64,000 bases of DNA from Arthrobacter sp. Edens01. GTDB taxonomy: Bacteria; Actinomycetota; Actinomycetes; Actinomycetales; Micrococcaceae. Of the stretch, positions 1 to 64,000 are shown one piece after another. The notes under the pieces are model-generated. The model ran no database searches, was not told the DNA's origin, and saw nothing but the letters and a program-made list of their open reading frames with translations. The stretch is taken from assembly GCF_001307035.1 (NCBI RefSeq), contig NZ_LKIU01000005.1, forward strand, positions 916,300-980,299, in the 5' to 3' direction. Both the position numbers and the translations under genes were made by a program. Position 1 is the stretch's first letter. Each line of letters opens with the position of its first letter.

Positions 1-2138
1 GGATCACCACCGTGGGGCAGCTGCTGCTCCATGTTCCGCGGCGTTACATGGAGCGTGGAGAACTCACCCGGATATTGGAGCTCCCCTTCGATGAGGACGT
101 CACCCTGGTGGCCCGGGTGCAGAGCATAAACTCCCGCCGGATGCAGACCCGGAAGGGCATGATCGTGGAAGTCACGGTCACCGATGACGACGACGCCGGC
201 GCCCTGGGCATGCTGCACCTGACCTTTTTCAACGGCTACAACGCCCTGAAGGACCTGCAGGCGGGAACCCGCGCCATGTTCTCCGGGAAAGTAGGCGTTT
301 ACAAGGGCCAGCTGACGCTGACCAACCCGAACTACGTACTGCTCAGCGACGAGGCCGACGACGAGGAAGAGGCCAAACGTCCCATCCCGGTCTACCCGGC
401 CACTGCGAAGCTCACCAGCTGGGAAATCAAGACCACGATCGATGTGCTGCTTGACTCCCTGCAGACCGAACGGCTGCAGGATCCAATTCCGCCTGCCATC
501 CGGGCCCGCGAACACCTGATGGGCATCGCTGCTGCCTTCGAAGCCATCCACCGCCCCTCCGTGATCGAAGACGCGTACAAGGCCCGGCACCGCTTCCGGT
601 ATGAGGAAGCACTGGTGCTCCAGACGGCGCTTGCCCGCAGGCATGCCTACACCGCCCAGCAGCACGCCACTGCGCGCCCGCCGGTCCAGGGCGGGCTACT
701 GGATGCCTTTGATGCCTCCCTGCCCTTTACCCTGACCGCCGGACAGGCAAGCATCGGCGGGGAACTGGCCGCAGACCTCGCGAAGCCACACCCCATGAAC
801 CGGCTGCTGCAGGGCGAGGTGGGTTCCGGCAAGACGCTGGTGGCACTGCGTGCCATGCTCCAGGTGGTCGACGCCGGGGGACAGGCTGCCCTGCTGGCGC
901 CCACCGAGGTCCTGGCGGCCCAGCACTATGCCTCGATCACCCGCACACTGGGCCCGCTTGGCCAGGGCGGAATGCTCGGCGGCAGCGAGAACGCCACCCG
1001 CATCACCCTGCTCACCGGATCCATGTCCGCAGCGCAGCGCAAGGCAGCGCTGCTGGAGGCAGCATCAGGTTCTGCAGGGATCGTGATCGGCACACACGCC
1101 CTGCTCTCCGAACACGTCCAGTTCGCGGACCTGGGCCTGGTGGTAGTGGATGAACAGCACCGGTTTGGGGTGGAGCAGCGGGACGTGCTGCGGACGAAGG
1201 GACGCGACAGCACTCCGCACCTGCTGGTCATGACGGCAACCCCGATTCCGCGCACCGTAGCCATGACCGTGTTTGGTGACCTGGACGTTTCGACTTTGAC
1301 GGAACTGCCCGCCGGCCGGGCACCGATCTCCACCTATCTGGCGCCGCTGGCCGACAAGCCGGCCTGGGGGCCGCGGATCTGGGCGCGGGCCCGGGAAGAG
1401 ATCGACGCCGGACGCCAGGTTTACGTGGTCTGCCCCAAGATCGGGGACAAGGAAGAGGAACCGGGAACAGAGCCGGCGCTGCTGGAGGACCTGCCGCAGA
1501 GTACGGCCCAGCGCAACCAGCGGCCGCTGGCATCCGTACTGGAAACAGTCGAGAGGCTGCAGGAGCTCCCGGCGCTGGCCGGCATCCGGCTGGGTATGCT
1601 GCACGGCAGGATGGAGCCGTCGGAAAAGTCAGCCACCATGGAAGCCTTCAACCGCGGTGAGATCGACCTGCTGGTCTCCACCACCGTGATCGAAGTGGGC
1701 GTTGACGTGCACAACGCCACCATGATGGTGATTCTCGACGCCGAGCGGTTCGGCATCTCCCAGCTCCACCAGCTGCGCGGCCGGGTAGGGCGCGGAGGCC
1801 TGCCCGGGACCTGCCTGCTTGTCACGAACCTTGAAAACGGGCACCCAAGCCGGGAACGCCTGGACGCTGTTGCAGCGACTACTGACGGCTTTGAGCTCTC
1901 CCGCCGGGACCTTGAACTGCGCCGCGAAGGGGACATCCTGGGGGCATCCCAGTCCGGTGGCCGTTCCACGCTCAAACTGCTGCGCGCCATCCAGGACGAA
2001 AAGGTCATTGAACGCGCGCGCGCCGATGCCCAGGCCCTGATCCAGGAAGACCCGGATCTGCTGGAGCACCCGGCCCTGAACGAGGCCATTGAGGCTTACC
2101 TCAATCCCGAGAAGGAAGCATTCCTGGACCGGGGCTGA
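1..2138 (+). CDS. recG: ATP-dependent DNA helicase RecG (5' end cut off by window)
   Basis: Superfamily 2 helicase that remodels stalled replication forks and Holliday junctions. The reading frame is open from base 3, so the true start lies to the left and roughly the first 20-60 residues are missing. An N-terminal wedge/OB region comes first, then Walker A (GEVGSGKT, near residue 270 counted from the Met at base 12), the DEQHRFG box (a DEAH-type motif II with Gln in place of Ala) near residue 380, the motif III segment MTATPIPRT, and the C-terminal helicase lobe with VIEVGVDV and QLRGRVGRG. These motifs are diagnostic of RecG. The gene lies 58 bp upstream of rsmD, a pairing common in actinobacteria. 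Confidence 0.97.
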   Translation, partial: ITTVGQLLLHVPRRYMERGELTRILELPFDEDVTLVARVQSINSRRMQTRKGMIVEVTVTDDDDAGALGMLHLTFFNGYNALKDLQAGTRAMFSGKVGVYKGQLTLTNPNYVLLSDEADDEEEAKRPIPVYPATAKLTSWEIKTTIDVLLDSLQTERLQDPIPPAIRAREHLMGIAAAFEAIHRPSVIEDAYKARHRFRYEEALVLQTALARRHAYTAQQHATARPPVQGGLLDAFDASLPFTLTAGQASIGGELAADLAKPHPMNRLLQGEVGSGKTLVALRAMLQVVDAGGQAALLAPTEVLAAQHYASITRTLGPLGQGGMLGGSENATRITLLTGSMSAAQRKAALLEAASGSAGIVIGTHALLSEHVQFADLGLVVVDEQHRFGVEQRDVLRTKGRDSTPHLLVMTATPIPRTVAMTVFGDLDVSTLTELPAGRAPISTYLAPLADKPAWGPRIWARAREEIDAGRQVYVVCPKIGDKEEEPGTEPALLEDLPQSTAQRNQRPLASVLETVERLQELPALAGIRLGMLHGRMEPSEKSATMEAFNRGEIDLLVSTTVIEVGVDVHNATMMVILDAERFGISQLHQLRGRVGRGGLPGTCLLVTNLENGHPSRERLDAVAATTDGFELSRRDLELRREGDILGASQSGGRSTLKLLRAIQDEKVIERARADAQALIQEDPDLLEHPALNEAIEAYLNPEKEAFLDRG

Positions 2139-2184
2139 GTCCGCGCGGGCTTTCTGCGATGCCGGGAGGACGGCGCGTGCTGGC

Positions 2185-2190
2185 TAGAGT
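2185..2190 (+). promoter_or_regulatory. -10 box TAGAGT for a leaderless rsmD transcript
   Basis: TAGAGT ends 6 nt before the rsmD ATG at 2197, so transcription would begin at or next to the A of the start codon. No Shine-Dalgarno sequence fits in the gap. The same 6-nt arrangement occurs before the genes at 29515 and 37919. There is no good -35 box. This is inferred from sequence only. Confidence 0.5.
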
Positions 2191-2196
2191 GGAACC

Positions 2197-2778
2197 ATGA
2201 GCCGCATCATTGCCGGGGTTGCCGGCGGATCCACCCTGTCCAGCGTCCCCGGATCGGGCACCCGTCCTACTACGGACCGGGTCAAGGAAGCGCTCTTCTC
2301 CCGTTTGGAGTCCTACGGCATCCTCGACGGGGCCTACGTGCTGGACCTTTTCGCCGGTTCCGGCTCGCTCGGCGTTGAAAGCGCCAGCCGCGGAGCCGCC
2401 CGGGTGGACCTGGTGGAGCTGGCGGAAAAACCAGCCGGCGTCTGCCGGGCCAACGCAGCCATGGTCAACCGGATCCTGGGCTCGGAACGGGTGCGCGTCC
2501 ATCGGACAAAGGCGGAGTCCTACCTCCAGCGTGTGCCGCCCGGACTGGTATGGGACCTGGTCTTCCTTGACCCGCCCTACCCCCTGGATGAAGACGGCCT
2601 TGCCGCCGTCCTGCAGTCCCTGAGCCCCCGGCTGGCTCCCGGCGCCGTCGTAGTGGTGGAACGGTCCACCCGCTCACCGGAACCGGTCTGGCCGGCCGGA
2701 ATGGAACGCTTCAGTGAAAAGGCATACGGGGAAACCACACTCTGGTTCGCGGAACCGGCCGGGGCGGAAGAAGGCTAG
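2197..2778 (+). CDS. rsmD: 16S rRNA (guanine(966)-N(2))-methyltransferase RsmD
   Basis: SAM-dependent enzyme that methylates the amino group of G966 in 16S rRNA during 30S assembly. The protein has 193 residues, normal for the family. The SAM-binding loop LDLFAGSGSLG spans residues 49-59 and the catalytic DPPYP motif (NPPY-type) spans 125-129. The N-terminal MSRIIAGVAGG is typical of RsmD. It follows recG by 58 bp and may be transcribed from its own leaderless promoter just before the ATG. Confidence 0.96.
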   Translation: MSRIIAGVAGGSTLSSVPGSGTRPTTDRVKEALFSRLESYGILDGAYVLDLFAGSGSLGVESASRGAARVDLVELAEKPAGVCRANAAMVNRILGSERVRVHRTKAESYLQRVPPGLVWDLVFLDPPYPLDEDGLAAVLQSLSPRLAPGAVVVVERSTRSPEPVWPAGMERFSEKAYGETTLWFAEPAGAEEG

Positions 2779-3569
2779 CGCCCGCCTGCGAAGGCATCCA
2801 GGTCTGCACCGGTAAGGACTGCAGCCGGATGGGGACCTGCCTGGAGAAGGGACTGCGTCCACTCCGCAGGCCAGCGGAAAGGCACTGCGGCCAGGACAAT
2901 GTTCCCGGGGTGCCGCCCGGTAAACATGCTGGAATCGCCCAGGGCTGCCACTTCTCCGCCCGCCGCTCCGAAGACGCGCTGCAGTGCCGCGGTCTGAGCG
3001 CGCGCGAAGGCCAGCGGCGGATCGTCGCCAACGTTGACCAGCAGCACGCCGCGCTCTGACAGCAGGGCCAGCAGTTCCGCGTAATACTCTTCCGACGCCA
3101 GATGCTCCGGGGCGTCGGCCCCGGCAAAGACATCCAGCACGACGGCGTCGAACGAGCCCGCATCGAAACGCTCGAGTTCCGCACGGGCATCCCCAATGAC
3201 CGTCTGCAGGACGGTGCCTTCCGGGAGCGGGAGGTAGGCGAGGACGTAGTCGAGGAGCTCGCGTTCCAGCTCCACTGCCACCTGGTCCGATCCCGGCCGG
3301 GTGGCCTGTACATAGCGGGCCAGTGTCAGGGCACCGGCGCCCAGATGCAGGACCCGCAGCGGAGCTCCGGGCGGCGCGGCCAGATCCAGGACATTGCCTA
3401 TGCGGCGAAGATACTCATAGAAGATCTCATCAGGACGGGCCAGGTTCACGTGGGACTGCTGAGCGCCGCCAATGCTGAGGATCCAGGCACCGTCAGTGAA
3501 CGCGTCCTCATCGAGTTCGGCGTGGGCACCGATTCCGCGCAGGAGCCGGGACGGCGGACGGCGTGCCAT
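2775..3569 (-). CDS. Spermidine-synthase-like SAM-dependent methyltransferase-fold protein
   Basis: A 264-residue Rossmann-fold protein of the spermidine synthase/fused methyltransferase group. It shows VLHLGAGALTLAR (residues 73-85), an acidic residue at the end of the next strand (E100), GDAR (127-130) and VVLDVFAG (about 144-151). It lacks the N-terminal beta-domain of true spermidine synthases, so polyamine synthesis is unlikely and the real substrate is unknown. I chose the ATG at 3569 because the upstream extension lies inside the aminotransferase gene. It starts 1 nt after that gene's stop codon, indicating translational coupling. Its 3' end overlaps rsmD by 4 nt, tail to tail. Confidence 0.85.
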   Translation of the reverse strand: MARRPPSRLLRGIGAHAELDEDAFTDGAWILSIGGAQQSHVNLARPDEIFYEYLRRIGNVLDLAAPPGAPLRVLHLGAGALTLARYVQATRPGSDQVAVELERELLDYVLAYLPLPEGTVLQTVIGDARAELERFDAGSFDAVVLDVFAGADAPEHLASEEYYAELLALLSERGVLLVNVGDDPPLAFARAQTAALQRVFGAAGGEVAALGDSSMFTGRHPGNIVLAAVPFRWPAEWTQSLLQAGPHPAAVLTGADLDAFAGGR

Positions 3570-3570
3570 C

Positions 3571-4815
3571 TCAGAGCACCTCGCCGAGGCGGGAGATCCG
3601 CTCAGCGGCTTCCTGGAGCACATCGAACCTCTTGCAGAACGCGAACCGCAGCAGGGTCCGCGTGCGTTCGGCACCCTCCGGATGGCAGAACATGGCCACT
3701 GGAATTGCCGCAACGCCCACCAGCCCGGGCAGGCGGCGGGCCAGATCGGTGGCATCAGTGATGCCCAGGGGAGCGACGTCGGCGTTCACGAAATACGTTC
3801 CCTGCGGCTGGAACACGTCCAGGCCCGCCGCCTGCAGGCCGGCTGAGAGAACGTTGCGCTTGGCGCGAAGGGTTCCGGCGATGTCCGTGAAGAAGGAATC
3901 ATCCATGCGCAGGCCACCGGCAATCGCTGCCTGGAACGGTGTGCCGGAGGAATAAGTCAGGAACGTCTTGATGGTCCGGATGGCTGCGACCAGGTCTGCC
4001 GGCCCGCTCAGCCAGCCGATCTTCCATCCGGTGAGGGAGAACGTTTTCCCTGCTGAGGAAATGGTGATGGTCCGGTCAGCCGCTCCGGGCAGCGTAGCCA
4101 CCGGAATATGGCGCGGACCGAAGGTGAGGTGTTCGTAAACCTCGTCCGTGACAATCACGGTATTGTGCCTGACTGCCAGATCCACGATCCGCTGCAGTAC
4201 CTCCGCGGGGAAAACGGCTCCAGTGGGGTTGTGCGGATTGTTTACCAGCACCACCCGGGTCCGGTCCGTGAATGCCGCTTCCAAAGCGTCCAGGTCCGGC
4301 AGGAAGTCCGGTGCCAGCAGGGGAGCGGTGGTGTGCGCGGCACCGCTGAGTCCAATGATTGCGCCGTAGGAGTCATAGAAGGGTTCGAAGGTCAGGACCT
4401 CGTCTCCCGGACCCGTAAGGGCGAGCAGGGTCGACGCGATGGCTTCCGTTGCACCGGTGCTGACCAGTACCTGCGTTGCCGGGTCCAGCTGCAGGCCGTA
4501 AAAGCGTTCCTGGTGCTCGGCGATGGCCTCACGGAGCACCGGCAGTCCCTGGCCGGGCGCGTACTGGTTCATTCCGGCAAGGATCGCCTTGCGTGCGGCG
4601 TTCCGGATCTCTGCGGGGCCGTCCTCGTCCGGGAAGCCCTGCCCCAGGTTGATGGCACCGTGTGTCCCGGCCAGGGCCGTGATTTCCTCGAAGATGGTGA
4701 TGCCCAGGTTGCCGTCGGCTCCGAGGAGGTTCGCGCCGGCTGCCGTCCGCTGCCAGGGGGCGGGGGACCCGTCCAAAGAGTCTCGAAGCGCGGGCATGCG
4801 GGGTGTTGAAGTCAT
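3571..4815 (-). CDS. PLP-dependent class I/II aminotransferase
   Basis: A 414-residue fold-type I aminotransferase of the DapC/kynurenine aminotransferase branch. It shows the substrate/PLP motif NNPHNPTG (192-199), TDEVYEHL (223-230) and the Schiff-base lysine in SSAGKTFSLTGWKIG (K257). These families act on N-succinyl-diaminopimelate, kynurenine, methionine or related amino acids; the substrate cannot be fixed from sequence. The first ATG is used. It is the promoter-proximal gene of a two-gene operon with the spermidine-synthase-like protein. A possible -10 (TAATAC on the minus strand) sits 8 nt before the ATG. Confidence 0.93.
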   Translation of the reverse strand: MTSTPRMPALRDSLDGSPAPWQRTAAGANLLGADGNLGITIFEEITALAGTHGAINLGQGFPDEDGPAEIRNAARKAILAGMNQYAPGQGLPVLREAIAEHQERFYGLQLDPATQVLVSTGATEAIASTLLALTGPGDEVLTFEPFYDSYGAIIGLSGAAHTTAPLLAPDFLPDLDALEAAFTDRTRVVLVNNPHNPTGAVFPAEVLQRIVDLAVRHNTVIVTDEVYEHLTFGPRHIPVATLPGAADRTITISSAGKTFSLTGWKIGWLSGPADLVAAIRTIKTFLTYSSGTPFQAAIAGGLRMDDSFFTDIAGTLRAKRNVLSAGLQAAGLDVFQPQGTYFVNADVAPLGITDATDLARRLPGLVGVAAIPVAMFCHPEGAERTRTLLRFAFCKRFDVLQEAAERISRLGEVL

Positions 4816-4858
4816 GCCTTCAAGTATTACCCCAGGCCGGGCGGAAACGGGCGGCAGG

Positions 4859-4864
4859 TATAGT
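4859..4864 (+). promoter_or_regulatory. Possible -10 box (TATAGT) for the pyruvyl transferase gene
   Basis: TATAGT lies 59 nt before the ATG at 4924, in the 108-bp divergent gap with the aminotransferase gene. There is no convincing -35 at the right distance, so this is a weak call. Confidence 0.35.
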
Positions 4865-4923
4865 GTCTGGCGTTTACGAAGGCACGCCGGCCCGGCATTG
4901 GCCCGGACCGGGAGGCAGGAAAG

Positions 4924-6174
4924 ATGACGTCAGCCGTCTTGGCGGCCCTCACGGCAAAGAAGGCCGCTGCCCAGCCGGAACCGGTGTGGACCCGAACGCG
5001 CCGTCATGGGCCGGACAGCCTGGCCTTTGACTTCAAAGCCGGGGGAAGCAGCTTCACGCTGGAGCTGGTGGAGACGGGCAGCGGTGTGGCCTTGTCTGTT
5101 ACGGCTCCCACCGACGAAGCGCGGCGCATCCTCCGGAACGCGCTGGTGGGCAGGTTCGCCCTGGTGTGCAGCGGGGGTGAACGCCACGTACTGGAGAGGC
5201 GGGTCAAGGACTCCTCTCCGTCTGCCCTGCTGGCTTCGGCGGCCGGATGGATTGGACACGTTTCCCGGCTGGTCAATGACATGCTTGGTGCCGTCCGGCC
5301 GGGCGGGGACGTTCCGCCGGAGTTCCTGAACCTGCTTTGGTGGGATGAGCGGCCCAACTTCGGAGACGCAGCGGGTCCCTGGCTGGCAGCCCGGCTGAGC
5401 GGGCTCACCCCGGTGAATGGCAGGGGCAGGCAGCTGGGTTCACCTCCACTGGCCTCCGTTGGCTCAATAGCCGGTTGGCTGGAGCAGGATGGTTCCCGGA
5501 TCTGGGGCTCAGGGCTGATGGGACCCCTGGGAGCGGAGTCTCTGGAACGCCTCAGGGGCCTGCGGGACATACGCGTCCACGCCGTGCGTGGCCGGCACAC
5601 CCGGGAAGAGCTCATGGGCAAAGCCGGGTGGGAGGTTCCCGAAGTCTTCGGCGATCCGGCCCTGCTGCTGCCCCAGTTTCTTCCCGCAGGCCAGTTCCTT
5701 CCTGCGGAACAGTTCAGCGCAGCGGACCGGCACAGCAGCCCGCCCGTCGCCGTCGTTCCCCACCTTGACCATCGGAGCGTCCTGGCGCACCTGGCAGGTC
5801 CCGGAGTGCAGCTGGTGGACGTACGGGAAGGCGTGGAAGCGGTGGTTGCGCAGATCGCCGGGGCGCAGGTGTGCATCTCCAGTTCCCTGCACGGCATCAT
5901 CGTTGCGCAGGCTTACGGTGTGCCCTGGGTCTGGCTGCGGATCAGTGACCTCCTGATCAGCGGAGACACATTCAAGTTTGAGGACTTCTTCACAACGCTC
6001 GAAGCCGCAGCGGTGAGCGCCTGTAACCTTCCTGCGCGCTCGCTGACACAGCCGCTCCTGACTGAGATCGCCGCCCGGGCGTCCCTGCCCGAGACCACGG
6101 TGGACGTAGGGCTTGTGCTGGAGAGTTTTCCCTTCCGCCGTGCCTGCAGCGGCGCCGGGCAGTTCACCGGGTAG
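4924..6174 (+). CDS. Polysaccharide pyruvyl transferase family protein
   Basis: A 416-residue member of the family that transfers pyruvate from PEP to sugars of cell-wall or extracellular glycans as a ketal. Family signatures include WWDERPNFGDAAG (around residues 139-151), IWGSGLMGP, RGRHTREEL, FGDPALLLPQ and SSSLHGIIVAQAYG (about 319-332), the last with the conserved H-G. The first 130 residues are not recognisable. There is a small internal duplication, FLPAGQ/FLPAEQ, near residues 257-268. A strong SD (GGAGG, about 10 nt upstream) supports the ATG. No other glycan genes adjoin it, so the acceptor is unknown. It lies 9 bp upstream of coaD. Confidence 0.88.
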   Translation: MTSAVLAALTAKKAAAQPEPVWTRTRRHGPDSLAFDFKAGGSSFTLELVETGSGVALSVTAPTDEARRILRNALVGRFALVCSGGERHVLERRVKDSSPSALLASAAGWIGHVSRLVNDMLGAVRPGGDVPPEFLNLLWWDERPNFGDAAGPWLAARLSGLTPVNGRGRQLGSPPLASVGSIAGWLEQDGSRIWGSGLMGPLGAESLERLRGLRDIRVHAVRGRHTREELMGKAGWEVPEVFGDPALLLPQFLPAGQFLPAEQFSAADRHSSPPVAVVPHLDHRSVLAHLAGPGVQLVDVREGVEAVVAQIAGAQVCISSSLHGIIVAQAYGVPWVWLRISDLLISGDTFKFEDFFTTLEAAAVSACNLPARSLTQPLLTEIAARASLPETTVDVGLVLESFPFRRACSGAGQFTG

Positions 6175-6183
6175 ATTCGAGAT

Positions 6184-6648
6184 ATGCGACGCGCTGTATG
6201 CCCCGGATCCTTTGACCCTATTCACAACGGACACCTTGAAGTGATTGCCCGCGCTGCGAACCTGTTCGATGAAGTCATTGTGGCCGTCTCCACCAATTAC
6301 GCCAAGAAGTACCGCTTCTCCGAAGAGGAGCGGCTGGAAATCGCCGCGGAGACACTGGGATCGCTGGCCGGGATCTCAGTGCTTCCCATGGGGCAGGGGC
6401 TGTTGGCGGATTTCTGCCGGGAGCACGGTGCCAGCGCCATCGTAAAGGGCCTGCGCTCAGTCCAGGATTATCAGTACGAGCTCCCCATGGCGGTAATGAA
6501 CCGGCAGCTGACAGGTGTCGAAACCGTGTTCCTGGCCGCGGAGAATTCCTACACTCATCTGTCCTCTAGCCTGATCAAGGAAGTGGCTGCGCTGGGCGGG
6601 GACATCACGGACTTCGTTCCCAGTACTGTGCTGAAGCGGATGGTCTAA
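6184..6648 (+). CDS. coaD: Phosphopantetheine adenylyltransferase CoaD
   Basis: Catalyses the penultimate step of coenzyme A synthesis: 4'-phosphopantetheine plus ATP to dephospho-CoA and PPi. It has 154 residues, normal for bacterial CoaD. The nucleotidyltransferase signature HNGH is at residues 14-17 after CPGSFDPI, and the C-terminal LSSSLIKEVAALGGD matches the ISSSxVKE region. It follows the pyruvyl transferase by 9 bp and is likely co-transcribed. Its stop codon overlaps the end of the convergent YdcF-like gene by 4 nt. Confidence 0.97.
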   Translation: MRRAVCPGSFDPIHNGHLEVIARAANLFDEVIVAVSTNYAKKYRFSEEERLEIAAETLGSLAGISVLPMGQGLLADFCREHGASAIVKGLRSVQDYQYELPMAVMNRQLTGVETVFLAAENSYTHLSSSLIKEVAALGGDITDFVPSTVLKRMV

Positions 6649-7340
6649 CCGATCGGGGAACTGCAGGCCGGCCGGAGGAACGCCGCCAGCACTCCGCCGG
6701 TTTCTTCGACGAACCTGCCGGCCCACTGAGCAGGTCCGAGGTCGGGTTCAGCGGCCACCATCTGCACATGCGCGTTGGAGCACTGTTCAATGTTGGCCCG
6801 GGCGCGGACCAGGTGGTACTTGGAAGTCACCACGATGATGTTCTCCCAGCCATTGTCTGCCGCCAGCCTGGCGATAGCCCGGGCTTCGGCGCGGGTGGAC
6901 AGCGGTGACGGCTCAAAGCACCGGATAGCCGGGTCACGGGAATACTTGCAGACAATATCCATGTTGGTATTGCCCGGAGTGTCGGTCGTGGAGAGCACCA
7001 GCACGGGCGCGCTTTCCTGCTTCATCAATTCCCGGCCAACGGGAAGGCGTTCCGCCGCAGCGCCGGCAAGCACAACGACGGCGTCCGCCTTGCTGGGCTC
7101 GCGGGTTGCCTGCGGATAGTAAAAGAGGTTCACCGCCACCAGCAGCCAGACCAGCAGCACGGAAACTGCCGCGGCAGCGCATCCGGCGGCGGTCCGGAGG
7201 AACCGGCGGCGGGAAAGGGAAGAAAGCACAGTGTAAGCGTAGAGGAGTGCGGCAGGACGGCAGGCATTCACCCGCACCGCGGACCCGTTGCCAGGCGGTA
7301 GACTTGGAAGGACGACGGAAACCGGGCGCGCTTCAAGCAC
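6645..7340 (-). CDS. YdcF/SanA (DUF218) family membrane-anchored protein
   Basis: DUF218 family protein of up to 231 residues with one N-terminal transmembrane helix (about residues 51-72, after the basic stretch SRRRFLR), so the domain probably lies outside the membrane. The domain begins at ADAVVVLAGAAAERL and carries the conserved VVTSKYHLVRARAN segment. Relatives such as SanA and ElyC affect the cell envelope; the biochemical activity is unclear. The start is uncertain: GTG 7340 gives the longest frame, while GTG 7229 (giving MLSSLSRRRFLRT) places the helix at the usual distance. Neither has a convincing SD. Confidence 0.8.
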   Translation of the reverse strand: MLEARPVSVVLPSLPPGNGSAVRVNACRPAALLYAYTVLSSLSRRRFLRTAAGCAAAAVSVLLVWLLVAVNLFYYPQATREPSKADAVVVLAGAAAERLPVGRELMKQESAPVLVLSTTDTPGNTNMDIVCKYSRDPAIRCFEPSPLSTRAEARAIARLAADNGWENIIVVTSKYHLVRARANIEQCSNAHVQMVAAEPDLGPAQWAGRFVEETGGVLAAFLRPACSSPIG

Positions 7341-7358
7341 CCTGCCCGGAACCCCGGT

Positions 7359-7388
7359 TTGAGAGATTCCACCTCGTCGGGCTAAGAT
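7359..7388 (+). promoter_or_regulatory. Promoter TTGAGA-N18-TAAGAT for yceD-rpmF-rnc-mutM
   Basis: The -35 TTGAGA (7359-7364) and -10 TAAGAT (7383-7388) are separated by 18 bp. It is one of the best sigma-A-type promoters in the window. Transcription would start near 7395, about 26 nt before the proposed yceD start at 7421. Confidence 0.7.
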
Positions 7389-7420
7389 GATATGTCGGTC
7401 TATGTTCTACAGGAGTTCTC

Positions 7421-8020
7421 ATTAGCGTTTCATCGCGGTCACAACCGAGTTCCCCCTTGGCGATTAATGTCAAGGATCTCGGGCGCAGCCCGGGAACAAT
7501 GCGGACAATGCATGAGCATGTGCCGGCACCGAAAGACTTCGGTGTTGCGCTTATTGGCGTGCCGTTCGGATCGGACATCGAGCTCGATCTGAGGTTCGAG
7601 GCTGTACACGAGGGGATCCTGGTTTCGGGTTCCGCACTCGTCCCCGTCAAGGGGGAGTGTGGACGGTGCCTGGTTCCCATCGAGTACAACGAGGACGTCG
7701 ATGTGCAGGAACTCTTCTACTACGAGGACACAGAGTCCTTTGAAGAAGAAGAGGAAGAAGAGCAACGCCGGATCGAGCGAGATGTAATCGATCTTGAACC
7801 GGTTTTGCGGGACGCAGTGGTAACTTCCCTGCCGTTCCAGCCGGTGTGCCGGGAGGACTGCGAAGGCCTTTGCCCCGAATGCGGGGTGCGCCTTGAGGAG
7901 GATCCGGGTCACCACCATGAAGTCGTGGATCCTCGCTGGGCAGCCCTTGCCGGGTTGGCTGGCACCGCCGCTGAAGATGCGGCAACAAGTACAGAGTCAG
8001 ACGAGAGAGAAGAGAGTTAG
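7421..8020 (+). CDS. yceD: YceD family protein (DUF177), probable ATT start
   Basis: DUF177 protein encoded upstream of ribosomal protein L32 in most bacteria and thought to act in rRNA or ribosome metabolism. It carries an acidic run of seven Glu (near residues 108-114) and the cysteine pairs GECGRC and [12 protein letters not shown], which could bind metal. Conventional calling would start at TTG 7457, which has no SD and loses the conserved SPL at the domain's beginning. ATT at 7421 has AGGAG (7411-7415) 5 nt upstream and yields a 199-residue protein beginning [20 protein letters not shown]. No ATG, GTG or TTG occurs in frame between the upstream stop (7388) and 7457. Confidence 0.85.
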
Positions 8021-8022
8021 TC

Positions 8023-8226
8023 GTGGCTGTTCCCAAGCGGAAAATGTCCCGCTCGAATACGCGTGCACGCCGGTCCCAGTGGAAGGCAACTGCGCCCAAC
8101 CTGGTAAAGACCGTTGAGAACGGCCGCGTTACCTACAGCCTGCCCCACCAGGCCAAGGTCGTAACCGACTCCGCAGGTACCGCGCTGTTCCTTGAATACA
8201 AGGGCCGCAAGGTCGCGGACGTCTAA
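8023..8226 (+). CDS. rpmF: 50S ribosomal protein L32
   Basis: Small basic ribosomal protein of 67 residues starting [19 protein letters not shown], the usual N-terminus of L32. It lacks the four zinc-binding cysteines found in C+ versions and is therefore the zinc-independent (C-) type. The GTG start lies 2 nt after the yceD stop, so the two are translationally coupled. Confidence 0.96.
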
Positions 8227-8308
8227 GACCAGTGACCGTCCCCTTTACCGTCTGCCTTCCACGGCAGCCGCTGAAGGGGCGCACTGCTTTTCGGGGCAAA
8301 ATCAGCAA

Positions 8309-9019
8309 GTGAAAAATACTGAAGAGCTTCTGAAGCGTCTCGGCGTCGATATCGATGCCGGGACGCTTCAACTTGCGCTCACACACCGCTCCTACGCGTA
8401 CGAGCACGGCGGCATCCCCACGAACGAACGCCTTGAATTCCTGGGGGATTCGATTCTCGGGTTCTCCGTGACGGACGCGCTCTACCGGGACAATCCCGAT
8501 CTTTCCGAGGGTGAGCTGGCCAAGCGGCGTTCCGCCGTTGTCAGCACCAAGGCCCTCGCATCCGTTGCCCGCCAGCTGAAGCTTGGCGATTTCATCCTGC
8601 TTGGCCAGGGCGAAAAACTCACCAACGGCAAAGACAAGTCCTCCATCCTGGCCGACACCACTGAAGCCCTCATCGGCGCGGTGTACCTCTGCCACGGCAT
8701 TGAGACCGCGCGTTCAATGGTCATGCGCCTCATCGGGCCGCTTCTCCATGATGCCGACGCCCTTGGTGCCGGCACCGACTGGAAGACCTCCATCCAGGAA
8801 ATCGCTGCCGCCCGGAAAATGGGCGACATCGAATACCGCGTCACCGGATCCGGCCCCGACCATTCCCGCAGCTTCGTTGCAGTGCTGCACATAGGCGGGC
8901 GTGCGTTTGGCACGGGCACCGGCCGTTCCAAGAAGGACGCCGAACAGGAAGCAGCCGCTGACACCTGCCGGCAGCTCCGGGAAACGCTCCCCGCTCCGGC
9001 GGCACCTTCCGGCACGTAG
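8309..9019 (+). CDS. rnc: Ribonuclease III
   Basis: Double-strand-specific endoribonuclease that processes the 30S rRNA precursor and structured RNAs, using Mg2+. The 236-residue protein has the signature [11 protein letters not shown] (39-49) with catalytic Glu and Asp, a second acidic site in [11 protein letters not shown], and a C-terminal dsRNA-binding domain (about 160-230). GTG 8309 is preferred; an in-frame ATG at 8192 lies inside rpmF and adds a non-homologous extension. Order rpmF-rnc-mutM is conserved in actinobacteria. Confidence 0.96.
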
Positions 9020-9026
9020 CTGTGCC

Positions 9027-9989
9027 ATGCCTGAACTCCCCGAAGTCGAGGTAGTCCGCCGCGGTCTTGCCCGCTGGGTGCGCGGCCGCACCATCACCGG
9101 CGTCGAGGTCCTGGATACCCGCTCCATCCGCCGGCATGCGCCCGGGCCTGAGGACCTGCGCGGCAATCTTGAGGGTGCGCGTGTGCTGGACGTAGTCCGG
9201 CGCGGCAAGTTCCTGTGGATGCCGGTGGCCGAGGCTTCAGCGCCCGACGCCGAACCCCCGTTTGCGCTGATGGCCCATCTGGGTATGAGCGGGCAGCTGC
9301 TCATGGAAGATCCGTCACTGCCGGACGAGAAGCATCTGAAAGTCCGCTTTACGCTCAGTCCGGCTGTGGATGCGGACGGGACCGTCATGCCCCAGGAACT
9401 GCGCTTCGTGGACCAGCGGATCTTCGGCGGAGTCTTCCTCGCGGACCTGTTGCCCACTCCGGACGGAGAGCCCGGCGGATTGTCCGAAACAGGCCTGCCG
9501 CTGGTGCCGTCCGAGGCCGCCCATATTGCGCGTGACCCGCTGGACCCGGCATTCTCCTTTGACACCTTCTACCGCCGGCTCAGGGCCCGCCGCACCGGGA
9601 TCAAACGGGCGCTGCTGGACCAGGGGCTGGTCTCCGGCGTCGGGAACATCTATGCGGACGAAGCGCTGTGGGCAGCGAAGCTGCACTTCGCCAGGCCCAC
9701 CGACACGATGCGCCGGGCAGACGCCCTGCGGCTGGTGGAAGCGGCGCGTGACGTGATGCTCCGCGCCCTGGAAGCCGGCGGGACCAGCTTTGATTCGCTG
9801 TACGTCAACGTCAACGGCGCATCCGGCTACTTTGCCCGTTCCCTGAATGCCTACGGGCGTGAGGGAGAGCCGTGTCCGCGGTGCGAGGTGGCAGGACTTC
9901 CCACACTGATCCGCCGTGATTCGTTCATGAACCGCTCGTCGTACAGCTGTCCGGTCTGCCAGAAGCGCCCGCGCAACGGCCGGTGGTAG
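9027..9989 (+). CDS. mutM: Formamidopyrimidine-DNA glycosylase MutM/Fpg
   Basis: Base-excision repair enzyme that removes 8-oxoguanine and formamidopyrimidines and nicks the abasic site. The 320-residue protein starts [13 protein letters not shown], in which Pro2 is the catalytic amine and Glu3 the acid. The conserved Lys lies in [11 protein letters not shown]-terminal zinc finger is intact (CPRC and CPVC, about residues 283-312). The ATG at 9027 is fixed because the new N-terminal Pro is essential; it lies 7 nt after the rnc stop. Confidence 0.97.
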
Positions 9990-10007
9990 CTCCTGCCCGG
10001 CTGGTGG

Positions 10008-10826
10008 CTAGCTGCTGCGCAGCTCTGCCACCAGTGCATCGTTGTAGAGTGGCCAGGCTTCCGCTGCCCAGGGACCAAAGTCCCGGTTGGTGAGGGCTAC
10101 CGCAGCGGTTTTCAGCTCCGGGTCCACCCACAGGAACGTCCCGGACTGTCCGAAGTGCCCAAAGGTCTTCGGAGAGTTGTCCTGCCCGGTCCAGTGCGGG
10201 GACTTTCCGTTGCGGATTTCGAATCCCAGGCCCCAGTCGTTCTCCTTCTGCCGGCCGAAGCCGGGCAGTACTCCGGCCAGACCGGGGAACACCACGGAAG
10301 TGGCAGCGGCCAGCGAATCCGCCGAGATCAAAGTTGGGTTCTGCAGCTCCGCAGCGAACCTGCTGAGATCCGCTGCCGTTGAGACCGCACCGGCAGCCGG
10401 TGAGCCCTCCAGAGAAGAGTCCTTCATGCCCAGCGGAGCCAGAACTGCTTCCTGCAGGTAGTCCGCGAAGGGGATGCCCGTGGCGTGTTCCAGGGTTTCG
10501 CCCAGGACCTCAAAGCCGGCGTTGGAGTACAGGCGCCGGGTTCCGGGTTCGTAGCGGACGGTGCGGTCCCCGAAGTCATAGCCGCCGGTGTGGGCCAGGA
10601 GATGCCGGACAGTGGAGTTTTCCGGTCCCGCAGGATCGTCCAGGGACAGGGCTTCCTCTTCCAGGGCAACCTGGTAGGCGTAGGCACTCAGCAGTTTGGT
10701 GACAGAGGCCAGCGGAAACCGTTTCTGCTGGTCGCCGGCGGTTCCGAGGACGGTACCGTCGGCCGCAATGACGGCGGCGGAAACGTTTTCTGCGGGCCAG
10801 GACTGGGTCTGTTCGAGAGTCTTCAT
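10008..10826 (-). CDS. Serine hydrolase of the beta-lactamase/EstB family, downstream of oleD
   Basis: A 272-residue cytoplasmic protein (no signal peptide) of the class C beta-lactamase/esterase/DD-peptidase-like family. It shows the SxxK motif SVTK (S41, K44), YSN (100-102) and the third motif HFGQSGT (224-230, the KTG equivalent). It starts only 10 nt after the oleD stop and reads in the same direction, so it should share the ole transcript. Family members hydrolyse esters or lactams. Because OleC makes a beta-lactone, a lactonase or editing role is conceivable but untested. ATG 10826 is chosen because longer forms run into oleD. Confidence 0.85.
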   Translation of the reverse strand: MKTLEQTQSWPAENVSAAVIAADGTVLGTAGDQQKRFPLASVTKLLSAYAYQVALEEEALSLDDPAGPENSTVRHLLAHTGGYDFGDRTVRYEPGTRRLYSNAGFEVLGETLEHATGIPFADYLQEAVLAPLGMKDSSLEGSPAAGAVSTAADLSRFAAELQNPTLISADSLAAATSVVFPGLAGVLPGFGRQKENDWGLGFEIRNGKSPHWTGQDNSPKTFGHFGQSGTFLWVDPELKTAAVALTNRDFGPWAAEAWPLYNDALVAELRSS

Positions 10827-10836
10827 CCCTGCCATC

Positions 10837-11823
10837 CTATGCGGCGTAGTGCTTCGCCAGCCGGGCCATGCCATCCTCGACCGAGACCTCCGGCTCCCAG
10901 GCCAGGACCTGCCGGGTCTTCCGCTGGTCGAACCAGTGCGAGGTGGAGAGCTGCTCGGCCAGGAACCGGGTCATGGGAGGTTCATCCTGCACCAGCCCGC
11001 GGGCCCCGGCGGCCAGCCACGCCTTTTCAATCACGCTTCCGGCCCCTCGGGCCAGCCAGCCGGGCACACTCAGTGACGGCGCCGGGATCCCGGCAGCGGC
11101 ACAGATGCCGGAGATCATTTCCCGGACCATGCGCGGCTGGCCGTTGGTGACCACCAGCGCCTGGCCGTGCGCCTGTTCCATCCGGTCCAGCGCGCGGGCA
11201 ATGGCGGATGCAGCGTTGTCCACGTAGGTGGTGTCGATCAGCGCCGCGCCTTCGTCCAGCAGGGGCAGCCTGCCGGATCGTGCCCGGTCCATGACCCGTT
11301 CCACGAGCTGGGTGTCGCCGGGTCCCCACACGATGTGCGGCCGGATGGCGGCGACCCGGAAATCCGCCGAGTCTTCCGCCAGTGCAAGCAGTTCAGCGGC
11401 GGCCTTGGAACGGGCATAGTGGCCGCGGGCCCGTTCCGGATCCGCGGTGCCGGCGCCGGCGCCGGCAATCGGCTCGCCAAAGTGGGCCACAGAGGGGGAG
11501 GAGACAAACACGACGTCGCGTACTCCTGCAGCCCGGGCCGCGTCCAGGATGTTCCGGGTACCGTCGATGTTGGTTGCCTGGAACTCAGCCCACGCACCGG
11601 TAAAGGAAACCTTGGCAGCCAGGTGGACGACGGCGTCGATCCCCGCCATCGCGGCGTCCACAGCCGTGCGGTCCGTGATGGACCCGGCCACTGACTCCAG
11701 GCCCGGATCGGACGCCGGGCGACGCTGCAGGGTCCGCACATAGTGTCCCTGTCCGGCGAGGACGCCGGCTACGGCACCCCCGAGGAGGCCGCTGGCCCCC
11801 GTAACCAGGATCCGCCGGCTCAT
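10837..11823 (-). CDS. oleD: OleD, 2-alkyl-3-ketoalkanoate reductase (NAD(P)H-dependent SDR)
   Basis: Extended short-chain dehydrogenase of 328 residues. In olefin biosynthesis OleD reduces the beta-keto acid made by OleA to a beta-hydroxy acid. It shows the cofactor loop TGASGLLGG (8-16) and the catalytic pair in YARSK (Y136, K140), with Ser in FVSSPSV. Its ATG overlaps the oleBC stop by 4 nt (ATGA), so the genes are coupled. The family alone would read NAD-dependent epimerase or 3-beta-HSD; the OleD assignment rests mainly on its place next to oleA and oleBC. Confidence 0.9.
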   Translation of the reverse strand: MSRRILVTGASGLLGGAVAGVLAGQGHYVRTLQRRPASDPGLESVAGSITDRTAVDAAMAGIDAVVHLAAKVSFTGAWAEFQATNIDGTRNILDAARAAGVRDVVFVSSPSVAHFGEPIAGAGAGTADPERARGHYARSKAAAELLALAEDSADFRVAAIRPHIVWGPGDTQLVERVMDRARSGRLPLLDEGAALIDTTYVDNAASAIARALDRMEQAHGQALVVTNGQPRMVREMISGICAAAGIPAPSLSVPGWLARGAGSVIEKAWLAAGARGLVQDEPPMTRFLAEQLSTSHWFDQRKTRQVLAWEPEVSVEDGMARLAKHYAA

Positions 11824-14450
11824 CGGCGTGCTCCCGGCGCGGAAACCCGGCCTCCGGCCAGGACCTCTGCGGCCCAGGTCCCAAGGGCTGAACGGTCAAT
11901 CTTGGAGTTGTGCCGGATGTCGGTGGGCATCTGCGGCAGAACCAGTACCGCGGCCAAATCCAGCCCGCAGCGTTCAGCAACGGCGGTACGCACGGCAGTG
12001 GACAGGGACGCGTCGGCCGGTCCGGGACGGCGCGCGCCGTTCACGGTCTCCACCACGGCGACGGGGACCTGCGTGCCGGCCGGTCCCACACCTACCAGGG
12101 CGGCAAGGCGCACTTCCGGCACCGACTCGGCGGCCTGTTCCGCGGCGACAGGGGTCACCGCGCCGCCGGGGGTGGTGAGGACATGCCCCAGCCTGCCTTC
12201 GACCCAGAGGCGGCCGTCGGCGTCGAAATGGCCTACGTCCCCGGTCCGGTGCCAGCCCGGCAGCGAACTGCTGTGCTGTTCGGTGATCCACAGCCGGTCA
12301 TACCGGTCCTTGACGTGCGGGGCGCTCACCAGGATTTCCCCGGTAACGCCGGCGTCTTCGGTGATCTCGACTCCGGCGGTTCCGTCTGCGGCCAGCGGCG
12401 CCAGGGCAACCCGGGCGCCGGCAACCGCGGTTCCGACGCAGACGCCGTTGCCGATTCCTGCCTTGCGGATCTGTTCCAGGCTGATGTCCGTGACCGGCAG
12501 GGCCTCGGTCATGCCATAGGGGGTGTGCAGCTCGGCGGCCGGGACCAGTTCCTGCACCCTGGTCAGCAGTGCCTCCGGGATCGGGGCACCGGCGGAAAGC
12601 AGGAGCTCCACCTTTGCCAGTGCCTGGCGCTGGTCCGGGTTCAGATCCGGTGCGGTTGCCAGCACGTTGGCCAGCGCTGCAGGGGACGCGAATACTGTGG
12701 TGGCCTGGACAGCCGCAGCGGCATTGGCCAGGGCGGCAGCGGTCAGGGTGCGCGGCGCAGTGACGTCCATGTCCGGTGTCACCGAGGTAGCGCCGAGCGC
12801 CGGTCCCAGCAGGGCAAACGGCGCAAAACCTGCTACCAGCGATGAGCCGGCCTTGAGGTTGTACGTCTCGCGGAGGGTGTCCCTCATGGCCGCAAGCCGG
12901 CGGTGGGTGTAGACGGCGCCCTTTGCCGGGCCCGTGGAGCCGGAGGTGAACAGCACGGCGGCATCGGCGTCCGGATCGGTCTTCCAGTCCGGAGCCGGCC
13001 GGCCTGTTCCGGCAGCCGTCAGTTCAGCCACCGTATGCGCCGCGCCGAGCAGGCGCAGCCGGGCCGGTGAGGCTTCGCCGGCCAGGATGCGGGTTCCCGG
13101 CCAGCCGAAGAGCCGGGCTCCGGCGAGGCCGCGCTCTATTCCGACGATGAAATCCGGGCCTGCCCCCTTGATGGCACGGCTGAGGCCCTTGGTGCCCAGT
13201 CCGGCGTCGGCAACGACCACGACTGCGCCGAGCTTCAGGCAGGCATAGATCAGGGTTGTGAGCTCTATGCCCGGCGGCACCAGCAGGTTCACCCGGTTCC
13301 CCGGACGAACCCCAATGTCTGCCAGGCCTGCCGCCAGGGCATTGACGCGGGTATCCAGCTCGGCCCAGGAAAGGACGGCCGGGGCTTCCCCGGATGATGC
13401 CGGCGCCATGTCCACGACGGCGGGGGAGACGTCAGTGGCCCGATCATCGAGTTCTGCGGGCATGGGACGGAACCCTGCGGTGCCGGAGGTATCAGCGGGC
13501 CGGGAGGCGGAGGGCGTTTCCTTGGCGTGCAGGGCGCCCAGCCAGTCAAAGACCGGTGCGGCGATGTCACGGTCCTCGGCCACCAGATGGCCGGCTCCTT
13601 CAAAGCGGTGGACGTCCGCCTGCGGCAGCCGCTTCAGCAGGTCCCGCAGGTAGCGGTCGGAGAAAACCGGGTCCTTGGGGCCCCACAGTGCCAGGACCGG
13701 GACGGTGAGTTTGCGGATGCCTTCGGCAACCCGCGTGAGCGCACGGAAGCTCGGATGTGTTTCGTCACCCGGGATGTCGGCCACGAAATTGCCCACGCCC
13801 TCACGGCGTGAGGCACCGCGGTACGGCGCTGCGTAAGCGGCGCGGATCTCAGGCTGCAGTGCCGGCTGGGCCAGGGAATGCGTGACGCGGAGGAAGGCAT
13901 CGGTGCGTTTGGTGCCCCATCCGTGGACGGCCGGGTGCAGTGCCAGCTTCAGTGCCGGGGGCAGGGAGAACCCGGCAGGGTGCACGGCGGTGTTGGTCAG
14001 GACGACTCCGGCGAGCTGGCTGCGGTGTGCCAGTGCCCAGCCCAGGGAAATGATGCCGCCCCAGTCATGGCCCACGGTAACCACGGGTCCGGTGATCCCC
14101 AGGGCGTCGGTGAGGTCGCCAAGATCGGAAATGCGATCCGCGAGCCGGCGGAAAGTGCCGGTCCGGGCGGAGAAGCCCATATCCAGCTGGTCCACGGCGA
14201 TGACACGCCAGGGACGCTCCGCCGTGCTGCCGGCGGCTGCGAGTGTCCGCCAGAGGTAGGACCAGGTGGGATTACCGTGCACGCACAGCAGCGTTCCCGC
14301 CGGTTCGGCGCCGCGGGCTTCAAGATCCGGGCTGTTGTCCAGCAGATGCCATTTGTGGACGGTGCCGGGCTGGTCCACAGCAGCAGAGGAAGGAACCTGG
14401 ACATAGCGGGACCACGCGGCCGGAACACCGGGCCAGAGCTCTGCTACCAC
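11820..14450 (-). CDS. oleBC: OleBC fusion: beta-lactone decarboxylase plus beta-lactone synthetase
   Basis: An 876-residue fusion. Residues 1 to about 305 are OleB, an alpha/beta hydrolase of the haloalkane dehalogenase type: HGNPTW (58-63), nucleophile Asp129 in VGHDWGG, acid Asp260, base His288. Residues about 330-876 are OleC, an ANL-family AMP-dependent enzyme: FTSGSTGPAKG (501-511), YGMTEALPVTD (about 645-655) and HRTGDVGHF. OleC converts the beta-hydroxy acid to a cis-beta-lactone and OleB decarboxylates it to the cis-olefin. GTG 14450 is chosen: GGAG lies 5 nt upstream and the codon overlaps the oleA stop. The in-frame ATG at 14498 lacks such support. OleBC fusions are known in actinobacteria. 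Confidence 0.92.
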   Translation of the reverse strand: MVAELWPGVPAAWSRYVQVPSSAAVDQPGTVHKWHLLDNSPDLEARGAEPAGTLLCVHGNPTWSYLWRTLAAAGSTAERPWRVIAVDQLDMGFSARTGTFRRLADRISDLGDLTDALGITGPVVTVGHDWGGIISLGWALAHRSQLAGVVLTNTAVHPAGFSLPPALKLALHPAVHGWGTKRTDAFLRVTHSLAQPALQPEIRAAYAAPYRGASRREGVGNFVADIPGDETHPSFRALTRVAEGIRKLTVPVLALWGPKDPVFSDRYLRDLLKRLPQADVHRFEGAGHLVAEDRDIAAPVFDWLGALHAKETPSASRPADTSGTAGFRPMPAELDDRATDVSPAVVDMAPASSGEAPAVLSWAELDTRVNALAAGLADIGVRPGNRVNLLVPPGIELTTLIYACLKLGAVVVVADAGLGTKGLSRAIKGAGPDFIVGIERGLAGARLFGWPGTRILAGEASPARLRLLGAAHTVAELTAAGTGRPAPDWKTDPDADAAVLFTSGSTGPAKGAVYTHRRLAAMRDTLRETYNLKAGSSLVAGFAPFALLGPALGATSVTPDMDVTAPRTLTAAALANAAAAVQATTVFASPAALANVLATAPDLNPDQRQALAKVELLLSAGAPIPEALLTRVQELVPAAELHTPYGMTEALPVTDISLEQIRKAGIGNGVCVGTAVAGARVALAPLAADGTAGVEITEDAGVTGEILVSAPHVKDRYDRLWITEQHSSSLPGWHRTGDVGHFDADGRLWVEGRLGHVLTTPGGAVTPVAAEQAAESVPEVRLAALVGVGPAGTQVPVAVVETVNGARRPGPADASLSTAVRTAVAERCGLDLAAVLVLPQMPTDIRHNSKIDRSALGTWAAEVLAGGRVSAPGARR

Positions 14451-15469
14451 GCGATCTCCATCATGGTGGTGTTCAGGCCCGAGCCCACACCCATGCACAG
14501 CACCCGGTCACCGGGAACCAGAGTGCGTGCTTCCTGGGCCAGGGTCATCGGCAGCGAAGCCGGACCCACATTGCCCCAGCGCGGGAACGTGATGGGCACT
14601 TTGGTCCGGTCCAGGTCCACGGCCTTGATGATGGCGTTGGTGTAGGAGTTGGACACCTGGTGGGTCACGTAGCGGTCCATGGAGGTCCAGTCCCAGCCGT
14701 TTTCATGGGCTTCATGCCACGCCGTCACAACAAGGTCCAGGCCGCCGTCCAGCAGGCCCTTGGTGTCCGTGTACATGCCGCCTTCGCCGCCCACACACAG
14801 TTCGTGGTGCTCTGTCCCTGCGCGGGAGACCCCGCCCAGGATCCGGTGTGATCCGGGGTGGTCTGCCGCCCGGCCGATGACGGCAGCCGCTGCGCCGCTG
14901 CCCAGCGTCAGGGTGGCGAATTCCCGCAGGTAGTCCTCGCGGGTGGAATCTTCCCGGTTCAGGCGCCCGAAGGTGGTTTCCTGGACGACCTGCGAGTCTT
15001 CTCCGGCAACGATCAGCGCGTAGTCGATCTGCCCGGACTCGATCATGTTCGAGGCCATGGTGATGCCGTTGACGAATCCCAGGCACGCGTTGGCCAGGTC
15101 AAAGTTCAGGGCGGAGGACGGCAGGCCCAGATTGTGGTGGATCTTGACCGCGACGGACGGCTCCAGGTTCTTCCGGGTAACGGAAGTGTTGATCAGCAGG
15201 CCGATCTGCGAGGGTTCGACGCCGGCCTCGGCCATCGCCTTGGCGCCCGCTTCGATGGCACCGTCCTCAAACGTTGTGCCCGGAGCCCACCATCGGCGTT
15301 CCTCGACGCCGGCCACCCGTTTCAGGAGACCCTTGGAGAGCCGCAGCCGTTTCAAGGAAGGGGAGAGCCGTTCATCGAAATCCTGCGAGCTTACAACAAC
15401 GGGTGCCTCTACGCTCTTGACGCTGAGGAGTGCCGTGTTGGTGTGGTGGAAGTTGAAGTTCCCGCTCAA
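14444..15469 (-). CDS. oleA: OleA, acyl-CoA head-to-head condensing thiolase-fold enzyme
   Basis: Thiolase-fold enzyme, related to FabH, that joins two fatty acyl-CoA chains into a 2-alkyl-3-ketoalkanoate. The triad is present: Cys129 (NACLGF), His270 (VTHQVSNSY) and Asn300 (GNVGPASLP). Glu103 has the same spacing to the Cys as the OleA-specific catalytic Glu117 of Xanthomonas OleA. The product has 341 residues from TTG 15469 (MSGNFNFHHTNTALL), which fits OleA N-termini and has AAGGCAGG upstream. A TTG at 15493 would add 8 residues. It is the first gene of oleA-oleBC-oleD. Confidence 0.92.
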   Translation of the reverse strand: MSGNFNFHHTNTALLSVKSVEAPVVVSSQDFDERLSPSLKRLRLSKGLLKRVAGVEERRWWAPGTTFEDGAIEAGAKAMAEAGVEPSQIGLLINTSVTRKNLEPSVAVKIHHNLGLPSSALNFDLANACLGFVNGITMASNMIESGQIDYALIVAGEDSQVVQETTFGRLNREDSTREDYLREFATLTLGSGAAAAVIGRAADHPGSHRILGGVSRAGTEHHELCVGGEGGMYTDTKGLLDGGLDLVVTAWHEAHENGWDWTSMDRYVTHQVSNSYTNAIIKAVDLDRTKVPITFPRWGNVGPASLPMTLAQEARTLVPGDRVLCMGVGSGLNTTMMEIAW

Positions 15470-15682
15470 AATGCCTGCCTTGTCTGCTGCCAAAAAGATC
15501 GCGGTCCGGGCCCGGTCGTGACCCGTAACGGCGCCGTCGAACCATATGATTCTCCTAGAAGCCTACTTTCCTGCCCGGCCCGGACGGCGCGAAATCCCGG
15601 ATTACGCTCTGCGAGTACTGCGCTTAAGTGTGGGGCATCACCCGGCTTTAGTGAATCTTCCACAAACGAGAGACTGAGGCCA

Positions 15683-18600
15683 GTGCACTTAAAGACCCTG
15701 ACGATGCGGGGCTTCAAATCCTTCGCATCGGCCACAACGTTCGAGTTCGAACCGGGAGTGACCGCCGTCGTCGGCCCCAACGGTTCGGGCAAGTCCAACG
15801 TAGTGGATGCCCTGGCCTGGGTCATGGGGGAGCAGGGCGCTAAGACCCTGCGGGGCGGAAAAATGGAGGATGTCATTTTTGCGGGCACCTCCGGCCGGCC
15901 GCCGCTGGGCCGGGCACAGGTATCCCTCACCATCGACAACTCCGACGGCGCCCTGCCCATCGACTACTCCGAAGTCACCATCTCCCGCACGCTTTTCCGC
16001 GCCGGCGGTTCCGAATACGCCATCAACGGCGCCCCGTGCCGCCTCCTGGATATCCAGGAGCTGCTCTCCGACTCCGGACTGGGCCGGGAAATGCACGTGA
16101 TTGTGGGGCAGGGCCAGCTGGACAAGGTCCTGCACGCCTCACCGGAGGACCGCCGGGGCTTCATCGAGGAGGCTGCCGGAATCCTCAAGCACCGCAGACG
16201 CCGCGAGAAAACGGTCCGCAAGCTCGATGCAATGCAGGCCAACCTGGCGCGCCTGACGGATCTCACCGCAGAACTGCGCCGCCAGCTGGGGCCGCTGGGA
16301 AAGCAGGCTGCCGTGGCACGCCGGGCCAAGCAGGTCCAGCTGGACGTGCGGGATGCCCGTGCCCGGCTGCTGGCCGACGACATCGTGACCCTCGCCGCTG
16401 CCGTTGAACAGGACACCGCAGCGGAGAACGCACTGCGCGTGCGCCGGCAGCAGGTGGAACAGGAAGCGGAGGCGCAGGGAGCCAGGCTGGCGGAACTTGA
16501 ACGCCTGGCCGCGCAGGCAACGCCGCGGGTCAACGCCGCCCGGGACGCCTGGTATGCGCTCTCCTCCGCGCGGGAACGGCTGCGGTCCCTGGCCGCGCTG
16601 GCCGAGGAACGGCGCCGCCTGCTCGGCTCGGCGGAACCGGCCGCCGACCCTGGCCGGGACCCGGAGAAACTGCAGGCACAGGCCGAACGCGTCCGGGCCG
16701 AAATGCAGGCCCTGGAAGCGGAAGCAACTGAGCGTGAAGGCATGCTGGAAGACGCCGTGGAGGTGCGGGCTGCCGCCGAGGAGGAAGCCGCGGCGGAGGA
16801 ACGCCGGCTGGCGTCCCTGCTGCGTGCCGCCGCGGACCGCAGGGAAGGCATGGCCCGGCTCTCCGGATCCGTCTCCGCTGCCCGCTCCCGGGTTGAGGCC
16901 GCTGAGGCAGAGCTCGGGCGCCTGCGCGCCTCGATTGCGCAGGCCGAGGAACGCCGGCGCACCGCCGAAGGGGATTTCGCAGCCCTGGAACAGGAAGCCG
17001 CCGGAGCAGAGTCCGGTGAGGAAGGGCTCGACGCCGAGTACGAGGAAGCCACAGACGCCCTGGAAGCCGCCGAAACCCGGCTGGCCGGGCTGCTGGAGGA
17101 AGAACGGCAGGCAGTCCGCGACCGGGAAACCCTCACTGCGCGCCGTGACGCCCTTGCCGTGGGCCTGGACCGCCGTGACGGCTCCCGCGCGGTGCTGGAC
17201 GCCGGACTGGAAGGAGTGCTCGCACCCCTGGCCGACCTGGTGACTGTGACCCCGGGTTATGAGCGCGCCGTCACCGCCGCTCTCGGGACGGCAGCCGAGG
17301 CCCTCGCGGTGCGCGAACTCGACACAGCTCTCCAGGCGCTCAAGCTGCTCAAGGACACCGGTTCGGGGCAGGTAAGCCTGGTTCTCGCCGGAGTGCGCGG
17401 TCCCGGAGACAACGAGGAGCTGCCCGGGCTGCCTGACGGGTGCGTTTACGCAACGGATCTGGTCCAGGCAGTCCCGGAAGCGGCAGCAGCCGTGCGCACC
17501 CTCCTGCGCCGCGCCGTCGTCGTGGATTCGCTGGAACGCGCCGCCGGTGTGCTGGCCGCCGGTCCGGGCCTGAGGGTGGTCACAGCGGACGGCGATGTGC
17601 TGACCACGTTCACCGCTGCCGGCGGTTCCACCACGGCTCCCGGACTGATTGAGATCCAGGCCGCCGTCGAGGAAACGCAGAACCGGCTAACAGAGGCCGT
17701 GTCCCGGGCAGAGGCGGCACGCTTCGCGATCTCCGCAGCCCGGGCAGAGCGTGACGCTGCCCAGGCCCGGGCAGACGCTGCTCTGGCGGTACTGCATGAA
17801 TCCGACGCCCGGCTGGCTGCGGTAGGGGAACGGCTGGGCGCGCTGGGCTCGGCCCTGCGTTCGGCCGCCGGGGAAGCTGAACGGCTCACCCGGCTCGCGG
17901 AGGCGGCGCAGGAGAACCTGGCACGTGAACAGGAGAAACTCGCCGAAGTCACCGGCCGCCTCGCCGCAGCACAGGACAGTTCAGCGGACACGGCCGAACC
18001 CTCCACGGACCGCCGCGATGCGCTGGCGCTCGCTGCCGCCCAGGCACGCCAGGCCGAAATGGATGCGCGGCTCTCCCTTCGCTCTGCCCAGGAGCAGCTG
18101 GCCGCCGTCTCCGGACGCGCTGAATCACTGGAGCGGGCAGCCGCGGCCGAACGCCGCGCGCGGGCTGCCGCAGCACAGCGGGCCCGGGTGCGAGCCGCAC
18201 AGGCGGCACGGGCACAGGCAGTGGCGCAGGCTGCCTTGCTGGCCGGACGCTGGGCAGACGTGTCGCTGGAAGCGGCCGCGGCCGAACGTGACAAGGCCGA
18301 GGCCGTCCGCGCTGAGTTCGACGCGGAGCTGACCACGGTCCGGGCGGCCAACGCCGAGGCCGTGGCTGAACTGGCCAAACTCACCGACTCGGTGCACCGT
18401 GATGAGCTGCTCCGCGCCGAGAAGAGGCTGCGGATCGAAGCCCTCGAAACGCGTGCCGTGGAGGAACTGGGCATCACAGCGGACAACCTGGTGGCGGAGT
18501 ACGGTCCGGACAAACTGGTGCCGGTGCCTGCCGAGACTGCGGAGGGTGCCGGGAAATGGGCTGCCCTGCACGTGCCGGTGGACGATGACGGGAACCCCGT

Positions 18601-19291
18601 TACGGAGGGTGTTCCCTACAACCGGGCCGAGCAGGAGAAGCGGCTCAAGCGGGCCCAGCGGGACCTTTCTGCACTCGGGAAGGTGAATCCGCTGGCGCTG
18701 GAGGAATTCGCGGCCCTCGAGGAACGCCACCAGTTCCTGAGCACCCAGCTGGAGGATCTCAAAGCTACCCGCAAGGACCTGCTGGACATCATCCGTGAAG
18801 TAGACCAGCGGGTGGAGGAAGTCTTCACCTCTGCGTTCCAGGACACCGCCGTGCAGTTCGAACGTGTCTTTGCGCGGCTCTTCCCCGGCGGGGAGGGGCG
18901 TCTGGTCCTCACAGACCCCCAGGACATGCTCACCACCGGCATTGAGGTGGAAGCACGCCCTGCGGGAAAGAAGATCAAGCGCCTCTCGCTGCTGTCAGGC
19001 GGGGAGCGGTCACTGACCGCCGTTGCGCTGCTGGTGGCGATTTTCAAGGCACGCCCCTCGCCGTTCTACGTGATGGACGAGGTGGAGGCCGCACTGGACG
19101 ACACGAACCTCGGCCGGCTGATCACCATTTTCGAGGAGCTCCGCGAATCCAGCCAGCTTATTGTCATCACGCACCAGAAGCGGACCATGGAGGTGGCCGA
19201 TGCCCTGTACGGGGTCTCCATGCGCGGAGACGGCGTCTCAGCCGTGATCAGCCAGCGGCTGGCCGCCGCTAGCGGGCGTAGCGGGCAGTGA
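15683..19291 (+). CDS. smc: Chromosome segregation protein SMC
   Basis: ABC-type ATPase that, with ScpA and ScpB, organises and segregates the chromosome. The 1202-residue protein has an N-terminal Walker A (GPNGSGKS, 31-38), long Ala/Glu/Arg-rich coiled coils (about 170-500 and 650-1000), a hinge near 510-620, the ABC signature LLSGGERS (about 1104-1111) and Walker B YVMDEVEAALDD (about 1130). GTG 15683 gives the usual start MHLKTLTMRGFKSF. The frame stays open 825 nt further upstream, antisense to oleA, but that stretch is not SMC. No scpAB lies in the window. Confidence 0.96.
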   Translation: MHLKTLTMRGFKSFASATTFEFEPGVTAVVGPNGSGKSNVVDALAWVMGEQGAKTLRGGKMEDVIFAGTSGRPPLGRAQVSLTIDNSDGALPIDYSEVTISRTLFRAGGSEYAINGAPCRLLDIQELLSDSGLGREMHVIVGQGQLDKVLHASPEDRRGFIEEAAGILKHRRRREKTVRKLDAMQANLARLTDLTAELRRQLGPLGKQAAVARRAKQVQLDVRDARARLLADDIVTLAAAVEQDTAAENALRVRRQQVEQEAEAQGARLAELERLAAQATPRVNAARDAWYALSSARERLRSLAALAEERRRLLGSAEPAADPGRDPEKLQAQAERVRAEMQALEAEATEREGMLEDAVEVRAAAEEEAAAEERRLASLLRAAADRREGMARLSGSVSAARSRVEAAEAELGRLRASIAQAEERRRTAEGDFAALEQEAAGAESGEEGLDAEYEEATDALEAAETRLAGLLEEERQAVRDRETLTARRDALAVGLDRRDGSRAVLDAGLEGVLAPLADLVTVTPGYERAVTAALGTAAEALAVRELDTALQALKLLKDTGSGQVSLVLAGVRGPGDNEELPGLPDGCVYATDLVQAVPEAAAAVRTLLRRAVVVDSLERAAGVLAAGPGLRVVTADGDVLTTFTAAGGSTTAPGLIEIQAAVEETQNRLTEAVSRAEAARFAISAARAERDAAQARADAALAVLHESDARLAAVGERLGALGSALRSAAGEAERLTRLAEAAQENLAREQEKLAEVTGRLAAAQDSSADTAEPSTDRRDALALAAAQARQAEMDARLSLRSAQEQLAAVSGRAESLERAAAAERRARAAAAQRARVRAAQAARAQAVAQAALLAGRWADVSLEAAAAERDKAEAVRAEFDAELTTVRAANAEAVAELAKLTDSVHRDELLRAEKRLRIEALETRAVEELGITADNLVAEYGPDKLVPVPAETAEGAGKWAALHVPVDDDGNPVTEGVPYNRAEQEKRLKRAQRDLSALGKVNPLALEEFAALEERHQFLSTQLEDLKATRKDLLDIIREVDQRVEEVFTSAFQDTAVQFERVFARLFPGGEGRLVLTDPQDMLTTGIEVEARPAGKKIKRLSLLSGGERSLTAVALLVAIFKARPSPFYVMDEVEAALDDTNLGRLITIFEELRESSQLIVITHQKRTMEVADALYGVSMRGDGVSAVISQRLAAASGRSGQ

Positions 19292-20000
19292 AGTTGCGCA
19301 GGATCAGCGGCGGGGCGGTGACCTGTGCCGTTCGGACGGAATCCATCACCGTGTCAGCTTCCTCCGGCGGAAAGTATCCCGCATTGCGGTAGACCGAGAT
19401 ACGGGTCAGCAATCCGGCGACGTCGAGCTCGGGGTGGAATTGTGTGGCATAGAGGTTTTGCCGCACCCGGAACATCTGCACCGGGCAGGTGGGGGAGCCG
19501 GCCAGGTTTACGGCGTGTTCCGGAAGCCGGAACACGGCTTCCTTGTGGCCCACGAACGCATCAAAGGTGTCAGGCAGCCCTTCCAGCAGGGGGTCCTGCC
19601 GGCCCTGGGGAGTCAGCGTGACCGGCACGGCACCGATTGGTTCTCCGTAGGTGCGGTTGACGACGGCGCCCTGGTGCCGGCCCAGCGTGCCGACCCCATA
19701 ACAGGCACCGAGGAACGGAAAGTCCCGTTCCACCAATGTGTCCAGCAGGGCCGAGAGTTCTTTCTCCACCCGCAGCTGAAGGTCCGACTTGGTATCTTCT
19801 GGGTCGGAGGAGTTGAACGGGCTGCCGCCAACAATGATTCCGCTGTAGTCCGCGAGGTCGATTGCAGGCAGGGGAGCTGCCTCCATCCGTACGCGGTGCA
19901 GCTGCGGCGGGGTCAGGTCCCCGAAGTGCAGGTAGGACTCATACTCCTCCTCGGCGGCACCGTCTTCGGCACGTGTGGCCAGGAGCAGGAAGGGCTTCAT
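19269..20000 (-). CDS. Class I glutamine amidotransferase-like protein
   Basis: A 243-residue stand-alone GATase class I domain. The nucleophile Cys100 sits in FLGACYGVG, and His189/Glu191 in QFHPELD complete the triad. Stand-alone members are often annotated as GMP-synthase-like or gamma-glutamyl hydrolases; the substrate is not known. Its 3' end overlaps smc by 23 nt, tail to tail, and its start overlaps the stop of the MFS transporter gene by 4 nt (ATGA), so the two are expressed together. Confidence 0.88.
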   Translation of the reverse strand: MKPFLLLATRAEDGAAEEEYESYLHFGDLTPPQLHRVRMEAAPLPAIDLADYSGIIVGGSPFNSSDPEDTKSDLQLRVEKELSALLDTLVERDFPFLGACYGVGTLGRHQGAVVNRTYGEPIGAVPVTLTPQGRQDPLLEGLPDTFDAFVGHKEAVFRLPEHAVNLAGSPTCPVQMFRVRQNLYATQFHPELDVAGLLTRISVYRNAGYFPPEEADTVMDSVRTAQVTAPPLILRNFTARYAR

Positions 20001-21235
20001 TCCTCGATGGTAGTGCGGCTGGAACGCATTCGAGCCATCCGCATCTCAGGTGCCAGGGTTTCCCGGGCAGTGAGCCAGATCAGCAGTGCCACCAGCGCAG
20101 TTGCACCGGTCACGGCGAACGCCCAGGTGTAGCCGAGGGTATCCGCGAGCACCCCGGCGAGGATCGGACCGATGATCGCCCCGGTGTCCGCAGACATCTG
20201 GAAAGCAGCCAGTACCTTGCCGCCGCTCCGGCCGGAACCGACGACGTCGGCCACTGCAGCCTGCTGTGCGGGATTAAGCAGGCCGGTGCCCAGACCCGCA
20301 ATGGCGGAGACGACCAGGAACATCGTGACGCTGCCGGAGAATCCGATCGCGGCCGTTGCTGCTGCGTTGACGGCCAGCCCGGTGATGACCAGGGGTTTTC
20401 GTCCCCAGGAGTCCGCGAGGCGGCCGGAGAAGGTGAGCGCCAGTGCGGTTCCGGCAGCGAACGCAGTCAGGGAGATTCCGGCGATCTCCGGTCCTGCGGA
20501 AAGCACGGCGGCCGCGAACAACGGAAGCAGCGAGTTCCGCACTCCGAAGGAGGACCATCCGTTGGCGAAGGAAGAGACCATCGCGGCGCGGTAGGCGGAG
20601 TCAGACAGTGCTTCCCGGACCGAGACATGTACCCGTTCCCCATCCTTCTCCTTGGGTCCGGTGCCCCCGCGTGCCTCGCGCAGCAGGTAGGCGACTACGA
20701 CGGCGGCGACGAGCAGGGCGGCGGCGTAAACCAGGAACGGGACGCGCAGGCCGAAGCCGGCCAGCAGGCCGCCAAGAAGCGGCCCGCCGATATTGCCCAG
20801 CAGGAACGAGGAAGCGTAGGCCCCGGATATCCGGCCGCGGATTGCCGGCGGAGCAAGACGGATGATCAGCGCCATCGCTGAAATGGTGAACATGGTGGAG
20901 CCGATGCCGCCCAGGCCGCGGAAGATCAGCAGCTGCCAGTAGTTCCCGGCGAAGGCACACGCGGCGGTGGACAGGGCCACGATCAGCAGGCCCATCACGT
21001 ACACGGGGCGCTCGCCGAGCTTTTCCAGCAGTGCACCGCCTGCCGGAGCGAAGATCAGCCGGGTGAAGGCGAAGGCACTGACCACCACGGAGGACGCAGC
21101 AACGCCCACGTTGAAACTCTGCGCGAACTGCGGCAGCACCGGTGCCACCAGCCCGAAACCGAGGGCGATCAGGAACGCAGCAGCAATAAGGACTTTAATT
21201 TCGCGGGGGATCGGAATCCGGGGAGTGCTCACCAT
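19997..21235 (-). CDS. Major facilitator superfamily transporter
   Basis: A 412-residue inner-membrane protein with about 12 predicted helices in two halves. The first helix region is VLIAAAFLIALGFGLVAPVL. The MFS motif-A-like loop LEKLGERPVYVMG (about 75-87) and its second-half counterpart SGRLADSWGRKPLVITG are visible. It resembles drug-efflux-type MFS proteins of the TetA/MDR branch, but the substrate cannot be inferred. ATG 21235 is used. It is translationally coupled to the downstream GATase-like gene. Confidence 0.9.
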   Translation of the reverse strand: MVSTPRIPIPREIKVLIAAAFLIALGFGLVAPVLPQFAQSFNVGVAASSVVVSAFAFTRLIFAPAGGALLEKLGERPVYVMGLLIVALSTAACAFAGNYWQLLIFRGLGGIGSTMFTISAMALIIRLAPPAIRGRISGAYASSFLLGNIGGPLLGGLLAGFGLRVPFLVYAAALLVAAVVVAYLLREARGGTGPKEKDGERVHVSVREALSDSAYRAAMVSSFANGWSSFGVRNSLLPLFAAAVLSAGPEIAGISLTAFAAGTALALTFSGRLADSWGRKPLVITGLAVNAAATAAIGFSGSVTMFLVVSAIAGLGTGLLNPAQQAAVADVVGSGRSGGKVLAAFQMSADTGAIIGPILAGVLADTLGYTWAFAVTGATALVALLIWLTARETLAPEMRMARMRSSRTTIEE

Positions 21236-21332
21236 GATGCTTCGATTCTCGCAGACTCAACCGCGATTGGGGCCAGGGACGGGTGCCCGCCGCAGGCTGC
21301 CTTACGGGTGCCCGCCGGCGCCCCCGTATGAC

Positions 21333-22547
21333 ATGCTGGGAAGCGTGAATGAGACTCTTTCAATTGTGATCTATGTGGTCATTGGGCTGGCTGTTGTCGG
21401 TTCGCTGGCAGCCCTGCTGGTCCGCACGCGCCGCACGCCCAAGGGGATGTACCCGACGAAGCGCGACGCTGACGACCTGCCCGGCGGCAGCGGCGCAACC
21501 TCCGTCCTGGACCGCCCCGGCACTGCCGCGCCGGAAGCCGAACCAACGGTCACGGTGCCGGATGACCTGCGGGACCTTGAAGAAGCTCCCGCAGAGCCCG
21601 CCGCGCCGGCCCTGGAAACCCCTGAACCGGTTCAGGGCAGGCTTGCGCGGCTGCGTGCCCGGCTGGCGAAGTCCAACAACGCGCTGGGCAAGGCGCTGCT
21701 GGCACTGCTCTCCAGCGACAAGATCGACGAGGACGTCTGGGACGAGATTGAGGAAACCCTGCTGCTGGCAGACCTCGGCACGGAACCCACCATGGAACTC
21801 GTTGACGCGCTGCGCGAGCGGGTCCGGATCTCCGGCAGCCGTGACCCGCAGGAAGTCCACGCGATGCTGCGCGAGGAACTGATCAAGCTGGTTGACCCCT
21901 CGATGGACCGTTCACTGGCCGTGGAGCGGCATGCGGACAAACCCGCCGTCGTTATGGTCGTTGGCGTCAACGGTGTCGGCAAGACCACCACCGTGGGCAA
22001 GCTGGCGCGCGTCCTGGTGGCAGAGGACAAAGACGTGCTGCTGGGCGCGGCAGACACGTTCCGTGCCGCTGCCGCTGAGCAGCTGGCCACGTGGGGCCAG
22101 CGCGTGGGCGTGCCCACCGTGCGTTCGGAAGTGGACGGCGCCGATCCGGCGTCGGTCGCGTTCGAGGCCGTGAAGGCAGGCATCGACGGCGAAGTGGACA
22201 CCGTGCTTATCGACACCGCCGGCCGCCTGCAGAACAAGGTGGGCCTGATGGACGAACTCGGCAAGGTCAAGCGGGTCATCGAGAAGCAGGCGGAGGTTGA
22301 CGAAGTCCTGCTGGTGCTCGATGCGACCACCGGCCAGAACGGCCTCACCCAGGCGAAGGTCTTCGCCGAGGTCGTGAACATCACCGGCATCGTCCTGACC
22401 AAGTTGGACGGAACCGCCAAGGGCGGAATCGTCGTCGCGATCCAGCGCACCCTCGGTGTGCCGGTGAAGCTGGTTGGCCTGGGCGAAGGCCCCGACGACC
22501 TGGCTCCGTTCGACGCCGAAGGCTTTGTGGACGCCCTGCTGTCCTAG
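21333..22547 (+). CDS. ftsY: Signal recognition particle receptor FtsY
   Basis: SRP receptor GTPase that docks ribosome-nascent chain complexes at the membrane. The 404-residue protein has an N-terminal transmembrane helix (about residues 8-30), as in other actinobacterial FtsY, an acidic/Pro-rich linker, and the NG domain: GVNGVGKTTTVGKLA (about 211-225), ADTFRAAAAEQL, DTAGRLQNK and TKLDGTAKGG. The start is either ATG 21333 or GTG 21345; a possible -10 (TATGAC, 21327-21332) would put transcription start near 21339, favouring the GTG. A strong terminator follows. Confidence 0.95.
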   Translation: MLGSVNETLSIVIYVVIGLAVVGSLAALLVRTRRTPKGMYPTKRDADDLPGGSGATSVLDRPGTAAPEAEPTVTVPDDLRDLEEAPAEPAAPALETPEPVQGRLARLRARLAKSNNALGKALLALLSSDKIDEDVWDEIEETLLLADLGTEPTMELVDALRERVRISGSRDPQEVHAMLREELIKLVDPSMDRSLAVERHADKPAVVMVVGVNGVGKTTTVGKLARVLVAEDKDVLLGAADTFRAAAAEQLATWGQRVGVPTVRSEVDGADPASVAFEAVKAGIDGEVDTVLIDTAGRLQNKVGLMDELGKVKRVIEKQAEVDEVLLVLDATTGQNGLTQAKVFAEVVNITGIVLTKLDGTAKGGIVVAIQRTLGVPVKLVGLGEGPDDLAPFDAEGFVDALLS

Positions 22548-22568
22548 CGCACTGCCGAACCCAAACGC

Positions 22569-22605
22569 AAAAGGGCTCCCGCACGTAGGTGCGGGAGCCC
22601 TTTTT
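22569..22605 (+). terminator. Rho-independent terminator after ftsY
   Basis: A stem of about 16 bp pairs AAAAGGGCTCCCGCAC with GTGCGGGAGCCCTTTTT around the loop GTAG, and ends in a T run. It is nearly symmetrical, so it can also serve the convergent glycosidase gene that ends at 22621. Confidence 0.92.
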
Positions 22606-22620
22606 GCTGTTGGTGGAGGA

Positions 22621-24327
22621 CTAAGGCTGGAACGTAAAGTTCAGAACCGTAACCGTGCCCGCCGTCAACGAGAACTTCTGGGTGGTGGAACCGTACTCAA
22701 AGCCCGGGAGGGTGAGCCGTTCGGCGACGGGCACTGCTTCGCCGCGCCCGCCGTCAATCATCGTGCCGTCCTCGGAAGTGTAGGAGGGCCCGGTCATCTG
22801 GGACATGGCCGCGGTCAGCGGCCGGGCCGGCAGTTCCAGGGTTACCTCCATCTGGGCATCCGTCTCGGGGTTATTGGCGTTGATGATGACTACACTGACG
22901 CTTCCATCCTCGTGGTGGACCGCGTACGTGTGGCTAAGGCCGCCACCGTTTTCCTCGCGCTGGAGGAATTGTCCCGGGGCCATTTCGGCGACCATTGACA
23001 GGCCGAAGTAGTTCGCCCGTTCGTCGACAGTTCCGTCTGGCTGGAGGTATTCGCCTCCCGTGCAAATCGCGGACATGGGCGGACCACCCTGGCAGGTGAT
23101 CAGGGAAGAGTGGTAACTGAGGCGGCTAATACCCATTTCCGCCCCGCTCAGCGCATAGTCGGCAGCCCACAGAGCGGATGCATGGGTCTTCGTGGTTTCG
23201 TTCGACCCGGGGCAGGCAGAGACACCTGCTTCGGTGATCCAGGTTTCCAATCCTGCTGCGTTCGCGGGCTCCAGCGCAGCTTCGCGGTATCCGTTGCCGT
23301 GGTCGTGGATCCGCTGTGAGACGAGGTTCTCCATGGTGGGTTCGCCGTAGGGGTCTGCCTTTCCGTCACAGACGGAGAGCGGATAGTGGTGGAAGGAGAA
23401 GACCTTTTCCTGGGGAAGGTCCACCTTGGTGAACGGCTCCCACCAGGGCTGGGTGTAGACACCGGGGCCGATGATCTTCACCTCGGGGGCGGCCGCATAG
23501 ATCGCGTCGGCGTAGGCCTTCAGCTCTTTGAGGTAGTCATCCGAGGTCCATGAGGGATCGCGTAGTCCGTTGGTGGGGTACCCGTTGGGCTCGTTGCCCA
23601 CTGTGATGCCGGCCAGCCGGCCGCCGAAGATTCGGGAGGCATGGGCCGCCATGTCCGCAGCGCGCGCGGGGTCGTAATTGCCCAAGTCCACCGTGAGGTT
23701 GATGGTCCCGTCAACGGCTTCGAGCAGCGTGGCCACCCGTTCCAGATCAGCAGGCGTCACGGCCCTTACCGGGTGGGCCTTATCGCCCTTCAGGTTTCCG
23801 GGCAAGGGCTCGCCGGCTGAGGTCCAAAAGAAGCGGCGGTCCACAGCGTTGCCGCCGAACCGCAGCAGGGGCTTGCCCAGCCCGGTGAGCGACTGGACCA
23901 TTTCCGGATTGTCGCCGGACAACGCAGGATCCGCCAGGTCAGTGGCCTCCAGGGACAAACCAACCAGTCCTTCCGGGAGGCTAGTGCCGCTGGTTTCCGC
24001 ATCAATCTTCAGGGAAAGCGGTTCAACGGCATTTAGCGGTGATCCGGGAGGGGGGCCAATCTGGTTGTAATAGGTGAACTCGGGAGCGGACGGCAGCGGA
24101 TCGGGCCGGTCCTCAATGACCGTGACGCCGGCTGCGTCGGCAGGGTCGCTGTCGTCGTTGTTGAGAACCAGGGGTACGGTAATGCCCGCGGCGATCACCA
24201 CGGCCGCAGCGGCGGTCCCCGCGATCCACTTCCGGCGGGGCTTCCTCCGGTCCCGGGGACGGACGGAGTCCGCTCCGCGGCTGCCGGCGTGCGGATCTGG
24301 TCCGGGCACAGGGGTGTTCTCGGGCAT
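22621..24327 (-). CDS. Secreted/membrane-anchored heparanase-like glycoside hydrolase (GH79-like)
   Basis: A 568-residue protein with a basic N-terminus (RRKPRRKW) and one hydrophobic segment (about residues 34-55), which should act as a signal anchor or signal peptide. The following (beta/alpha)8 domain resembles GH79 beta-glucuronidases and heparanases: acid/base Glu246 in VGNEPNGYPTNG and nucleophile Glu366 in WITEAGVSACPG. A C-terminal beta-sandwich ends in LTAGTVTVLNFTFQ. The likely substrate is a uronic-acid-containing glycan outside the cell. ATG 24327 is chosen because upstream codons are not protein-like. It sits between ftsY and amtB, where I would not expect it. Confidence 0.8.
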   Translation of the reverse strand: MPENTPVPGPDPHAGSRGADSVRPRDRRKPRRKWIAGTAAAAVVIAAGITVPLVLNNDDSDPADAAGVTVIEDRPDPLPSAPEFTYYNQIGPPPGSPLNAVEPLSLKIDAETSGTSLPEGLVGLSLEATDLADPALSGDNPEMVQSLTGLGKPLLRFGGNAVDRRFFWTSAGEPLPGNLKGDKAHPVRAVTPADLERVATLLEAVDGTINLTVDLGNYDPARAADMAAHASRIFGGRLAGITVGNEPNGYPTNGLRDPSWTSDDYLKELKAYADAIYAAAPEVKIIGPGVYTQPWWEPFTKVDLPQEKVFSFHHYPLSVCDGKADPYGEPTMENLVSQRIHDHGNGYREAALEPANAAGLETWITEAGVSACPGSNETTKTHASALWAADYALSGAEMGISRLSYHSSLITCQGGPPMSAICTGGEYLQPDGTVDERANYFGLSMVAEMAPGQFLQREENGGGLSHTYAVHHEDGSVSVVIINANNPETDAQMEVTLELPARPLTAAMSQMTGPSYTSEDGTMIDGGRGEAVPVAERLTLPGFEYGSTTQKFSLTAGTVTVLNFTFQP

Positions 24328-24426
24328 AAGGGGTTGTTCCTCCGGGAGGTAATAGAGACTCAGGAACATCCTAGCTGTGCCTCCAGTTGCCTCCGGGCAA
24401 TACCCACAGCGGGTCCACAGTTGCAG

Positions 24427-24442
24427 GTAACCTGCCCGAAAC
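24427..24442 (+). promoter_or_regulatory. Predicted GlnR box 1 upstream of amtB (GTAAC-N6-GAAAC)
   Basis: GTAAC (24427-24431) and GAAAC (24438-24442) are separated by exactly 6 nt, a perfect match to the a-b half of the actinobacterial GlnR consensus gTnAc-n6-GaAAc. It lies about 130 bp before the amtB start, where nitrogen control of amtB is expected. Confidence 0.6.
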
Positions 24443-24479
24443 GCGGCTGACACGGCACTTTTACCCGGCGCCGAAGTTT

Positions 24480-24517
24480 GTAATGTCCCGGCAATACCCC
24501 CGGCTGAATACCGAAAC
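24480..24517 (+). promoter_or_regulatory. Predicted GlnR box 2 upstream of amtB
   Basis: Four pentamers in the 11-nt register of a full a1-b1-a2-b2 GlnR site: GTAAT (24480), GCAAT (24491), GGCTG (24502, poor) and GAAAC (24513, perfect). It ends 56 nt before the amtB ATG, so it may lie close to the promoter. Confidence 0.5.
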
Positions 24518-24573
24518 TTCGCCCCGGCAATGTTCTTCGTAGCGCGGGAGATGCCCGCAGAACGTGGAAGGAC

Positions 24574-25875
24574 ATGAAGATGGATCTGACTGCAGGTCAC
24601 GTCTGGGTGATGGTATCGGCGGCGCTGGTGCTGCTCATGACCCCCGGACTGGCATTCTTTTACGGCGGCATGACCAGGGCCAAGGCAGCCCTGAACATGA
24701 TGATGATGAGCTTCGTTTCAATCGGACTCGTTGGGGTGGTCTGGGTCCTCTGGGGCTTCTCCATGAGCGGCGGCGACGGCGTAGCAGGGCTCTTCGGAAA
24801 TCCCTTCGCGTCCTTCGGCTTGGAAGACCTGATCGGTACTGAAGACATGATCGGCGCCGGCTTCGGAGCTACCTTCGCCATCATCACCGTGGCCCTGATC
24901 AGCGGCGCTATTGCTGACCGCGCCAAGTTCAGCGCCTGGGCCGTCTTCGTGCCGGTCTGGGTCACCCTGGTCTACTGCCCGCTGGCCTTTATGGTCTGGG
25001 GCGGCGGCCTGCTGGGTGAAGAAGGTGCCATCGGGTCCGTAGTCGGTGAAGCCATCGACTTCGCCGGCGGAACCGTGGTCCACATCAACGCCGGTGTGGC
25101 AGCCCTGGTCCTGGCACTTATCATCGGCAAGCGCCGCGGCTTCGGCTCCGACCCGAGCCACCGCCCGCACAACATTCCTTTCGTGATGCTCGGTGCCGCA
25201 ATGCTCTGGTTCGGCTGGTTCGGGTTCAACGGCGGCGCTGCCGGCACTGCTGAGGAAGCAGGCCTCATCTGGGTCAACACCCTCGCCGCTCCCGCGGCCG
25301 CCATGGTCGGCTGGCTGATCACCGAGCGCGTCCGTGACGGCCGGCCCACCTCCCTGGGCGCAGCTTCGGGCATCGTGGCCGGTCTGGTGGCCATCACGCC
25401 GGCCTGCGCCAGCGTCTCCCCGATCGGGGCACTGGGACTGGGCCTGGTCGCCGGTATCCTCGCCGCGCTCGCCGTCGGGCTGAAGTACAAGCTCGGCTAT
25501 GACGACTCCCTCGACGTCGTCGGCGTGCACCTGGTCGCCGGACTGGTCGGCACTGTGGCAATCGGTTTCATCGCCCTTCCGGTTGACGGTGAAGGCGGCG
25601 GCCTCTTCTACGGCGGCGGCTTCGCCCAGCTCGGTGCGCAGATCGTGGCCACCGTCGTTGCAATCGTCTTCTCAGCGGTGATGACCCTCATCATCGGCCT
25701 GGCCATCCACAAGACCATGGGCTTCCGGGTCACCGAGGAGCAGGAAATCAACGGTGTAGACCTCAGCGAACACGCTGAGACCGCCTATGAACTTGGCGGA
25801 ATCGGCGTAGGCGGGTCCTTCCGCCCGGTAGCCGAGTCCACCACCGCGCCCATCAAGGAGAGCGTCAACTCATGA
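24574..25875 (+). CDS. amtB: Ammonium transporter AmtB
   Basis: Amt/Mep/Rh family channel for ammonium uptake, 433 residues, about 11 transmembrane helices. The twin pore histidines are present in VVHINAGVAAL (near residue 170) and GVHLVAGLVGT (near 318), as are the family motifs GGMTRAKAALNMMMMSF and MLWFGWFGFNGG. The ATG has GGAAGGAC just upstream. Its last codons overlap glnK (ATGA, 4 nt), the classic amtB-glnK arrangement in which GlnK plugs the channel when nitrogen is sufficient. Two GlnR-like boxes lie upstream. Confidence 0.97.
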   Translation: MKMDLTAGHVWVMVSAALVLLMTPGLAFFYGGMTRAKAALNMMMMSFVSIGLVGVVWVLWGFSMSGGDGVAGLFGNPFASFGLEDLIGTEDMIGAGFGATFAIITVALISGAIADRAKFSAWAVFVPVWVTLVYCPLAFMVWGGGLLGEEGAIGSVVGEAIDFAGGTVVHINAGVAALVLALIIGKRRGFGSDPSHRPHNIPFVMLGAAMLWFGWFGFNGGAAGTAEEAGLIWVNTLAAPAAAMVGWLITERVRDGRPTSLGAASGIVAGLVAITPACASVSPIGALGLGLVAGILAALAVGLKYKLGYDDSLDVVGVHLVAGLVGTVAIGFIALPVDGEGGGLFYGGGFAQLGAQIVATVVAIVFSAVMTLIIGLAIHKTMGFRVTEEQEINGVDLSEHAETAYELGGIGVGGSFRPVAESTTAPIKESVNS

Positions 25876-26210
25876 AACTCGTAACCGCAATCGTCCGGCC
25901 GGAAAAGTTCGACGCCATCCGCGGCGCCCTTGAGAGCTACGGCGTCCAGGGCCTCACCGTCAGCCAGGCCAGCGGCTACGGCCGCCAGCGCGGCCACACC
26001 GAGGTCTACCGCGGTGCTGAATACACGGTGGACCTGCTGCCGAAGCTGCGGGTGGAAGTACTGGCCGCCAACGAGTGGGTCAGTGACATCGTGGACGTGC
26101 TTGTTTCCACCGCGAATACCGGCCGCGCAGGTGACGGCAAGGTATGGGTGACGAACGTGGAGGAAGCGCTGCGGGTCCGCACCGGCGAACGGGGCGATTC
26201 CGCGCTGTAG
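25872..26210 (+). CDS. glnK: Nitrogen regulatory protein P-II (GlnK)
   Basis: A 112-residue PII signalling protein that binds ATP/ADP and 2-oxoglutarate and controls AmtB and nitrogen-metabolism targets. The T-loop YRGAEY spans residues 46-51, with the modifiable Tyr51 in place. The start overlaps the amtB stop by 4 nt. The gene for the modifying enzyme GlnD, commonly found next in actinobacteria, is absent here; the hairpin terminator at 26251 follows directly. Confidence 0.97.
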   Translation: MKLVTAIVRPEKFDAIRGALESYGVQGLTVSQASGYGRQRGHTEVYRGAEYTVDLLPKLRVEVLAANEWVSDIVDVLVSTANTGRAGDGKVWVTNVEEALRVRTGERGDSAL

Positions 26211-26250
26211 GCAGCCACCGTAACCAGCAGGCAACCACAGGGCATCTCCT

Positions 26251-26285
26251 AAGAAGCCGCCCGGTCGAAAGACCGGGCGGCTTCT
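26251..26285. terminator. Shared hairpin terminator between glnK and the Zwf-like gene
   Basis: A 15-bp perfect stem (AGAAGCCGCCCGGTC and its complement) closes on a GAAA tetraloop, between two convergent genes. There is no long T run on either side, which is common in high-GC actinobacteria. It is likely bidirectional. Confidence 0.8.
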
Positions 26286-26302
26286 GAGCGTCAGCGGAGC
26301 GG

Positions 26303-27721
26303 TCAGAGGCTTCCGCGGCTGGACTCCCAGCCGGAAGGCCCCTGCGTACCCGCGGCGTACGTTCCCATCGGAACCTCATTCGAACGCCAGGCGGCGAGCA
26401 CCGGGTCCACAATCCGCCAGCATTCCTCCGCAATATCCCCGCGGACTGACAGCAGCCGGTTTCCCTCGAGCACCGCTTCCAGCACCTCTCCGTACGGTGT
26501 GAGCTGGGAGGTGTGCAGCTTCGAGGAGAGAGTGCTGCGGTCAAGCCTGAAGATGTCAGCAGGTCCGTTGACGTTCAGCTCCAGCTCCAAGTAGGCGGGG
26601 TTGAACGAGATGCGGAGCCGGGACGGCAGGGTGGTTGACCCGGTGAAGCCTTCCGGCAGATGGTTCACGGGGCGGAACGTGACCACTGCTTCCTTCCGGG
26701 TCCGCGCCTGGGCCTTGCCCGAGCGCAGGATGAACGGCACACCCGCCCAGCGGTCGTTGTCGATGGCAATCTCAATCTCCGCCAGGGTCTCAGTGTTCCG
26801 CGCCGGATCCACCCCGGGGGAGTCGGCGTATCCCTCGACTTCCTTCCCGTCGATCACGCCGGCGGTATAGCGGGCGCGGCGCGTGGACCTGCTGAAGTCC
26901 CCGCTGACCGAGGACGCGCGCAGGGTGGCTGCCACCAGATCCCGCAAATCCCGCTCAGCCAGGGAAGCAGGCGGGCCGATGGCCATAAACGCCATGGTGT
27001 GCAGCAGATGGCTCTGGATCATGTCCTCCAGTGCCCCGGACGCGTCGTAGTACTTCGCCCGCCCTTCGAGGGCCAGCTGCTCGTCAAAGACGATCTCCAT
27101 CTTCTCGATGTGCAGCGAGTTCCAGATCGGTTCCAGCAGCCGGTTCGAAAAACGCATTCCAACAATGTTCATGACCGTTGTCATGCCGAGGAAATGGTCC
27201 ACCCGGAAGATTCTTTCCTCCGGAACCAGGGAAACCAGCCTGCGGTTCAGATCCCGAGCCGATGCCTGGTCTGAGCCAAACGGTTTTTCCAGGACCAGCA
27301 GCGTTTCCGGCGGAAGGTCCCGGGGTGAGAGGCCTTCCACTGTTTGCAGCGTGAGTTTCGGAGGTAGGGCGAAGTACACGGCCAGCGGCGGCTCAAGCTC
27401 CAGCAAATCGGGTCCAAGCCCGCTTGGGCTGGCCAGATCCAGCTGGAGGTAGGAGCTGCGCTGCACCGCGGCGTCGAGCTCCCTGCGTGCGTCCGCGGAG
27501 GCTGCCTCATACTCGGAGGAAAATGAATCCCTAACCCGCTGCTTCCACTCGTCCTGGCTCCAGTCCCGAGACCCTGAACCGACAACCACCAGCCCCGGCG
27601 CGCGCCCGCGGGCTATCAGCCGGGCAAGCCCGGGCAGCAGCAGCCGGTGCGAGAGGTCTCCGGTTCCGCCCAGAATCAGCAGCGTCTTCACGCGGGACGA
27701 CGGCGTTGCGTTGGCAGCCAT
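26303..27721 (-). CDS. Divergent glucose-6-phosphate dehydrogenase paralogue (Zwf-like)
   Basis: A 472-residue G6PDH-family protein. The NADP+-binding GGTGDLSHRLLLPGL (18-32), EKPFGSD (145-151), the catalytic Asp-His in RVDHFLG (D175, H176), FSNRLLEPIWN (191-201) and QSHLL (His238) are present. The canonical RIDHYLGKE is altered: the Tyr and Lys that contact the sugar phosphate are Phe177 and Met180. Catalysis is therefore plausible, but the usual glucose-6-phosphate phosphate site is not fully kept. There is no opcA, tkt or tal nearby, unlike canonical actinobacterial zwf. ATG 27721 is used. It is divergent from ffh. Confidence 0.85.
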   Translation of the reverse strand: MAANATPSSRVKTLLILGGTGDLSHRLLLPGLARLIARGRAPGLVVVGSGSRDWSQDEWKQRVRDSFSSEYEAASADARRELDAAVQRSSYLQLDLASPSGLGPDLLELEPPLAVYFALPPKLTLQTVEGLSPRDLPPETLLVLEKPFGSDQASARDLNRRLVSLVPEERIFRVDHFLGMTTVMNIVGMRFSNRLLEPIWNSLHIEKMEIVFDEQLALEGRAKYYDASGALEDMIQSHLLHTMAFMAIGPPASLAERDLRDLVAATLRASSVSGDFSRSTRRARYTAGVIDGKEVEGYADSPGVDPARNTETLAEIEIAIDNDRWAGVPFILRSGKAQARTRKEAVVTFRPVNHLPEGFTGSTTLPSRLRISFNPAYLELELNVNGPADIFRLDRSTLSSKLHTSQLTPYGEVLEAVLEGNRLLSVRGDIAEECWRIVDPVLAAWRSNEVPMGTYAAGTQGPSGWESSRGSL

Positions 27722-27748
27722 GATTCCAGCGTGCCACCGCGGGCCCAT

Positions 27749-27767
27749 CCGCATAAGGTTCATGCGG
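27749..27767. repeat. Inverted repeat CCGCAT-N7-ATGCGG in the zwf-like/ffh divergent gap
   Basis: Perfect 6-bp arms around AAGGTTC. A direct repeat CCCATCCGC (27744-27752 and 27774-27782) overlaps and flanks it. This could be an operator for either divergent gene; no regulator is assigned. Confidence 0.4.
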
Positions 27768-27850
27768 CCAATACCCATCCGCGCTTGGTACCCTTAACAG
27801 CTGGGCCTGGCAAACATGGCGAACTACCCGATGAAAGAAGTGCGCAGCGC

Positions 27851-29437
27851 GTGTTCAATTCACTGTCTGACCGGTTGACTTCCACGTTCAAGAACCTGCG
27901 TGGCAAGGGACGGCTGAGCGAAGCCGACGTCGACGCCACAGTGCGGGAAATCCGCCGTGCCCTGCTCGACGCCGACGTCGCAGTTCCCGTGGTCCGTGCC
28001 TTCACCGCCTCCGTCAAGGAGCGCGCCCTCGGGTCCGAGGTTTCGCAGGCGCTGAACCCGGGCCAGCAGGTCGTCAAGATCGTCAACGAGGAACTTGTTG
28101 GCATCCTCGGCGGCCAGACCCGCCGGCTGAACCTGGCCAAGAACCCGCCCACGGTCATTATGCTGGCCGGTCTGCAGGGTGCCGGTAAGACCACCCTCGC
28201 CGGCAAGCTCTCCCGTTACCTCAAGGATCAGGGCCACAGCCCGCTGCTGGTCGCCGCAGATCTCCAGCGCCCGAACGCCGTCAAGCAGCTGCAGGTGAAC
28301 GGTGAACGCGCCGGCGTGCCGGTTTACGCTCCGCACCCCGGTGTCAGCTCCGAATTCGAAGCTGCAACCGGCGACCCGGTAGCCGTCGCCCGCCAGGGCG
28401 TGGAAGAAGCGCGCGCCAAGCTGCACGACATCGTCATTGTGGACACCGCCGGCCGCCTTGGCGTTGACGCGGAACTGATGCAGCAGGCCGCAGACATCCG
28501 AGCCGCCATCACCCCGGATGAAGTCCTTTTCGTGATCGACGCCATGATCGGCCAGGACGCCGTTGCCACGGCCCAGGCGTTCAACGAAGGCGTGAACTTC
28601 ACCGGCGTCGTGCTGACCAAGCTCGACGGCGATGCCCGCGGCGGCGCCGCACTCTCCGTCGCCTCGGTGACCGGCAAGCCGGTGATGTTCGCATCCACCG
28701 GTGAAGGCCTGAAGGACTTTGAGGTCTTCCACCCGGACCGCATGGCCAGCCGCATCCTGGACATGGGCGACATCCTGACGCTCATTGAGCAGGCAGAGAA
28801 GTCCTGGGACAAGGACGAAGCGGCCCGCATGGCCAAGAAGTTCGTCGACCAGGAAGACTTCACCTTTGAAGACTTCCTGGCCCAGATGCAGCAGCTGCGC
28901 AACATGGGCTCCATGAAGAAGATGCTCATGATGATGCCCGGTGCCGCCGGGATGCGCGAGCAGCTGGAAAATTTTGACGAGCGGGAGATCGACCGCGTTG
29001 AGGCCATGGTCCGCTCCATGACCCCGCACGAGCGTGTTGCTCCGAAGATCATCAACGGCTCCCGCCGTGCCCGCATTGCGCGTGGTTCCGGTGTGCACGT
29101 CTCCGAGGTCAACGCCCTGCTGGAGCGCTTCACGCAGGCACAGAAGATGATGAAGAAGATGGCCGCCGGCGGCGGCATCCCCGGTATGCCCGGCATGGCA
29201 GGACCCGGCGGCTTCGGCGGCGGCTCGCGTAAGAAGCAGCAGGCTGCCAAGGGCAAGAAGAAGGCCCGCTCCGGCAACCCGGCCAAGGCAGCGCAGGAAC
29301 GCGCTGAAGCCGAGGCACGGCGGGCAGGTGCCCGCAGCGCGCTGCCGACCGGTTCCGCTTTCGGACAGCAGGGCGGGGACTTTGACCCGTCATCGCTGAA
29401 CCTGCCCAAGGGCTTCGAGAAGTTCCTCGGCAAGTAA
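27851..29437 (+). CDS. ffh: Signal recognition particle protein Ffh
   Basis: GTPase subunit of SRP that binds signal sequences and 4.5S RNA and hands nascent chains to FtsY. The 528-residue protein shows the N domain, GLQGAGKTTLAGKLS (near 108), VDTAGRLGVDAEL, TKLDGDARGG and a Met-rich M domain (MKKMLMMMPG, around 355). The Gly/Met- and Lys-rich C-terminal tail is typical of actinobacteria. GTG 27851 gives the standard start MFNSLSDRLT; further upstream the frame is not conserved. Confidence 0.97.
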   Translation: MFNSLSDRLTSTFKNLRGKGRLSEADVDATVREIRRALLDADVAVPVVRAFTASVKERALGSEVSQALNPGQQVVKIVNEELVGILGGQTRRLNLAKNPPTVIMLAGLQGAGKTTLAGKLSRYLKDQGHSPLLVAADLQRPNAVKQLQVNGERAGVPVYAPHPGVSSEFEAATGDPVAVARQGVEEARAKLHDIVIVDTAGRLGVDAELMQQAADIRAAITPDEVLFVIDAMIGQDAVATAQAFNEGVNFTGVVLTKLDGDARGGAALSVASVTGKPVMFASTGEGLKDFEVFHPDRMASRILDMGDILTLIEQAEKSWDKDEAARMAKKFVDQEDFTFEDFLAQMQQLRNMGSMKKMLMMMPGAAGMREQLENFDEREIDRVEAMVRSMTPHERVAPKIINGSRRARIARGSGVHVSEVNALLERFTQAQKMMKKMAAGGGIPGMPGMAGPGGFGGGSRKKQQAAKGKKKARSGNPAKAAQERAEAEARRAGARSALPTGSAFGQQGGDFDPSSLNLPKGFEKFLGK

Positions 29438-29450
29438 CACACATACATAC

Positions 29451-29488
29451 GCGCGGCCGGTCCGGGTCTTCCCGGGCCGGCCGTGCGC
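29451..29488 (+). terminator. GC-rich hairpin after ffh (probable terminator)
   Basis: Imperfect long stem of the GCGCGGCCGG/CCGGCCGTGCGC type with a TCTT loop, starting 13 nt after the ffh stop. There is no T run, so termination efficiency is uncertain. Confidence 0.5.
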
Positions 29489-29502
29489 GTCCGCCGGGAG
29501 AC

Positions 29503-29508
29503 TAGGCT
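29503..29508 (+). promoter_or_regulatory. -10 box TAGGCT for a leaderless transcript
   Basis: TAGGCT ends 6 nt before the ATG at 29515. This is the same geometry as rsmD and the 2H phosphoesterase gene, and implies a leaderless mRNA. Confidence 0.5.
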
Positions 29509-29514
29509 GGTTTG

Positions 29515-30231
29515 ATGGCTCAGCAACGGATTGTCTTTGTGCACGGTGCGGGCCGCTTCGGTGCTGCGGCCTGGCCGGGCCAGCACGCCCTGGCGCGCAG
29601 TTACGACTGCCTCTTTCTCCGCCGCGCCGGTTACGGCCTCAACGTTCCGCCAGCCCCTACGGACCATGCCGCCGACACTGCGGCTATCCTTCAGGCACTG
29701 GGCCAGGGCGGCCACGTGGTGGCGCACGCTGAAGGTGCAGTGTCCGCGATGATGGCGGCTGTCAGCGACCCGGCCCGCGTGCATTCCCTTCTCCTGTGTG
29801 AGCCTGCCGTCTTTTCGCTCACCCGGGACCTGCCGGCAACTGCCGCCCGGCGTGCCCTGCTGGATCCGCTCTTCCGGGCCGCCGCAGGACTCACTGACGA
29901 AGAGTACGGCCGCGAACACGCGCGCCTGGTTTTCTCCGCCGAATCTGCACCAGACCCCGGCAACGATCCCCATGCTGCTGCACGCCAGCGCCTGCAGGCC
30001 CCGCCCTGGGACGCGCCCCTGGACATCGTTCCCGGAGTTCCCACCCTTGTGCTCACGGGGGAGTGGGAGCCGCTGTATGAAGAAGTCGCAGCATTCCTTG
30101 CCTCTACCGGTGCCGAACACCGCCCCGTGGGCGGCAACCACCGTCCGCAGGACACCCCGGCAGGACGGGAAGCAATAGCGGAATTCATTGCCCGTACTGC
30201 TGCAGCGCCTGTTGCCGTTGACTGTGCCTGA
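29515..30231 (+). CDS. Alpha/beta-hydrolase-fold protein lacking the catalytic serine
   Basis: A 238-residue alpha/beta hydrolase homologue: oxyanion-type HGAG (10-13) after strand IVFV, and a C-terminal VLTGEWEP followed by His209 in GGNHRPQ. At the nucleophile elbow the expected GHSxG reads AHAEG (70-74), so the Ser is Ala72. The acid position is also altered (Trp-Glu in place of Asp). It is therefore probably not a classical hydrolase; a binding or scaffold role is possible. ATG 29515 is preferred over TTG 29512. Its end overlaps the GNAT gene by 8 nt. Confidence 0.8.
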   Translation: MAQQRIVFVHGAGRFGAAAWPGQHALARSYDCLFLRRAGYGLNVPPAPTDHAADTAAILQALGQGGHVVAHAEGAVSAMMAAVSDPARVHSLLLCEPAVFSLTRDLPATAARRALLDPLFRAAAGLTDEEYGREHARLVFSAESAPDPGNDPHAAARQRLQAPPWDAPLDIVPGVPTLVLTGEWEPLYEEVAAFLASTGAEHRPVGGNHRPQDTPAGREAIAEFIARTAAAPVAVDCA

Positions 30232-30778
30232 AATCCGGCCGGCCCGGCCTGCGGACGTGGTGCTGCTGCCTGCCCTTGAAGCGGCGTCGGACACCCTTCT
30301 CGCGTCCCGGCCCGAAATCCACACCGGGCTCCTCGGTACCCTTCCGCCGCCTGCGTCACCCCGGGACCTTGCGGGGTCCCGGCACCTGCTGGTCGCCGGC
30401 AGCCCGCCGGCCGGCTTCGCCCGGCTCGAGGAGGTGGGCGGCTGTGCACACCTGGAGCAGCTCTCCGTTCATCCCGACGCAGCAGGGGCAGGACTGGGAC
30501 GTGCCCTTGTGGCGGCTGCCGTGCAGTGGGCGCGGAACGAAGGGTACCCGGCGCTGACGCTGTGCACGTTTGCCCGGGTCCCGTTCAACGCGCCCTTCTA
30601 CCGCAGCTGCGGATTCAGCGAAGTTGAACCGGCCGGCGAGCTGGCAGAGGTGCGGCGGCATGAGGCGGAACTGGGTTTGGACAGCATTGGGGAACGCGTT
30701 GCCATGCGCCTTGAACTGGGTTCCGCGGGGGGCCGCAGCAGCTGCTGGAAATTAGCTGAAGCTTCAAGTAATGTATAA
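30224..30778 (+). CDS. GNAT family N-acetyltransferase
   Basis: A 184-residue acetyl-CoA-dependent acetyltransferase. Motif A is visible as LEQLSVHPDAAGAGLGRALVAAA, with the pyrophosphate-binding AGAGLGR, and the C-terminal NAPFYRSCGF is typical. GTG 30224 is chosen because it gives MPEIRPARPAD, the usual first strand, and overlaps the preceding stop by 8 nt. The substrate is unknown. Its final codons overlap a palindrome that may control the next gene. Confidence 0.85.
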   Translation: MPEIRPARPADVVLLPALEAASDTLLASRPEIHTGLLGTLPPPASPRDLAGSRHLLVAGSPPAGFARLEEVGGCAHLEQLSVHPDAAGAGLGRALVAAAVQWARNEGYPALTLCTFARVPFNAPFYRSCGFSEVEPAGELAEVRRHEAELGLDSIGERVAMRLELGSAGGRSSCWKLAEASSNV

Positions 30779-30797
30779 AACATGAACCTTCAAGTAA
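30757..30797 (+). promoter_or_regulatory. Paired operator-like repeats around the VOC gene start
   Basis: The perfect palindrome TGAAGCTTCA (30757-30766) and near-palindrome TGAACCTTCA (30783-30792) each run into the same sequence. CTTCAAGTAA therefore occurs twice (30762-30771 and 30788-30797), 26 bp apart. They flank a -10 (TAATGT, 30769-30774) and the ATG at 30782. This is typical of a repressor site for a MarR-type regulator; the regulator is not in the window. Confidence 0.5.
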
Positions 30798-31669
30798 ATG
30801 CCCAGGACCTGCTGCCCGCGAACCTTGCTATGGGGACCGTGATGCTCAAAGTGGGGGACATGGAGAAAGTCTCCGGCTACTACCGGCAGGCGCTTGGCCT
30901 GCAGGTTGTAGCCGAGGCTGACGGTGGCATGTACCTTGGCCGCGGCACTGTGCCGCTGGTGCATTTGGCGCCCGCTGCCGGGCTGCAGGTTCCATCCCGC
31001 GGGGAAGCCGGCCTGTTCCACACCGCCATCCTCTTCGAAACCCAGGCGGACCTGGCCGCTACAGTGGCCCTCGCGGCACAGTTCGACCCCTCGGCTTACG
31101 TCGGCAGTGCCGACCACCTCGTCAGTGAAGCGTTCTACTTCACCGATCCGGAAGGCAACGGAATTGAGCTGTACTGGGACCGTCCCCGCGAAGCCTGGGA
31201 CTGGGACGACACGCCGCAGGGGCGCACTGTCCGCATGGCTTCCCTGGCGCTGCCGCCCCAGCAGTACTTCCGAACGCACCTGAGTGAAGACGCCCTGGCC
31301 CGCACACCGGAGGCCGCAGCCGGCGTCGGCCACGTTCACCTGCAGGTTGGCGACACGGATACTGCTGCCGCCTTCTATGTGGACACCCTCGGATTCGAAC
31401 GGACTGCCGACTTCCACGGGCAGGCTCTTTTTGTCTCCGCCGGCGGATACCACCACCACATGGCCATGAATGTATGGAACAGCCGCGGAGCAGGCCCGCG
31501 CCGGGACACCCTCGGCCTTGGTGAGGTGCTGATCAGCGTTCCGGGGCAGGACGACGTCGGATCCCTGGCTGACCGGCTGAAGTCCGCCGGCATTGCCAGC
31601 CACCACACCGGTTCCGAACTGCGTTTCGAAGATCCCTGGCGCAACCGCATTCGCGTCGCCGCCTCCTGA
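30782..31669 (+). CDS. Two-domain VOC (glyoxalase/ring-cleavage dioxygenase-like) protein
   Basis: A 295-residue protein with two vicinal-oxygen-chelate modules: GTVMLKVGDMEKVSGYYRQ (about 19-37) and VGHVHLQVGDTDTAAAFYV (about 181-199). Candidate metal ligands are His in VHLAP, the His of domain 2 and Glu in GIELYW. It resembles Bacillus CatE/MhqO-type enzymes linked to catechol or quinone detoxification. The ATG is 7 nt after a TAATGT -10, so the message may be leaderless. Repeated palindromes overlap the promoter and first codons. Confidence 0.85.
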   Translation: MNLQVNAQDLLPANLAMGTVMLKVGDMEKVSGYYRQALGLQVVAEADGGMYLGRGTVPLVHLAPAAGLQVPSRGEAGLFHTAILFETQADLAATVALAAQFDPSAYVGSADHLVSEAFYFTDPEGNGIELYWDRPREAWDWDDTPQGRTVRMASLALPPQQYFRTHLSEDALARTPEAAAGVGHVHLQVGDTDTAAAFYVDTLGFERTADFHGQALFVSAGGYHHHMAMNVWNSRGAGPRRDTLGLGEVLISVPGQDDVGSLADRLKSAGIASHHTGSELRFEDPWRNRIRVAAS

Positions 31670-31770
31670 GGTCCCCTTGGGTGGCCGGCGCCGCCGGTTT
31701 TGCAAAGTGGATGAATGCTGGTCGCGCGGCACCCCACACCGGGGGGTGCTGGGCCACCGCAGCAGTGCGA

Positions 31771-31800
31771 GTCGCAAAAGGCGGAGTCATCTGGCACAAT
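31771..31800 (+). promoter_or_regulatory. Possible rpsP promoter (GTCGCA-N18-CACAAT)
   Basis: The -10 CACAAT (31795-31800) has a weak -35, GTCGCA, 18 bp upstream. It would give a leader of about 127 nt before rpsP. The same -10 type with 18-bp spacing precedes DUF3145 and, as CAGAAT, rplS. The rest of the 264-bp gap shows nothing I recognise. Confidence 0.45.
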
Positions 31801-31933
31801 GGACAGGTACTCGATCTGCGTGGCCCCTCTCTCCGTGCAGCATCTTGTCCTTTTGAACCCCAAACGTTATGGCCCGCCCCACGGGAGCAGAAGTTCGGGT
31901 TCGCCCCATTTCAGATCAGGAGTGACCACAAAA

Positions 31934-32341
31934 GTGGCCGTAAAGATTCGCCTTAAGCGCCTCGGCAAGAAGTTCTCAGCACACTACCGCGTTGTTGTCA
32001 TGGATTCCCGTGCCAAGCGCGATGGCCGTGCCATCGAAGAAATCGGACTGTACCGTCCGACCGAGGAGCCGTCGTACATCGACATCAAGTCCGACCGTGC
32101 GCAGTACTGGCTCGGCGTCGGCGCCCAGCCGACCGAGCAGGTCGCAGCACTGCTGAAGATCACCGGTGACTGGCAGAAGTTCAAGAACATCGACGGCCAG
32201 GAAGGTACCCTGCGTACCAAGGCTCCGAAGGAGCCCTTCGTGGCCCCCGAGAAGAAGTCCGTGATCGTTCCCGAAGCAATCACCCCGAAGGCCAAGAAGG
32301 AAGAGGCAGAAGCCGCTTCCACTGAGGCTGAGGCTGAGTAG
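31934..32341 (+). CDS. rpsP: 30S ribosomal protein S16
   Basis: A 135-residue S16 with the standard N-terminus [20 protein letters not shown] and the [11 protein letters not shown] segment. Like other actinobacterial S16 proteins it has a long Lys/Glu/Ala-rich C-terminal tail (from about 95). GTG 31934 is chosen; AGGAG lies at 31918-31922. It heads the rpsP-khpA transcript. Confidence 0.97.
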
Positions 32342-32342
32342 A

Positions 32343-32585
32343 TTGCTGGCCGAAGCGCTGGAGCACCTCGTGCGCGGAATCGTTGACTCCCCTGAGGACG
32401 TCAAGGTTTCCGCCAAGAACAACCGCCGCGGGGAAACCCTCGAGGTCCGTGTTCACCAGGACGATCTTGGCCGGGTTATCGGCCGCCAGGGACGCACCGC
32501 CCGCGCACTGCGCACGGTGATTTCTGCCCTGGCCGGCAGCGACCAGGTCCGCGTCGACGTCGTCGACACCGACCGCCGCCGCTGA
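32343..32585 (+). CDS. khpA: KH-domain RNA-binding protein KhpA (YlqC)
   Basis: An 80-residue single KH domain that, with KhpB, binds many small RNAs and mRNAs. The GxxG loop is in RVIGRQGRTARAL (about 43-55). The TTG start lies 1 nt after the rpsP stop, so it is translationally coupled. A strong terminator follows. Confidence 0.93.
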   Translation: MLAEALEHLVRGIVDSPEDVKVSAKNNRRGETLEVRVHQDDLGRVIGRQGRTARALRTVISALAGSDQVRVDVVDTDRRR

Positions 32586-32610
32586 CGCACCAGCAATTCC
32601 AAGCAGTTCC

Positions 32611-32661
32611 AAACATCCGGCCCCGGCACCAGATAATGGTGAAGGGGCCGGATGTTTTTTT
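32611..32661 (+). terminator. Strong Rho-independent terminator between khpA and rimM
   Basis: A 14-bp stem (AAACATCCGGCCCC with its complement) and an internal spacer of about 19 nt are followed by seven T. It splits the conserved rpsP-khpA-rimM-trmD-rplS series only 44 nt before rimM. Confidence 0.88.
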
Positions 32662-32705
32662 CGGCTCCGGCTTTTTGGCCGCGCCCAACGACCCTAGGAG
32701 AATCC

Positions 32706-33248
32706 ATGCAGTTACAGGTGGCACGCATCGGCAAGCCCCACGGCATCCGTGGCGAGGTGACCGTGCAGGTGCTGACCGATGCCCCTGAAGACCGCTTCGC
32801 GCCGGGGGCAGTCCTTACCGTTGAACCGGCAGCCAAGGGACCGCTGACGGTCCTCAGCGCCCGCTGGAACAAGGACATTCTCCTGCTGGGCTTTGAGGAA
32901 ATCGTTGACCGCAACGGCGCCGAGGAAATCCGCGGCGCCAAGCTGTTCATTGATACCGAAGAAGCGGAAGAGGACGACGACGCAGAGGGCTGGTACGAGC
33001 ACGAGCTCGTGGGCCTGAAAGCCAAGGTTGGCAGCGACGTCGTTGGTACCGTCACGGCACTGCGGACACTTACCGTCCAGGACCTGCTGATTGTCGAAGA
33101 CACCAAGGGGCAGGAGATCCTGGTGCCGTTCGTCGAGGCAATTGTTCCTGAGGTCAACACCGAAGAGGGGTACGTCCTGCTGACTCCTCCGCCGGGCCTT
33201 TTTGAACTGAACCTGCCCGAAGCCGGCAAGGACGGGGCCGAACGCTAA
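32706..33248 (+). CDS. rimM: 16S rRNA processing protein RimM
   Basis: Ribosome maturation factor, 180 residues, that binds S19 and assists 30S head assembly. The N-terminal RimM domain starts MQLQVARIGKPHGIRGEVTV. The C-terminal PRC-barrel includes EILVPFVEAIVPEVN. The ATG has TAGGAGAA just upstream. The trmD GTG follows the stop codon without a gap. Confidence 0.96.
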   Translation: MQLQVARIGKPHGIRGEVTVQVLTDAPEDRFAPGAVLTVEPAAKGPLTVLSARWNKDILLLGFEEIVDRNGAEEIRGAKLFIDTEEAEEDDDAEGWYEHELVGLKAKVGSDVVGTVTALRTLTVQDLLIVEDTKGQEILVPFVEAIVPEVNTEEGYVLLTPPPGLFELNLPEAGKDGAER

Positions 33249-34037
33249 GTGCGCATTGATGTTTTCTCCATCTTCCCGGAGTACCTTGCCGCCCTGGATC
33301 TTTCCCTGATCGGCAAGGCCCGGCAGGACGGGCTGCTGGACGTACGCGTCCAGGACCTTCGTGATTTCACCACTGACCGGCACCGCACCGTTGACGACAC
33401 CCCCTACGGCGGCGGCGCAGGCATGGTTATGAAGCCCGAGCCGTGGGCACAGGCCCTCGCGACCGCGCTCGACGGCGCCCCGGAGCCGGGCGTGAAGCCC
33501 ACGCTGATCGTTCCGTCACCGGCAGGAGAGGTCTTCACGCAGCAGACGGCGTACGAACTTGCCGCCGCGGAGCACCTGGTCTTTGCCTGCGGCCGTTACG
33601 AAGGCATCGACGAACGCGTGCTGGAATGGGCAGGGGAGCACTTCACCGTCCGCCCGATGAGCCTGGGCGACTATGTCCTGAACGGCGGCGAAGTTGCCGT
33701 GCTGGCCATGGTTGAAGCGGTCGGACGCCTGGTGCCCGGCGTCGTCGGCAATCCTGAATCCCTGGTGGAGGAATCGCATTCGGACGGCCTGCTGGAGTAC
33801 CCCGTGTACACCAAACCCTCGCAGTGGCGTGAGCGGGCAATTCCGGAGGTGCTGCTGAGCGGCAACCACGCAAAGATTGCCCGGTTCCGGCGCGATGAGC
33901 AGCTCCGCCGTACTTCCGAGCGCCGGCCGGACCTGATTGCCAAACTGGACCCGGCCAGCCTGGACAAGGCAGACCGGGCCACTCTGGCTGCACTGGGCTG
34001 GACTGTCACTGAAGGCGCCGTCCTGCCGCAGGCCTGA
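33249..34037 (+). CDS. trmD: tRNA (guanine(37)-N(1))-methyltransferase TrmD
   Basis: SPOUT-family enzyme that makes m1G37 in tRNAs and so prevents +1 frameshifts. It has 262 residues. The trefoil-knot SAM site shows [11 protein letters not shown] (about 115-125) and [15 protein letters not shown] (about 138-152). The N-terminus [13 protein letters not shown] is standard. The GTG immediately follows the rimM stop. Confidence 0.97.
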
Positions 34038-34046
34038 GCCTGCCGG

Positions 34047-34076
34047 TTGGTGGGGCCTGCCCAGCTGTGGCAGAAT
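34047..34076 (+). promoter_or_regulatory. rplS promoter TTGGTG-N18-CAGAAT
   Basis: The -35 TTGGTG (34047-34052) and -10 CAGAAT (34071-34076) are 18 bp apart, just after the trmD stop. Transcription would start near 34083, giving a leader of about 180 nt. Confidence 0.6.
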
Positions 34077-34082
34077 AGAGAG

Positions 34083-34261
34083 TTGTGTCATCTGGGTCCG
34101 CACCTGCCACAGGGGGAGTGAGGCCAACAGCAAGACACACCGGCAACCGATTCCCGGAACGCCGGTTATATAGCTTCGGCAGCATCTGTGCACCTTCGGG
34201 TACATCCTTGCCGCCGTTACCAAAGTGGATGACCTGTGGCGTCCACCAGGAGTGAGTAACA
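34083..34261 (+). promoter_or_regulatory. Long structured leader of rplS
   Basis: About 180 nt of transcribed, apparently untranslated leader. It includes a hairpin with a UUCG-type loop (ACC-TTCG-GGT, around 34190-34199) and one with arms GTGGATG/CGTCCAC (about 34223-34244) directly before the SD (CAGGAGTG). Such leaders often bind a ribosomal protein. No Rfam match can be claimed from sight. Confidence 0.4.
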
Positions 34262-34621
34262 ATGCACATCCTAGATTCTCTTGATGCAGCTTCGCTGCGT
34301 TCGGACATCCCCGAGTTCCGCGCCGGTGACACGGTCAAGGTTCACGTGAACATCGTTGAAGGCAAGAACACCCGTGTTCAGGTCTTCCAGGGCTTCGTCA
34401 TGAAGCGCCAGGGCGACGGCCTGCGCGAGACCTTCACGGTCCGCAAGGTCAGCTTCGGTGTTGGCGTGGAGCGTACCTTCCCGGTGCACTCCCCGGTTAT
34501 CGACAAGATCGAGGTCGTCTCCCGCGGTGACGTCCGCCGCGCAAAGCTGTACTACATGCGCGACCTGCGCGGCAAGGCTGCCAAGATCAAGGAAAAGCGC
34601 GACTTCCGTCCCGCCAAGTAA
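34262..34621 (+). CDS. rplS: 50S ribosomal protein L19
   Basis: A 119-residue L19 at the 30S-50S interface. The standard segments [27 protein letters not shown] and [14 protein letters not shown] are present. ATG 34262 has AGGAG close upstream. It has its own promoter and a long leader, and is followed after 5 nt by lepB. Confidence 0.97.
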
Positions 34622-34626
34622 TTTTC

Positions 34627-35328
34627 TTGTCGCAGACATCCGCGGACGGGGCTGGCCCCCGGAAGCACACGAAACGCCAGTCCATTGCGGGCTGGCGTTT
34701 CGTGCTCTGGGCCCTGGCTGGCGCCGTCGTACTGGCCGGGCTGGTCCGTGCCTTCCTCCTGGACGTTTACTACATCCCCTCCGAATCCATGCAGCCTCTG
34801 CTGGAGCCGGGGGACCGGGTACTCGTCTCCCGCACTGAGTACCGCGGATCCGGGATCCAGCGCGGCGACGTCGTAGTTTTCGACGGCCGCGGATCCCTGG
34901 CCCCGCTGCACAGCTCCGACCCCGTCCTGAAACAGGCACTGGATTCAACTGCCCAGTGGCTGGGCCTGGCGGGCAGCGACACCGTGTACATCAAGCGGGT
35001 CATCGGGGTTCCCGGCGACCGCGTGGCGTGCTGCACCGACGGCATGCTGACCGTGAATGGGCAGCCAATTCGTGAGCCTTATCTCTTCCCCGGCGACACC
35101 GGGAGCGAAACGCCGTTCGACGTCGTTGTACCCGAAGGGCGGCTGTGGCTGCTCGGCGACCACCGCTCTGATTCAGCAGATTCGCGCAGCCTGCTCGGCG
35201 CCCCGGGCGGCGGGCTGATTCCCGAAGAGCGTGTGATCGGCCGCGCACAGCGAATCCTCTGGCCTTTCGAAAGAAGTACCGAGATTGAGCGACTAGAGTT
35301 GGACACCGTATGGCATTCAGCGGAATAA
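34627..35328 (+). CDS. lepB: Signal peptidase I (first of two)
   Basis: Membrane-bound serine protease that cleaves Sec and Tat signal peptides outside the membrane. The 233-residue protein has one N-terminal helix (about 27-44). The catalytic Ser is in PSESMQP (about 56) and the Lys in VYIKRVIGVPGDRV (about 122), with the late box GDHRSDSADSR. The TTG start is only 5 nt after rplS. It is one of two adjacent paralogues. Confidence 0.93.
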   Translation: MSQTSADGAGPRKHTKRQSIAGWRFVLWALAGAVVLAGLVRAFLLDVYYIPSESMQPLLEPGDRVLVSRTEYRGSGIQRGDVVVFDGRGSLAPLHSSDPVLKQALDSTAQWLGLAGSDTVYIKRVIGVPGDRVACCTDGMLTVNGQPIREPYLFPGDTGSETPFDVVVPEGRLWLLGDHRSDSADSRSLLGAPGGGLIPEERVIGRAQRILWPFERSTEIERLELDTVWHSAE

Positions 35329-35339
35329 GAGGACAACAC

Positions 35340-36122
35340 ATGGCGCAGGACTTCCCGGACGATCCCACCGGCGGGACCGCAGACTCCGGTGAAGCGCGCT
35401 CCCAAGCCGCCCACGCCAAGGGCAAGGACGGCAAGAACAGAGGCTTCGGCGCCTGGCTGCGCGAAGTCGTCATCATTGTTGCCATCGCGCTGCTGCTGTC
35501 CTTCCTGATCAAGACCTTCCTTTTCCGCGCGTTCTTCATCCCCTCCGGCTCCATGGAGGAAACACTGGAGATCGATGACCGGATCTTCGTGAACCTGCTG
35601 GTCCCGGAGCCTTTCGACTTGGCGCGCGGCGACGTCGTTGTCTTCAAGGACACCCAGGCCTGGCTGCCTGCCACCCAGCAGGACGACGGCGGCAACATCC
35701 TGGCCGATGCCCTGACTTTCGTGGGGCTGCTGCCGGACGAATCCGAGCAGCACCTGGTCAAGCGGATCATTGGTATGCCGGGGGACCATGTTGTGTGCTG
35801 CAATGCTGACGGGAAGGTGACCGTCAACGGCGAGCCCCTCGATGAGCCCTACCTGTATCCCGGTGCGCAGCCGTCCGAGATCCCGTTCGATGTGGTGGTG
35901 CCGGAAGGCAAGGTCTGGGTCATGGGCGACCACCGCAACGCGTCGGCGGACTCCCGCGAACACCAGAACGGACCGGGCGGCGGTTTCATCAACATCGAGG
36001 ACATTGAGGGCAAGGCGGCTGTCATCGCCTGGCCGCTGGGCCGGGCAGGCTTCATTGGCAGCTACCCCGAGGTCTTCGAAAACGTACCTGATCCGTCCGG
36101 GGCGGAAACGGCGTCCAAGTGA
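35340..36122 (+). CDS. lepB: Signal peptidase I (second of two)
   Basis: A 260-residue type I signal peptidase paralogue. It has a hydrophilic N-terminus, a transmembrane helix (about 42-62), catalytic Ser in PSGSMEETLEIDD (about 70), catalytic Lys in LVKRIIGMPGDHV, and GDHRNASADSREHQ. It differs from its neighbour by a longer loop between the Ser and Lys boxes and by a C-terminal extension, suggesting different substrates. ATG 35340 has AGAGGAC upstream. Its stop overlaps rnhB by 4 nt. Confidence 0.95.
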   Translation: MAQDFPDDPTGGTADSGEARSQAAHAKGKDGKNRGFGAWLREVVIIVAIALLLSFLIKTFLFRAFFIPSGSMEETLEIDDRIFVNLLVPEPFDLARGDVVVFKDTQAWLPATQQDDGGNILADALTFVGLLPDESEQHLVKRIIGMPGDHVVCCNADGKVTVNGEPLDEPYLYPGAQPSEIPFDVVVPEGKVWVMGDHRNASADSREHQNGPGGGFINIEDIEGKAAVIAWPLGRAGFIGSYPEVFENVPDPSGAETASK

Positions 36123-36922
36123 CCAGCCAGGCAGATCCCGCCCTGCGGGCACCTTCGGGGGCCACCGCAGCAGGAGCACCCCGTCCCCGGCGTGCCCGGA
36201 GTGCCGCAGCCAAGGGCCCGACACTGCGCTTTGAGCGGACCTTTGCCGCGATGGGGCACCGGGTGCTGGCCGGCTGCGATGAGGTGGGCAGGGGAGCCCT
36301 CGCCGGTCCGGTAAGCGTAGGCCTGGTTGCTGTGCAGCTCGAGTCCGTCCGCGCGCTCAAAGGCGTCCGGGACAGCAAGCTGCTGACTCCCGCAGACCGG
36401 CAGACCCTGGTTCCGCTCATCAAGAAATGGTGCCCGGCCTGGGGAGTTGGACACGCCAGCGCGGCGGAAATCGATCTCCTGGGTCTGATGGGGGCCCTGC
36501 GGCTGGCCGGCACGCGTGCCTGGACCCAGGTCTGCGAAACCCTCACACCCGACGTCGTCCTCCTGGACGGCAACCACAACTGGCTTTCCCCCGAAATGCA
36601 GGCGAGCCTGTTTGACGAGCCGTCTGATGATGACGACGCCGCCTGCACTGCACCGGTGCACACGCGGATCAAAGCGGACATGACCTGCCTCAGCGTTGCG
36701 GCAGCCTCTGTCCTGGCGAAGGTGGAGCGGGACGCCATGATGGTGGAGTACTCCTCCCTGCACCCGGAATACGGCTGGGACGTCAATAAGGGATACGCCA
36801 CCGAAGCACACCGCGCAGCCATCGATACACTCGGACCTTCACCGCTGCACCGCCTGTCCTGGCGGCTGGGAACAGGACGAACAGACGAAGATGGGCCCGC
36901 GCCGGGCCCGGTTGGGGGATGA
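36119..36922 (+). CDS. rnhB: Ribonuclease HII
   Basis: Removes single ribonucleotides from DNA and RNA from RNA/DNA hybrids. The 267-residue protein has the catalytic GCDEVGRGALAGPV (about 52-65), LLDGN and KADMTCLSVAAASVLAKVERD with the remaining acidic residues. The first 40 residues are an Ala/Arg-rich extension. The GTG overlaps the lepB stop (GTGA). It belongs to the rplS-lepB-lepB-rnhB-DUF2469 operon. Confidence 0.95.
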   Translation: MTSQADPALRAPSGATAAGAPRPRRARSAAAKGPTLRFERTFAAMGHRVLAGCDEVGRGALAGPVSVGLVAVQLESVRALKGVRDSKLLTPADRQTLVPLIKKWCPAWGVGHASAAEIDLLGLMGALRLAGTRAWTQVCETLTPDVVLLDGNHNWLSPEMQASLFDEPSDDDDAACTAPVHTRIKADMTCLSVAAASVLAKVERDAMMVEYSSLHPEYGWDVNKGYATEAHRAAIDTLGPSPLHRLSWRLGTGRTDEDGPAPGPVGG

Positions 36923-36929
36923 TGGTGCA

Positions 36930-37253
36930 ATGAGCGCAGAGGATCTTGAGAATTACGAAACAGATATGGAGCTGCAGCTCTACCGCGAATACCGCGACGT
37001 TGTGGGGCTGTTCAGCTACGTGGTGGAAACGGAACGGCGCTTCTACCTGGCCAACCACGTAGACCTGCAGGCACGCAGCGCCGACGGCGAAATCTACTTC
37101 GACCTGACACTGCAGGATGCCTGGGTCTGGGATGTCTACCGGTCCGCGCGGTTCGTTAAAAGCGTCCGGGTCATCACCTTCAAGGACGTCAACGTTGAGG
37201 AGCTCACCCGCAACGACGACCTCACCCTGCCCAAGGCGGAGGAACTCGGCTAG
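36930..37253 (+). CDS. DUF2469 family protein
   Basis: A 107-residue acidic protein of the actinobacterial DUF2469 family, usually found between rnhB and yraN as here. The N-terminal MSAEDLENYETDMELQLYRE is characteristic. The function is unknown; position suggests a tie to RNA/DNA metabolism. It starts 7 nt after rnhB and ends overlapping the convergent GNAT gene by 4 nt. Confidence 0.92.
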   Translation: MSAEDLENYETDMELQLYREYRDVVGLFSYVVETERRFYLANHVDLQARSADGEIYFDLTLQDAWVWDVYRSARFVKSVRVITFKDVNVEELTRNDDLTLPKAEELG

Positions 37254-37867
37254 TCGTCCGTCAGGGGCCTGCCGGGTCCAGCCGGCGCCTGCGGAACGCT
37301 GGGCAGCAGGGCCAGGCAGTCGCTCCACAGGATCCGGGGGACGCGCGGGGCGTCCGATTCCAGCTCCGAAAACCAGCCGTCCACCATTTCTCCGCGATGG
37401 GCCAGCAGCCGCGGAACTGTTACGGGCAATGGAAACCCGTTGCGCCACACTGCTTTGTAACTCCCCAGATTCCCCACGTTGGCGGTCCAGTTCAGGCTCT
37501 CCCAGCCCAGCGTGTCGAATGCGTAGGAGACGGCCAGCCGGACAGCCCGGCTCATCAGCCCCTTGCCGCGAAACCGCGGCGACGTCACGAACCCGAGGCT
37601 TCCGGTGCCCGCGCCCTGCCGGCGCAGGTCGATACTGCCGGCATACTCTCCGTTTTCTTCCAGTGCCCAGGACACAATGTCCTGCTGCGGAACCCCGACG
37701 GCGGCGATGTAGTTCAGCGCCATCTCACGCGTGTAATCCAGCGGCACGGTGGTCCAGGCAATGGTCAGCGGATCCCGTGAGCGTTCCACCACGGCATCCG
37801 CATCGGACTGCAGATGAGGCCGCAGCAACAGCGACTCATCCTGCAGCATTGGGATCCCAAGCACCAT
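37250..37867 (-). CDS. GNAT acetyltransferase, RimJ/RimL-like
   Basis: Acetyltransferase of the RimJ/RimL group, 205 residues from ATG 37867. An alternative ATG at 37849 gives MLQDESLLLRPH. Motif A is LGFVTSPRFRGKGLMSRAV, with the acetyl-CoA loop RFRGKG. The neighbouring WESLNWTANVGNLGSYKAVW resembles the segment of ribosomal-protein acetyltransferases. The substrate is unknown. It is inserted against the direction of the surrounding housekeeping genes. Confidence 0.82.
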   Translation of the reverse strand: MVLGIPMLQDESLLLRPHLQSDADAVVERSRDPLTIAWTTVPLDYTREMALNYIAAVGVPQQDIVSWALEENGEYAGSIDLRRQGAGTGSLGFVTSPRFRGKGLMSRAVRLAVSYAFDTLGWESLNWTANVGNLGSYKAVWRNGFPLPVTVPRLLAHRGEMVDGWFSELESDAPRVPRILWSDCLALLPSVPQAPAGPGRPLTDD

Positions 37868-37906
37868 TTCCCAAAGGTACCGCGCCGCCCTTGGCTGCCG
37901 GCATCT

Positions 37907-37912
37907 TAGACT
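37907..37912 (+). promoter_or_regulatory. -10 box TAGACT for a leaderless transcript
   Basis: TAGACT ends exactly 6 nt before the ATG at 37919, as in the rsmD and 29515 genes. This implies that translation starts at the 5' end of the message. Confidence 0.5.
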
Positions 37913-37918
37913 GCCTAG

Positions 37919-38563
37919 ATGGCTGCATCCACGCCTGATCCGCTTCCCCGGCACAACCGGGATTTGTCCGGTGTGCTTTCAGGGGTGCGCATCTATGCGC
38001 AGCTTAAGCCCGACGGCGCGGGGCTGGACAGGCTGCTGCGTCTCCAGTCCGCCGTGCGGGAAAGGGCCCCGCGGGCCCGGCCTGTCAGCTCCGGCAGGGT
38101 GCACCTGACCCTGATCCACTTCGGGAAGGCCGACGAGGCCTATGACCGGCTCGCGAAGGCCACCGGGGTCTCCAGAGAGGTCTTCGTGCTGGCACTTGCC
38201 GATTATCTGGACGAATCCGAGGCAGCACTGCCGGCACAGGATTTTGTCCTCTTTCCCCGTGGTTTGGCCGGCTTTGGGCGCACCGGTTCAACGCTGGCGC
38301 TGGAGTTCGATCCCACACCGGATCTTCGGGCCGTGCACGAGGCGCTTTACGGGCTGCTGCTTCTGTTTCTGGACCGCTGCGGGGTACCCGATCCGGCAGC
38401 TTACACAGCACAGGATCCGGCACTTGAGTTTTCCTCAGTGCTGCGGCCGCACATCAGCATCCTTCATGGTTTTCCCGGGGCCGGCCCTGACGCTCCGCCT
38501 CTGCCGGCTCCAGACGGCGGGCCCTTCCGGCTGCGGCCCCTGCCGGTGCTGTACCGCGCCTGA
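37919..38563 (+). CDS. 2H phosphoesterase / 2'-5' RNA ligase-like protein
   Basis: A 214-residue protein with the two HxTx/HxSx motifs of the 2H superfamily: HLTLIHFG (about 61-68) and HISILHGF (about 178-185). These histidines form the active site in LigT/ThpR-type RNA ligases and cyclic phosphodiesterases. The overall sequence is otherwise poorly conserved, so the substrate (RNA 2',3'-cyclic phosphate or a nucleotide) is inferred. It appears to be a single-gene unit with a leaderless promoter. Confidence 0.75.
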   Translation: MAASTPDPLPRHNRDLSGVLSGVRIYAQLKPDGAGLDRLLRLQSAVRERAPRARPVSSGRVHLTLIHFGKADEAYDRLAKATGVSREVFVLALADYLDESEAALPAQDFVLFPRGLAGFGRTGSTLALEFDPTPDLRAVHEALYGLLLLFLDRCGVPDPAAYTAQDPALEFSSVLRPHISILHGFPGAGPDAPPLPAPDGGPFRLRPLPVLYRA

Positions 38564-38682
38564 GTTTTCCGGACTCTTCCTATCCTGCACAGGCAGTCCT
38601 TCCGCGTGTGCGCCAGCTCGTTCTGTCCACACATGCCTCCGCGGCCGGTCCGGGAGGAGCCCGGACCGCACAGACTCGGGGC

Positions 38683-39042
38683 ATGAAAGCCAAAGACCAG
38701 CTGGGCAGGGCCGGCGAGGAGTTCGCCGCGGAGTATCTGTCTGCCGCCGGCTATGACGTCCTTGAACGCAACTGGCGGTGTCCGCAGGGAGAAATCGACG
38801 TGGTCGCCAGGGATGGGAACACCCTGGTTATCACCGAGGTAAAAACAAGGTCGTCCCTGGACTACGGACATCCATTTGAAGCGGTGACCGCGGCCAAGCT
38901 CAGCCGCCTCTACCTGCTTGCGGCTGCCTGGATCAGGGAACATCCAGCCGAATGCAGCCGCTGGCGGGTGGACGCAGTGTCCGTGCTGCTGCCACGTGCC
39001 GAGCAGGAACCTGTGATCGAACACCTGAAGGGAATTGGCTGA
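38683..39042 (+). CDS. yraN: UPF0102 (YraN) family endonuclease-like protein
   Basis: A 119-residue protein with the restriction-endonuclease-like core of UPF0102: GEEFAAEYLSAAGYDVLERN (about 12-31), GEIDVVARDG (about 38-47) and ITEVKTRSS. The E-x-D-x(n)-ExK pattern suggests nuclease activity, not shown biochemically for most members. ATG 38683 is chosen over 38608, whose extra residues are not conserved. Its stop overlaps comM by 1 nt (TGATG). Confidence 0.92.
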   Translation: MKAKDQLGRAGEEFAAEYLSAAGYDVLERNWRCPQGEIDVVARDGNTLVITEVKTRSSLDYGHPFEAVTAAKLSRLYLLAAAWIREHPAECSRWRVDAVSVLLPRAEQEPVIEHLKGIG

Positions 39043-40583
39043 TGAGTCTGGGCAGGACCTACGGCATAGGACTCATTGGACTGGAGGGTCGGATCGTGGA
39101 AGTTGAGGCGGACATTGGCCAGTCACTCCCGGCCTTCATCCTCCTGGGGCTGCCGGATGCCTCCCTGAACGAGTCCCGCGACCGGGTCAAGTCAGCGGCA
39201 AAGAACGCGGGACTGCCGCTGAGCCGGCGCAAGATTACCGTGAACCTGATGCCGGCAGATGTCCACAAACGCGGATCAGGGTTTGACCTGGCGATCGTTA
39301 TGGCAGCACTTGCCGCGGCCGGAGATGTCCGGGGCACCGGCAGGACTGTCTTCCTGGCTGAATTGGGGCTGGATGGCAGGCTGCGTCCCCTGCGTGGCGT
39401 GCTGCCTGCCGTCATGGCCGCCGTCGACGCCGGATTTCCGGACGTTGCCGTAGCCGAACCCAACGCCTCCGAAGCGGCGCTGGTGCCGGGTGCCCGGGTA
39501 CGCGCTTTTGGTTCGCTTGCTGCGGTTGCGCTGGCGTACGGGGCGCGGGCGGACCAGCTGGTCTTTCCCCCGGCGGATGATGCAGGGGACACGGACATCC
39601 CGGAGTCCCCCTCAGCTGCTGCCGTCCCCGACCTTGCCGACATCGCCGGGCAGGACGAGGCCAGGTTCGCCCTTGAAGTGGCCGCTGCCGGGGCGCACCA
39701 CCTTCTGATGACAGGCCCGCCGGGAGCAGGGAAGACCATGCTGGCTGAGCGGCTGCCCGGCCTGCTGCCGGACCTCGCCGATACTCCGGCAATGGAAGTG
39801 ACGGCAGTCCACTCACTCGGCGGCAGGGGAGCGTCCTGCACGAGCCTGATCCGGCGCCCGCCCTTCGAAAGTCCGCACCATACAGCCACTGCGGCAGCGG
39901 TAATCGGCGGAGGGAACGGCATACCCCGGCCGGGCGCAGCGTCGCGTGCCCACCGCGGCGTGCTCTTCCTCGATGAAGCGCCGGAATTCGAAGGGCGGGT
40001 GCTGGATGCACTCCGCCAGCCGCTGGAGAACGGTCAGCTTGTCCTGCACCGGGCCGCCGGAACTGCGGTCTATCCGGCCCGATTCCAGCTGGTCCTGGCC
40101 GCCAATCCGTGTCCCTGTGGGCTGGCCAGCGGAAAGGGGACTGAGTGCACCTGCACACCGCAGCAGCGGAGGCGATACTTCAGCAGGCTTTCGGGGCCGC
40201 TCCTGGACCGGGTCGACCTGCAGCTGGAAATCCGCCGGATCTCACTTCAGGACTTCGCAGCCGCCGGTACCGCAGAACCAAGTGAAGCGGTGGCAGGCCG
40301 GGTGGCACAGGCCAGGGAACGGCAGGCGGACCGGCTTGGGCAGCTGGGCTGCGAAACCAATTCCGAGGTGCCAGGCACTGTTCTCCGGGGAGCCCTGAGG
40401 CCGGCCCGAAGCAGTACTGCGGCCCTGGACCGTGCAATGGACCGCCAGACCCTCACAGCACGCGGGTATGACCGGGTGCTGCGGGTCGCATGGTCAGTTG
40501 CGGACCTGGCCGGCCATGACAGTCCGGACGCAGACGACATCGGCCAGGCACTGGGCTTCCGGCAGCAGGCGGTGGCCGCATGA
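39042..40583 (+). CDS. comM: YifB/ComM family Mg-chelatase-like AAA+ ATPase
   Basis: A 513-residue AAA+ protein related to ComM, a branch-migration helicase aiding natural transformation. The N-terminal Lon-protease-like domain (about 10-170) is followed by GPPGAGKTMLAERLPG (about 226-241), LFLDEAPEF, the Cys motif NPCPCG and a C-terminal lid domain. The yraN-comM-dprA order is conserved and points to DNA uptake or recombination. ATG 39042 overlaps the yraN stop, and its own stop overlaps dprA by 4 nt. Confidence 0.93.
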   Translation: MSLGRTYGIGLIGLEGRIVEVEADIGQSLPAFILLGLPDASLNESRDRVKSAAKNAGLPLSRRKITVNLMPADVHKRGSGFDLAIVMAALAAAGDVRGTGRTVFLAELGLDGRLRPLRGVLPAVMAAVDAGFPDVAVAEPNASEAALVPGARVRAFGSLAAVALAYGARADQLVFPPADDAGDTDIPESPSAAAVPDLADIAGQDEARFALEVAAAGAHHLLMTGPPGAGKTMLAERLPGLLPDLADTPAMEVTAVHSLGGRGASCTSLIRRPPFESPHHTATAAAVIGGGNGIPRPGAASRAHRGVLFLDEAPEFEGRVLDALRQPLENGQLVLHRAAGTAVYPARFQLVLAANPCPCGLASGKGTECTCTPQQRRRYFSRLSGPLLDRVDLQLEIRRISLQDFAAAGTAEPSEAVAGRVAQARERQADRLGQLGCETNSEVPGTVLRGALRPARSSTAALDRAMDRQTLTARGYDRVLRVAWSVADLAGHDSPDADDIGQALGFRQQAVAA

Positions 40584-41911
40584 ACGACCTGGAGCCGATC
40601 CTTCTCGCGCGGGCGGCCCTGTCCAGGCTCATCGAACCCTCCGACACCATTGGCCAGGCCCTCGTAGCAGCGGCGGGCCCGGTGACTGCGGCCCGCGTTG
40701 CCGCGGGCCACCAACAGGCCGGTTCCGCCCTCCGCCGTGCCACCGCCGCACTGCTGGATGAACGCGGGATACCTGCCACCGGACGTGCATTTGACGAAGC
40801 ACTTCAGCGATGGCATCCGCGCGCCGCCGATCTGGCACCCCAGCGGGACCTGCAGACGGCCTCCCGCTTCGGCGGACGCGTGCTGGTCCCGGAGCAGGAA
40901 GGCTGGCCCGCAGCGCTGGCAGACCTTGGACAGGCCATGCCGTTCTGTCTCTGGAGCCGTGGTGGAGGCACGGTGCCGCCAGCCGGAAACTGCCTGGCAC
41001 TCGTCGGCTCACGGGATGCGACCTCCTACGGCCTCGCGATCACGGGAGACCTCGCCGCCGGGCTGGTGCTTCGCGGTAAGACGGTTATCTCCGGTGGTGC
41101 CTACGGGATCGACGCGCAGGCTCACCGCTCGGCGCTGGCAGCAGCCGGAGGGACTACGGCCACAACACGTGCTGCCCGCGGCGGCGACCGTTCGGCCGAA
41201 GCGGGCAGCACCGTACCTGAAGCCGCTGATGCGCCGCCAACCATAGCTGTGATGGCCGGCGGCATCGACAGGTTTTACCCGGCCGGGAATGAGGACCTGC
41301 TGCGTGCTGTAGCGGACACGGGGTTGGTTCTCAGCGAGGTACCGCCTGGCTCGGCACCCACGCGCTGGCGGTTCCTTCAGCGGAACCGCCTGATTGCAGC
41401 GCTGAGTGCGGCCACGGTGGTGGTTGAAGCCAGATGGCGGTCCGGTGCCCTGAACACTGCACATCACGCCGCGGCACTGGGCAGGGGGCTCGGAGTAGTA
41501 CCGGGGTCCGTCTACTCGGCGAACTCCGCCGGATGCCATCGGCTGCTGCGTGAGGGGAGCGCTGTCTGCGTCACCGACCCGGCCGAGATCCTGGAGCTGG
41601 CCGATCCTTTCACCCTGCTGCCGGCCAGCCCGGACTCAGGCAAGGAAAGCGCTGTCCTTCCAGCCGTTCATGACGGACTCTCCCCGCCAGACATTCTCCT
41701 TCTCGACGCCCTGCCGCTGCGAAAGGGCGCACTGCCCCAGAAACTTGCCGTCGTCGCAGGACTGGACCCGCCGGCCGTGCGTGCAGGGCTGGCGAGACTA
41801 GAAATCGCCGGCCTGGCGCGCAGGACGGGGGCCGGACTATGGCAGCGGTCTCACCGCCACAAACAGCAGGAAAACACAGGGACAGCCAGCACAGAACATA
41901 ACGGAGACTGA
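40580..41911 (+). CDS. dprA: DNA-processing protein DprA
   Basis: A 443-residue Rossmann-fold protein that loads RecA on incoming single-stranded DNA. Core motifs are LALVGSRDATSYGL (about 139-152), VISGGAYGIDAQAHRSAL (about 168-185) and FLQRNRLIAALS. A winged-helix domain is at the C-terminus. A low-complexity insertion of about 30 residues (Thr/Ala/Arg/Gly-rich, about 189-218) splits the Rossmann core before TIAVMAGGIDRFYP; it probably forms a loop. It overlaps comM by 4 nt. Confidence 0.94.
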   Translation: MNDLEPILLARAALSRLIEPSDTIGQALVAAAGPVTAARVAAGHQQAGSALRRATAALLDERGIPATGRAFDEALQRWHPRAADLAPQRDLQTASRFGGRVLVPEQEGWPAALADLGQAMPFCLWSRGGGTVPPAGNCLALVGSRDATSYGLAITGDLAAGLVLRGKTVISGGAYGIDAQAHRSALAAAGGTTATTRAARGGDRSAEAGSTVPEAADAPPTIAVMAGGIDRFYPAGNEDLLRAVADTGLVLSEVPPGSAPTRWRFLQRNRLIAALSAATVVVEARWRSGALNTAHHAAALGRGLGVVPGSVYSANSAGCHRLLREGSAVCVTDPAEILELADPFTLLPASPDSGKESAVLPAVHDGLSPPDILLLDALPLRKGALPQKLAVVAGLDPPAVRAGLARLEIAGLARRTGAGLWQRSHRHKQQENTGTASTEHNGD

Positions 41912-41912
41912 A

Positions 41913-42437
41913 ATGCGCACACACAAAGTGATCTACTCGCCGCTTGGCATCCTCACCCTCATCGCGGAGGACGGGGCACTCATTGCGGTCGAGACAGCAC
42001 CTATGGGAGGGGAACTGCCGGACACAGCCCGTTTGGGCCTTGCAGCCGAGAACGGATTCGAGGCCGCCGAACGCCAGTTCGAGGAGTACTTCGCAGGGCG
42101 CCGGTGCTGCTTCGACCTGCAGGTACTGCAGACGGGAACGCCGTTCCAGGAACGGGTCTGGGAAGCTGTGAAAGCCATCCCATACGGACAGACACGCACC
42201 TACAAGCAGCTGGCCCTCGCGTTGGGGGACTCATCCAAAGCGCGTGGCGTGGGTGCCGCCCTGTCACGCAGCACCCTGGACATTGTGGTGCCGACCCACC
42301 GGGTCGTCGGCAGCAAAGGAGCGCTCACCGGCTACTCCGGGGGAGTGGACGCGAAACGGGCACTGCTGGAGCTGGAGGCGGCTCCGGGGAATGAAGTGCT
42401 TCGACAGCAGTGCTCCGGGGCCGGTGTGCCTGCTTGA
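41913..42437 (+). CDS. Ogt-family protein with Thr in place of the catalytic Cys
   Basis: A 174-residue full-length homologue of O6-alkylguanine-DNA alkyltransferase: N-terminal domain, [24 protein letters not shown], and Arg111 in KARGVG, the DNA-flipping finger. The active-site PCHR is PTHR here (Thr128, codon ACC at 42294-42296). The Asn of the upstream hinge (NP) is also replaced (SRSTLDIVV). Methyl transfer to Cys is therefore impossible. It may instead sense alkylated bases, like ATL proteins, which replace the Cys with other residues. ATG 41913 has GGAG upstream and is 1 nt after dprA. Confidence 0.9.
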
Positions 42438-42468
42438 AGCTGCCGCGGAAAGCGGCGAAGGTGGGACA

Positions 42469-43428
42469 GTGAGCAATACCAGCAAGCCCGATCCTCCAGC
42501 CGGTACGCCTAAAACCAGGCCGGCAGAGTACGCCCGGGCGCTGGAGTCCTTCTGCAGCTACCTCACCTCGGAACGCGGCCGCTCCGAGCATACCGTCCGG
42601 GCCTATGAAGGTGACGTCGCCGGGTTGCTGGACTATGCCGCCGGCCTCGGTCTGACGACCCTTGCTGACATAGACCTGCACGTCCTGCGAAGCTGGCTCG
42701 GCACGCTGAGCGACAGCGGCCTGGCGCGCGCGACGATTGCCCGGAGGGCAGCAACCGTACGTTCCTTTACCGGCTGGGCCATGCGGGAGGAACTGATTGC
42801 GGCGGATCCCGCTTTGCGGCTCAAAGCTCCCAAACGGACAAAAACCCTTCCAGGTGTCCTGCGTCCGGCCCAGGTCGAATCCCTGTTCGAGGCTTTGGCT
42901 GAGGCCGCCGCGGAGGGAGGCCCGGTAGCGCTCCGGGACCGGGCCGTGGTGGAACTGCTGTACGCCACCGGAATCCGGGTAGGCGAACTGGCCAGCCTGG
43001 ACGTTGATGACCTGGACCAGGACCGCAGGACACTGCGCGTAGTCGGAAAAGGCAACAAGGAAAGAACCGTCCCCTACGGACTTCCAGCGGCACTCGCCGT
43101 CGACGACTGGCTCCGCCGCGGCCGGCCCGCACTGGCCGGGGACGGCAGCGGGTACGCGCTGTTCCTCGGACAGCGCGGACGCCGGATCGACCAGCGGCAG
43201 GTCCGGTCGGTGACGGCCGCTTTGTTTGCCGCTCTCGGGGACACCTCGGCAACAGGCCCCCACGCCCTGAGGCACAGCGCTGCCACCCACCTCCTGGACG
43301 GCGGTGCGGACCTTCGCAGCGTGCAGGAAATCCTGGGGCACAGCAGTCTCGCCACCACCCAGCTGTACACACATGTCTCCGTGGACCGTCTGCGCAAAAG
43401 CTACCAGCAGGCACACCCGCGGGCCTGA
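42469..43428 (+). CDS. xerC: Tyrosine recombinase XerC
   Basis: Site-specific recombinase that resolves chromosome dimers at dif with XerD. The 319-residue protein has an N-terminal SAM-like core-binding domain and a catalytic domain with [12 protein letters not shown] (Arg I), KGNKERTVP (Lys), [12 protein letters not shown] (His-x-x-Arg) and [15 protein letters not shown] (His and nucleophile Tyr). GTG 42469 is chosen; longer versions overlap the Ogt-like gene. Its position after dprA matches actinobacterial xerC. Confidence 0.94.
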
Positions 43429-43481
43429 GAGACGCCGCGGCACTGCGCGCAACCCGATTCACTTACAACCAAGTAGTTTCA

Positions 43482-43511
43482 TTGGCGTAATTGCGTAACA
43501 TGCGGCACAAT
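43482..43511 (+). promoter_or_regulatory. Possible promoter TTGGCG-N18-CACAAT before the DUF3145 gene
   Basis: The -35 TTGGCG (43482-43487) and -10 CACAAT (43506-43511) have 18-bp spacing. Transcription would start near 43518, about 120 nt before the ATG. Confidence 0.5.
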
Positions 43512-43636
43512 GATGCTAGGTCTCACGTCTGCAGCCTATGCTTTCTGCAGATTGCGAGAGTATTACGGGCTCAGAACTTCCATACCGTGCAGTGCAGGTC
43601 GTTGGGGAAGACGCACCTACAGCTACGGAGGATGGA

Positions 43637-44140
43637 ATGACTGTTGTGATGGCGCACGGCGTATTGTTCGTGCACTCAGCCCCTTCTGCGTTGTGCCCGC
43701 ATATCGAATGGGCCATCGAATCCGTCGTTGAAAAGCGCACGGACTTTGAGTGGACCCCGCAGCCGGCCGCTCCCGGAATGGTCCGGGCGGAACTCGCCTG
43801 GGCCGGCCCGCAGGGTACCGGCTCGCTGTTGGCTTCAGCGCTGCGCGGCTGGGCCCACCTGCGCTATGAAGTCACCGAAGACCCCAGCGCCGGATCCGAC
43901 GGAAGCCGCTGGTCGCACACTCCGGAGCTCGGGATTTTCCACGCCACCACGGACGTGCACGGAAATATCATGGTCTCTGAGGACCGGATCCGGTATGCCT
44001 ACGAAAACGGAGCCGGAGATCCGGCCGCCGTCTACCACGAACTCTCGCTGGCACTCGGCGAAGCGTGGGACGATGAACTTGAGCCGTTCCGCCACGCGGC
44101 AGACGGCGCTCCCGTCCGCTGGCTCCACCAGGTCGGTTAA
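43637..44140 (+). CDS. DUF3145 family protein
   Basis: A 167-residue member of DUF3145, found almost only in actinobacteria and of unknown function. It is rich in acidic and aromatic residues (PSALCPHIEWAIESVV, LRGWAHLRYEVTEDP, SEDRIRYAYENGAGDPAA) and has no signal peptide or membrane segment. ATG 43637 has a textbook SD, GGAGG, 5 nt upstream, which decides the start over 43538. It is convergent with fabF, with a shared terminator. Confidence 0.92.
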   Translation: MTVVMAHGVLFVHSAPSALCPHIEWAIESVVEKRTDFEWTPQPAAPGMVRAELAWAGPQGTGSLLASALRGWAHLRYEVTEDPSAGSDGSRWSHTPELGIFHATTDVHGNIMVSEDRIRYAYENGAGDPAAVYHELSLALGEAWDDELEPFRHAADGAPVRWLHQVG

Positions 44141-44173
44141 TTAGGCGCCAGTTCAACAACTTACTCCGCAGCC

Positions 44174-44211
44174 AAAAAGGCCGGGACCCCCGTGAGGGGG
44201 CCCGGCCTTTT
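44174..44211. terminator. Bidirectional terminator between DUF3145 gene and fabF
   Basis: A long GC-rich stem, AAAGGCCGGG(A)CCCCC with its complement, around a GTGA loop. It is flanked by A and T runs, so it works in both directions. Confidence 0.9.
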
Positions 44212-44224
44212 GCGCTGCAGGATC

Positions 44225-45466
44225 CTAGTGGCTGCGCAGCGCCACAACAGCGTTGTGTCCGCCGAACCCAAAGGAGTTGTTCAGGGCCACGATGTCGCCG
44301 GAGGGAAGATTGCGGGCGGAGGTAACTACGTCCAGCGGAATCTCCGGATCCTGGTTATCCAGATTGATGGTCGCCGGTGCCTGCCGGGTATACACGGCCA
44401 TCGCGGTCATCACAGCTTCAACAGCACCTGACGCACCCAGCAGGTGGCCGGTCTGGGACTTGGTCGCTGAGACGGCTACGTTGTCCACGTGCGCACCCAG
44501 GGCCGTCTTGAGAGCGGTGTACTCAGGCTTGTCACCAACCGGAGTCGAGGTGGCGTGGGCATTCACGTGCACCACGTCTTCGGCCTGGGCACGCGCATCA
44601 TAGAGGGCAGCCTTCAGGGCGCGGGTGGCGCCAAGGCCCTCGGGATCCGGAGCGGTGATGTGGTAGGCATCTGCCGTGACTGCCGTGCCGGCGAGTTCGG
44701 CGTAGATACGGGCACCGCGCGCGACGGCGTGCTCTTCGGCTTCCAGGACGATTGCGCCTGCGCCCTCGCCCATCACAAAGCCATCGCGGTCCTTGTCGTA
44801 CGGGCGGGATGCACGCTCAGGGTCGTCGTTGCGGCGTGAGAGTGCCTGCATGGAAGCAAAGGACGCCAGCGGCATCGGGTGGATGGCAGCTTCAGCGCCG
44901 CCGCAGACCACAACGTCCGCTTTGCCGGACCGGATCAGTTCCAGGCCCTGGTGCAGGGACTCGGTGCCGGATGCGCAAGCGGACACCGGTGTGTGGGCGC
45001 CGGCCCGGGCGCCGAGGTCCAGGCTCACGGCAGCTGCAGGGCCGTTCGGCATCAGCATGGGAACAGTCATCGGAAGGACACGCCGGGGACCCTTTTCGCG
45101 CAGGGTGTCCCAGGCATCCAGCAGGGTCCACACCCCGCCGATTCCGGTGGCGAAGGAAACCGCCAGCCGGTCGTGGTCGACGTCGGTTTCCGCCAGGCCG
45201 GAATCGGCCCAGGCTTCACGGGACGCGACGACGGCGAACTGGGTGGAAGGATCCATCCGCTTAGCTTCTACGCGGGAGAGGACATCAGTGGCCGGCGTGG
45301 AAACGCGGGCCGCGAAGGTGACCGGGAGGGAGTACTTCTCAACCCAGTCGTCTTCCAGGGTGCGTGCACCGGAGACGCCCTTCAGGGCGTTCTTCCACAT
45401 GGTCGGGACATCTCCGCCGATCGGCGTGGTTGCGCCGAGGCCGGTAATGACTACTTTGCGGGCCAT
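44225..45466 (-). CDS. fabF: 3-oxoacyl-[acyl-carrier-protein] synthase II (FabF)
   Basis: Elongating condensing enzyme of FAS-II, 413 residues. Active-site Cys in SACASGTESLHQGLELI (about 163), His in NAHATSTPVGD (about 303) and His in QTGHLLGASGAVEAV (about 340). The N-terminus MARKVVITGLGATTPIGGD is standard. It is the last gene of the fabD-fabH-acpP-fabF group, separated from acpP by 101 bp that contain a strong hairpin. Confidence 0.96.
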   Translation of the reverse strand: MARKVVITGLGATTPIGGDVPTMWKNALKGVSGARTLEDDWVEKYSLPVTFAARVSTPATDVLSRVEAKRMDPSTQFAVVASREAWADSGLAETDVDHDRLAVSFATGIGGVWTLLDAWDTLREKGPRRVLPMTVPMLMPNGPAAAVSLDLGARAGAHTPVSACASGTESLHQGLELIRSGKADVVVCGGAEAAIHPMPLASFASMQALSRRNDDPERASRPYDKDRDGFVMGEGAGAIVLEAEEHAVARGARIYAELAGTAVTADAYHITAPDPEGLGATRALKAALYDARAQAEDVVHVNAHATSTPVGDKPEYTALKTALGAHVDNVAVSATKSQTGHLLGASGAVEAVMTAMAVYTRQAPATINLDNQDPEIPLDVVTSARNLPSGDIVALNNSFGFGGHNAVVALRSH

Positions 45467-45529
45467 GATTCACTCTCTCGGAAAATTGGGGGCGCACCCT
45501 TGAACGGGTGCAGCGGGTGGTGCTGCAAA

Positions 45530-45559
45530 GGGCGGCCGCCGCACCGGCAGCGGCCGCCC
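45530..45559 (-). terminator. GC hairpin between acpP and fabF (attenuator candidate)
   Basis: A perfect 10-bp stem, GGGCGGCCGC and its complement, around a 10-nt loop, begins 8 nt after the acpP stop. On the transcribed strand it is followed only by TTTGC, so it may terminate partially and/or stabilise the acpP message. Confidence 0.55.
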
Positions 45560-45567
45560 CTCACGAA

Positions 45568-45813
45568 CTACGCCTGGGCGTTGGAGATGAAGTCGACGGC
45601 GTCGCCAACGGTCTTCAGGTTCTTGACCTCTTCGTCGGGGATGCGCACGCCGAACTTCTCTTCAGCGTTGACCACGATGGTCATCATCGAGATCGAGTCG
45701 ATGTCCAGGTCATCCGTGAAGGACTTGTCCAGCTCAACGGCCTCGGGGGCCAGGCCGGTTTCCTCGTTCACGATCTCTGCGAGACCGGCCAGGATTTCTT
45801 CATTGCTAGCCAT
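45568..45813 (-). CDS. acpP: Acyl carrier protein
   Basis: An 81-residue acidic ACP carrying the growing acyl chain on 4'-phosphopantetheine. The attachment serine is Ser40 in DLDIDSISMM (the usual DSL reads DSI). ATG 45813 has AAAAAAGGAG upstream. The frame stays open upstream to 46200, but those residues are an artefact within fabH. Confidence 0.96.
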   Translation of the reverse strand: MASNEEILAGLAEIVNEETGLAPEAVELDKSFTDDLDIDSISMMTIVVNAEEKFGVRIPDEEVKNLKTVGDAVDFISNAQA

Positions 45814-45890
45814 GGGGGCTCCTTTTTTCGTTGGTACCGGTGCTGGACCGGCGTGGGTTTTCCAACCGCCGAGACGGTGTGGCTTGGAAA

Positions 45891-46952
45891 CTAGGGGAGG
45901 ACAACAACCTGGGCGCCGAAGACCAGGCCGGCGCCAAAGCCGATCTGCAGCGAGAGCTTCCCGCTGAGTTCGGGGTGCTCGCTGAGCAGGCGGTGGGTGG
46001 CAAGCGGGATGGATGCTGCGGAGGTGTTGCCGGCGTCGGCGATGTCCCGGGCAATGACAACGGACTCGGGGAGCTTCAGCTGCTTGGCCATTTCGTCGAT
46101 GATCCGCATGTTGGCCTGGTGGGGAACAAAGGCACCGAGGTCCTCGGCAGTGATACCGGCGGCGTCGAGTGCCTGCTGCGCGGACTTTGCCATTTCCCAT
46201 ACAGCCCAGCGGAATACCGTCTGGCCGTCCTGGCGGAGGGTGGGCCAGAGCTTGGTTTCGCGTTCAGCCAGCACGGAGGCAGGCAGTGTTCCTTCGGCCT
46301 CGGCGGCCAGGGACAGTTCGCGGATCTCCAGCATTGAATGCGTCATGCCGATGGCTCCGGACTTGCTGCCGTCCGAGCCCCATACCGACGGACCGATGCC
46401 CGGAGTGTCTGACGGGCCGATGACAACAGCGCCGGCGCCGTCGCCCAGCAGGAAGGAGATGGTGCGCTCGGTGTTGTCGATGAAGTCCGAAAGCTTTTCG
46501 ACACCAACAACCAGTACGTACTTGGCTGCGCCCGACCGGACAAGGGCATCTGCCTGGGCAATGCCGTAGCAGTAGCCGGCACAGGCTGCGGAAACGTCAT
46601 ACGCCGGTGCGGGAGTGGCACCCAGCCGGTCCGCTATCTGTGCGGCCGCCGACGGGGTGGCGAAGGGATGCGTGACGGTGGAGACGATCACTGCATCAAG
46701 GGCCGATCCGTCGATCCCGGCGTGGGCCAGGGCGTCGCGTCCGGCCATCTCAGCCATGTCTACTACGGAGGTGCCCTTGTCTGCCCGGTGCCGGGTGACG
46801 ATGCCGGTGCGCTGGCGGATCCACTCGTCGGAGGACTCGATCCACTGGCACACATCGTCATTGCTGACGATCACGTCGGGCCGGAAAGCCCCAATGCCGT
46901 GGATACGGCTGAATTCGTTGACCGGGGACTGCTTCAGGGTGGGCGTGCTCAC
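45891..46952 (-). CDS. fabH: 3-oxoacyl-[acyl-carrier-protein] synthase III (FabH)
   Basis: Initiates FAS-II by condensing an acyl-CoA primer with malonyl-ACP. The 353-residue protein has catalytic Cys in SAACAGYCYG (about 124), His in VPHQANMRII and Asn in DAGNTSAAS. Actinobacterial FabH enzymes usually accept branched primers. The GTG overlaps the fabD stop by 4 nt. It is a distant homologue of OleA at 14.4-15.5 kb. Confidence 0.96.
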   Translation of the reverse strand: MSTPTLKQSPVNEFSRIHGIGAFRPDVIVSNDDVCQWIESSDEWIRQRTGIVTRHRADKGTSVVDMAEMAGRDALAHAGIDGSALDAVIVSTVTHPFATPSAAAQIADRLGATPAPAYDVSAACAGYCYGIAQADALVRSGAAKYVLVVGVEKLSDFIDNTERTISFLLGDGAGAVVIGPSDTPGIGPSVWGSDGSKSGAIGMTHSMLEIRELSLAAEAEGTLPASVLAERETKLWPTLRQDGQTVFRWAVWEMAKSAQQALDAAGITAEDLGAFVPHQANMRIIDEMAKQLKLPESVVIARDIADAGNTSAASIPLATHRLLSEHPELSGKLSLQIGFGAGLVFGAQVVVLP

Positions 46953-47905
46953 GCGTTACCTTCTTGGGTTGTAACTGCTGCCGCGCCGGAATGCTCGGCC
47001 ACAAAGGCACGGGCAGCGGCGAGGTCTTCGGGGGATTTCAGGGCCAGGGAGGGGACGCCGCGCATACCGCGCCTGGCGAGCCCGGTAAGGGTACCGGCCG
47101 GCGGAAGTTCCAGTATCCCGGTGACGCCCATGGCTGTCATGGTCTCCATGCAGGCGTCCCAGCGAACCGGGCGTGAAACCTGGGCGATGAGGCTGTCCAG
47201 GTTGGCTTCACCGCTCACTACCGCGGCGCCGTCGTAGTTGGACAGCAGGGTCGGCAGGGGCTGGGCGGGGGAGAGCGAGGGGCGCAGGGCTTCGAGCACG
47301 CTCAGCGCCGGTTCCATGTGGGTGGTGTGGAAGGCCCCGGCCACCTTGAGCGGAATGACCCGCGCCTTCGCCGGCGGGTTCGCGGACAGCTCCTGGAGCT
47401 GTTCGAGTGTTCCTGCTGCCACGGTCTGCCCGCCGCCGTTGGCATTGGCAGCGGTGAGGCCGAGTCCGTCCAGGACCCTGGCGACGTCCTCGGGGTCACC
47501 GCCGAGTATGGCGGACATGCCGGTGGGAACCTCGGCAGCTGCGCGGGCCATTGCATTGGCGCGCTCCCGGACAAAGAGCAGCGCGTCCTGTTCGGTCAGG
47601 GCGCCTGCTACGGCGGAAGCGGTGATTTCACCAACGGAGTGACCGGCGACGACGGTTGCTGCGGTCAGAGCGCCGGTGTCCAGCAGCTGCCTGGCTGCGA
47701 TCAGTCCCGCCGCCACGATCAGCGGCTGGGCGACGGCGGTGTCCTTGATCGTTTCTTCATCCGAGACGGTGCCGTGGGCAACGAGGTCAAGGCCCGCGGT
47801 GTCCGAGAGCGCTTCGAGGTGCTCCCGCACTCCGGGCAGTTCCAGCCACGGAGCGAGGAAGCCTGGCGTTTGTGACCCCTGGCCGGGGCAGACGATTGCA
47901 AGCAC
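46949..47905 (-). CDS. fabD: Malonyl-CoA:ACP transacylase (FabD)
   Basis: Loads malonyl groups onto ACP. The 318-residue protein has the N-terminal CPGQGSQTPGF, the nucleophile serine in VVAGHSVGEITA (about 92) and the catalytic His in GAFHTTHME (about 193). GTG 47905 is used, with GGAAAG upstream. It is the first gene of the fab operon, 109 bp after fasR. An inverted repeat shared with the fasR promoter region lies in that gap. Confidence 0.96.
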   Translation of the reverse strand: MLAIVCPGQGSQTPGFLAPWLELPGVREHLEALSDTAGLDLVAHGTVSDEETIKDTAVAQPLIVAAGLIAARQLLDTGALTAATVVAGHSVGEITASAVAGALTEQDALLFVRERANAMARAAAEVPTGMSAILGGDPEDVARVLDGLGLTAANANGGGQTVAAGTLEQLQELSANPPAKARVIPLKVAGAFHTTHMEPALSVLEALRPSLSPAQPLPTLLSNYDGAAVVSGEANLDSLIAQVSRPVRWDACMETMTAMGVTGILELPPAGTLTGLARRGMRGVPSLALKSPEDLAAARAFVAEHSGAAAVTTQEGNA

Positions 47906-47972
47906 GTATCAAGCTTTCCAAAGAGGGACAGGTTTGCCGGGTGTTTAGGTGAACCAAGCTCACCGAGGCGCG

Positions 47973-47989
47973 TTGTAGGAAGTCTACAA
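47973..47989. promoter_or_regulatory. Inverted repeat TTGTAG-GAAGT-CTACAA, candidate FasR operator
   Basis: Perfect 6-bp arms with a 5-bp spacer, 68 bp upstream of the fabD start. A variant, TTGTGT-GAAGG-CTACAA, is found at 49282-49298, upstream of fasR. This is the expected pattern for a fatty-acid-synthesis regulator that controls itself and the fab genes. Confidence 0.6.
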
Positions 47990-48014
47990 GTGGTGCGCAG
48001 GTGGGCAAGTGCGT

Positions 48015-49244
48015 TTAGGAGCGGGCTGCCTGCCGTTCGGGAACGGCCTTGCCCGCCGGTGAAAGCCGCCCGACGACGAGGGCGGTCTGCAGTACGAAGG
48101 CTTCGCGGGGCAGCATGGGATCCCATCCGGTGATATCGCAGACGCGGCGAAGCCGGTAGCGGACAGTGTTGGCGTGCACGAACAGTTCGCGGGCCGTGGC
48201 CTCCAGGGAGTGCCCGAGGGAGAGGTAGGCGGAGAGTGTTTCAGCCAAGCCGTTGGAGGCGGCCAGCAGGGGCCGGTAGATGCTGCGGACCAGCGCCTTG
48301 CGTGCCGTGTCATCACCGGACATGACCCGCTCCGGCCAGAGGTCGTCGGCGGCCACCGGGCGGGGCGCCGCGGGCCAGGCCCGGGCAGCAGTCAGGCCGG
48401 CAAATGCCGCCTGGGCGGACGGGCCCGCTTCAACGAGTGATTCCGCAGGGGGCCCGTAAACAACCGGGCCGGGGCCGAACAGATCTGCCAGCCGGGACAG
48501 GGCGCCGGACTTTTCGCTCATGCCGCCCAGCACCAGGATCAGCCTGTCTCCCTGGATGCCCACGAGGGTGTCTTCGGCCAGGCGTCCTGCCACCCGCCGC
48601 AGTTCGTTGACGAAGGAGGGGCTGGGATCCGCTGGCGAGCTGCCAACAATGACGGTCACTCCGGCGGTGGAAGTCCAGCCGACGGCGGCGATGCGGGAGC
48701 GAAGGGCATCCGAGCTTTCCCCGCGGAGAATTGCATCCACTACAAGGGCTTCCAGCCGGGTATCCCAGGCGCCGCGCGTTTCTGCGGCGCGGGCGTAGAC
48801 GTCCGCTGCTGCGAAGGCCACCTCCCGTGAATAGCGGAGAACTGCTTCGCGCAGCGGTCCCTGCACGGAACCGGCGGCCAGCTCGGGCACGCGGTCTTCC
48901 ACTACCTGCACGACCACACGGATCAGTGCCAGCGCCTTTTGCAGGCTGATGGCGCGGGTCAGTTCGGTGGGGGCGGTGCCAAAGACATCGCTGAGGACCC
49001 ATGCCGGGGAGGCGGGACGTTCGTACCAGTTGACGAAGGAGGCAATGCCCTTCTGGGCCACCATTCCCAGCGCAGAGCGCTCATCCGGCCGCAGTCCCCG
49101 GTACCAGGGGAGGGAGACATCGAGCTGTTTGAGGGTGGCGGTGGAGAGCTTGCCGATGTTGGCTTTGAGCCGCTCCAGGATCAGTGGATCGGCACCGCTT
49201 TGCGGCGCCTTTGTTTCCTGTGGCGTACTGCGGGTCACTGGCAT
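48015..49244 (-). CDS. fasR: FasR-type regulator of fatty acid synthesis (PucR/CdaR family)
   Basis: A 409-residue protein with a PucR-type C-terminal helix-turn-helix: SLGHSLEATARELFVHANT (about 345-363) followed by VRYRLRRVCDITGWDP. The middle region is a degenerate GGDEF-like domain. In Streptomyces, FasR of this architecture sits next to fabD-fabH-acpP-fabF and activates it; the same order is kept here. ATG 49244. The binding site is predicted from paired inverted repeats at 47973 and 49282. It has no recognisable ligand pocket. Confidence 0.88.
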   Translation of the reverse strand: MPVTRSTPQETKAPQSGADPLILERLKANIGKLSTATLKQLDVSLPWYRGLRPDERSALGMVAQKGIASFVNWYERPASPAWVLSDVFGTAPTELTRAISLQKALALIRVVVQVVEDRVPELAAGSVQGPLREAVLRYSREVAFAAADVYARAAETRGAWDTRLEALVVDAILRGESSDALRSRIAAVGWTSTAGVTVIVGSSPADPSPSFVNELRRVAGRLAEDTLVGIQGDRLILVLGGMSEKSGALSRLADLFGPGPVVYGPPAESLVEAGPSAQAAFAGLTAARAWPAAPRPVAADDLWPERVMSGDDTARKALVRSIYRPLLAASNGLAETLSAYLSLGHSLEATARELFVHANTVRYRLRRVCDITGWDPMLPREAFVLQTALVVGRLSPAGKAVPERQAARS

Positions 49245-49281
49245 CCTCGAAGCTTACGGCCTTCGGTCTCCAACCTCCATT

Positions 49282-49298
49282 TTGTGTGAAGGCTACAA
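49282..49298. promoter_or_regulatory. Second candidate FasR operator (TTGTGT-GAAGG-CTACAA)
   Basis: It matches the repeat upstream of fabD in the right arm (6/6), most of the spacer (4/5) and part of the left arm (4/6). It lies 38 bp upstream of the fasR start and 32 bp past the end of aceE. Confidence 0.5.
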
Positions 49299-49329
49299 CT
49301 GTGAGTCTCCCGCCCTGCCGCCGTCGGGC

Positions 49330-52068
49330 CTAGGCGTCACCCCCGGCGTTGCCGCTGGTGCCCTTGGTGACATCCAGCAGGTGGTACCGGCTGATCGCTT
49401 CGGAGGGTGCCTTGGAATCGACTTCGCCGCGGCGGGCGAGCATTTCCAGGGCACGGACCACCACGGAGTGGCTGTCGATCTTGAAGAAACGCCTGGCTGC
49501 AGCCCGTGTGTCGGCGAAGCCGAACCCGTCAGCGCCCAGGGACGCGAACTCGTTTGGCAGGAACTGGCGAATCTGGTCCGGAACGGCTTTCATGTAGTCC
49601 GAAGTTGCCACCACCGGACCGGTCGCACCGGCCATCTGCTGGGTTACGAACGGCACCCTGGGTTCCTCATCGGGGTGCAGGAAGGCTTCTTCCTCAGCAG
49701 CCAGGCCATCGCGGCGCAGTTCGTTCCACGAAGTCACCGACCACACATCCGCCGAAACCTTCCAGTCCTCGGCCAGGAGCCGCTGGGCTTCCAGCGCCCA
49801 CGGCACGCCGACACCGGAGGCGAGCAGCTGGGTGCGCGGCCCGTCAATCGACGCGGGGGAGAGCAGGTAGATACCCCGGATCACACCTTCAACGTCCAGA
49901 TCCTCCGGTGCCTTGGGCTGAAGGATCGGTTCGTTGTACGCCATGATGTTGTAAATGACGTTCGGGTCCTTGGAATCCGGACCGTACATGTCATCCAGGC
50001 CCTGGCGCACAATGTGGCCGATCTCGTAGCCATAGGCCGGATCGTAGGTCTTCACCGCGGGGTTGGTGGAGGCCAGGATCGGGGAGTGGCCGTCGGCGTG
50101 CTGCAGGCCTTCGCCGGTAAGGGTGGTGCGGCCGGCAGTTGCGGAGACCATAAATCCGCGGGCCATCTGGTCAGCTGCTGCCCAGATGAAGTCCCCCGTG
50201 CGCTGGAACCCGAACATCGAGTAGAAGATGTAGACCGGAATCAGCGGCACGCCCTGCGTTGCGTATGAGGTGCCCGCGGCGGTGAAGGCCGCTATTGACC
50301 CGGCCTCGTTGATGCCAACATGCACAATCTGGCCCTGGGGTGATTCCTTGTACGCCAGCACCAGGTCCCGGTCCACGGAAAGATAGTTCTGGCCCTGGGG
50401 GTTGTAGATCTTCGCCGTCGGGAAGAACGAGTCCATGCCGAACGTCCGGGCTTCATCCGGGATGATCGGCACAATCCTCATACCGAACTCCTTGTCCCGC
50501 ATCAGGTCCTTGAGCAGCCGCACAAACGCCATGGTGCTGGCCGCCAGCTGCTTGCCGGAGCCGCGGTTCGCAACCTCGTAGGACTTCTCTCCGGGGAGAT
50601 GGATCGGCTTGTAGTCCGTGCGGCGTTCCGGGAGGAACCCGCCGAGTTCACGGCGCCGGTCCAGCATGTACCTGATCTCCGGTGCCTGCGGCCCCGGGTT
50701 GTAGTACGGCGGCTGGTACGGGTCCGCTTCGAGCTGCTCGTCGGTGATCGGGATTCGGAGTGAGTCCCGGAACAGCTTGAGGTCATCCAGGGTGAGCTTC
50801 TTCATCTGGTGCGTGGCGTTGCGCGCTTCGAAGTGCGGACCGAGGCCGTAGCCCTTGACCGTATGGGCCAGGATGACGGTGGGCTTTCCCTTGAACTCCA
50901 GCGCCGCCTTATAGGCCGCGTAAACCTTCCGGTAGTCGTGCCCGCCGCGCTTCAGGTTCCAGATGTCGTCATCGGAAAGACCGGACACCATGGCCTTGGT
51001 CTGCGGGCTCTTCCCAAAGAAGTGGTCGCGGATAAACCCGCCGGACTCGCCCTTGTAGGTCTGGTAGTCGCCGTCGACCGTCGAATTCATGATGTCCACC
51101 AGCGCGCCGTCGTCGTCGGCGGCGAGCAGCGGGTCCCACTCGCGGCCCCAGAGAACTTTGATGACGTTCCAGCCGGCACCGCGGAAGAACGCCTCGAGTT
51201 CCTGGACAATCTTGCCGTTGCCGCGCACCGGACCATCCAGCCGCTGCAGGTTTGCGTTCACTACGAAGGTGAGGTTGTCCAGCTTGTCGTTGGCCGCCAC
51301 ATGGAGCAGGCCGCGTGATTCCGGCTCATCCATCTCACCGTCACCCAGGAACGCCCAGACGTGCTGGTTGGAGGTGTCCTTCATGCCGCGGTTGTCCATG
51401 TAGCGGTTCAGCTGTGCCTGGTAGATCGCGTTCATGGGACCAATGCCCATGGAAACGGTGGGGAACTCCCAGAAGTCCGGCATGTTCCGCGGGTGCGGAT
51501 AGGACGAAAGGCCGTGGCCTTCGCGGGACTTCTCCTGACGGAACCCGTTCAGGTCCTCTTCAGTCAGCCGTCCTTCGAGGAAGGCGCGGGCATACATTCC
51601 CGGCGCAGCGTGCCCCTGGAAGAAGACCTGGTCGCCTCCGCCGGGGGCATCCTTGCCGCGGAAGAAGTGGTTCATGCCCACTTCATAGAGGGTGGCAGCA
51701 CCCGCGAAAGTGGAGATATGGCCGCCGACGCCGATGCCCGGGCGCTGCGCCCGGTGCACCATGATTGCAGCGTTCCAGCGCATCCAGGCCCGGAACCTCC
51801 GTTCAATCTCCTCGTCGCCGGGAAAATCGGGTTCCTGGTCCACCGGAATGGTGTTCACGTAGTCCGTGGTGGTCACCATGGGAACGCCTACGGAATGCGC
51901 ACCGGCCCGCTGCAGGAGCGTGCGCATGATGAACTGGGCCCGTTCGGTTCCCTCGGTGCGGATCAGGTCATCCAGGGACTGGACCCATTCGGAGGTCTCT
52001 TCGGGATCATTGTCGGGCAGCTGGCCGGTGAGCCCGCTGAGGATATCCGTCTTGTCTTCTGCGGCCAC
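49330..52068 (-). CDS. aceE: Pyruvate dehydrogenase E1 component, homodimeric (AceE)
   Basis: A 912-residue thiamine-diphosphate enzyme that decarboxylates pyruvate and passes the acetyl group to E2 lipoate, feeding acetyl-CoA to fatty acid synthesis. It is the single-chain E1 of proteobacteria and actinobacteria. The ThDP motif is [12 protein letters not shown] (near residue 248-259). [15 protein letters not shown] and [15 protein letters not shown] are characteristic. The GTG start has AGGAG 6 nt upstream. It is transcribed toward fasR and the fab genes with no clear terminator between. Confidence 0.97.
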
Positions 52069-52372
52069 GAAACTCTCCTATGCACAGGTGGTGCCTGGAA
52101 CCTGCCGCTGCGGGGGTCCTTTGCCTGCGGGGACGTTTCCGCGGTCGGCCGGATGCCGGGGACATACGCGCCGCGGGTACCCGCCGTGCGTGTCCTTTTA
52201 GCCACTGTAGACCGGCAGCCGCGGCTTGCGTAGCCTTCCCGGCGAAGGCCGTTCCCGGTCCGTGGAACCCTTGAAGCTTGCCGGTTAAAGGTGTTCCCTT
52301 GAGTCAGGAAAAGGGCAGTTCGGGCCAAGATGTGATTCCCTTGTATTTATGCAGTCAACCAGGAGGAGTGAA
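52069..52372. other. 304-bp divergent intergenic region between aceE and the DUF3052 gene
   Basis: No coding frame of note. It holds the SDs of both flanking genes, a perfect inverted repeat GCCTTC-CCGGC-GAAGGC (52233-52249), and on the minus strand a GAAGGCTAC half-site (52230-52238) resembling the proposed FasR site. A minus-strand TACAGT (52205-52210) could be the aceE -10. No strong -35 boxes were found. Confidence 0.5.
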
Positions 52373-52792
52373 GTGAGCGAGGCCGATGCCGTCACAGAGA
52401 AAAACGTGGCGGAAAGAATGGGTTTCAAAGACGGCGACCTGATTCAGGAATTCGGCTACGACGAGGACGTGGACTTCGATCTCCGTGAGGACCTCGAAGA
52501 GCTGTCCGGCGGTGAGCTCCTTACCGAGGACGACCATGAGGTTGTTGACGGAGTGATCCTGTGGTGGCGGTCCGATGACGGCGACCTCGTGGATGCGCTG
52601 GTAGATTCCCTGACCACGCTCGACGACGGCGGCGTTGTGTGGGTACTGACCCCCAAGTCCGGCCGGGACGGATATGTTCCGCCGGCAGACATCGAAGAAG
52701 CGGCACCGACGGCCGGGCTGCACGTGACCACCTCTCCCGGCGTCAGCCAGGACTGGGCAGCCACCCGACTGGTCAGCCGCAGGAAGAAGTAG
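52373..52792 (+). CDS. DUF3052 family protein
   Basis: A 139-residue very acidic protein of DUF3052, restricted to actinobacteria, of unknown function and often encoded beside aceE as here. It has an acidic N-terminal segment (GYDEDVDFDLREDLEEL) and the conserved VVDGVILWWRSDDGDLVDAL. GTG 52373 is preferred over ATG 52349 because AGGAGGAG ends about 5 nt before it. It leads a run with the peroxiredoxin and sirtuin genes. Confidence 0.92.
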   Translation: MSEADAVTEKNVAERMGFKDGDLIQEFGYDEDVDFDLREDLEELSGGELLTEDDHEVVDGVILWWRSDDGDLVDALVDSLTTLDDGGVVWVLTPKSGRDGYVPPADIEEAAPTAGLHVTTSPGVSQDWAATRLVSRRKK

Positions 52793-52797
52793 CCGGC

Positions 52798-53289
52798 TTG
52801 GTATCTGCTGCAGCAGGGGTTCCGCGCATTGGGGACCCGGCTCCGGCTTTCGAGCTCCCCAACCAGTACGGGGAAACGGTAAGGTCCGGGGACCTGGCCG
52901 GCGCCCCGGCGGTGCTGGTCTTCTATCCGTTTGCCTTTTCCCGCGTCTGCCTGGGCGAGCTGGATGAGCTTGCCGCCCTGCAGCCGCAGTTCCGGACCGC
53001 AGGAGCACGGCTCCTTGCAGTCTCCTGTGACCCCAAGTACTCCCTGCGGGCATGGGCCGCCGAGCAGGGCTGGGACTTTGACCTGCTCTCGGATTTCTGG
53101 CCGCACGGCGCGGCTGCACGCAGCTACGGCGTATTCCAGGAAGACCGGGGGATGGCGGCGCGGGCCAGCTTCATCATCGGAGTAGACAACACGGTGAAGG
53201 AGATCCTGCGTTCGGACCTGGACATGCCGCGCAGCCCCGGCGACTATGTCCGGGCACTCGCGGATCTGTCCTCCGTGGAACGGAGCTGA
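52798..53289 (+). CDS. Peroxiredoxin, AhpE/BCP-like
   Basis: A thiol peroxidase of 163 residues from TTG 52798. The peroxidatic Cys51 sits in YPFAFSRVCLGELDEL, where the usual Thr three residues before the Cys is Ser. Arg for peroxide binding is in RASFIIG. A second Cys (Cys77) lies in VSCDPKYS. It resembles mycobacterial AhpE, a 1-Cys peroxiredoxin. It starts 5 nt after the DUF3052 gene, and the sirtuin gene starts 1 nt after it. Confidence 0.88.
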   Translation: MVSAAAGVPRIGDPAPAFELPNQYGETVRSGDLAGAPAVLVFYPFAFSRVCLGELDELAALQPQFRTAGARLLAVSCDPKYSLRAWAAEQGWDFDLLSDFWPHGAAARSYGVFQEDRGMAARASFIIGVDNTVKEILRSDLDMPRSPGDYVRALADLSSVERS

Positions 53290-53290
53290 G

Positions 53291-54238
53291 ATGGCTGAGC
53301 CTGTATCCCGTGGAACGGGGCTGACCGGATTCGTCACGCGTGAAGCGTCCGAGGCCTCCGCGGAACCCAGCGCAGCCGAGCGCCGCCAGCTCGATGCCGC
53401 CGTCGGCCTCCTCTCCGGCCGCCGGATCGCACTGCTGACCGGTGCCGGCCTGAGCACCGACTCAGGGATTCCCGACTACCGCGGACCGGACGCCCCGCCG
53501 CGCAACCCCATGACCTATCAGCAGTTCGTCGGGGATCCGGTGATGCGCCAGCGGTACTGGGCCCGGAACCACGTGGGCTGGCACCATCTCCGGCATGCCG
53601 TGCCCAACGCAGGGCATGAAGCGGTGGTCCATCTGGAAGAACGCGGACTGCTGACCGGCGTCATTACGCAGAACGTGGACCGCCTGCACAGCGACGCGGG
53701 CAGCATCAGGGTCATTGACCTGCACGGACGGTTCGACCGTGTGGTCTGTCTTTCCTGCGGATCGGTCTACACCCGGGAGGGCCTGGCCAGGCTGCTGGAA
53801 CGGCTAAACCCCGGGTATTTGGAAAGAGTTGCGGCGGAGGGCGACATAGCACCTGACGCCGATGCGGAGATCACGGACACCGAAGGTTTCACCGTCGCGG
53901 ACTGTCCCGTGTGCGAAGGCATGCTGAAGCCGGACTTCGTGTACTTCGGTGAGAACGTCCCCAAGGAACGCGTCCGGCTGGCCTATGCCGCCGTGGACGA
54001 CGCCGGTGCCCTCCTGGTGGCCGGATCCTCGCTGACGGTGATGAGCGGGCTCCGGTTTGTCCGCCATGCATCGAAGGAAGGCAAGCCGGTGGTCATTATT
54101 AACCGCGGGCAGACGCGCGGGGACGACCTGGCCGATCTGAAGATCGACATGGGCGTAGGCACGGCCCTGCAGTACCTTGCACGGAACCTGCCCGATCCCG
54201 GCCCGCGGTCCGAAAACCACGCCAGAGACACTGATTAG
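53291..54238 (+). CDS. Sir2-family NAD-dependent protein deacylase
   Basis: A 315-residue sirtuin. NAD-binding GAGLSTDSGIPDYRG (51-65), TQNVDRLH, catalytic His in IDLHGRFDRVV, and four zinc-binding cysteines (CLSCG and CPVCEG). The spacing between the two Cys pairs is enlarged (about 55 residues, with an acidic stretch). The GSSLTVMSG segment closes the cofactor site. The substrate is probably acyl-lysine; which acyl group is unknown. ATG 53291 is immediately after the peroxiredoxin stop. Confidence 0.92.
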   Translation: MAEPVSRGTGLTGFVTREASEASAEPSAAERRQLDAAVGLLSGRRIALLTGAGLSTDSGIPDYRGPDAPPRNPMTYQQFVGDPVMRQRYWARNHVGWHHLRHAVPNAGHEAVVHLEERGLLTGVITQNVDRLHSDAGSIRVIDLHGRFDRVVCLSCGSVYTREGLARLLERLNPGYLERVAAEGDIAPDADAEITDTEGFTVADCPVCEGMLKPDFVYFGENVPKERVRLAYAAVDDAGALLVAGSSLTVMSGLRFVRHASKEGKPVVIINRGQTRGDDLADLKIDMGVGTALQYLARNLPDPGPRSENHARDTD

Positions 54239-54265
54239 GCGAACGGGGGAATGATCCGGTAATGT
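54235..54265 (+). promoter_or_regulatory. Possible tRNA-Val promoter (TTAGGC-N19-TAATGT)
   Basis: A -10 TAATGT (54260-54265) lies 58 nt before the tRNA, with a weak -35 TTAGGC 19 bp upstream. Low confidence. Confidence 0.35.
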
Positions 54266-54323
54266 AATTCCTCGTGATGCGGCGCTGGCCGGGTTTGTCC
54301 CCGCTGGCATAACGGGTCACTTT

Positions 54324-54396
54324 GGGTCTTTAGCTCAGCTGGTAGAGCGCCACGTTTACACCGTGGATGTCATCGGTTCGATCCCGGTAGGACCCA
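54324..54396 (+). tRNA. tRNA-Val, anticodon UAC
   Basis: A 73-nt cloverleaf. The acceptor stem GGGTCTT pairs with AGGACCC with one G-U. The D arm includes TAGCTCAGCTGGTAGAGC. The anticodon stem CCACG/CGTGG carries the loop TTTACAC, giving anticodon TAC for valine GUA codons. The T arm loop is TTCGATC. The 3' CCA is not encoded. Confidence 0.97.
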
Positions 54397-54401
54397 CCGG
54401 C

Positions 54402-54439
54402 AAAACCCGCCTCCGGAGAAATCCGCAGGCGGGTTTTTT
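54402..54439 (+). terminator. Terminator after tRNA-Val
   Basis: Stem AAAACCCGCCT/AGGCGGGTTTT around a 14-nt loop, followed by a run of six T that starts inside the stem. It begins 6 nt after the mature tRNA end. Confidence 0.88.
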
Positions 54440-54576
54440 CGTGCCCGGCACGCGTTTGGACAGACTCCCAGGTGTGCCAAGCGGCCGCACACCGAACTCA
54501 AAGATTCCGGTGCTATCAAGGAAAAGGGTGTGGCTTTCACACCGCTGACCAACAGCAGCTGAAAGATTAAGGCACT

Positions 54577-55443
54577 TTGCGCACTGACCTCCTCAAACCT
54601 GCGGCAGCTCTCCTGCTCAGTGCAGGGCTGCTCTCCACTGCCATCACCGGATGCACGGGCCAGCCCGCACCGCAGTCCGTTACGGTGCCGGGCAGCCCGG
54701 CAACGCCGTCGGCCAGCTCTGAACCGGAACTGGCGCTGCGCATGGAACTGGACCGCTATGCGGCGGAGACCGGCGCCGATTTTTCCGTCGCCATTTACGA
54801 GTACGGGTCTAACCGCGCCTGGTCCTACCAGCCGGACGGCAGATACCTCGAAGCGAGCCTGGTTAAGGTCCCGATTCTCCTCACCCTGCTTCGCCAGGCC
54901 ACGGAAGAGGACCGCGAACTGACGGCCGAGGAGATGGAGCTGGCTGAACTGATGATCTGCCAGAGTGACAACGCGGCTACCGATGAGCTGTATGCGCGGA
55001 CGGGCGGGGCCGGGGAACTGCAGCGGACCTACGGTCTGCTGGGTGTGAGCGGCACAGAGGCCAGCGAGGTCTGGGGAGCCAATGAAACCACCGTGGAGGA
55101 CCAGCTGAGGATCACTACGGCGGTGGCCCGCGGGGTGGACTGGATCAGCGCAGGGCTGCAGGATTACGCCGTCCAGCTGCTGGAAAGCGTCGTTCCGGAG
55201 CAGGCATGGGGGATCAGCGCCGGCATCCTGGACCCGCTGGCCCAAGTTGGGCTGAAGAACGGCTGGCTGCAGGACGATTTCCTGGCCTGGAACGTTTCCA
55301 GCTCGGGCTTTGTGGTCGGGGCAGGCTCGGAGTACAGCATCGTTGTGCTTACAGCGGGCACAGAGACACTGGATCAGGGCATCACCGTGCTGGAGGGGGC
55401 TGCGGCGATTGTGAACCGCTGGGAACTGGGAGCAGGAGGCTAG
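54577..55443 (+). CDS. Beta-lactamase-fold serine hydrolase, predicted lipoprotein
   Basis: A 288-residue exported protein: hydrophobic signal and lipobox TAITGC (lipidated Cys26), then a Pro/Ser linker and a class A beta-lactamase/PBP-like domain. The motifs are SLVK (S94-K97), SDN (130-132) and KNG in place of KTG (227-229). No ExxLN omega-loop motif with the Glu166 equivalent is visible, so efficient beta-lactam hydrolysis is unlikely. It may bind or hydrolyse peptidoglycan-related substrates. The TTG start has AAGG upstream. Confidence 0.8.
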   Translation: MRTDLLKPAAALLLSAGLLSTAITGCTGQPAPQSVTVPGSPATPSASSEPELALRMELDRYAAETGADFSVAIYEYGSNRAWSYQPDGRYLEASLVKVPILLTLLRQATEEDRELTAEEMELAELMICQSDNAATDELYARTGGAGELQRTYGLLGVSGTEASEVWGANETTVEDQLRITTAVARGVDWISAGLQDYAVQLLESVVPEQAWGISAGILDPLAQVGLKNGWLQDDFLAWNVSSSGFVVGAGSEYSIVVLTAGTETLDQGITVLEGAAAIVNRWELGAGG

Positions 55444-55444
55444 C

Positions 55445-56671
55445 TCACTCGCTCCGCGCAGACGGCCTCCGGTCGGCGGGACCGGATTCAGTCCACCGGT
55501 GGTATGCCGCAACCAGCGGCCTGGCTGAGAACCCGTGGGCGAACACACTAAGCCCCACAGTGACAACCACTGCGGTCAGCAGCGTCTCGGCAGCGGGGGT
55601 GCCGCGTTCAAAGGCGAGGATTGCGAACACCACAGAGGCAAGTCCGCGGGGACCGAACCAGCCCAGGAACGCCAGCGTTTGCCACGGCGCCCCGGTTCCG
55701 GCCATAGCCGTTCCGACCGACAGCATCCGCACTGCCGTCAGGCTGAGCACTGCGTAGACGACAATCTGCCAGGTGATGTGGGGCAGGGCAGCGGGAATGG
55801 CAGCGGCACCGAAGATCATCCACGTCGCCGCCGCAAGAATGCCACCCGTTTCTTCCGTGAACCTGGTGGCTTCGCCGTCACCGGTGCCGTGCGCCAGCCG
55901 GAAGGCCAGCCCCGCCACAAAGGCCGCCAGGAAAGCACTCCCGCCCAGGGTTACTGCCGCAGCGTAGGCGGCCAGGGCCACGGCCAGCGTGCATGGCTGG
56001 CGCCAGCGGGTTTCGAACCATCCGCGCCTGGCAGCCGCACGCTGCAGGTACCCGCCGGTGCAGCCGATAAGCACCCCTGCGGCCAGTCCCCAGCCGATTT
56101 GCTGGGCCAGCGCGGCAGCAATTGCGGAGGGCACGCTGTCATCCAGCACGGACATTGTGATGTCCAGGGAGACCAGGAAAAACGGTACCGCGATGCCGTC
56201 GTTCAATCCGCTTTCCACGTTCAGTGCCCGCCGCACCGGAACCGGGACTGAGGGATCTTCCACTACCCGGTGGCCCAGGGCGGCGTCGGTGGCGCACAGC
56301 ATGGCCGAGAGAAGAAAGACGCTCGAGAGGGAAAGGGAGGGGAGCAGGACCGCCCCGGCGGCGAAGCCGAGCAGCAGCGTCAGCGGGAGCCCCAGCCCCA
56401 GCAGGCGGGCGGGCCAGCCCGGGCTGCGGCGAAGCGCCCCCAGATCCAGGCGTGCGGCGTCGTTGAACAGCAGGAATACCAGCGCCAGCTCTGCTACCCG
56501 CAGAACAGAGTGGGTTTCCAGCGATATCCCCAGCTGATCGCCAAGCGCCAGCCCAAGGATGAGCCCGGATACAACGAATGCAATGGCTGATGTCACGCCC
56601 CGGCGGCCCAGCGGGCCGGAAAAGGCACTGAGCAGGATCAGGGCTGCGGAACCGAGCAGTAACGCAATCAT
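55445..56671 (-). CDS. Cation:proton antiporter (CPA1 family)
   Basis: A 408-residue integral membrane protein with about 12 helices, starting MIALLLGSAALILL. The antiporter core is SAMLCATDAALGHRVVED (about 132-149) and NVESGLNDGIAVPFF (about 158-172), carrying the conserved Asp residues of Na+/H+ exchangers. It is likely involved in pH or salt tolerance; the cation is not predictable. ATG 56671 is supported by GGGAGGA 5 nt upstream. The gene ends 1 nt from the convergent lipoprotein gene with no visible terminator. Confidence 0.88.
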   Translation of the reverse strand: MIALLLGSAALILLSAFSGPLGRRGVTSAIAFVVSGLILGLALGDQLGISLETHSVLRVAELALVFLLFNDAARLDLGALRRSPGWPARLLGLGLPLTLLLGFAAGAVLLPSLSLSSVFLLSAMLCATDAALGHRVVEDPSVPVPVRRALNVESGLNDGIAVPFFLVSLDITMSVLDDSVPSAIAAALAQQIGWGLAAGVLIGCTGGYLQRAAARRGWFETRWRQPCTLAVALAAYAAAVTLGGSAFLAAFVAGLAFRLAHGTGDGEATRFTEETGGILAAATWMIFGAAAIPAALPHITWQIVVYAVLSLTAVRMLSVGTAMAGTGAPWQTLAFLGWFGPRGLASVVFAILAFERGTPAAETLLTAVVVTVGLSVFAHGFSARPLVAAYHRWTESGPADRRPSARSE

Positions 56672-56940
56672 GCTGTTCCTCCCGTGCCTGCAGTTCCTCG
56701 CGGTCGTGCGGCCCCGCGGAAACTGTTCTGGCACCCAAGCTACGAGACCGTGCCCGGCCCGTATAGGGTTCCGCCGTGCACAGGCGGGGGAGAGGTTGCC
56801 TTCCTGCCGGATGCCGCTGGTTCCGCAGGGTCTCCCGCAGACTGGATCAGGGCGGTATTCTGTGGGGGCTGTTTGCGGTGCGGCAGCGCCGCCGGCCTTC
56901 GGCCCGGACAGCACCACAAGCCTGCGAGAGGTCGCCGATC

Positions 56941-58377
56941 ATGGTCAGGACCAGAACCAGTCATCTGAGCGTCGGAGCGCGTACGGACAATGGCCGGACA
57001 CGGCGGGAAAAAACGCCGCGGTCAGTTCATGGAAACTGGGTCCCTGCTCCCCGAAGGCGGGACCCGGTGGCGCTTTTGGAGGAACAAAACCTTACCCGGG
57101 AACCGGACCTGGTGCCGGTCCGGCACGGCCGCATGATCGCCTCAGCCCTGACCTTCTACCGCGGAGCGGCCAAGATCATGGCCTCCGACCTCAAAGACAT
57201 TCCCAGGAGCGGGCTGAGCGTCCAGCTCTGCGGGGACGCGCACCTGTCCAACTTTGGGGTGTTCGCCTCGCCTGAACGGCGCATGCTGTTTGACCTCAAC
57301 GATTTCGACGAGACCCTTCCGGGGCCTTTCGAATACGACGTACTGCGGATGGGAGCGAGCTTCACGATCGCAGCCAGGAACAATCTTTTCAGCCCCGGAC
57401 AGGCACACCTGATAACCACGGCGGCCCTTCGGTCCTACCGCGAAGCGATGCTCCGCTTTGCGACGATGGGCATCCTGGAAATCTGGTATGCCCGGCTGGA
57501 GGAACAGGATGTACTCAAAGCCATCCAGCTGGCAGTGGGCAGCAGCAAGGGAAGCGGCCGGAAGAAAGCTGCCAAACAGGCCGGTCTCATGGCAGAAAAG
57601 ACTGTTCTCAAGGCGCGCTCCAGGGACAGCCTGCAGGCTCTGTCCAAACTGGCGGAACTGGTGGACGGGAAGTACCGCATAGTCAGCCAGCCACCCATCG
57701 TCATTCCGGCGCGGGACGCTCATGCTTCCTTCGGGATGTCGGCCGGCGAGCTTCGGCGGGCCGTCCACGAGCAGCTCAGGTCATATCGGGACACGCTCCA
57801 GGACGACCGAAGACAGCTCCTGGAACGTTTCGAATTCGTCGATGCAGCACGCAAGGTGGTGGGGGTAGGCAGCGTCGGCACCCGCTCCTTCATTGTCCTG
57901 CTGCAGGGCCGCGATTCGCGTGACCCGCTCTTCCTGCAGGTCAAGGAGGCGACCCCGTCCGTGCTGGAAGACCACCTTCCCGGCAGCCAGTACCGGCAGC
58001 CGGGCGAACGCATTGTCCAGGGCCAGCGCAGCATGCAGGCTGCGAGCGACCCGTTCCTGGGCTGGACCAAAGGAGTGCAGGCCAACCGGTTCATGTACTG
58101 GCGGCAGCTGCGGGACATGAAAGGTGCCGCGGCGGTGGAAGCGATGCGGCCCCTTGGCATGGAGTTCTATGCACAGTTGTGCGGCTGGACGCTGGCGCGG
58201 GCCCACGCAAGAACGGGGGATCCGGTGGCAATGGCAGCCTATCTTGGCCGGGGCACGAAATTTGATGAGGCGGCTGCTGCATTCTGCGAACGTTACGCGG
58301 ACCAGAATGAACGTGATTACCAGGCCTTTGCCGAAGCTGTGCGGTCCGGTCGGCTGAGCGCGGTGGAAGGCGTGTAG
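56941..58377 (+). CDS. DUF2252 family protein (kinase-like fold suspected)
   Basis: A 478-residue DUF2252 protein, a family of unknown function common in actinobacteria. It carries QLCGDAHLSNFGVF (about 96-109) and, 13 residues on, MLFDLNDFDETLPGPFEYDV. The GDxHxxN then DFD order resembles the catalytic and metal-binding loops of aminoglycoside phosphotransferase-like kinases, so a phosphotransfer role is plausible but inferred. ATG 56941 has GAGAGG about 9 nt upstream. The frame is open further upstream without conserved sequence. Confidence 0.82.
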   Translation: MVRTRTSHLSVGARTDNGRTRREKTPRSVHGNWVPAPRRRDPVALLEEQNLTREPDLVPVRHGRMIASALTFYRGAAKIMASDLKDIPRSGLSVQLCGDAHLSNFGVFASPERRMLFDLNDFDETLPGPFEYDVLRMGASFTIAARNNLFSPGQAHLITTAALRSYREAMLRFATMGILEIWYARLEEQDVLKAIQLAVGSSKGSGRKKAAKQAGLMAEKTVLKARSRDSLQALSKLAELVDGKYRIVSQPPIVIPARDAHASFGMSAGELRRAVHEQLRSYRDTLQDDRRQLLERFEFVDAARKVVGVGSVGTRSFIVLLQGRDSRDPLFLQVKEATPSVLEDHLPGSQYRQPGERIVQGQRSMQAASDPFLGWTKGVQANRFMYWRQLRDMKGAAAVEAMRPLGMEFYAQLCGWTLARAHARTGDPVAMAAYLGRGTKFDEAAAAFCERYADQNERDYQAFAEAVRSGRLSAVEGV

Positions 58378-58466
58378 CGGCCGGAACAGGCCGGTGCGGG
58401 ATGCGCTGCGGGCTCCGGGGCCGGGCCTCCGCGCCGCGCCGTGTGGCGGCAGCTCCGCCGGGAGAA

Positions 58467-58472
58467 TAGGCT
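58467..58472 (+). promoter_or_regulatory. Possible gnd -10 box (TAGGCT)
   Basis: TAGGCT lies 76 nt before the gnd start. The same hexamer precedes the genes at 29515 and 63364. There is no clear -35 box. Confidence 0.35.
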
Positions 58473-58548
58473 GGAGGCTGAAGACGGCGTATACACACGC
58501 CGAGTCCGTGCTGCCGTCAGCGGCACCTGAAGAATCCTTGGAGTGAAC

Positions 58549-59985
58549 TTGAGCGCACAAATCGGTGTGACCGGCCTGGCCGTGATGGGGGCCAACCTCG
58601 CCCGCAACCTGGCCCGGAACGGCTACACAGTGGCCCTGCACAACCGCTCGATCGAAAAGACTGACGCCCTGCTGGAGGCGCACGGAGACGAAGGTGACTT
58701 CATCCGCACCGAGTCCCTCCAGGAGCTGGTTGACTCGCTGGAGAAGCCGCGCCGCGTACTGATCATGGTCAAGGCCGGAGGTCCCGTGGACTCCGTCATC
58801 GACCAGCTGGTCCCGCTGCTGGAACCGGGCGACATTGTGATCGACGCCGGCAACTCGCATTACGAGGACACCCGCCGCCGGGAAGCAGCGCTTGCCGAAA
58901 AGGATCTCCACTTTGTTGGCGTAGGGGTTTCCGGCGGCGAAGAAGGCGCCCTCCTGGGCCCGTCCATCATGCCCGGAGGCTCCCGCGAGTCCTACGATTC
59001 GCTCGGCCCGATGCTGGAGAAGATCTCAGCCAAGTACAACGGTGAGCCCTGCTGCACCTGGATTGGCACTGACGGCGCCGGACACTTCGTGAAGATGGTC
59101 CACAACGGCATCGAGTACGCAGACATGCAGGTTATCGGTGAGGCCTACGACCTGCTCCGTTCCGCGGCGGGAATTGAGCCGGCCGAGCAGGCCGAGATTT
59201 TCACCGAGTGGAACAAGGGCCAGCTGAGCTCCTTCCTGATTGAAATCACGGCAGAAGTCCTGGCGCATAAAGACGCACGGACCGGCAAGCCGTTCGTCGA
59301 CGTCGTGGTGGATTCCGCCGGCCAAAAGGGCACCGGCCGCTGGACCGTCGTGTCCGGCCTGGACCTCGGTTCACCGGTGTCCGCTATCGCCGAGTCCGTC
59401 TTTGCCCGCGCCCTTTCCTCCCAGCGCGGCCAGCGCGAGGAAGCCCAGGGCATCCTCGCCGGCGAGGAAACCGCCGTCGAGCTCCCCGAGACGTTCGTCG
59501 AGGATGTGCGGCAGGCACTGTACGCCTCCAAGCTGGTCAGCTACGCCCAGGGCATGGACATGCTCACCGGGGCAGCGAAGACCTACGGCTGGGACCTGAA
59601 GCTGGATGAGATTGCCTCGCTCTGGCGTGCCGGCTGCATCATCCGCGCCGAGCTGCTGGACGACATCATGAAGGCCTACGCTGACGGCAAGGCTCCGGCA
59701 AACCTGCTGCTGGCTCCTGCGTTCGCCGAGTCCATTGCGGCCGCTGTCCCGGCCTGGCGCCGTGTTGTCTCCGTAGCCGTGCAGCTGGGAATCCCCGTAC
59801 CGGTGTTCTCATCCTCACTGGCCTATTACGACGGCCTGCGGCGCAAGCGGCTGCCTGCAGCACTGACCCAGGGCCTGCGTGACCTCTTCGGTGCGCACAC
59901 CTACAACCGGGTGGACGCCGAAGGCACCTTCCACACCCTGTGGGGCGGAGACCACTCCGAGGTTGAGGCAGTGGATACCCACTAG
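58549..59985 (+). CDS. gnd: 6-phosphogluconate dehydrogenase, NADP+-dependent, decarboxylating
   Basis: Oxidises 6-phosphogluconate to ribulose-5-phosphate with release of CO2 and NADPH. The 478-residue protein has the cofactor loop GLAVMGANLARNLARNG, the substrate loop VGVSGGEEGALLGPSIMPGG, HFVKMVHNGIEYADMQ with the catalytic Lys, and a C-terminal helical domain typical of the long form. TTG 58549 is preferred over GTG 58543 because GGAG (58540-58543) lies 5 nt before it and the product begins MSAQIGVTGLAVMG, as in relatives. Confidence 0.95.
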   Translation: MSAQIGVTGLAVMGANLARNLARNGYTVALHNRSIEKTDALLEAHGDEGDFIRTESLQELVDSLEKPRRVLIMVKAGGPVDSVIDQLVPLLEPGDIVIDAGNSHYEDTRRREAALAEKDLHFVGVGVSGGEEGALLGPSIMPGGSRESYDSLGPMLEKISAKYNGEPCCTWIGTDGAGHFVKMVHNGIEYADMQVIGEAYDLLRSAAGIEPAEQAEIFTEWNKGQLSSFLIEITAEVLAHKDARTGKPFVDVVVDSAGQKGTGRWTVVSGLDLGSPVSAIAESVFARALSSQRGQREEAQGILAGEETAVELPETFVEDVRQALYASKLVSYAQGMDMLTGAAKTYGWDLKLDEIASLWRAGCIIRAELLDDIMKAYADGKAPANLLLAPAFAESIAAAVPAWRRVVSVAVQLGIPVPVFSSSLAYYDGLRRKRLPAALTQGLRDLFGAHTYNRVDAEGTFHTLWGGDHSEVEAVDTH

Positions 59986-59997
59986 CACCCGAACAGC

Positions 59998-60039
59998 AAA
60001 AGGCCGGTTCCATCCCCGCAGGGATGGAACCGGCCTTTT
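59998..60039. terminator. Bidirectional terminator between gnd and cysE
   Basis: A perfect 19-bp stem (AAAAGGCCGGTTCCATCCC and its complement) around CGCA, flanked by A and T tracts. It serves both convergent genes. Confidence 0.95.
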
Positions 60040-60061
60040 GCTTGTTCTGTTCGAAATGTAC

Positions 60062-60646
60062 CTAGATGTAGATCGCCGGATCCACGTACTCCGCCGGATC
60101 AACGGCGGGCTGGTTCATCTTCGGATCCCGGTGGCGCCACGTCGCCGGGATACCGGTGATGATCGAGTCCGCCGGCGCGTCCTTAACCACGACGGCGTTG
60201 GCCCCCACGGCGCTGTTTGCACCGATAGTGACCGGGCCCAGGATCTTCGCGCCGGCGCCTACGACGACGCCGTTGCACAGGGTGGGATGCCGCTTGACCT
60301 TGGCCAGGGACCGTCCGCCCAGCGTCACGCCGTGGTAGAGCATAACGTCGTCACCGATCTCCGCTGTTTCCCCGATGACCACGCCCATGCCGTGGTCAAT
60401 GAAAAACCGCCGGCCGATTGTGGCACCCGGATGGATTTCGATTCCGGTGGCAAAACGCGCGAACTGCGAGAGGGCCCGTGCGGGGAAACGCAGTGCCGGG
60501 TTCGCCCACATCCTGTGGGTCAGGCGGTGGATCCAAATGGCATGAAGCCCTGAGTAGACAACGAGGTTCTCGAAGGATCCACGCGCCGCCGGATCATGGG
60601 ATGCGGCAGCGGTGAGGTCTTCGCGCAGGCGGGACAGGAAACTCAC
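60062..60646 (-). CDS. cysE: Serine O-acetyltransferase
   Basis: Makes O-acetylserine from serine and acetyl-CoA, the first step of cysteine synthesis. The 194-residue protein is the short EpsC-type form, with a left-handed beta-helix of hexapeptide repeats ([36 protein letters not shown]). The catalytic His is in HPGATIG or IDHGMG. GTG 60646 ([11 protein letters not shown]) is chosen because the longer form runs into cysK. It is 46 bp downstream of cysK and forms one unit with it. Confidence 0.94.
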
Positions 60647-60692
60647 GGGTGACTTTCTGCTTCGGGGTACCCGCCTATGCGGGCTCGGCTGG

Positions 60693-61628
60693 CTAGCCGC
60701 GGATGTCGTCGTAGAGGACGGTGGAGATGTAGCGTTCTCCGAAGTCGCAGACAACGGCCACGATCAGCTTACCGGCGTTTTCCGGGCGCTTCGCGAGCTC
60801 GAGGGCTGCCCAGACGATTGCGCCGGAGGAAATGCCGCCCAGGATACCTTCCTGGGTTCCCAGGGCACGCGCGGTGGACACGGAGTCCTCGATGGAGGCG
60901 TCGAAGACCTCATCGTAGATTTCAGTGTCGAGGATCTCGGGGATGAAGTTGGCGCCAATGCCCTGGATCTTGTGCGGGCCCGGGGAACCGCCGTTGAGGA
61001 TTGCCGAGTCCTTGGGTTCCACGGCAACAATCTGCACGCCGGGCTTGCGCTCCTTCAGGACCTGGCCCACACCGGTCACGGTGCCGCCGGTGCCTACGCC
61101 GGCTACGAAGATGTCTACCTGGCCGTCGGTGTCGGCCCAGATCTCCTCGGCAGTTGTGGTGCGGTGGATCTCGGCGTTGGCCGCGTTGGCGAACTGCTGG
61201 GCCCAGATTGCATTGTCGGTGGTGGCGACGATCTCCTTGGCCTTCTCGACGGCTCCGCGCATGCCGTCAGCTCCCGGAGTCAGGACAATCTCTGCCCCGA
61301 AGGCGCGCAGCATGACGCGGCGCTCGGTGGACATGGTTTCCGGCATGGTCAGAATGACCTTGTAGCCGCGGGCAGCGCCCACCATGGCCAAGGCGATGCC
61401 TGTGTTGCCGGAGGTGCCTTCGACGATGGTCCCGCCCGGACGCAGCGCACCGGCCTTCTCAGCGGCGTCGACGATGGCCACGCCGATGCGGTCCTTGACC
61501 GAGTTGGCGGGGTTGTAGAACTCAAGCTTGACCGCGACATCCCCGGGCAGGCCTTCGGTGAGGCGGTTCAAGCGGACCAGCGGGGTACCGCCTACCAGCT
61601 GAGTGACGTCGTCGTAAATTCGTGCCAT
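60693..61628 (-). CDS. cysK: Cysteine synthase A (O-acetylserine sulfhydrylase)
   Basis: PLP enzyme that converts O-acetylserine and sulfide to cysteine. The 311-residue protein has the PLP Lys in [12 protein letters not shown] (about 45), [14 protein letters not shown] for the substrate, and the phosphate loop [14 protein letters not shown] 61628 ([18 protein letters not shown]) has AGAGGAC upstream. It pairs with cysE and may form the CysE-CysK complex, although the C-terminal Ile of CysE, which docks into CysK, is indeed present here (ends AIYI). Confidence 0.96.
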
Positions 61629-61711
61629 GTTTTTTGTCCTCTGTTCGAAAGCCGGTGAACCGGGAAGCGGAACGCTTGTTGCTTCAAGCGTATCCCTGCC
61701 CATTCAAAGGC

Positions 61712-62236
61712 TCAGTTGTCAAGCCATTCGGCGTAATATTTCCTGGCCTTCGCCAGCTTCGGATTGATGATTACCTGGCAGTAGCCCTGCTCCGGATGCT
61801 TGGCGTAAAAGTCCTGGTGGTACTCCTCAGCCCGGTGGAAAACGGGCAGCCGGGTAATTTCCGTCACGATCGGGTCGCTCCACAGGGCCTGGGCACGCTG
61901 GCGCGCCTTCTCCATCTCTTCCCGCTCTTCCTCGGTGCGGTAGAACATCGAGGAGCGGTACTGGGTGCCCACGTCGTAGCCCTGGCGGTTCAGGGTAGTC
62001 GGATCGTGGGAGATGAAGAACATGTCCAGGATGACTTCCGCCGGAATAACCTTCTCATCGAAGGTCACCTCAACGACTTCCGCGTGTCCGGTGGTGCCGG
62101 AGCACACGCTCTCGTAGTCCGGATGGGCAGTAAAACCGCCGGTGTATCCGGAGACGACGCTCTGCACGCCGCGGGTTTTCTGGTAAATGGCGTCAAGGCA
62201 CCAAAAGCAGCCTCCGCCAAGGACATAGGTCTTCAT
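61712..62236 (-). CDS. msrA: Peptide methionine-(S)-S-oxide reductase MsrA
   Basis: Repairs oxidised methionine in proteins. The 174-residue protein starts MKTYVLGGGCFWCLDA, with the catalytic Cys of the GCFWC motif at residue 10. GHAEVVEVTFD and HDPTTLNRQGYDVGTQYRS are conserved. A C-terminal Cys in EQGYCQVII can act as the resolving thiol. ATG 62236. It is upstream of cysK on the same strand, 83 bp apart. Confidence 0.95.
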   Translation of the reverse strand: MKTYVLGGGCFWCLDAIYQKTRGVQSVVSGYTGGFTAHPDYESVCSGTTGHAEVVEVTFDEKVIPAEVILDMFFISHDPTTLNRQGYDVGTQYRSSMFYRTEEEREEMEKARQRAQALWSDPIVTEITRLPVFHRAEEYHQDFYAKHPEQGYCQVIINPKLAKARKYYAEWLDN

Positions 62237-62371
62237 GCTTACGTATAAGCGTCCCAGGGGGCCAAAGATTCCCTTCCACACCCGTCATTCCGCCATTGGT
62301 TGTGCCCGGGGAAAGACCGCTGCCGTGTTCTCCGCCCCGGCGGCGCGGCGTGTGCGGTAGAACTTATACCT

Positions 62372-63289
62372 ATGGAAACCCCACGCAACGGCGAACCCGA
62401 GGGAAGCAGCGACGAGCTACCTGAAGAGGGCGGGCCGTCACCGGACTCACGCACACAGCCAAGTCTCGGTGACGTGCTCCTGGCGGTAGAGGAACTTTGG
62501 CCTGAATCCCTTGCCGAGGACTGGGACGCAGTTGGGCTGGTGGTTGGCAGGCCCGAGCGGACGGTGGAGCGGATCCTGTTCGCGGTCGACCCCACCCACG
62601 AGGTCATCGACGAAGCCCTTGAATGGGGCGCAGACCTGCTCATCACGCATCACCCGCTGCTGCTCAAGGCCGTCCATTCCGTGGCCGGAACAGGTTTCAA
62701 GGGCGACGCCGTGCACCGCCTCATCGAGGGCGGCTGTGCACTGGTCACGGCGCATACCAACGGCGACAGCGCGGTTGGGGGAGTCTCCGACGTACTGGCC
62801 GATGCTTTCGGCCTGCAGGAGACCGTTCCCTTGGTACCTGCCGCCAACGGGCTGCCGGAGGAAGGCATCGGCAGGGTGGGCAACCTGCCCGACGTCACCA
62901 CGCTGGGGGAATTTGCGGAACTTGTGTTCAGCATCATGCCTGCCGTCGCGGGCGGGGTGCGCGCGGCAGGGGACCCGCAGGGGCTCATTCGGCGGGTCGC
63001 CGTCTGCGGCGGGGCAGGGGACAGCCTGTTCGACGCCGTCCGGGCACAGCAGGCCGATGTATATGTCACTGCGGACCTTCGGCACCATCCTGCTTCCGAG
63101 GCCAGGGAAGCGGCGGTGAACGGCCGCCCGTACCTCATTGATGTTTCCCATTTCGGGAGTGAGTGGCTGTGGCTGACCCCCGCTGCCGGTGCCCTTGGGA
63201 ACGTGCTGGCGGACCAGGGATTCGACGTCGAGATAAGGGTCAGTTCCCGCAACACCGATCCGTGGGACTTTGTGCTGACGCCGGGCTAG
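62372..63289 (+). CDS. Nif3-like dinuclear metal-centre hexameric protein (YbgI family)
   Basis: A 305-residue member of the Nif3/DUF34 family, a widely conserved toroidal hexamer with two metals per subunit. Metal ligands are in LLITHHPLLLK (about 90-100), VTAHTNGDSAVGG (about 126-138) and DVSHFGSEWLW near the C-terminus. The substrate is debated; a role in GTP cyclohydrolase-like or repair chemistry is unproven. The first 38 residues are a Pro/Glu-rich extension. ATG 62372; a -10-like TAGAAC lies 8 nt upstream. It leads into the zinc-ribbon protein gene, its usual neighbour. Confidence 0.9.
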   Translation: METPRNGEPEGSSDELPEEGGPSPDSRTQPSLGDVLLAVEELWPESLAEDWDAVGLVVGRPERTVERILFAVDPTHEVIDEALEWGADLLITHHPLLLKAVHSVAGTGFKGDAVHRLIEGGCALVTAHTNGDSAVGGVSDVLADAFGLQETVPLVPAANGLPEEGIGRVGNLPDVTTLGEFAELVFSIMPAVAGGVRAAGDPQGLIRRVAVCGGAGDSLFDAVRAQQADVYVTADLRHHPASEAREAAVNGRPYLIDVSHFGSEWLWLTPAAGALGNVLADQGFDVEIRVSSRNTDPWDFVLTPG

Positions 63290-63363
63290 CCACGCCTGCC
63301 CGCCGGTGGCATAGGCTAGGAGGGCCGCACCAGTCAGGCAAGCGGATTATGTGGAGGTATTTG

Positions 63364-64000
63364 GTGGCAAAAGCATCATCGGCAGAGCAGCTCCGGCTGC
63401 TCGACCTGCAGGCGTTGGATTCCAAGATGAGGCAGCTGGATTCCCGGGCACGCAGCGTTCGGGAGAATCCCGATCTCAAGGCCCTGGCAGCCAAGGCAGC
63501 GGCGGCACGCTCCGCGCTGGGCGCAGCAGCCACCCAAAGTGCCGACATCGAGCGCGAACTTGCCCGCGCCGAGGCCGACGTCGCATCCGTCACGTCCCGC
63601 CTGGAGCGGGACCGGAAGCATTTGGACAGCGGAGCCGGCGGGTCCAAGGAACTGACGGCCCTGCAGAGCGAAATTGAGTCACTTACCCGCCGACGGTCCG
63701 ACCTTGAAGACACCGAGCTCGAAGTCATGGAGCGGCTTGAATCTGTTCGCGGAGTCGAAGCCGAGCGCCGGGCAGAAGCAGCATCCGCTGAGACCGAAAT
63801 GGCTGAGCTGGAAGCCAAGCGTGACGCCGAGCTGGCCGAAATCGAAGCCGAACGCGCCGAAACCATGCGGCAGCGCACCGAACTCGCAGGCCGTTTCGCT
63901 CCAGACCTGCTGGCTGTCTACGAACGGACCCTGGCCCGCCACGGTATTGGTGCTGCCCGTCTCTTCCACGGAACATCCGAGGGTTCAGGCATGCAGCTGA
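63364..64000 (+). CDS. Coiled-coil zinc-ribbon domain protein (partial, runs off right end)
   Basis: The reading frame from GTG 63364 stays open to the window end, so the gene is truncated here at about 212 residues. It begins MAKASSAEQLRLLDLQALDS and is nearly all heptad-rich coiled coil (Ala/Glu/Arg), the N-terminal part of the C4-type zinc-ribbon family (DUF164/CT398-like) usually encoded next to Nif3. The zinc ribbon itself should lie beyond 64000. GGAGG (63353-63357) lies 6 nt before the GTG; TTG 63361 is too close to it. Other frames here are shadows. Confidence 0.88.
   Translation, partial: MAKASSAEQLRLLDLQALDSKMRQLDSRARSVRENPDLKALAAKAAAARSALGAAATQSADIERELARAEADVASVTSRLERDRKHLDSGAGGSKELTALQSEIESLTRRRSDLEDTELEVMERLESVRGVEAERRAEAASAETEMAELEAKRDAELAEIEAERAETMRQRTELAGRFAPDLLAVYERTLARHGIGAARLFHGTSEGSGMQL

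Follow-up and report, generated by a model that had tools for sequence, protein, structure and literature searches.

The window, a stretch of 64,000 nucleotides from Arthrobacter sp. Edens01, carries the gene order aceE-fasR-fabD-fabH-acpP-fabF, on the minus strand throughout. A sequence-only reading had put forward two inverted repeats, one before fabD and one before fasR, as marks of a candidate FasR regulon. Both are present exactly as described (Table 1) and identical at 14 of 17 positions, as claimed, and their reality is confirmed. The accompanying remark that the window holds no further good match also stood: there was no other site within two mismatches of TTGTAG-N5-CTACAA, nor within three of the composite pattern drawn from the two repeats, both of which match that pattern with 0 mismatches. 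Shuffled windows held a mean of 0.35 matches to the composite pattern at ≤3 mismatches, a test that proves little alone because the pattern was derived from the two sites. Two such matches occurred in 6 of 100 shuffles, which speaks for the reading that two similar 17-mers were picked by eye; conservation at fixed positions across many families and genome-wide specificity refute it, and its probability is close to nil.

Table 1. Features of the fasR-fabD region (window positions) and places in the genome within one mismatch of TTGTAG-N5-CTACAA (contig positions).
Feature	Position	Strand	Description
fabD, ACP S-malonyltransferase	46949..47905	minus	First gene of fabD-fabH-acpP-fabF
Proposed -10 of fabD	47912..47917	minus	AAAGCT, 6 nt upstream of start codon; mRNA probably leaderless
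Proposed weak proximal FasR site of fabD	47941..47957	minus	TTGGTTCACCTAAACAC; conserved TTSGT-N9-CACC block (column conservation, 144 loci)
Strong FasR box, fabD promoter	47973..47989	minus	TTGTAGACTTCCTACAA in gene direction; 68-84 nt upstream of fabD start codon; predicted site; 0 mismatches in genome-wide search
fasR, PucR/CdaR-type regulator	48015..49244	minus	Domains: GGDEF-like, HTH_30; orthologous to MabR (Rv2242)
Proposed -10 of fasR	49251..49256	minus	TAAGCT, 25 nt after box, 6 nt before ATG
FasR box, fasR promoter	49282..49298	minus	TTGTAGCCTTCACACAA in gene direction; predicted site
Half-site upstream of aceE	52230..52238	minus	GAAGGCTAC; present, rejected as FasR site
Genome-wide site	C5:310710		1 mismatch; before biotin carboxylase-BCCP gene (Pfam)
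Genome-wide site	C5:318276		1 mismatch; before carboxyltransferase gene (Pfam)
Genome-wide site	C5:1331761		1 mismatch; before bioY (Pfam match to BioY in two congeners; located in G000)

FasR is a 409-aa protein of the PucR/CdaR type, with a GGDEF-like domain (PF17853) and a C-terminal HTH_30 domain (PF13556). It is 96% identical to FasR of Arthrobacter gandavensis, with which the window genome is congeneric, and to that of congener G005. A profile of 22 FasR orthologs matched both solved fragments of Rv2242, the MabR of Mycobacterium tuberculosis (9f80, E 7.9e-82; 9fb1, E 3.3e-31), and the match to 9fb1, an N-terminal fragment, points at the sequence level to an N-terminal nonheme globin-like domain of the MabR type. 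The TetR-type FasR of Corynebacterium and Mycobacterium was rejected as a counterpart; the window protein has PucR-type domains and no TetR fold. The gene lies directly upstream of fabD, and a FabD match followed fasR in 52 of 53 loci.

The sequence-only reading had proposed checking conservation upstream of fabD and fasR, and both boxes proved to be kept. Loci were drawn from fasR-fabD regions of the genus, the family, and the order plus 80 named actinobacterial loci; with identical fabD surroundings removed and L077 and L180 left out (no FabD match in the stretch), 177 unique loci had FabD, and 164 had FasR. Each was scored by its best mismatch count to TTGTAG-N5-CTACAA within 130 nt before fabD. 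Mismatches in the 164 FasR-bearing loci numbered 0 in 68, 1 in 32, 2 in 33, 3 in 12, 4 in 12, and 5 in 7. The box (≤3 mismatches) stood 82 to 86 nt before the fabD start codon in 144 of these loci and at 126 nt in one more, against a chance expectation of ~0.1 matches in the five-base slot, as computed from the window genome, where each strand has 396 matches at ≤3 mismatches over 3.64 Mb. At 82 to 86 nt the TTGT-N9-ACAA core was exact in 118 of 164 loci and within one mismatch in 144, and 13 of the 19 loci with four or five mismatches to the full box retained a word within one mismatch of this core at 82 to 84 nt. All 12 Streptomyces loci (S. coelicolor was outside the sample) had a fabD box with ≤3 mismatches at 85 nt, some altered in both arms to match (TTGTTG...CAACAA). 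In the Micrococcaceae set, 61 of the 69 loci had the fasR-promoter box (≤3 mismatches); outside it, 49 of 95 did. Micrococcaceae-type and Microbacteriaceae-type labels follow record names and similarity rather than a tree, and one Micrococcaceae locus (L063) is filed with the other families in the promoter-spacing and box-conservation counts. Within the Microbacterium-type group, the fabD box drifts to forms such as CTGTACG...CACAA, which suggests shifted FasR specificity.

A total of 51 of 297 genomes of the order had no FasR match at an E-value cutoff of 1e-25. FabD was looked for in 20 listed genomes of these 51 and found in 12, and none of their 13 fabD loci had the fabD box (best, 4 to 7 mismatches). 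The difference from the FasR-bearing loci (box in 145 of 164 versus 0 of 13) gave a Fisher P of 2e-11, computed on loci that are not independent. The 12 genomes fall into two groups, four in a small-genome genus of the same family and eight in a second family; with FasR lost in few lineages, the co-occurrence rests on about two independent losses. More generally, the genera are related, and the co-occurrence figures, like the phase figures below, overstate independence. FasR and the boxes are absent together from that genus (g3: G030, G161, G229, and G322; 2.0 to 2.5 Mb) and from family f11, whose fabD loci carry GGAGG (7 of 9) or GGAGA (2 of 9) shortly upstream of the start codon.

Assignment of the repeats at fabD and fasR as predicted FasR operators is strongly supported by the co-occurrence with FasR, the fixed position, and the published MabR operator. 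The palindrome could instead be the operator of another regulator co-inherited with FasR, as arms of the form TTGT...ACAA are seen elsewhere, for instance in the reported Rex operator TTGTGAA-W4-TTCACAA. However, the box precedes fasR itself in most loci of the Micrococcaceae set, is absent where FasR is absent, and has the core of the mapped MabR operator, and such a regulator is improbable. Rex sites are 18 bp long with even spacing, whereas the window sites are 17 bp with arms TTGTAG/CTACAA; the Rex operator (TTGTGAA-N4-TTCACAA) was rejected as a candidate.

A genome-wide search, likewise suggested in the earlier reading, found TTGTAG-N5-CTACAA with at most one mismatch at just four places in the 3.64-Mb genome (13 for a reversed control pattern), all at lipid or biotin genes: fabD, two carboxylase genes, and bioY (Table 1). 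Neither carboxylase subunit reached the cutoff of an NCBIfam model, and the assignment to acyl-CoA carboxylase comes from Pfam. A model of the site made from sequence only (69 sites, ten genomes, 150 candidates scored per genome) gave 24 distinct places at E ≤5, namely, fabD (8), biotin carboxylase (8), carboxyltransferase (7), and bioY (1); at this threshold and among these candidates, no place lay beside any other gene. This absence of other targets is the sole informative part of the result because the model was built from such sites, the candidates were limited to 150 per genome, and the E-values were near 1.

The same boxes recur in related genomes. Among Micrococcaceae, the carboxyltransferase box (≤2 mismatches) was present in 18 of 18 FasR-bearing versus 0 of 4 FasR-less genomes, the biotin carboxylase box (≤1 mismatch) in 10 of 10 versus 0 of 1, and the bioY box (≤2 mismatches) in 7 of 17 versus 0 of 4. 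In other families, the box occurred in 1 of 6 FasR-bearing genomes at the carboxyltransferase gene, in 4 of 15 (≤2 mismatches) at the biotin carboxylase gene, and in 0 of 4 at bioY; FasR-less genomes of these families had none of the three (0 of 2 each). The carboxylase-biotin extension is mainly a Micrococcaceae trait, since the carboxylase boxes are sporadic in other families. The candidate FasR regulon appears to be not only supported but wider than proposed, with the predicted addition of both acyl-CoA carboxylase subunits (alpha and beta) and bioY.

Among 27 bioY loci, the FasR box was found in 7 and a different palindrome, TTGAAC-N3-GTTCAA (≤2 mismatches), in 8, but never both together. 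The latter is a BioQ-like palindrome. It stands where the bioY FasR box is missing in L289, L291, L293, L295, L296, L300, L301, and L302. Another word, TTGTGGAAAGAATACAA (L021:1501-1517; C6:73092 in the window genome), recurs in many of the listed congeners and looked like a further site. In the window genome it falls inside an open frame of 379 aa that looks like hisC, and its recurrence was taken as coding conservation.

Promoter anatomy gave consistent distances between the box and a candidate -10 element. In all 18 carboxyltransferase promoters (shuffled mean, 0.7; maximum, 5) and all 7 box-bearing bioY promoters (shuffles, 0.2), TANNNT started 22 to 23 nt past the palindrome, and in 49 of 58 fasR promoters of Micrococcaceae (shuffles, 2.2) it started 24 to 25 nt past the box. 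Because the palindrome ends 22 to 25 nt before TANNNT, the box would be centered at approximately -44, the position of a class II activator. A consensus promoter scan of fabD and fasR turned up no -35/-10 pair, nor was one visible by eye at the carboxyltransferase promoters. The biotin carboxylase promoter departs from the 23-nt rule, with TANNNT at 59 to 62 nt in 9 of 10.

At fabD, with columns counted from the start codon (159 unique loci), position -11 was A in 90%, position -7 was T in 89%, and position -14 was G in 96%. We infer an extended -10 lying six nucleotides upstream of the start codon and hence a leaderless mRNA, although T at -12 occurs in only 1% of these loci and GGAAAG could alternatively be a Shine-Dalgarno or ribosome site. 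The proximal fabD site TTGGTTCACCTAAACAC lies 32 nt downstream of the strong box, as measured between their starts, and its conserved TTSGT-N9-CACC block falls mostly 22 to 25 nt upstream of the proposed -10, approximately the same as for the main box at the carboxyltransferase promoter. The FasR site of S. coelicolor is reported at about -67 from the transcription start site (PMC5541348); if that site lies 85 to 69 nt upstream of the start codon, as in the 12 Streptomyces loci, transcription would start within about ten nucleotides of that codon, which fits a leaderless fabD. fasR also has a leaderless-like arrangement, with 6 to 7 nt from the -10 to the next ATG or GTG in 53 Micrococcaceae and 35 other placements.

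Alternatively, the fabD repeat might act in RNA, as a fasR terminator or a leader hairpin. Its box (47989) comes shortly after the end of fasR (48015), and its surroundings (47960 to 48003, minus strand) fold better than shuffles (z, -3.2). There is, however, no T tract, and no intrinsic terminator (G+C-rich stem plus T run) was found in 47850 to 49400; the fasR copy has no such fold (z, -0.2), and at unlinked promoters this word also precedes the -10. An RNA element is thus very unlikely.

Second sites were sought with a weight matrix made from fabD sites only in 31 carboxyltransferase, biotin carboxylase, and bioY promoters whose main site was strong and whose downstream sequence was long enough, with same-genus duplicates dropped. 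A positive second site was found downstream of the main one in 21 of the 31 (shuffles: mean, 1.0; maximum, 5) and was lacking in 10. The distances were 53 to 55, 64 to 65, 74 to 76, or 87 to 88 bp. Over all 31 promoters, they were concentrated in phase at 10.5 bp (R, 0.85 versus 0.16; reached by 0 of 1,000 shuffles), and periods of 10.8 to 11.5 fit slightly better than 10.5. There were departures: the biotin carboxylase second site scored below zero in all eight scored loci of the window's genus, and in one omitted same-genus carboxyltransferase promoter (L309), the second site lay at a distance of 78 bp, which does not fit the series. Since the second sites lie a near-whole number of helical turns away, FasR dimers may occupy one face of the DNA cooperatively, possibly in the form of a tetramer. 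MabR is reported to form dimers and tetramers in solution; its authors favor a DNA-bound dimer and call the effect of the tetramer on DNA binding unclear (PMC11617747).

Whether bound FasR would activate or repress may depend on where the box stands. Outside Micrococcaceae, the fasR box ended 8 to 10 nt before TANNNT in 33 of 49 box-bearing loci and 6 to 12 nt before it in 35 of 49 (shuffles, 1.2), and in none of the 49 did it end 22 to 25 nt before it. Autorepression is the natural reading of this arrangement because bound protein would cover the -35 region. In Micrococcaceae, the fasR box stands at the activating distance, and the sign of fasR autoregulation may have changed between Micrococcaceae and the other families. 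The biotin carboxylase promoter carries a weak second site at a repressing distance, so that either sign is possible there.

These spacings also bear on whether FasR is a repressor at these promoters, with boxes overlapping the promoter or next to it, where bound protein would keep RNA polymerase out. The short fasR spacing outside Micrococcaceae, the similar spacing of the weak second biotin carboxylase site, and the carboxyltransferase second sites, which fall downstream of the -10, would fit such a mode, and the TetR-type FasR of Corynebacterium glutamicum is reported to repress its own acc genes (PMC6460773). Against this, S. coelicolor FasR and MabR are both reported as activators, and the box lies at about -44, with no recognizable -35, at the Micrococcaceae carboxyltransferase, bioY, and fasR promoters. 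General repression is therefore rather unlikely.

Pyruvate dehydrogenase had been linked to fatty acid synthesis through a half-site upstream of aceE. The 9-mer is present as claimed, one of two occurrences of GAAGGCTAC in the window (expected, 0.17), but the link did not hold up: among the 37 loci with aceE upstream sequence, the half-site was found in one, that of A. gandavensis, and among the Micrococcaceae-type loci in 1 of 21. It was rejected as a FasR target for Micrococcaceae as not conserved. Microbacteriaceae-type loci have a different arrangement, with an exact TTGT-N9-ACAA core 66 to 68 nt before aceE in 8 of 15 (the Microbacterium-type loci L237, L252, L259, L260, L261, L263, L270, and L273, with aceE and fasR adjacent or overlapping) and fasR following aceE within -25 to +9 nt (extrapolated start) in 15 of 15. 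FasR control of a putative aceE-fasR unit is plausible in that family.

Considering all of these observations, the inverted repeat is very probably the FasR operator, through which the fab operon, the acyl-CoA carboxylase subunits, bioY, and fasR would be switched on as one unit in this genus; both the binding and the activation are what we infer from the comparisons above. FasR, encoded between aceE and fabD, would bind the 17-bp palindrome TTGTAGG-NNN-CCTACAA (core TTGT-N9-ACAA) and activate the fab operon, the predicted carboxylase subunits for a malonyl-type precursor, the biotin transporter feeding that carboxylase, and fasR itself. It would sit at about -44 on the carboxyltransferase, bioY, and fasR promoters. 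At fabD, with its presumably leaderless mRNA, the strong box 32 bp upstream might help FasR onto the weak proximal site. A bolder combination is possible, though tentative: FasR as a switch for the whole malonyl-CoA, fatty acid, and biotin pathway, acting through operator pairs in helical register (32 bp at fabD) that are bridged by a MabR-like tetramer, with the sign set by position (activation 22 to 25 nt before the -10, repression at 8 to 10 nt), fasR flipped between self-repression and self-activation by a box slide of ~15 bp, and bioY moved between FasR and a BioQ-like regulator.

The shared box suggests one switch for fat building, the supply of a malonyl-CoA-type building block, and biotin import; a single box predicts from sequence the genes through which this group may match acetyl-CoA carboxylase, its biotin cofactor, and fatty acid synthase to each other. 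Lipid and polyketide engineering in Arthrobacter and Streptomyces may gain a handle in the gene set that it defines. With sites in phased pairs, the MabR/FasR tetramer may have a role here, and the two positions of the fasR box offer a natural experiment on a sign change in an autoregulatory loop. A 2024 abstract describes transcription regulators specific to ACCase as still elusive (PMC11602165). In the literature searched, which covered few subscription papers, we recognized no description of FasR/MabR boxes at acyl-CoA carboxylase or biotin genes. As far as that search extends, the carboxylase-biotin extension, the phased pairs, the box-to-promoter rules, and the two fasR arrangements are apparently new.

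The closest known system is MabR, which is reported to bind TTTTGT-N9-ACAAAA and to activate fasII (PMC5541348). The earlier reading had expected a defined FasR site for this group, and this expectation stands as far as the operator is concerned, but an operator of this type had already been published for MabR (PMC5541348). FasR is an ortholog of MabR (Rv2242) by profile over both solved parts of the protein, with its gene likewise before fabD and the same TTGT-N9-ACAA core. Unlike in MabR, the arms here are TTGTAGG/CCTACAA, and the predicted targets add an unlinked acyl-CoA carboxylase, bioY, and fasR itself. Expression of mabA-inhA and fabH is reported to fall on MabR depletion, and the authors report no consensus MabR sites there. 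S. coelicolor FasR (SCO2386) is of the same family and shares the synteny; it is reported to be a MabR ortholog that recognizes a closely similar repeat and switches on the fab operon, and it activates fabDHPF (PMC7324645). Unlike in Arthrobacter, none of the 12 Streptomyces loci had a match within three mismatches in the stretch scanned before fasR. C. glutamicum FasR offers a functional parallel only: with fasO at accBC, accD1, fasIA, and fasIB, acetyl-CoA carboxylase and fatty acid synthase come under a single regulator there too (PMC6460773), but this regulator is reported as a TetR protein and a repressor with the unrelated site AAAANATGACNANNTCCTCATNTTT (PMC10933834). AccR, an activator of the LysR type described as serving the ACCase gene accS alone, belongs to yet another family and shares with the proposed role of FasR the activation of acetyl-CoA carboxylase transcription (PMC11602165).
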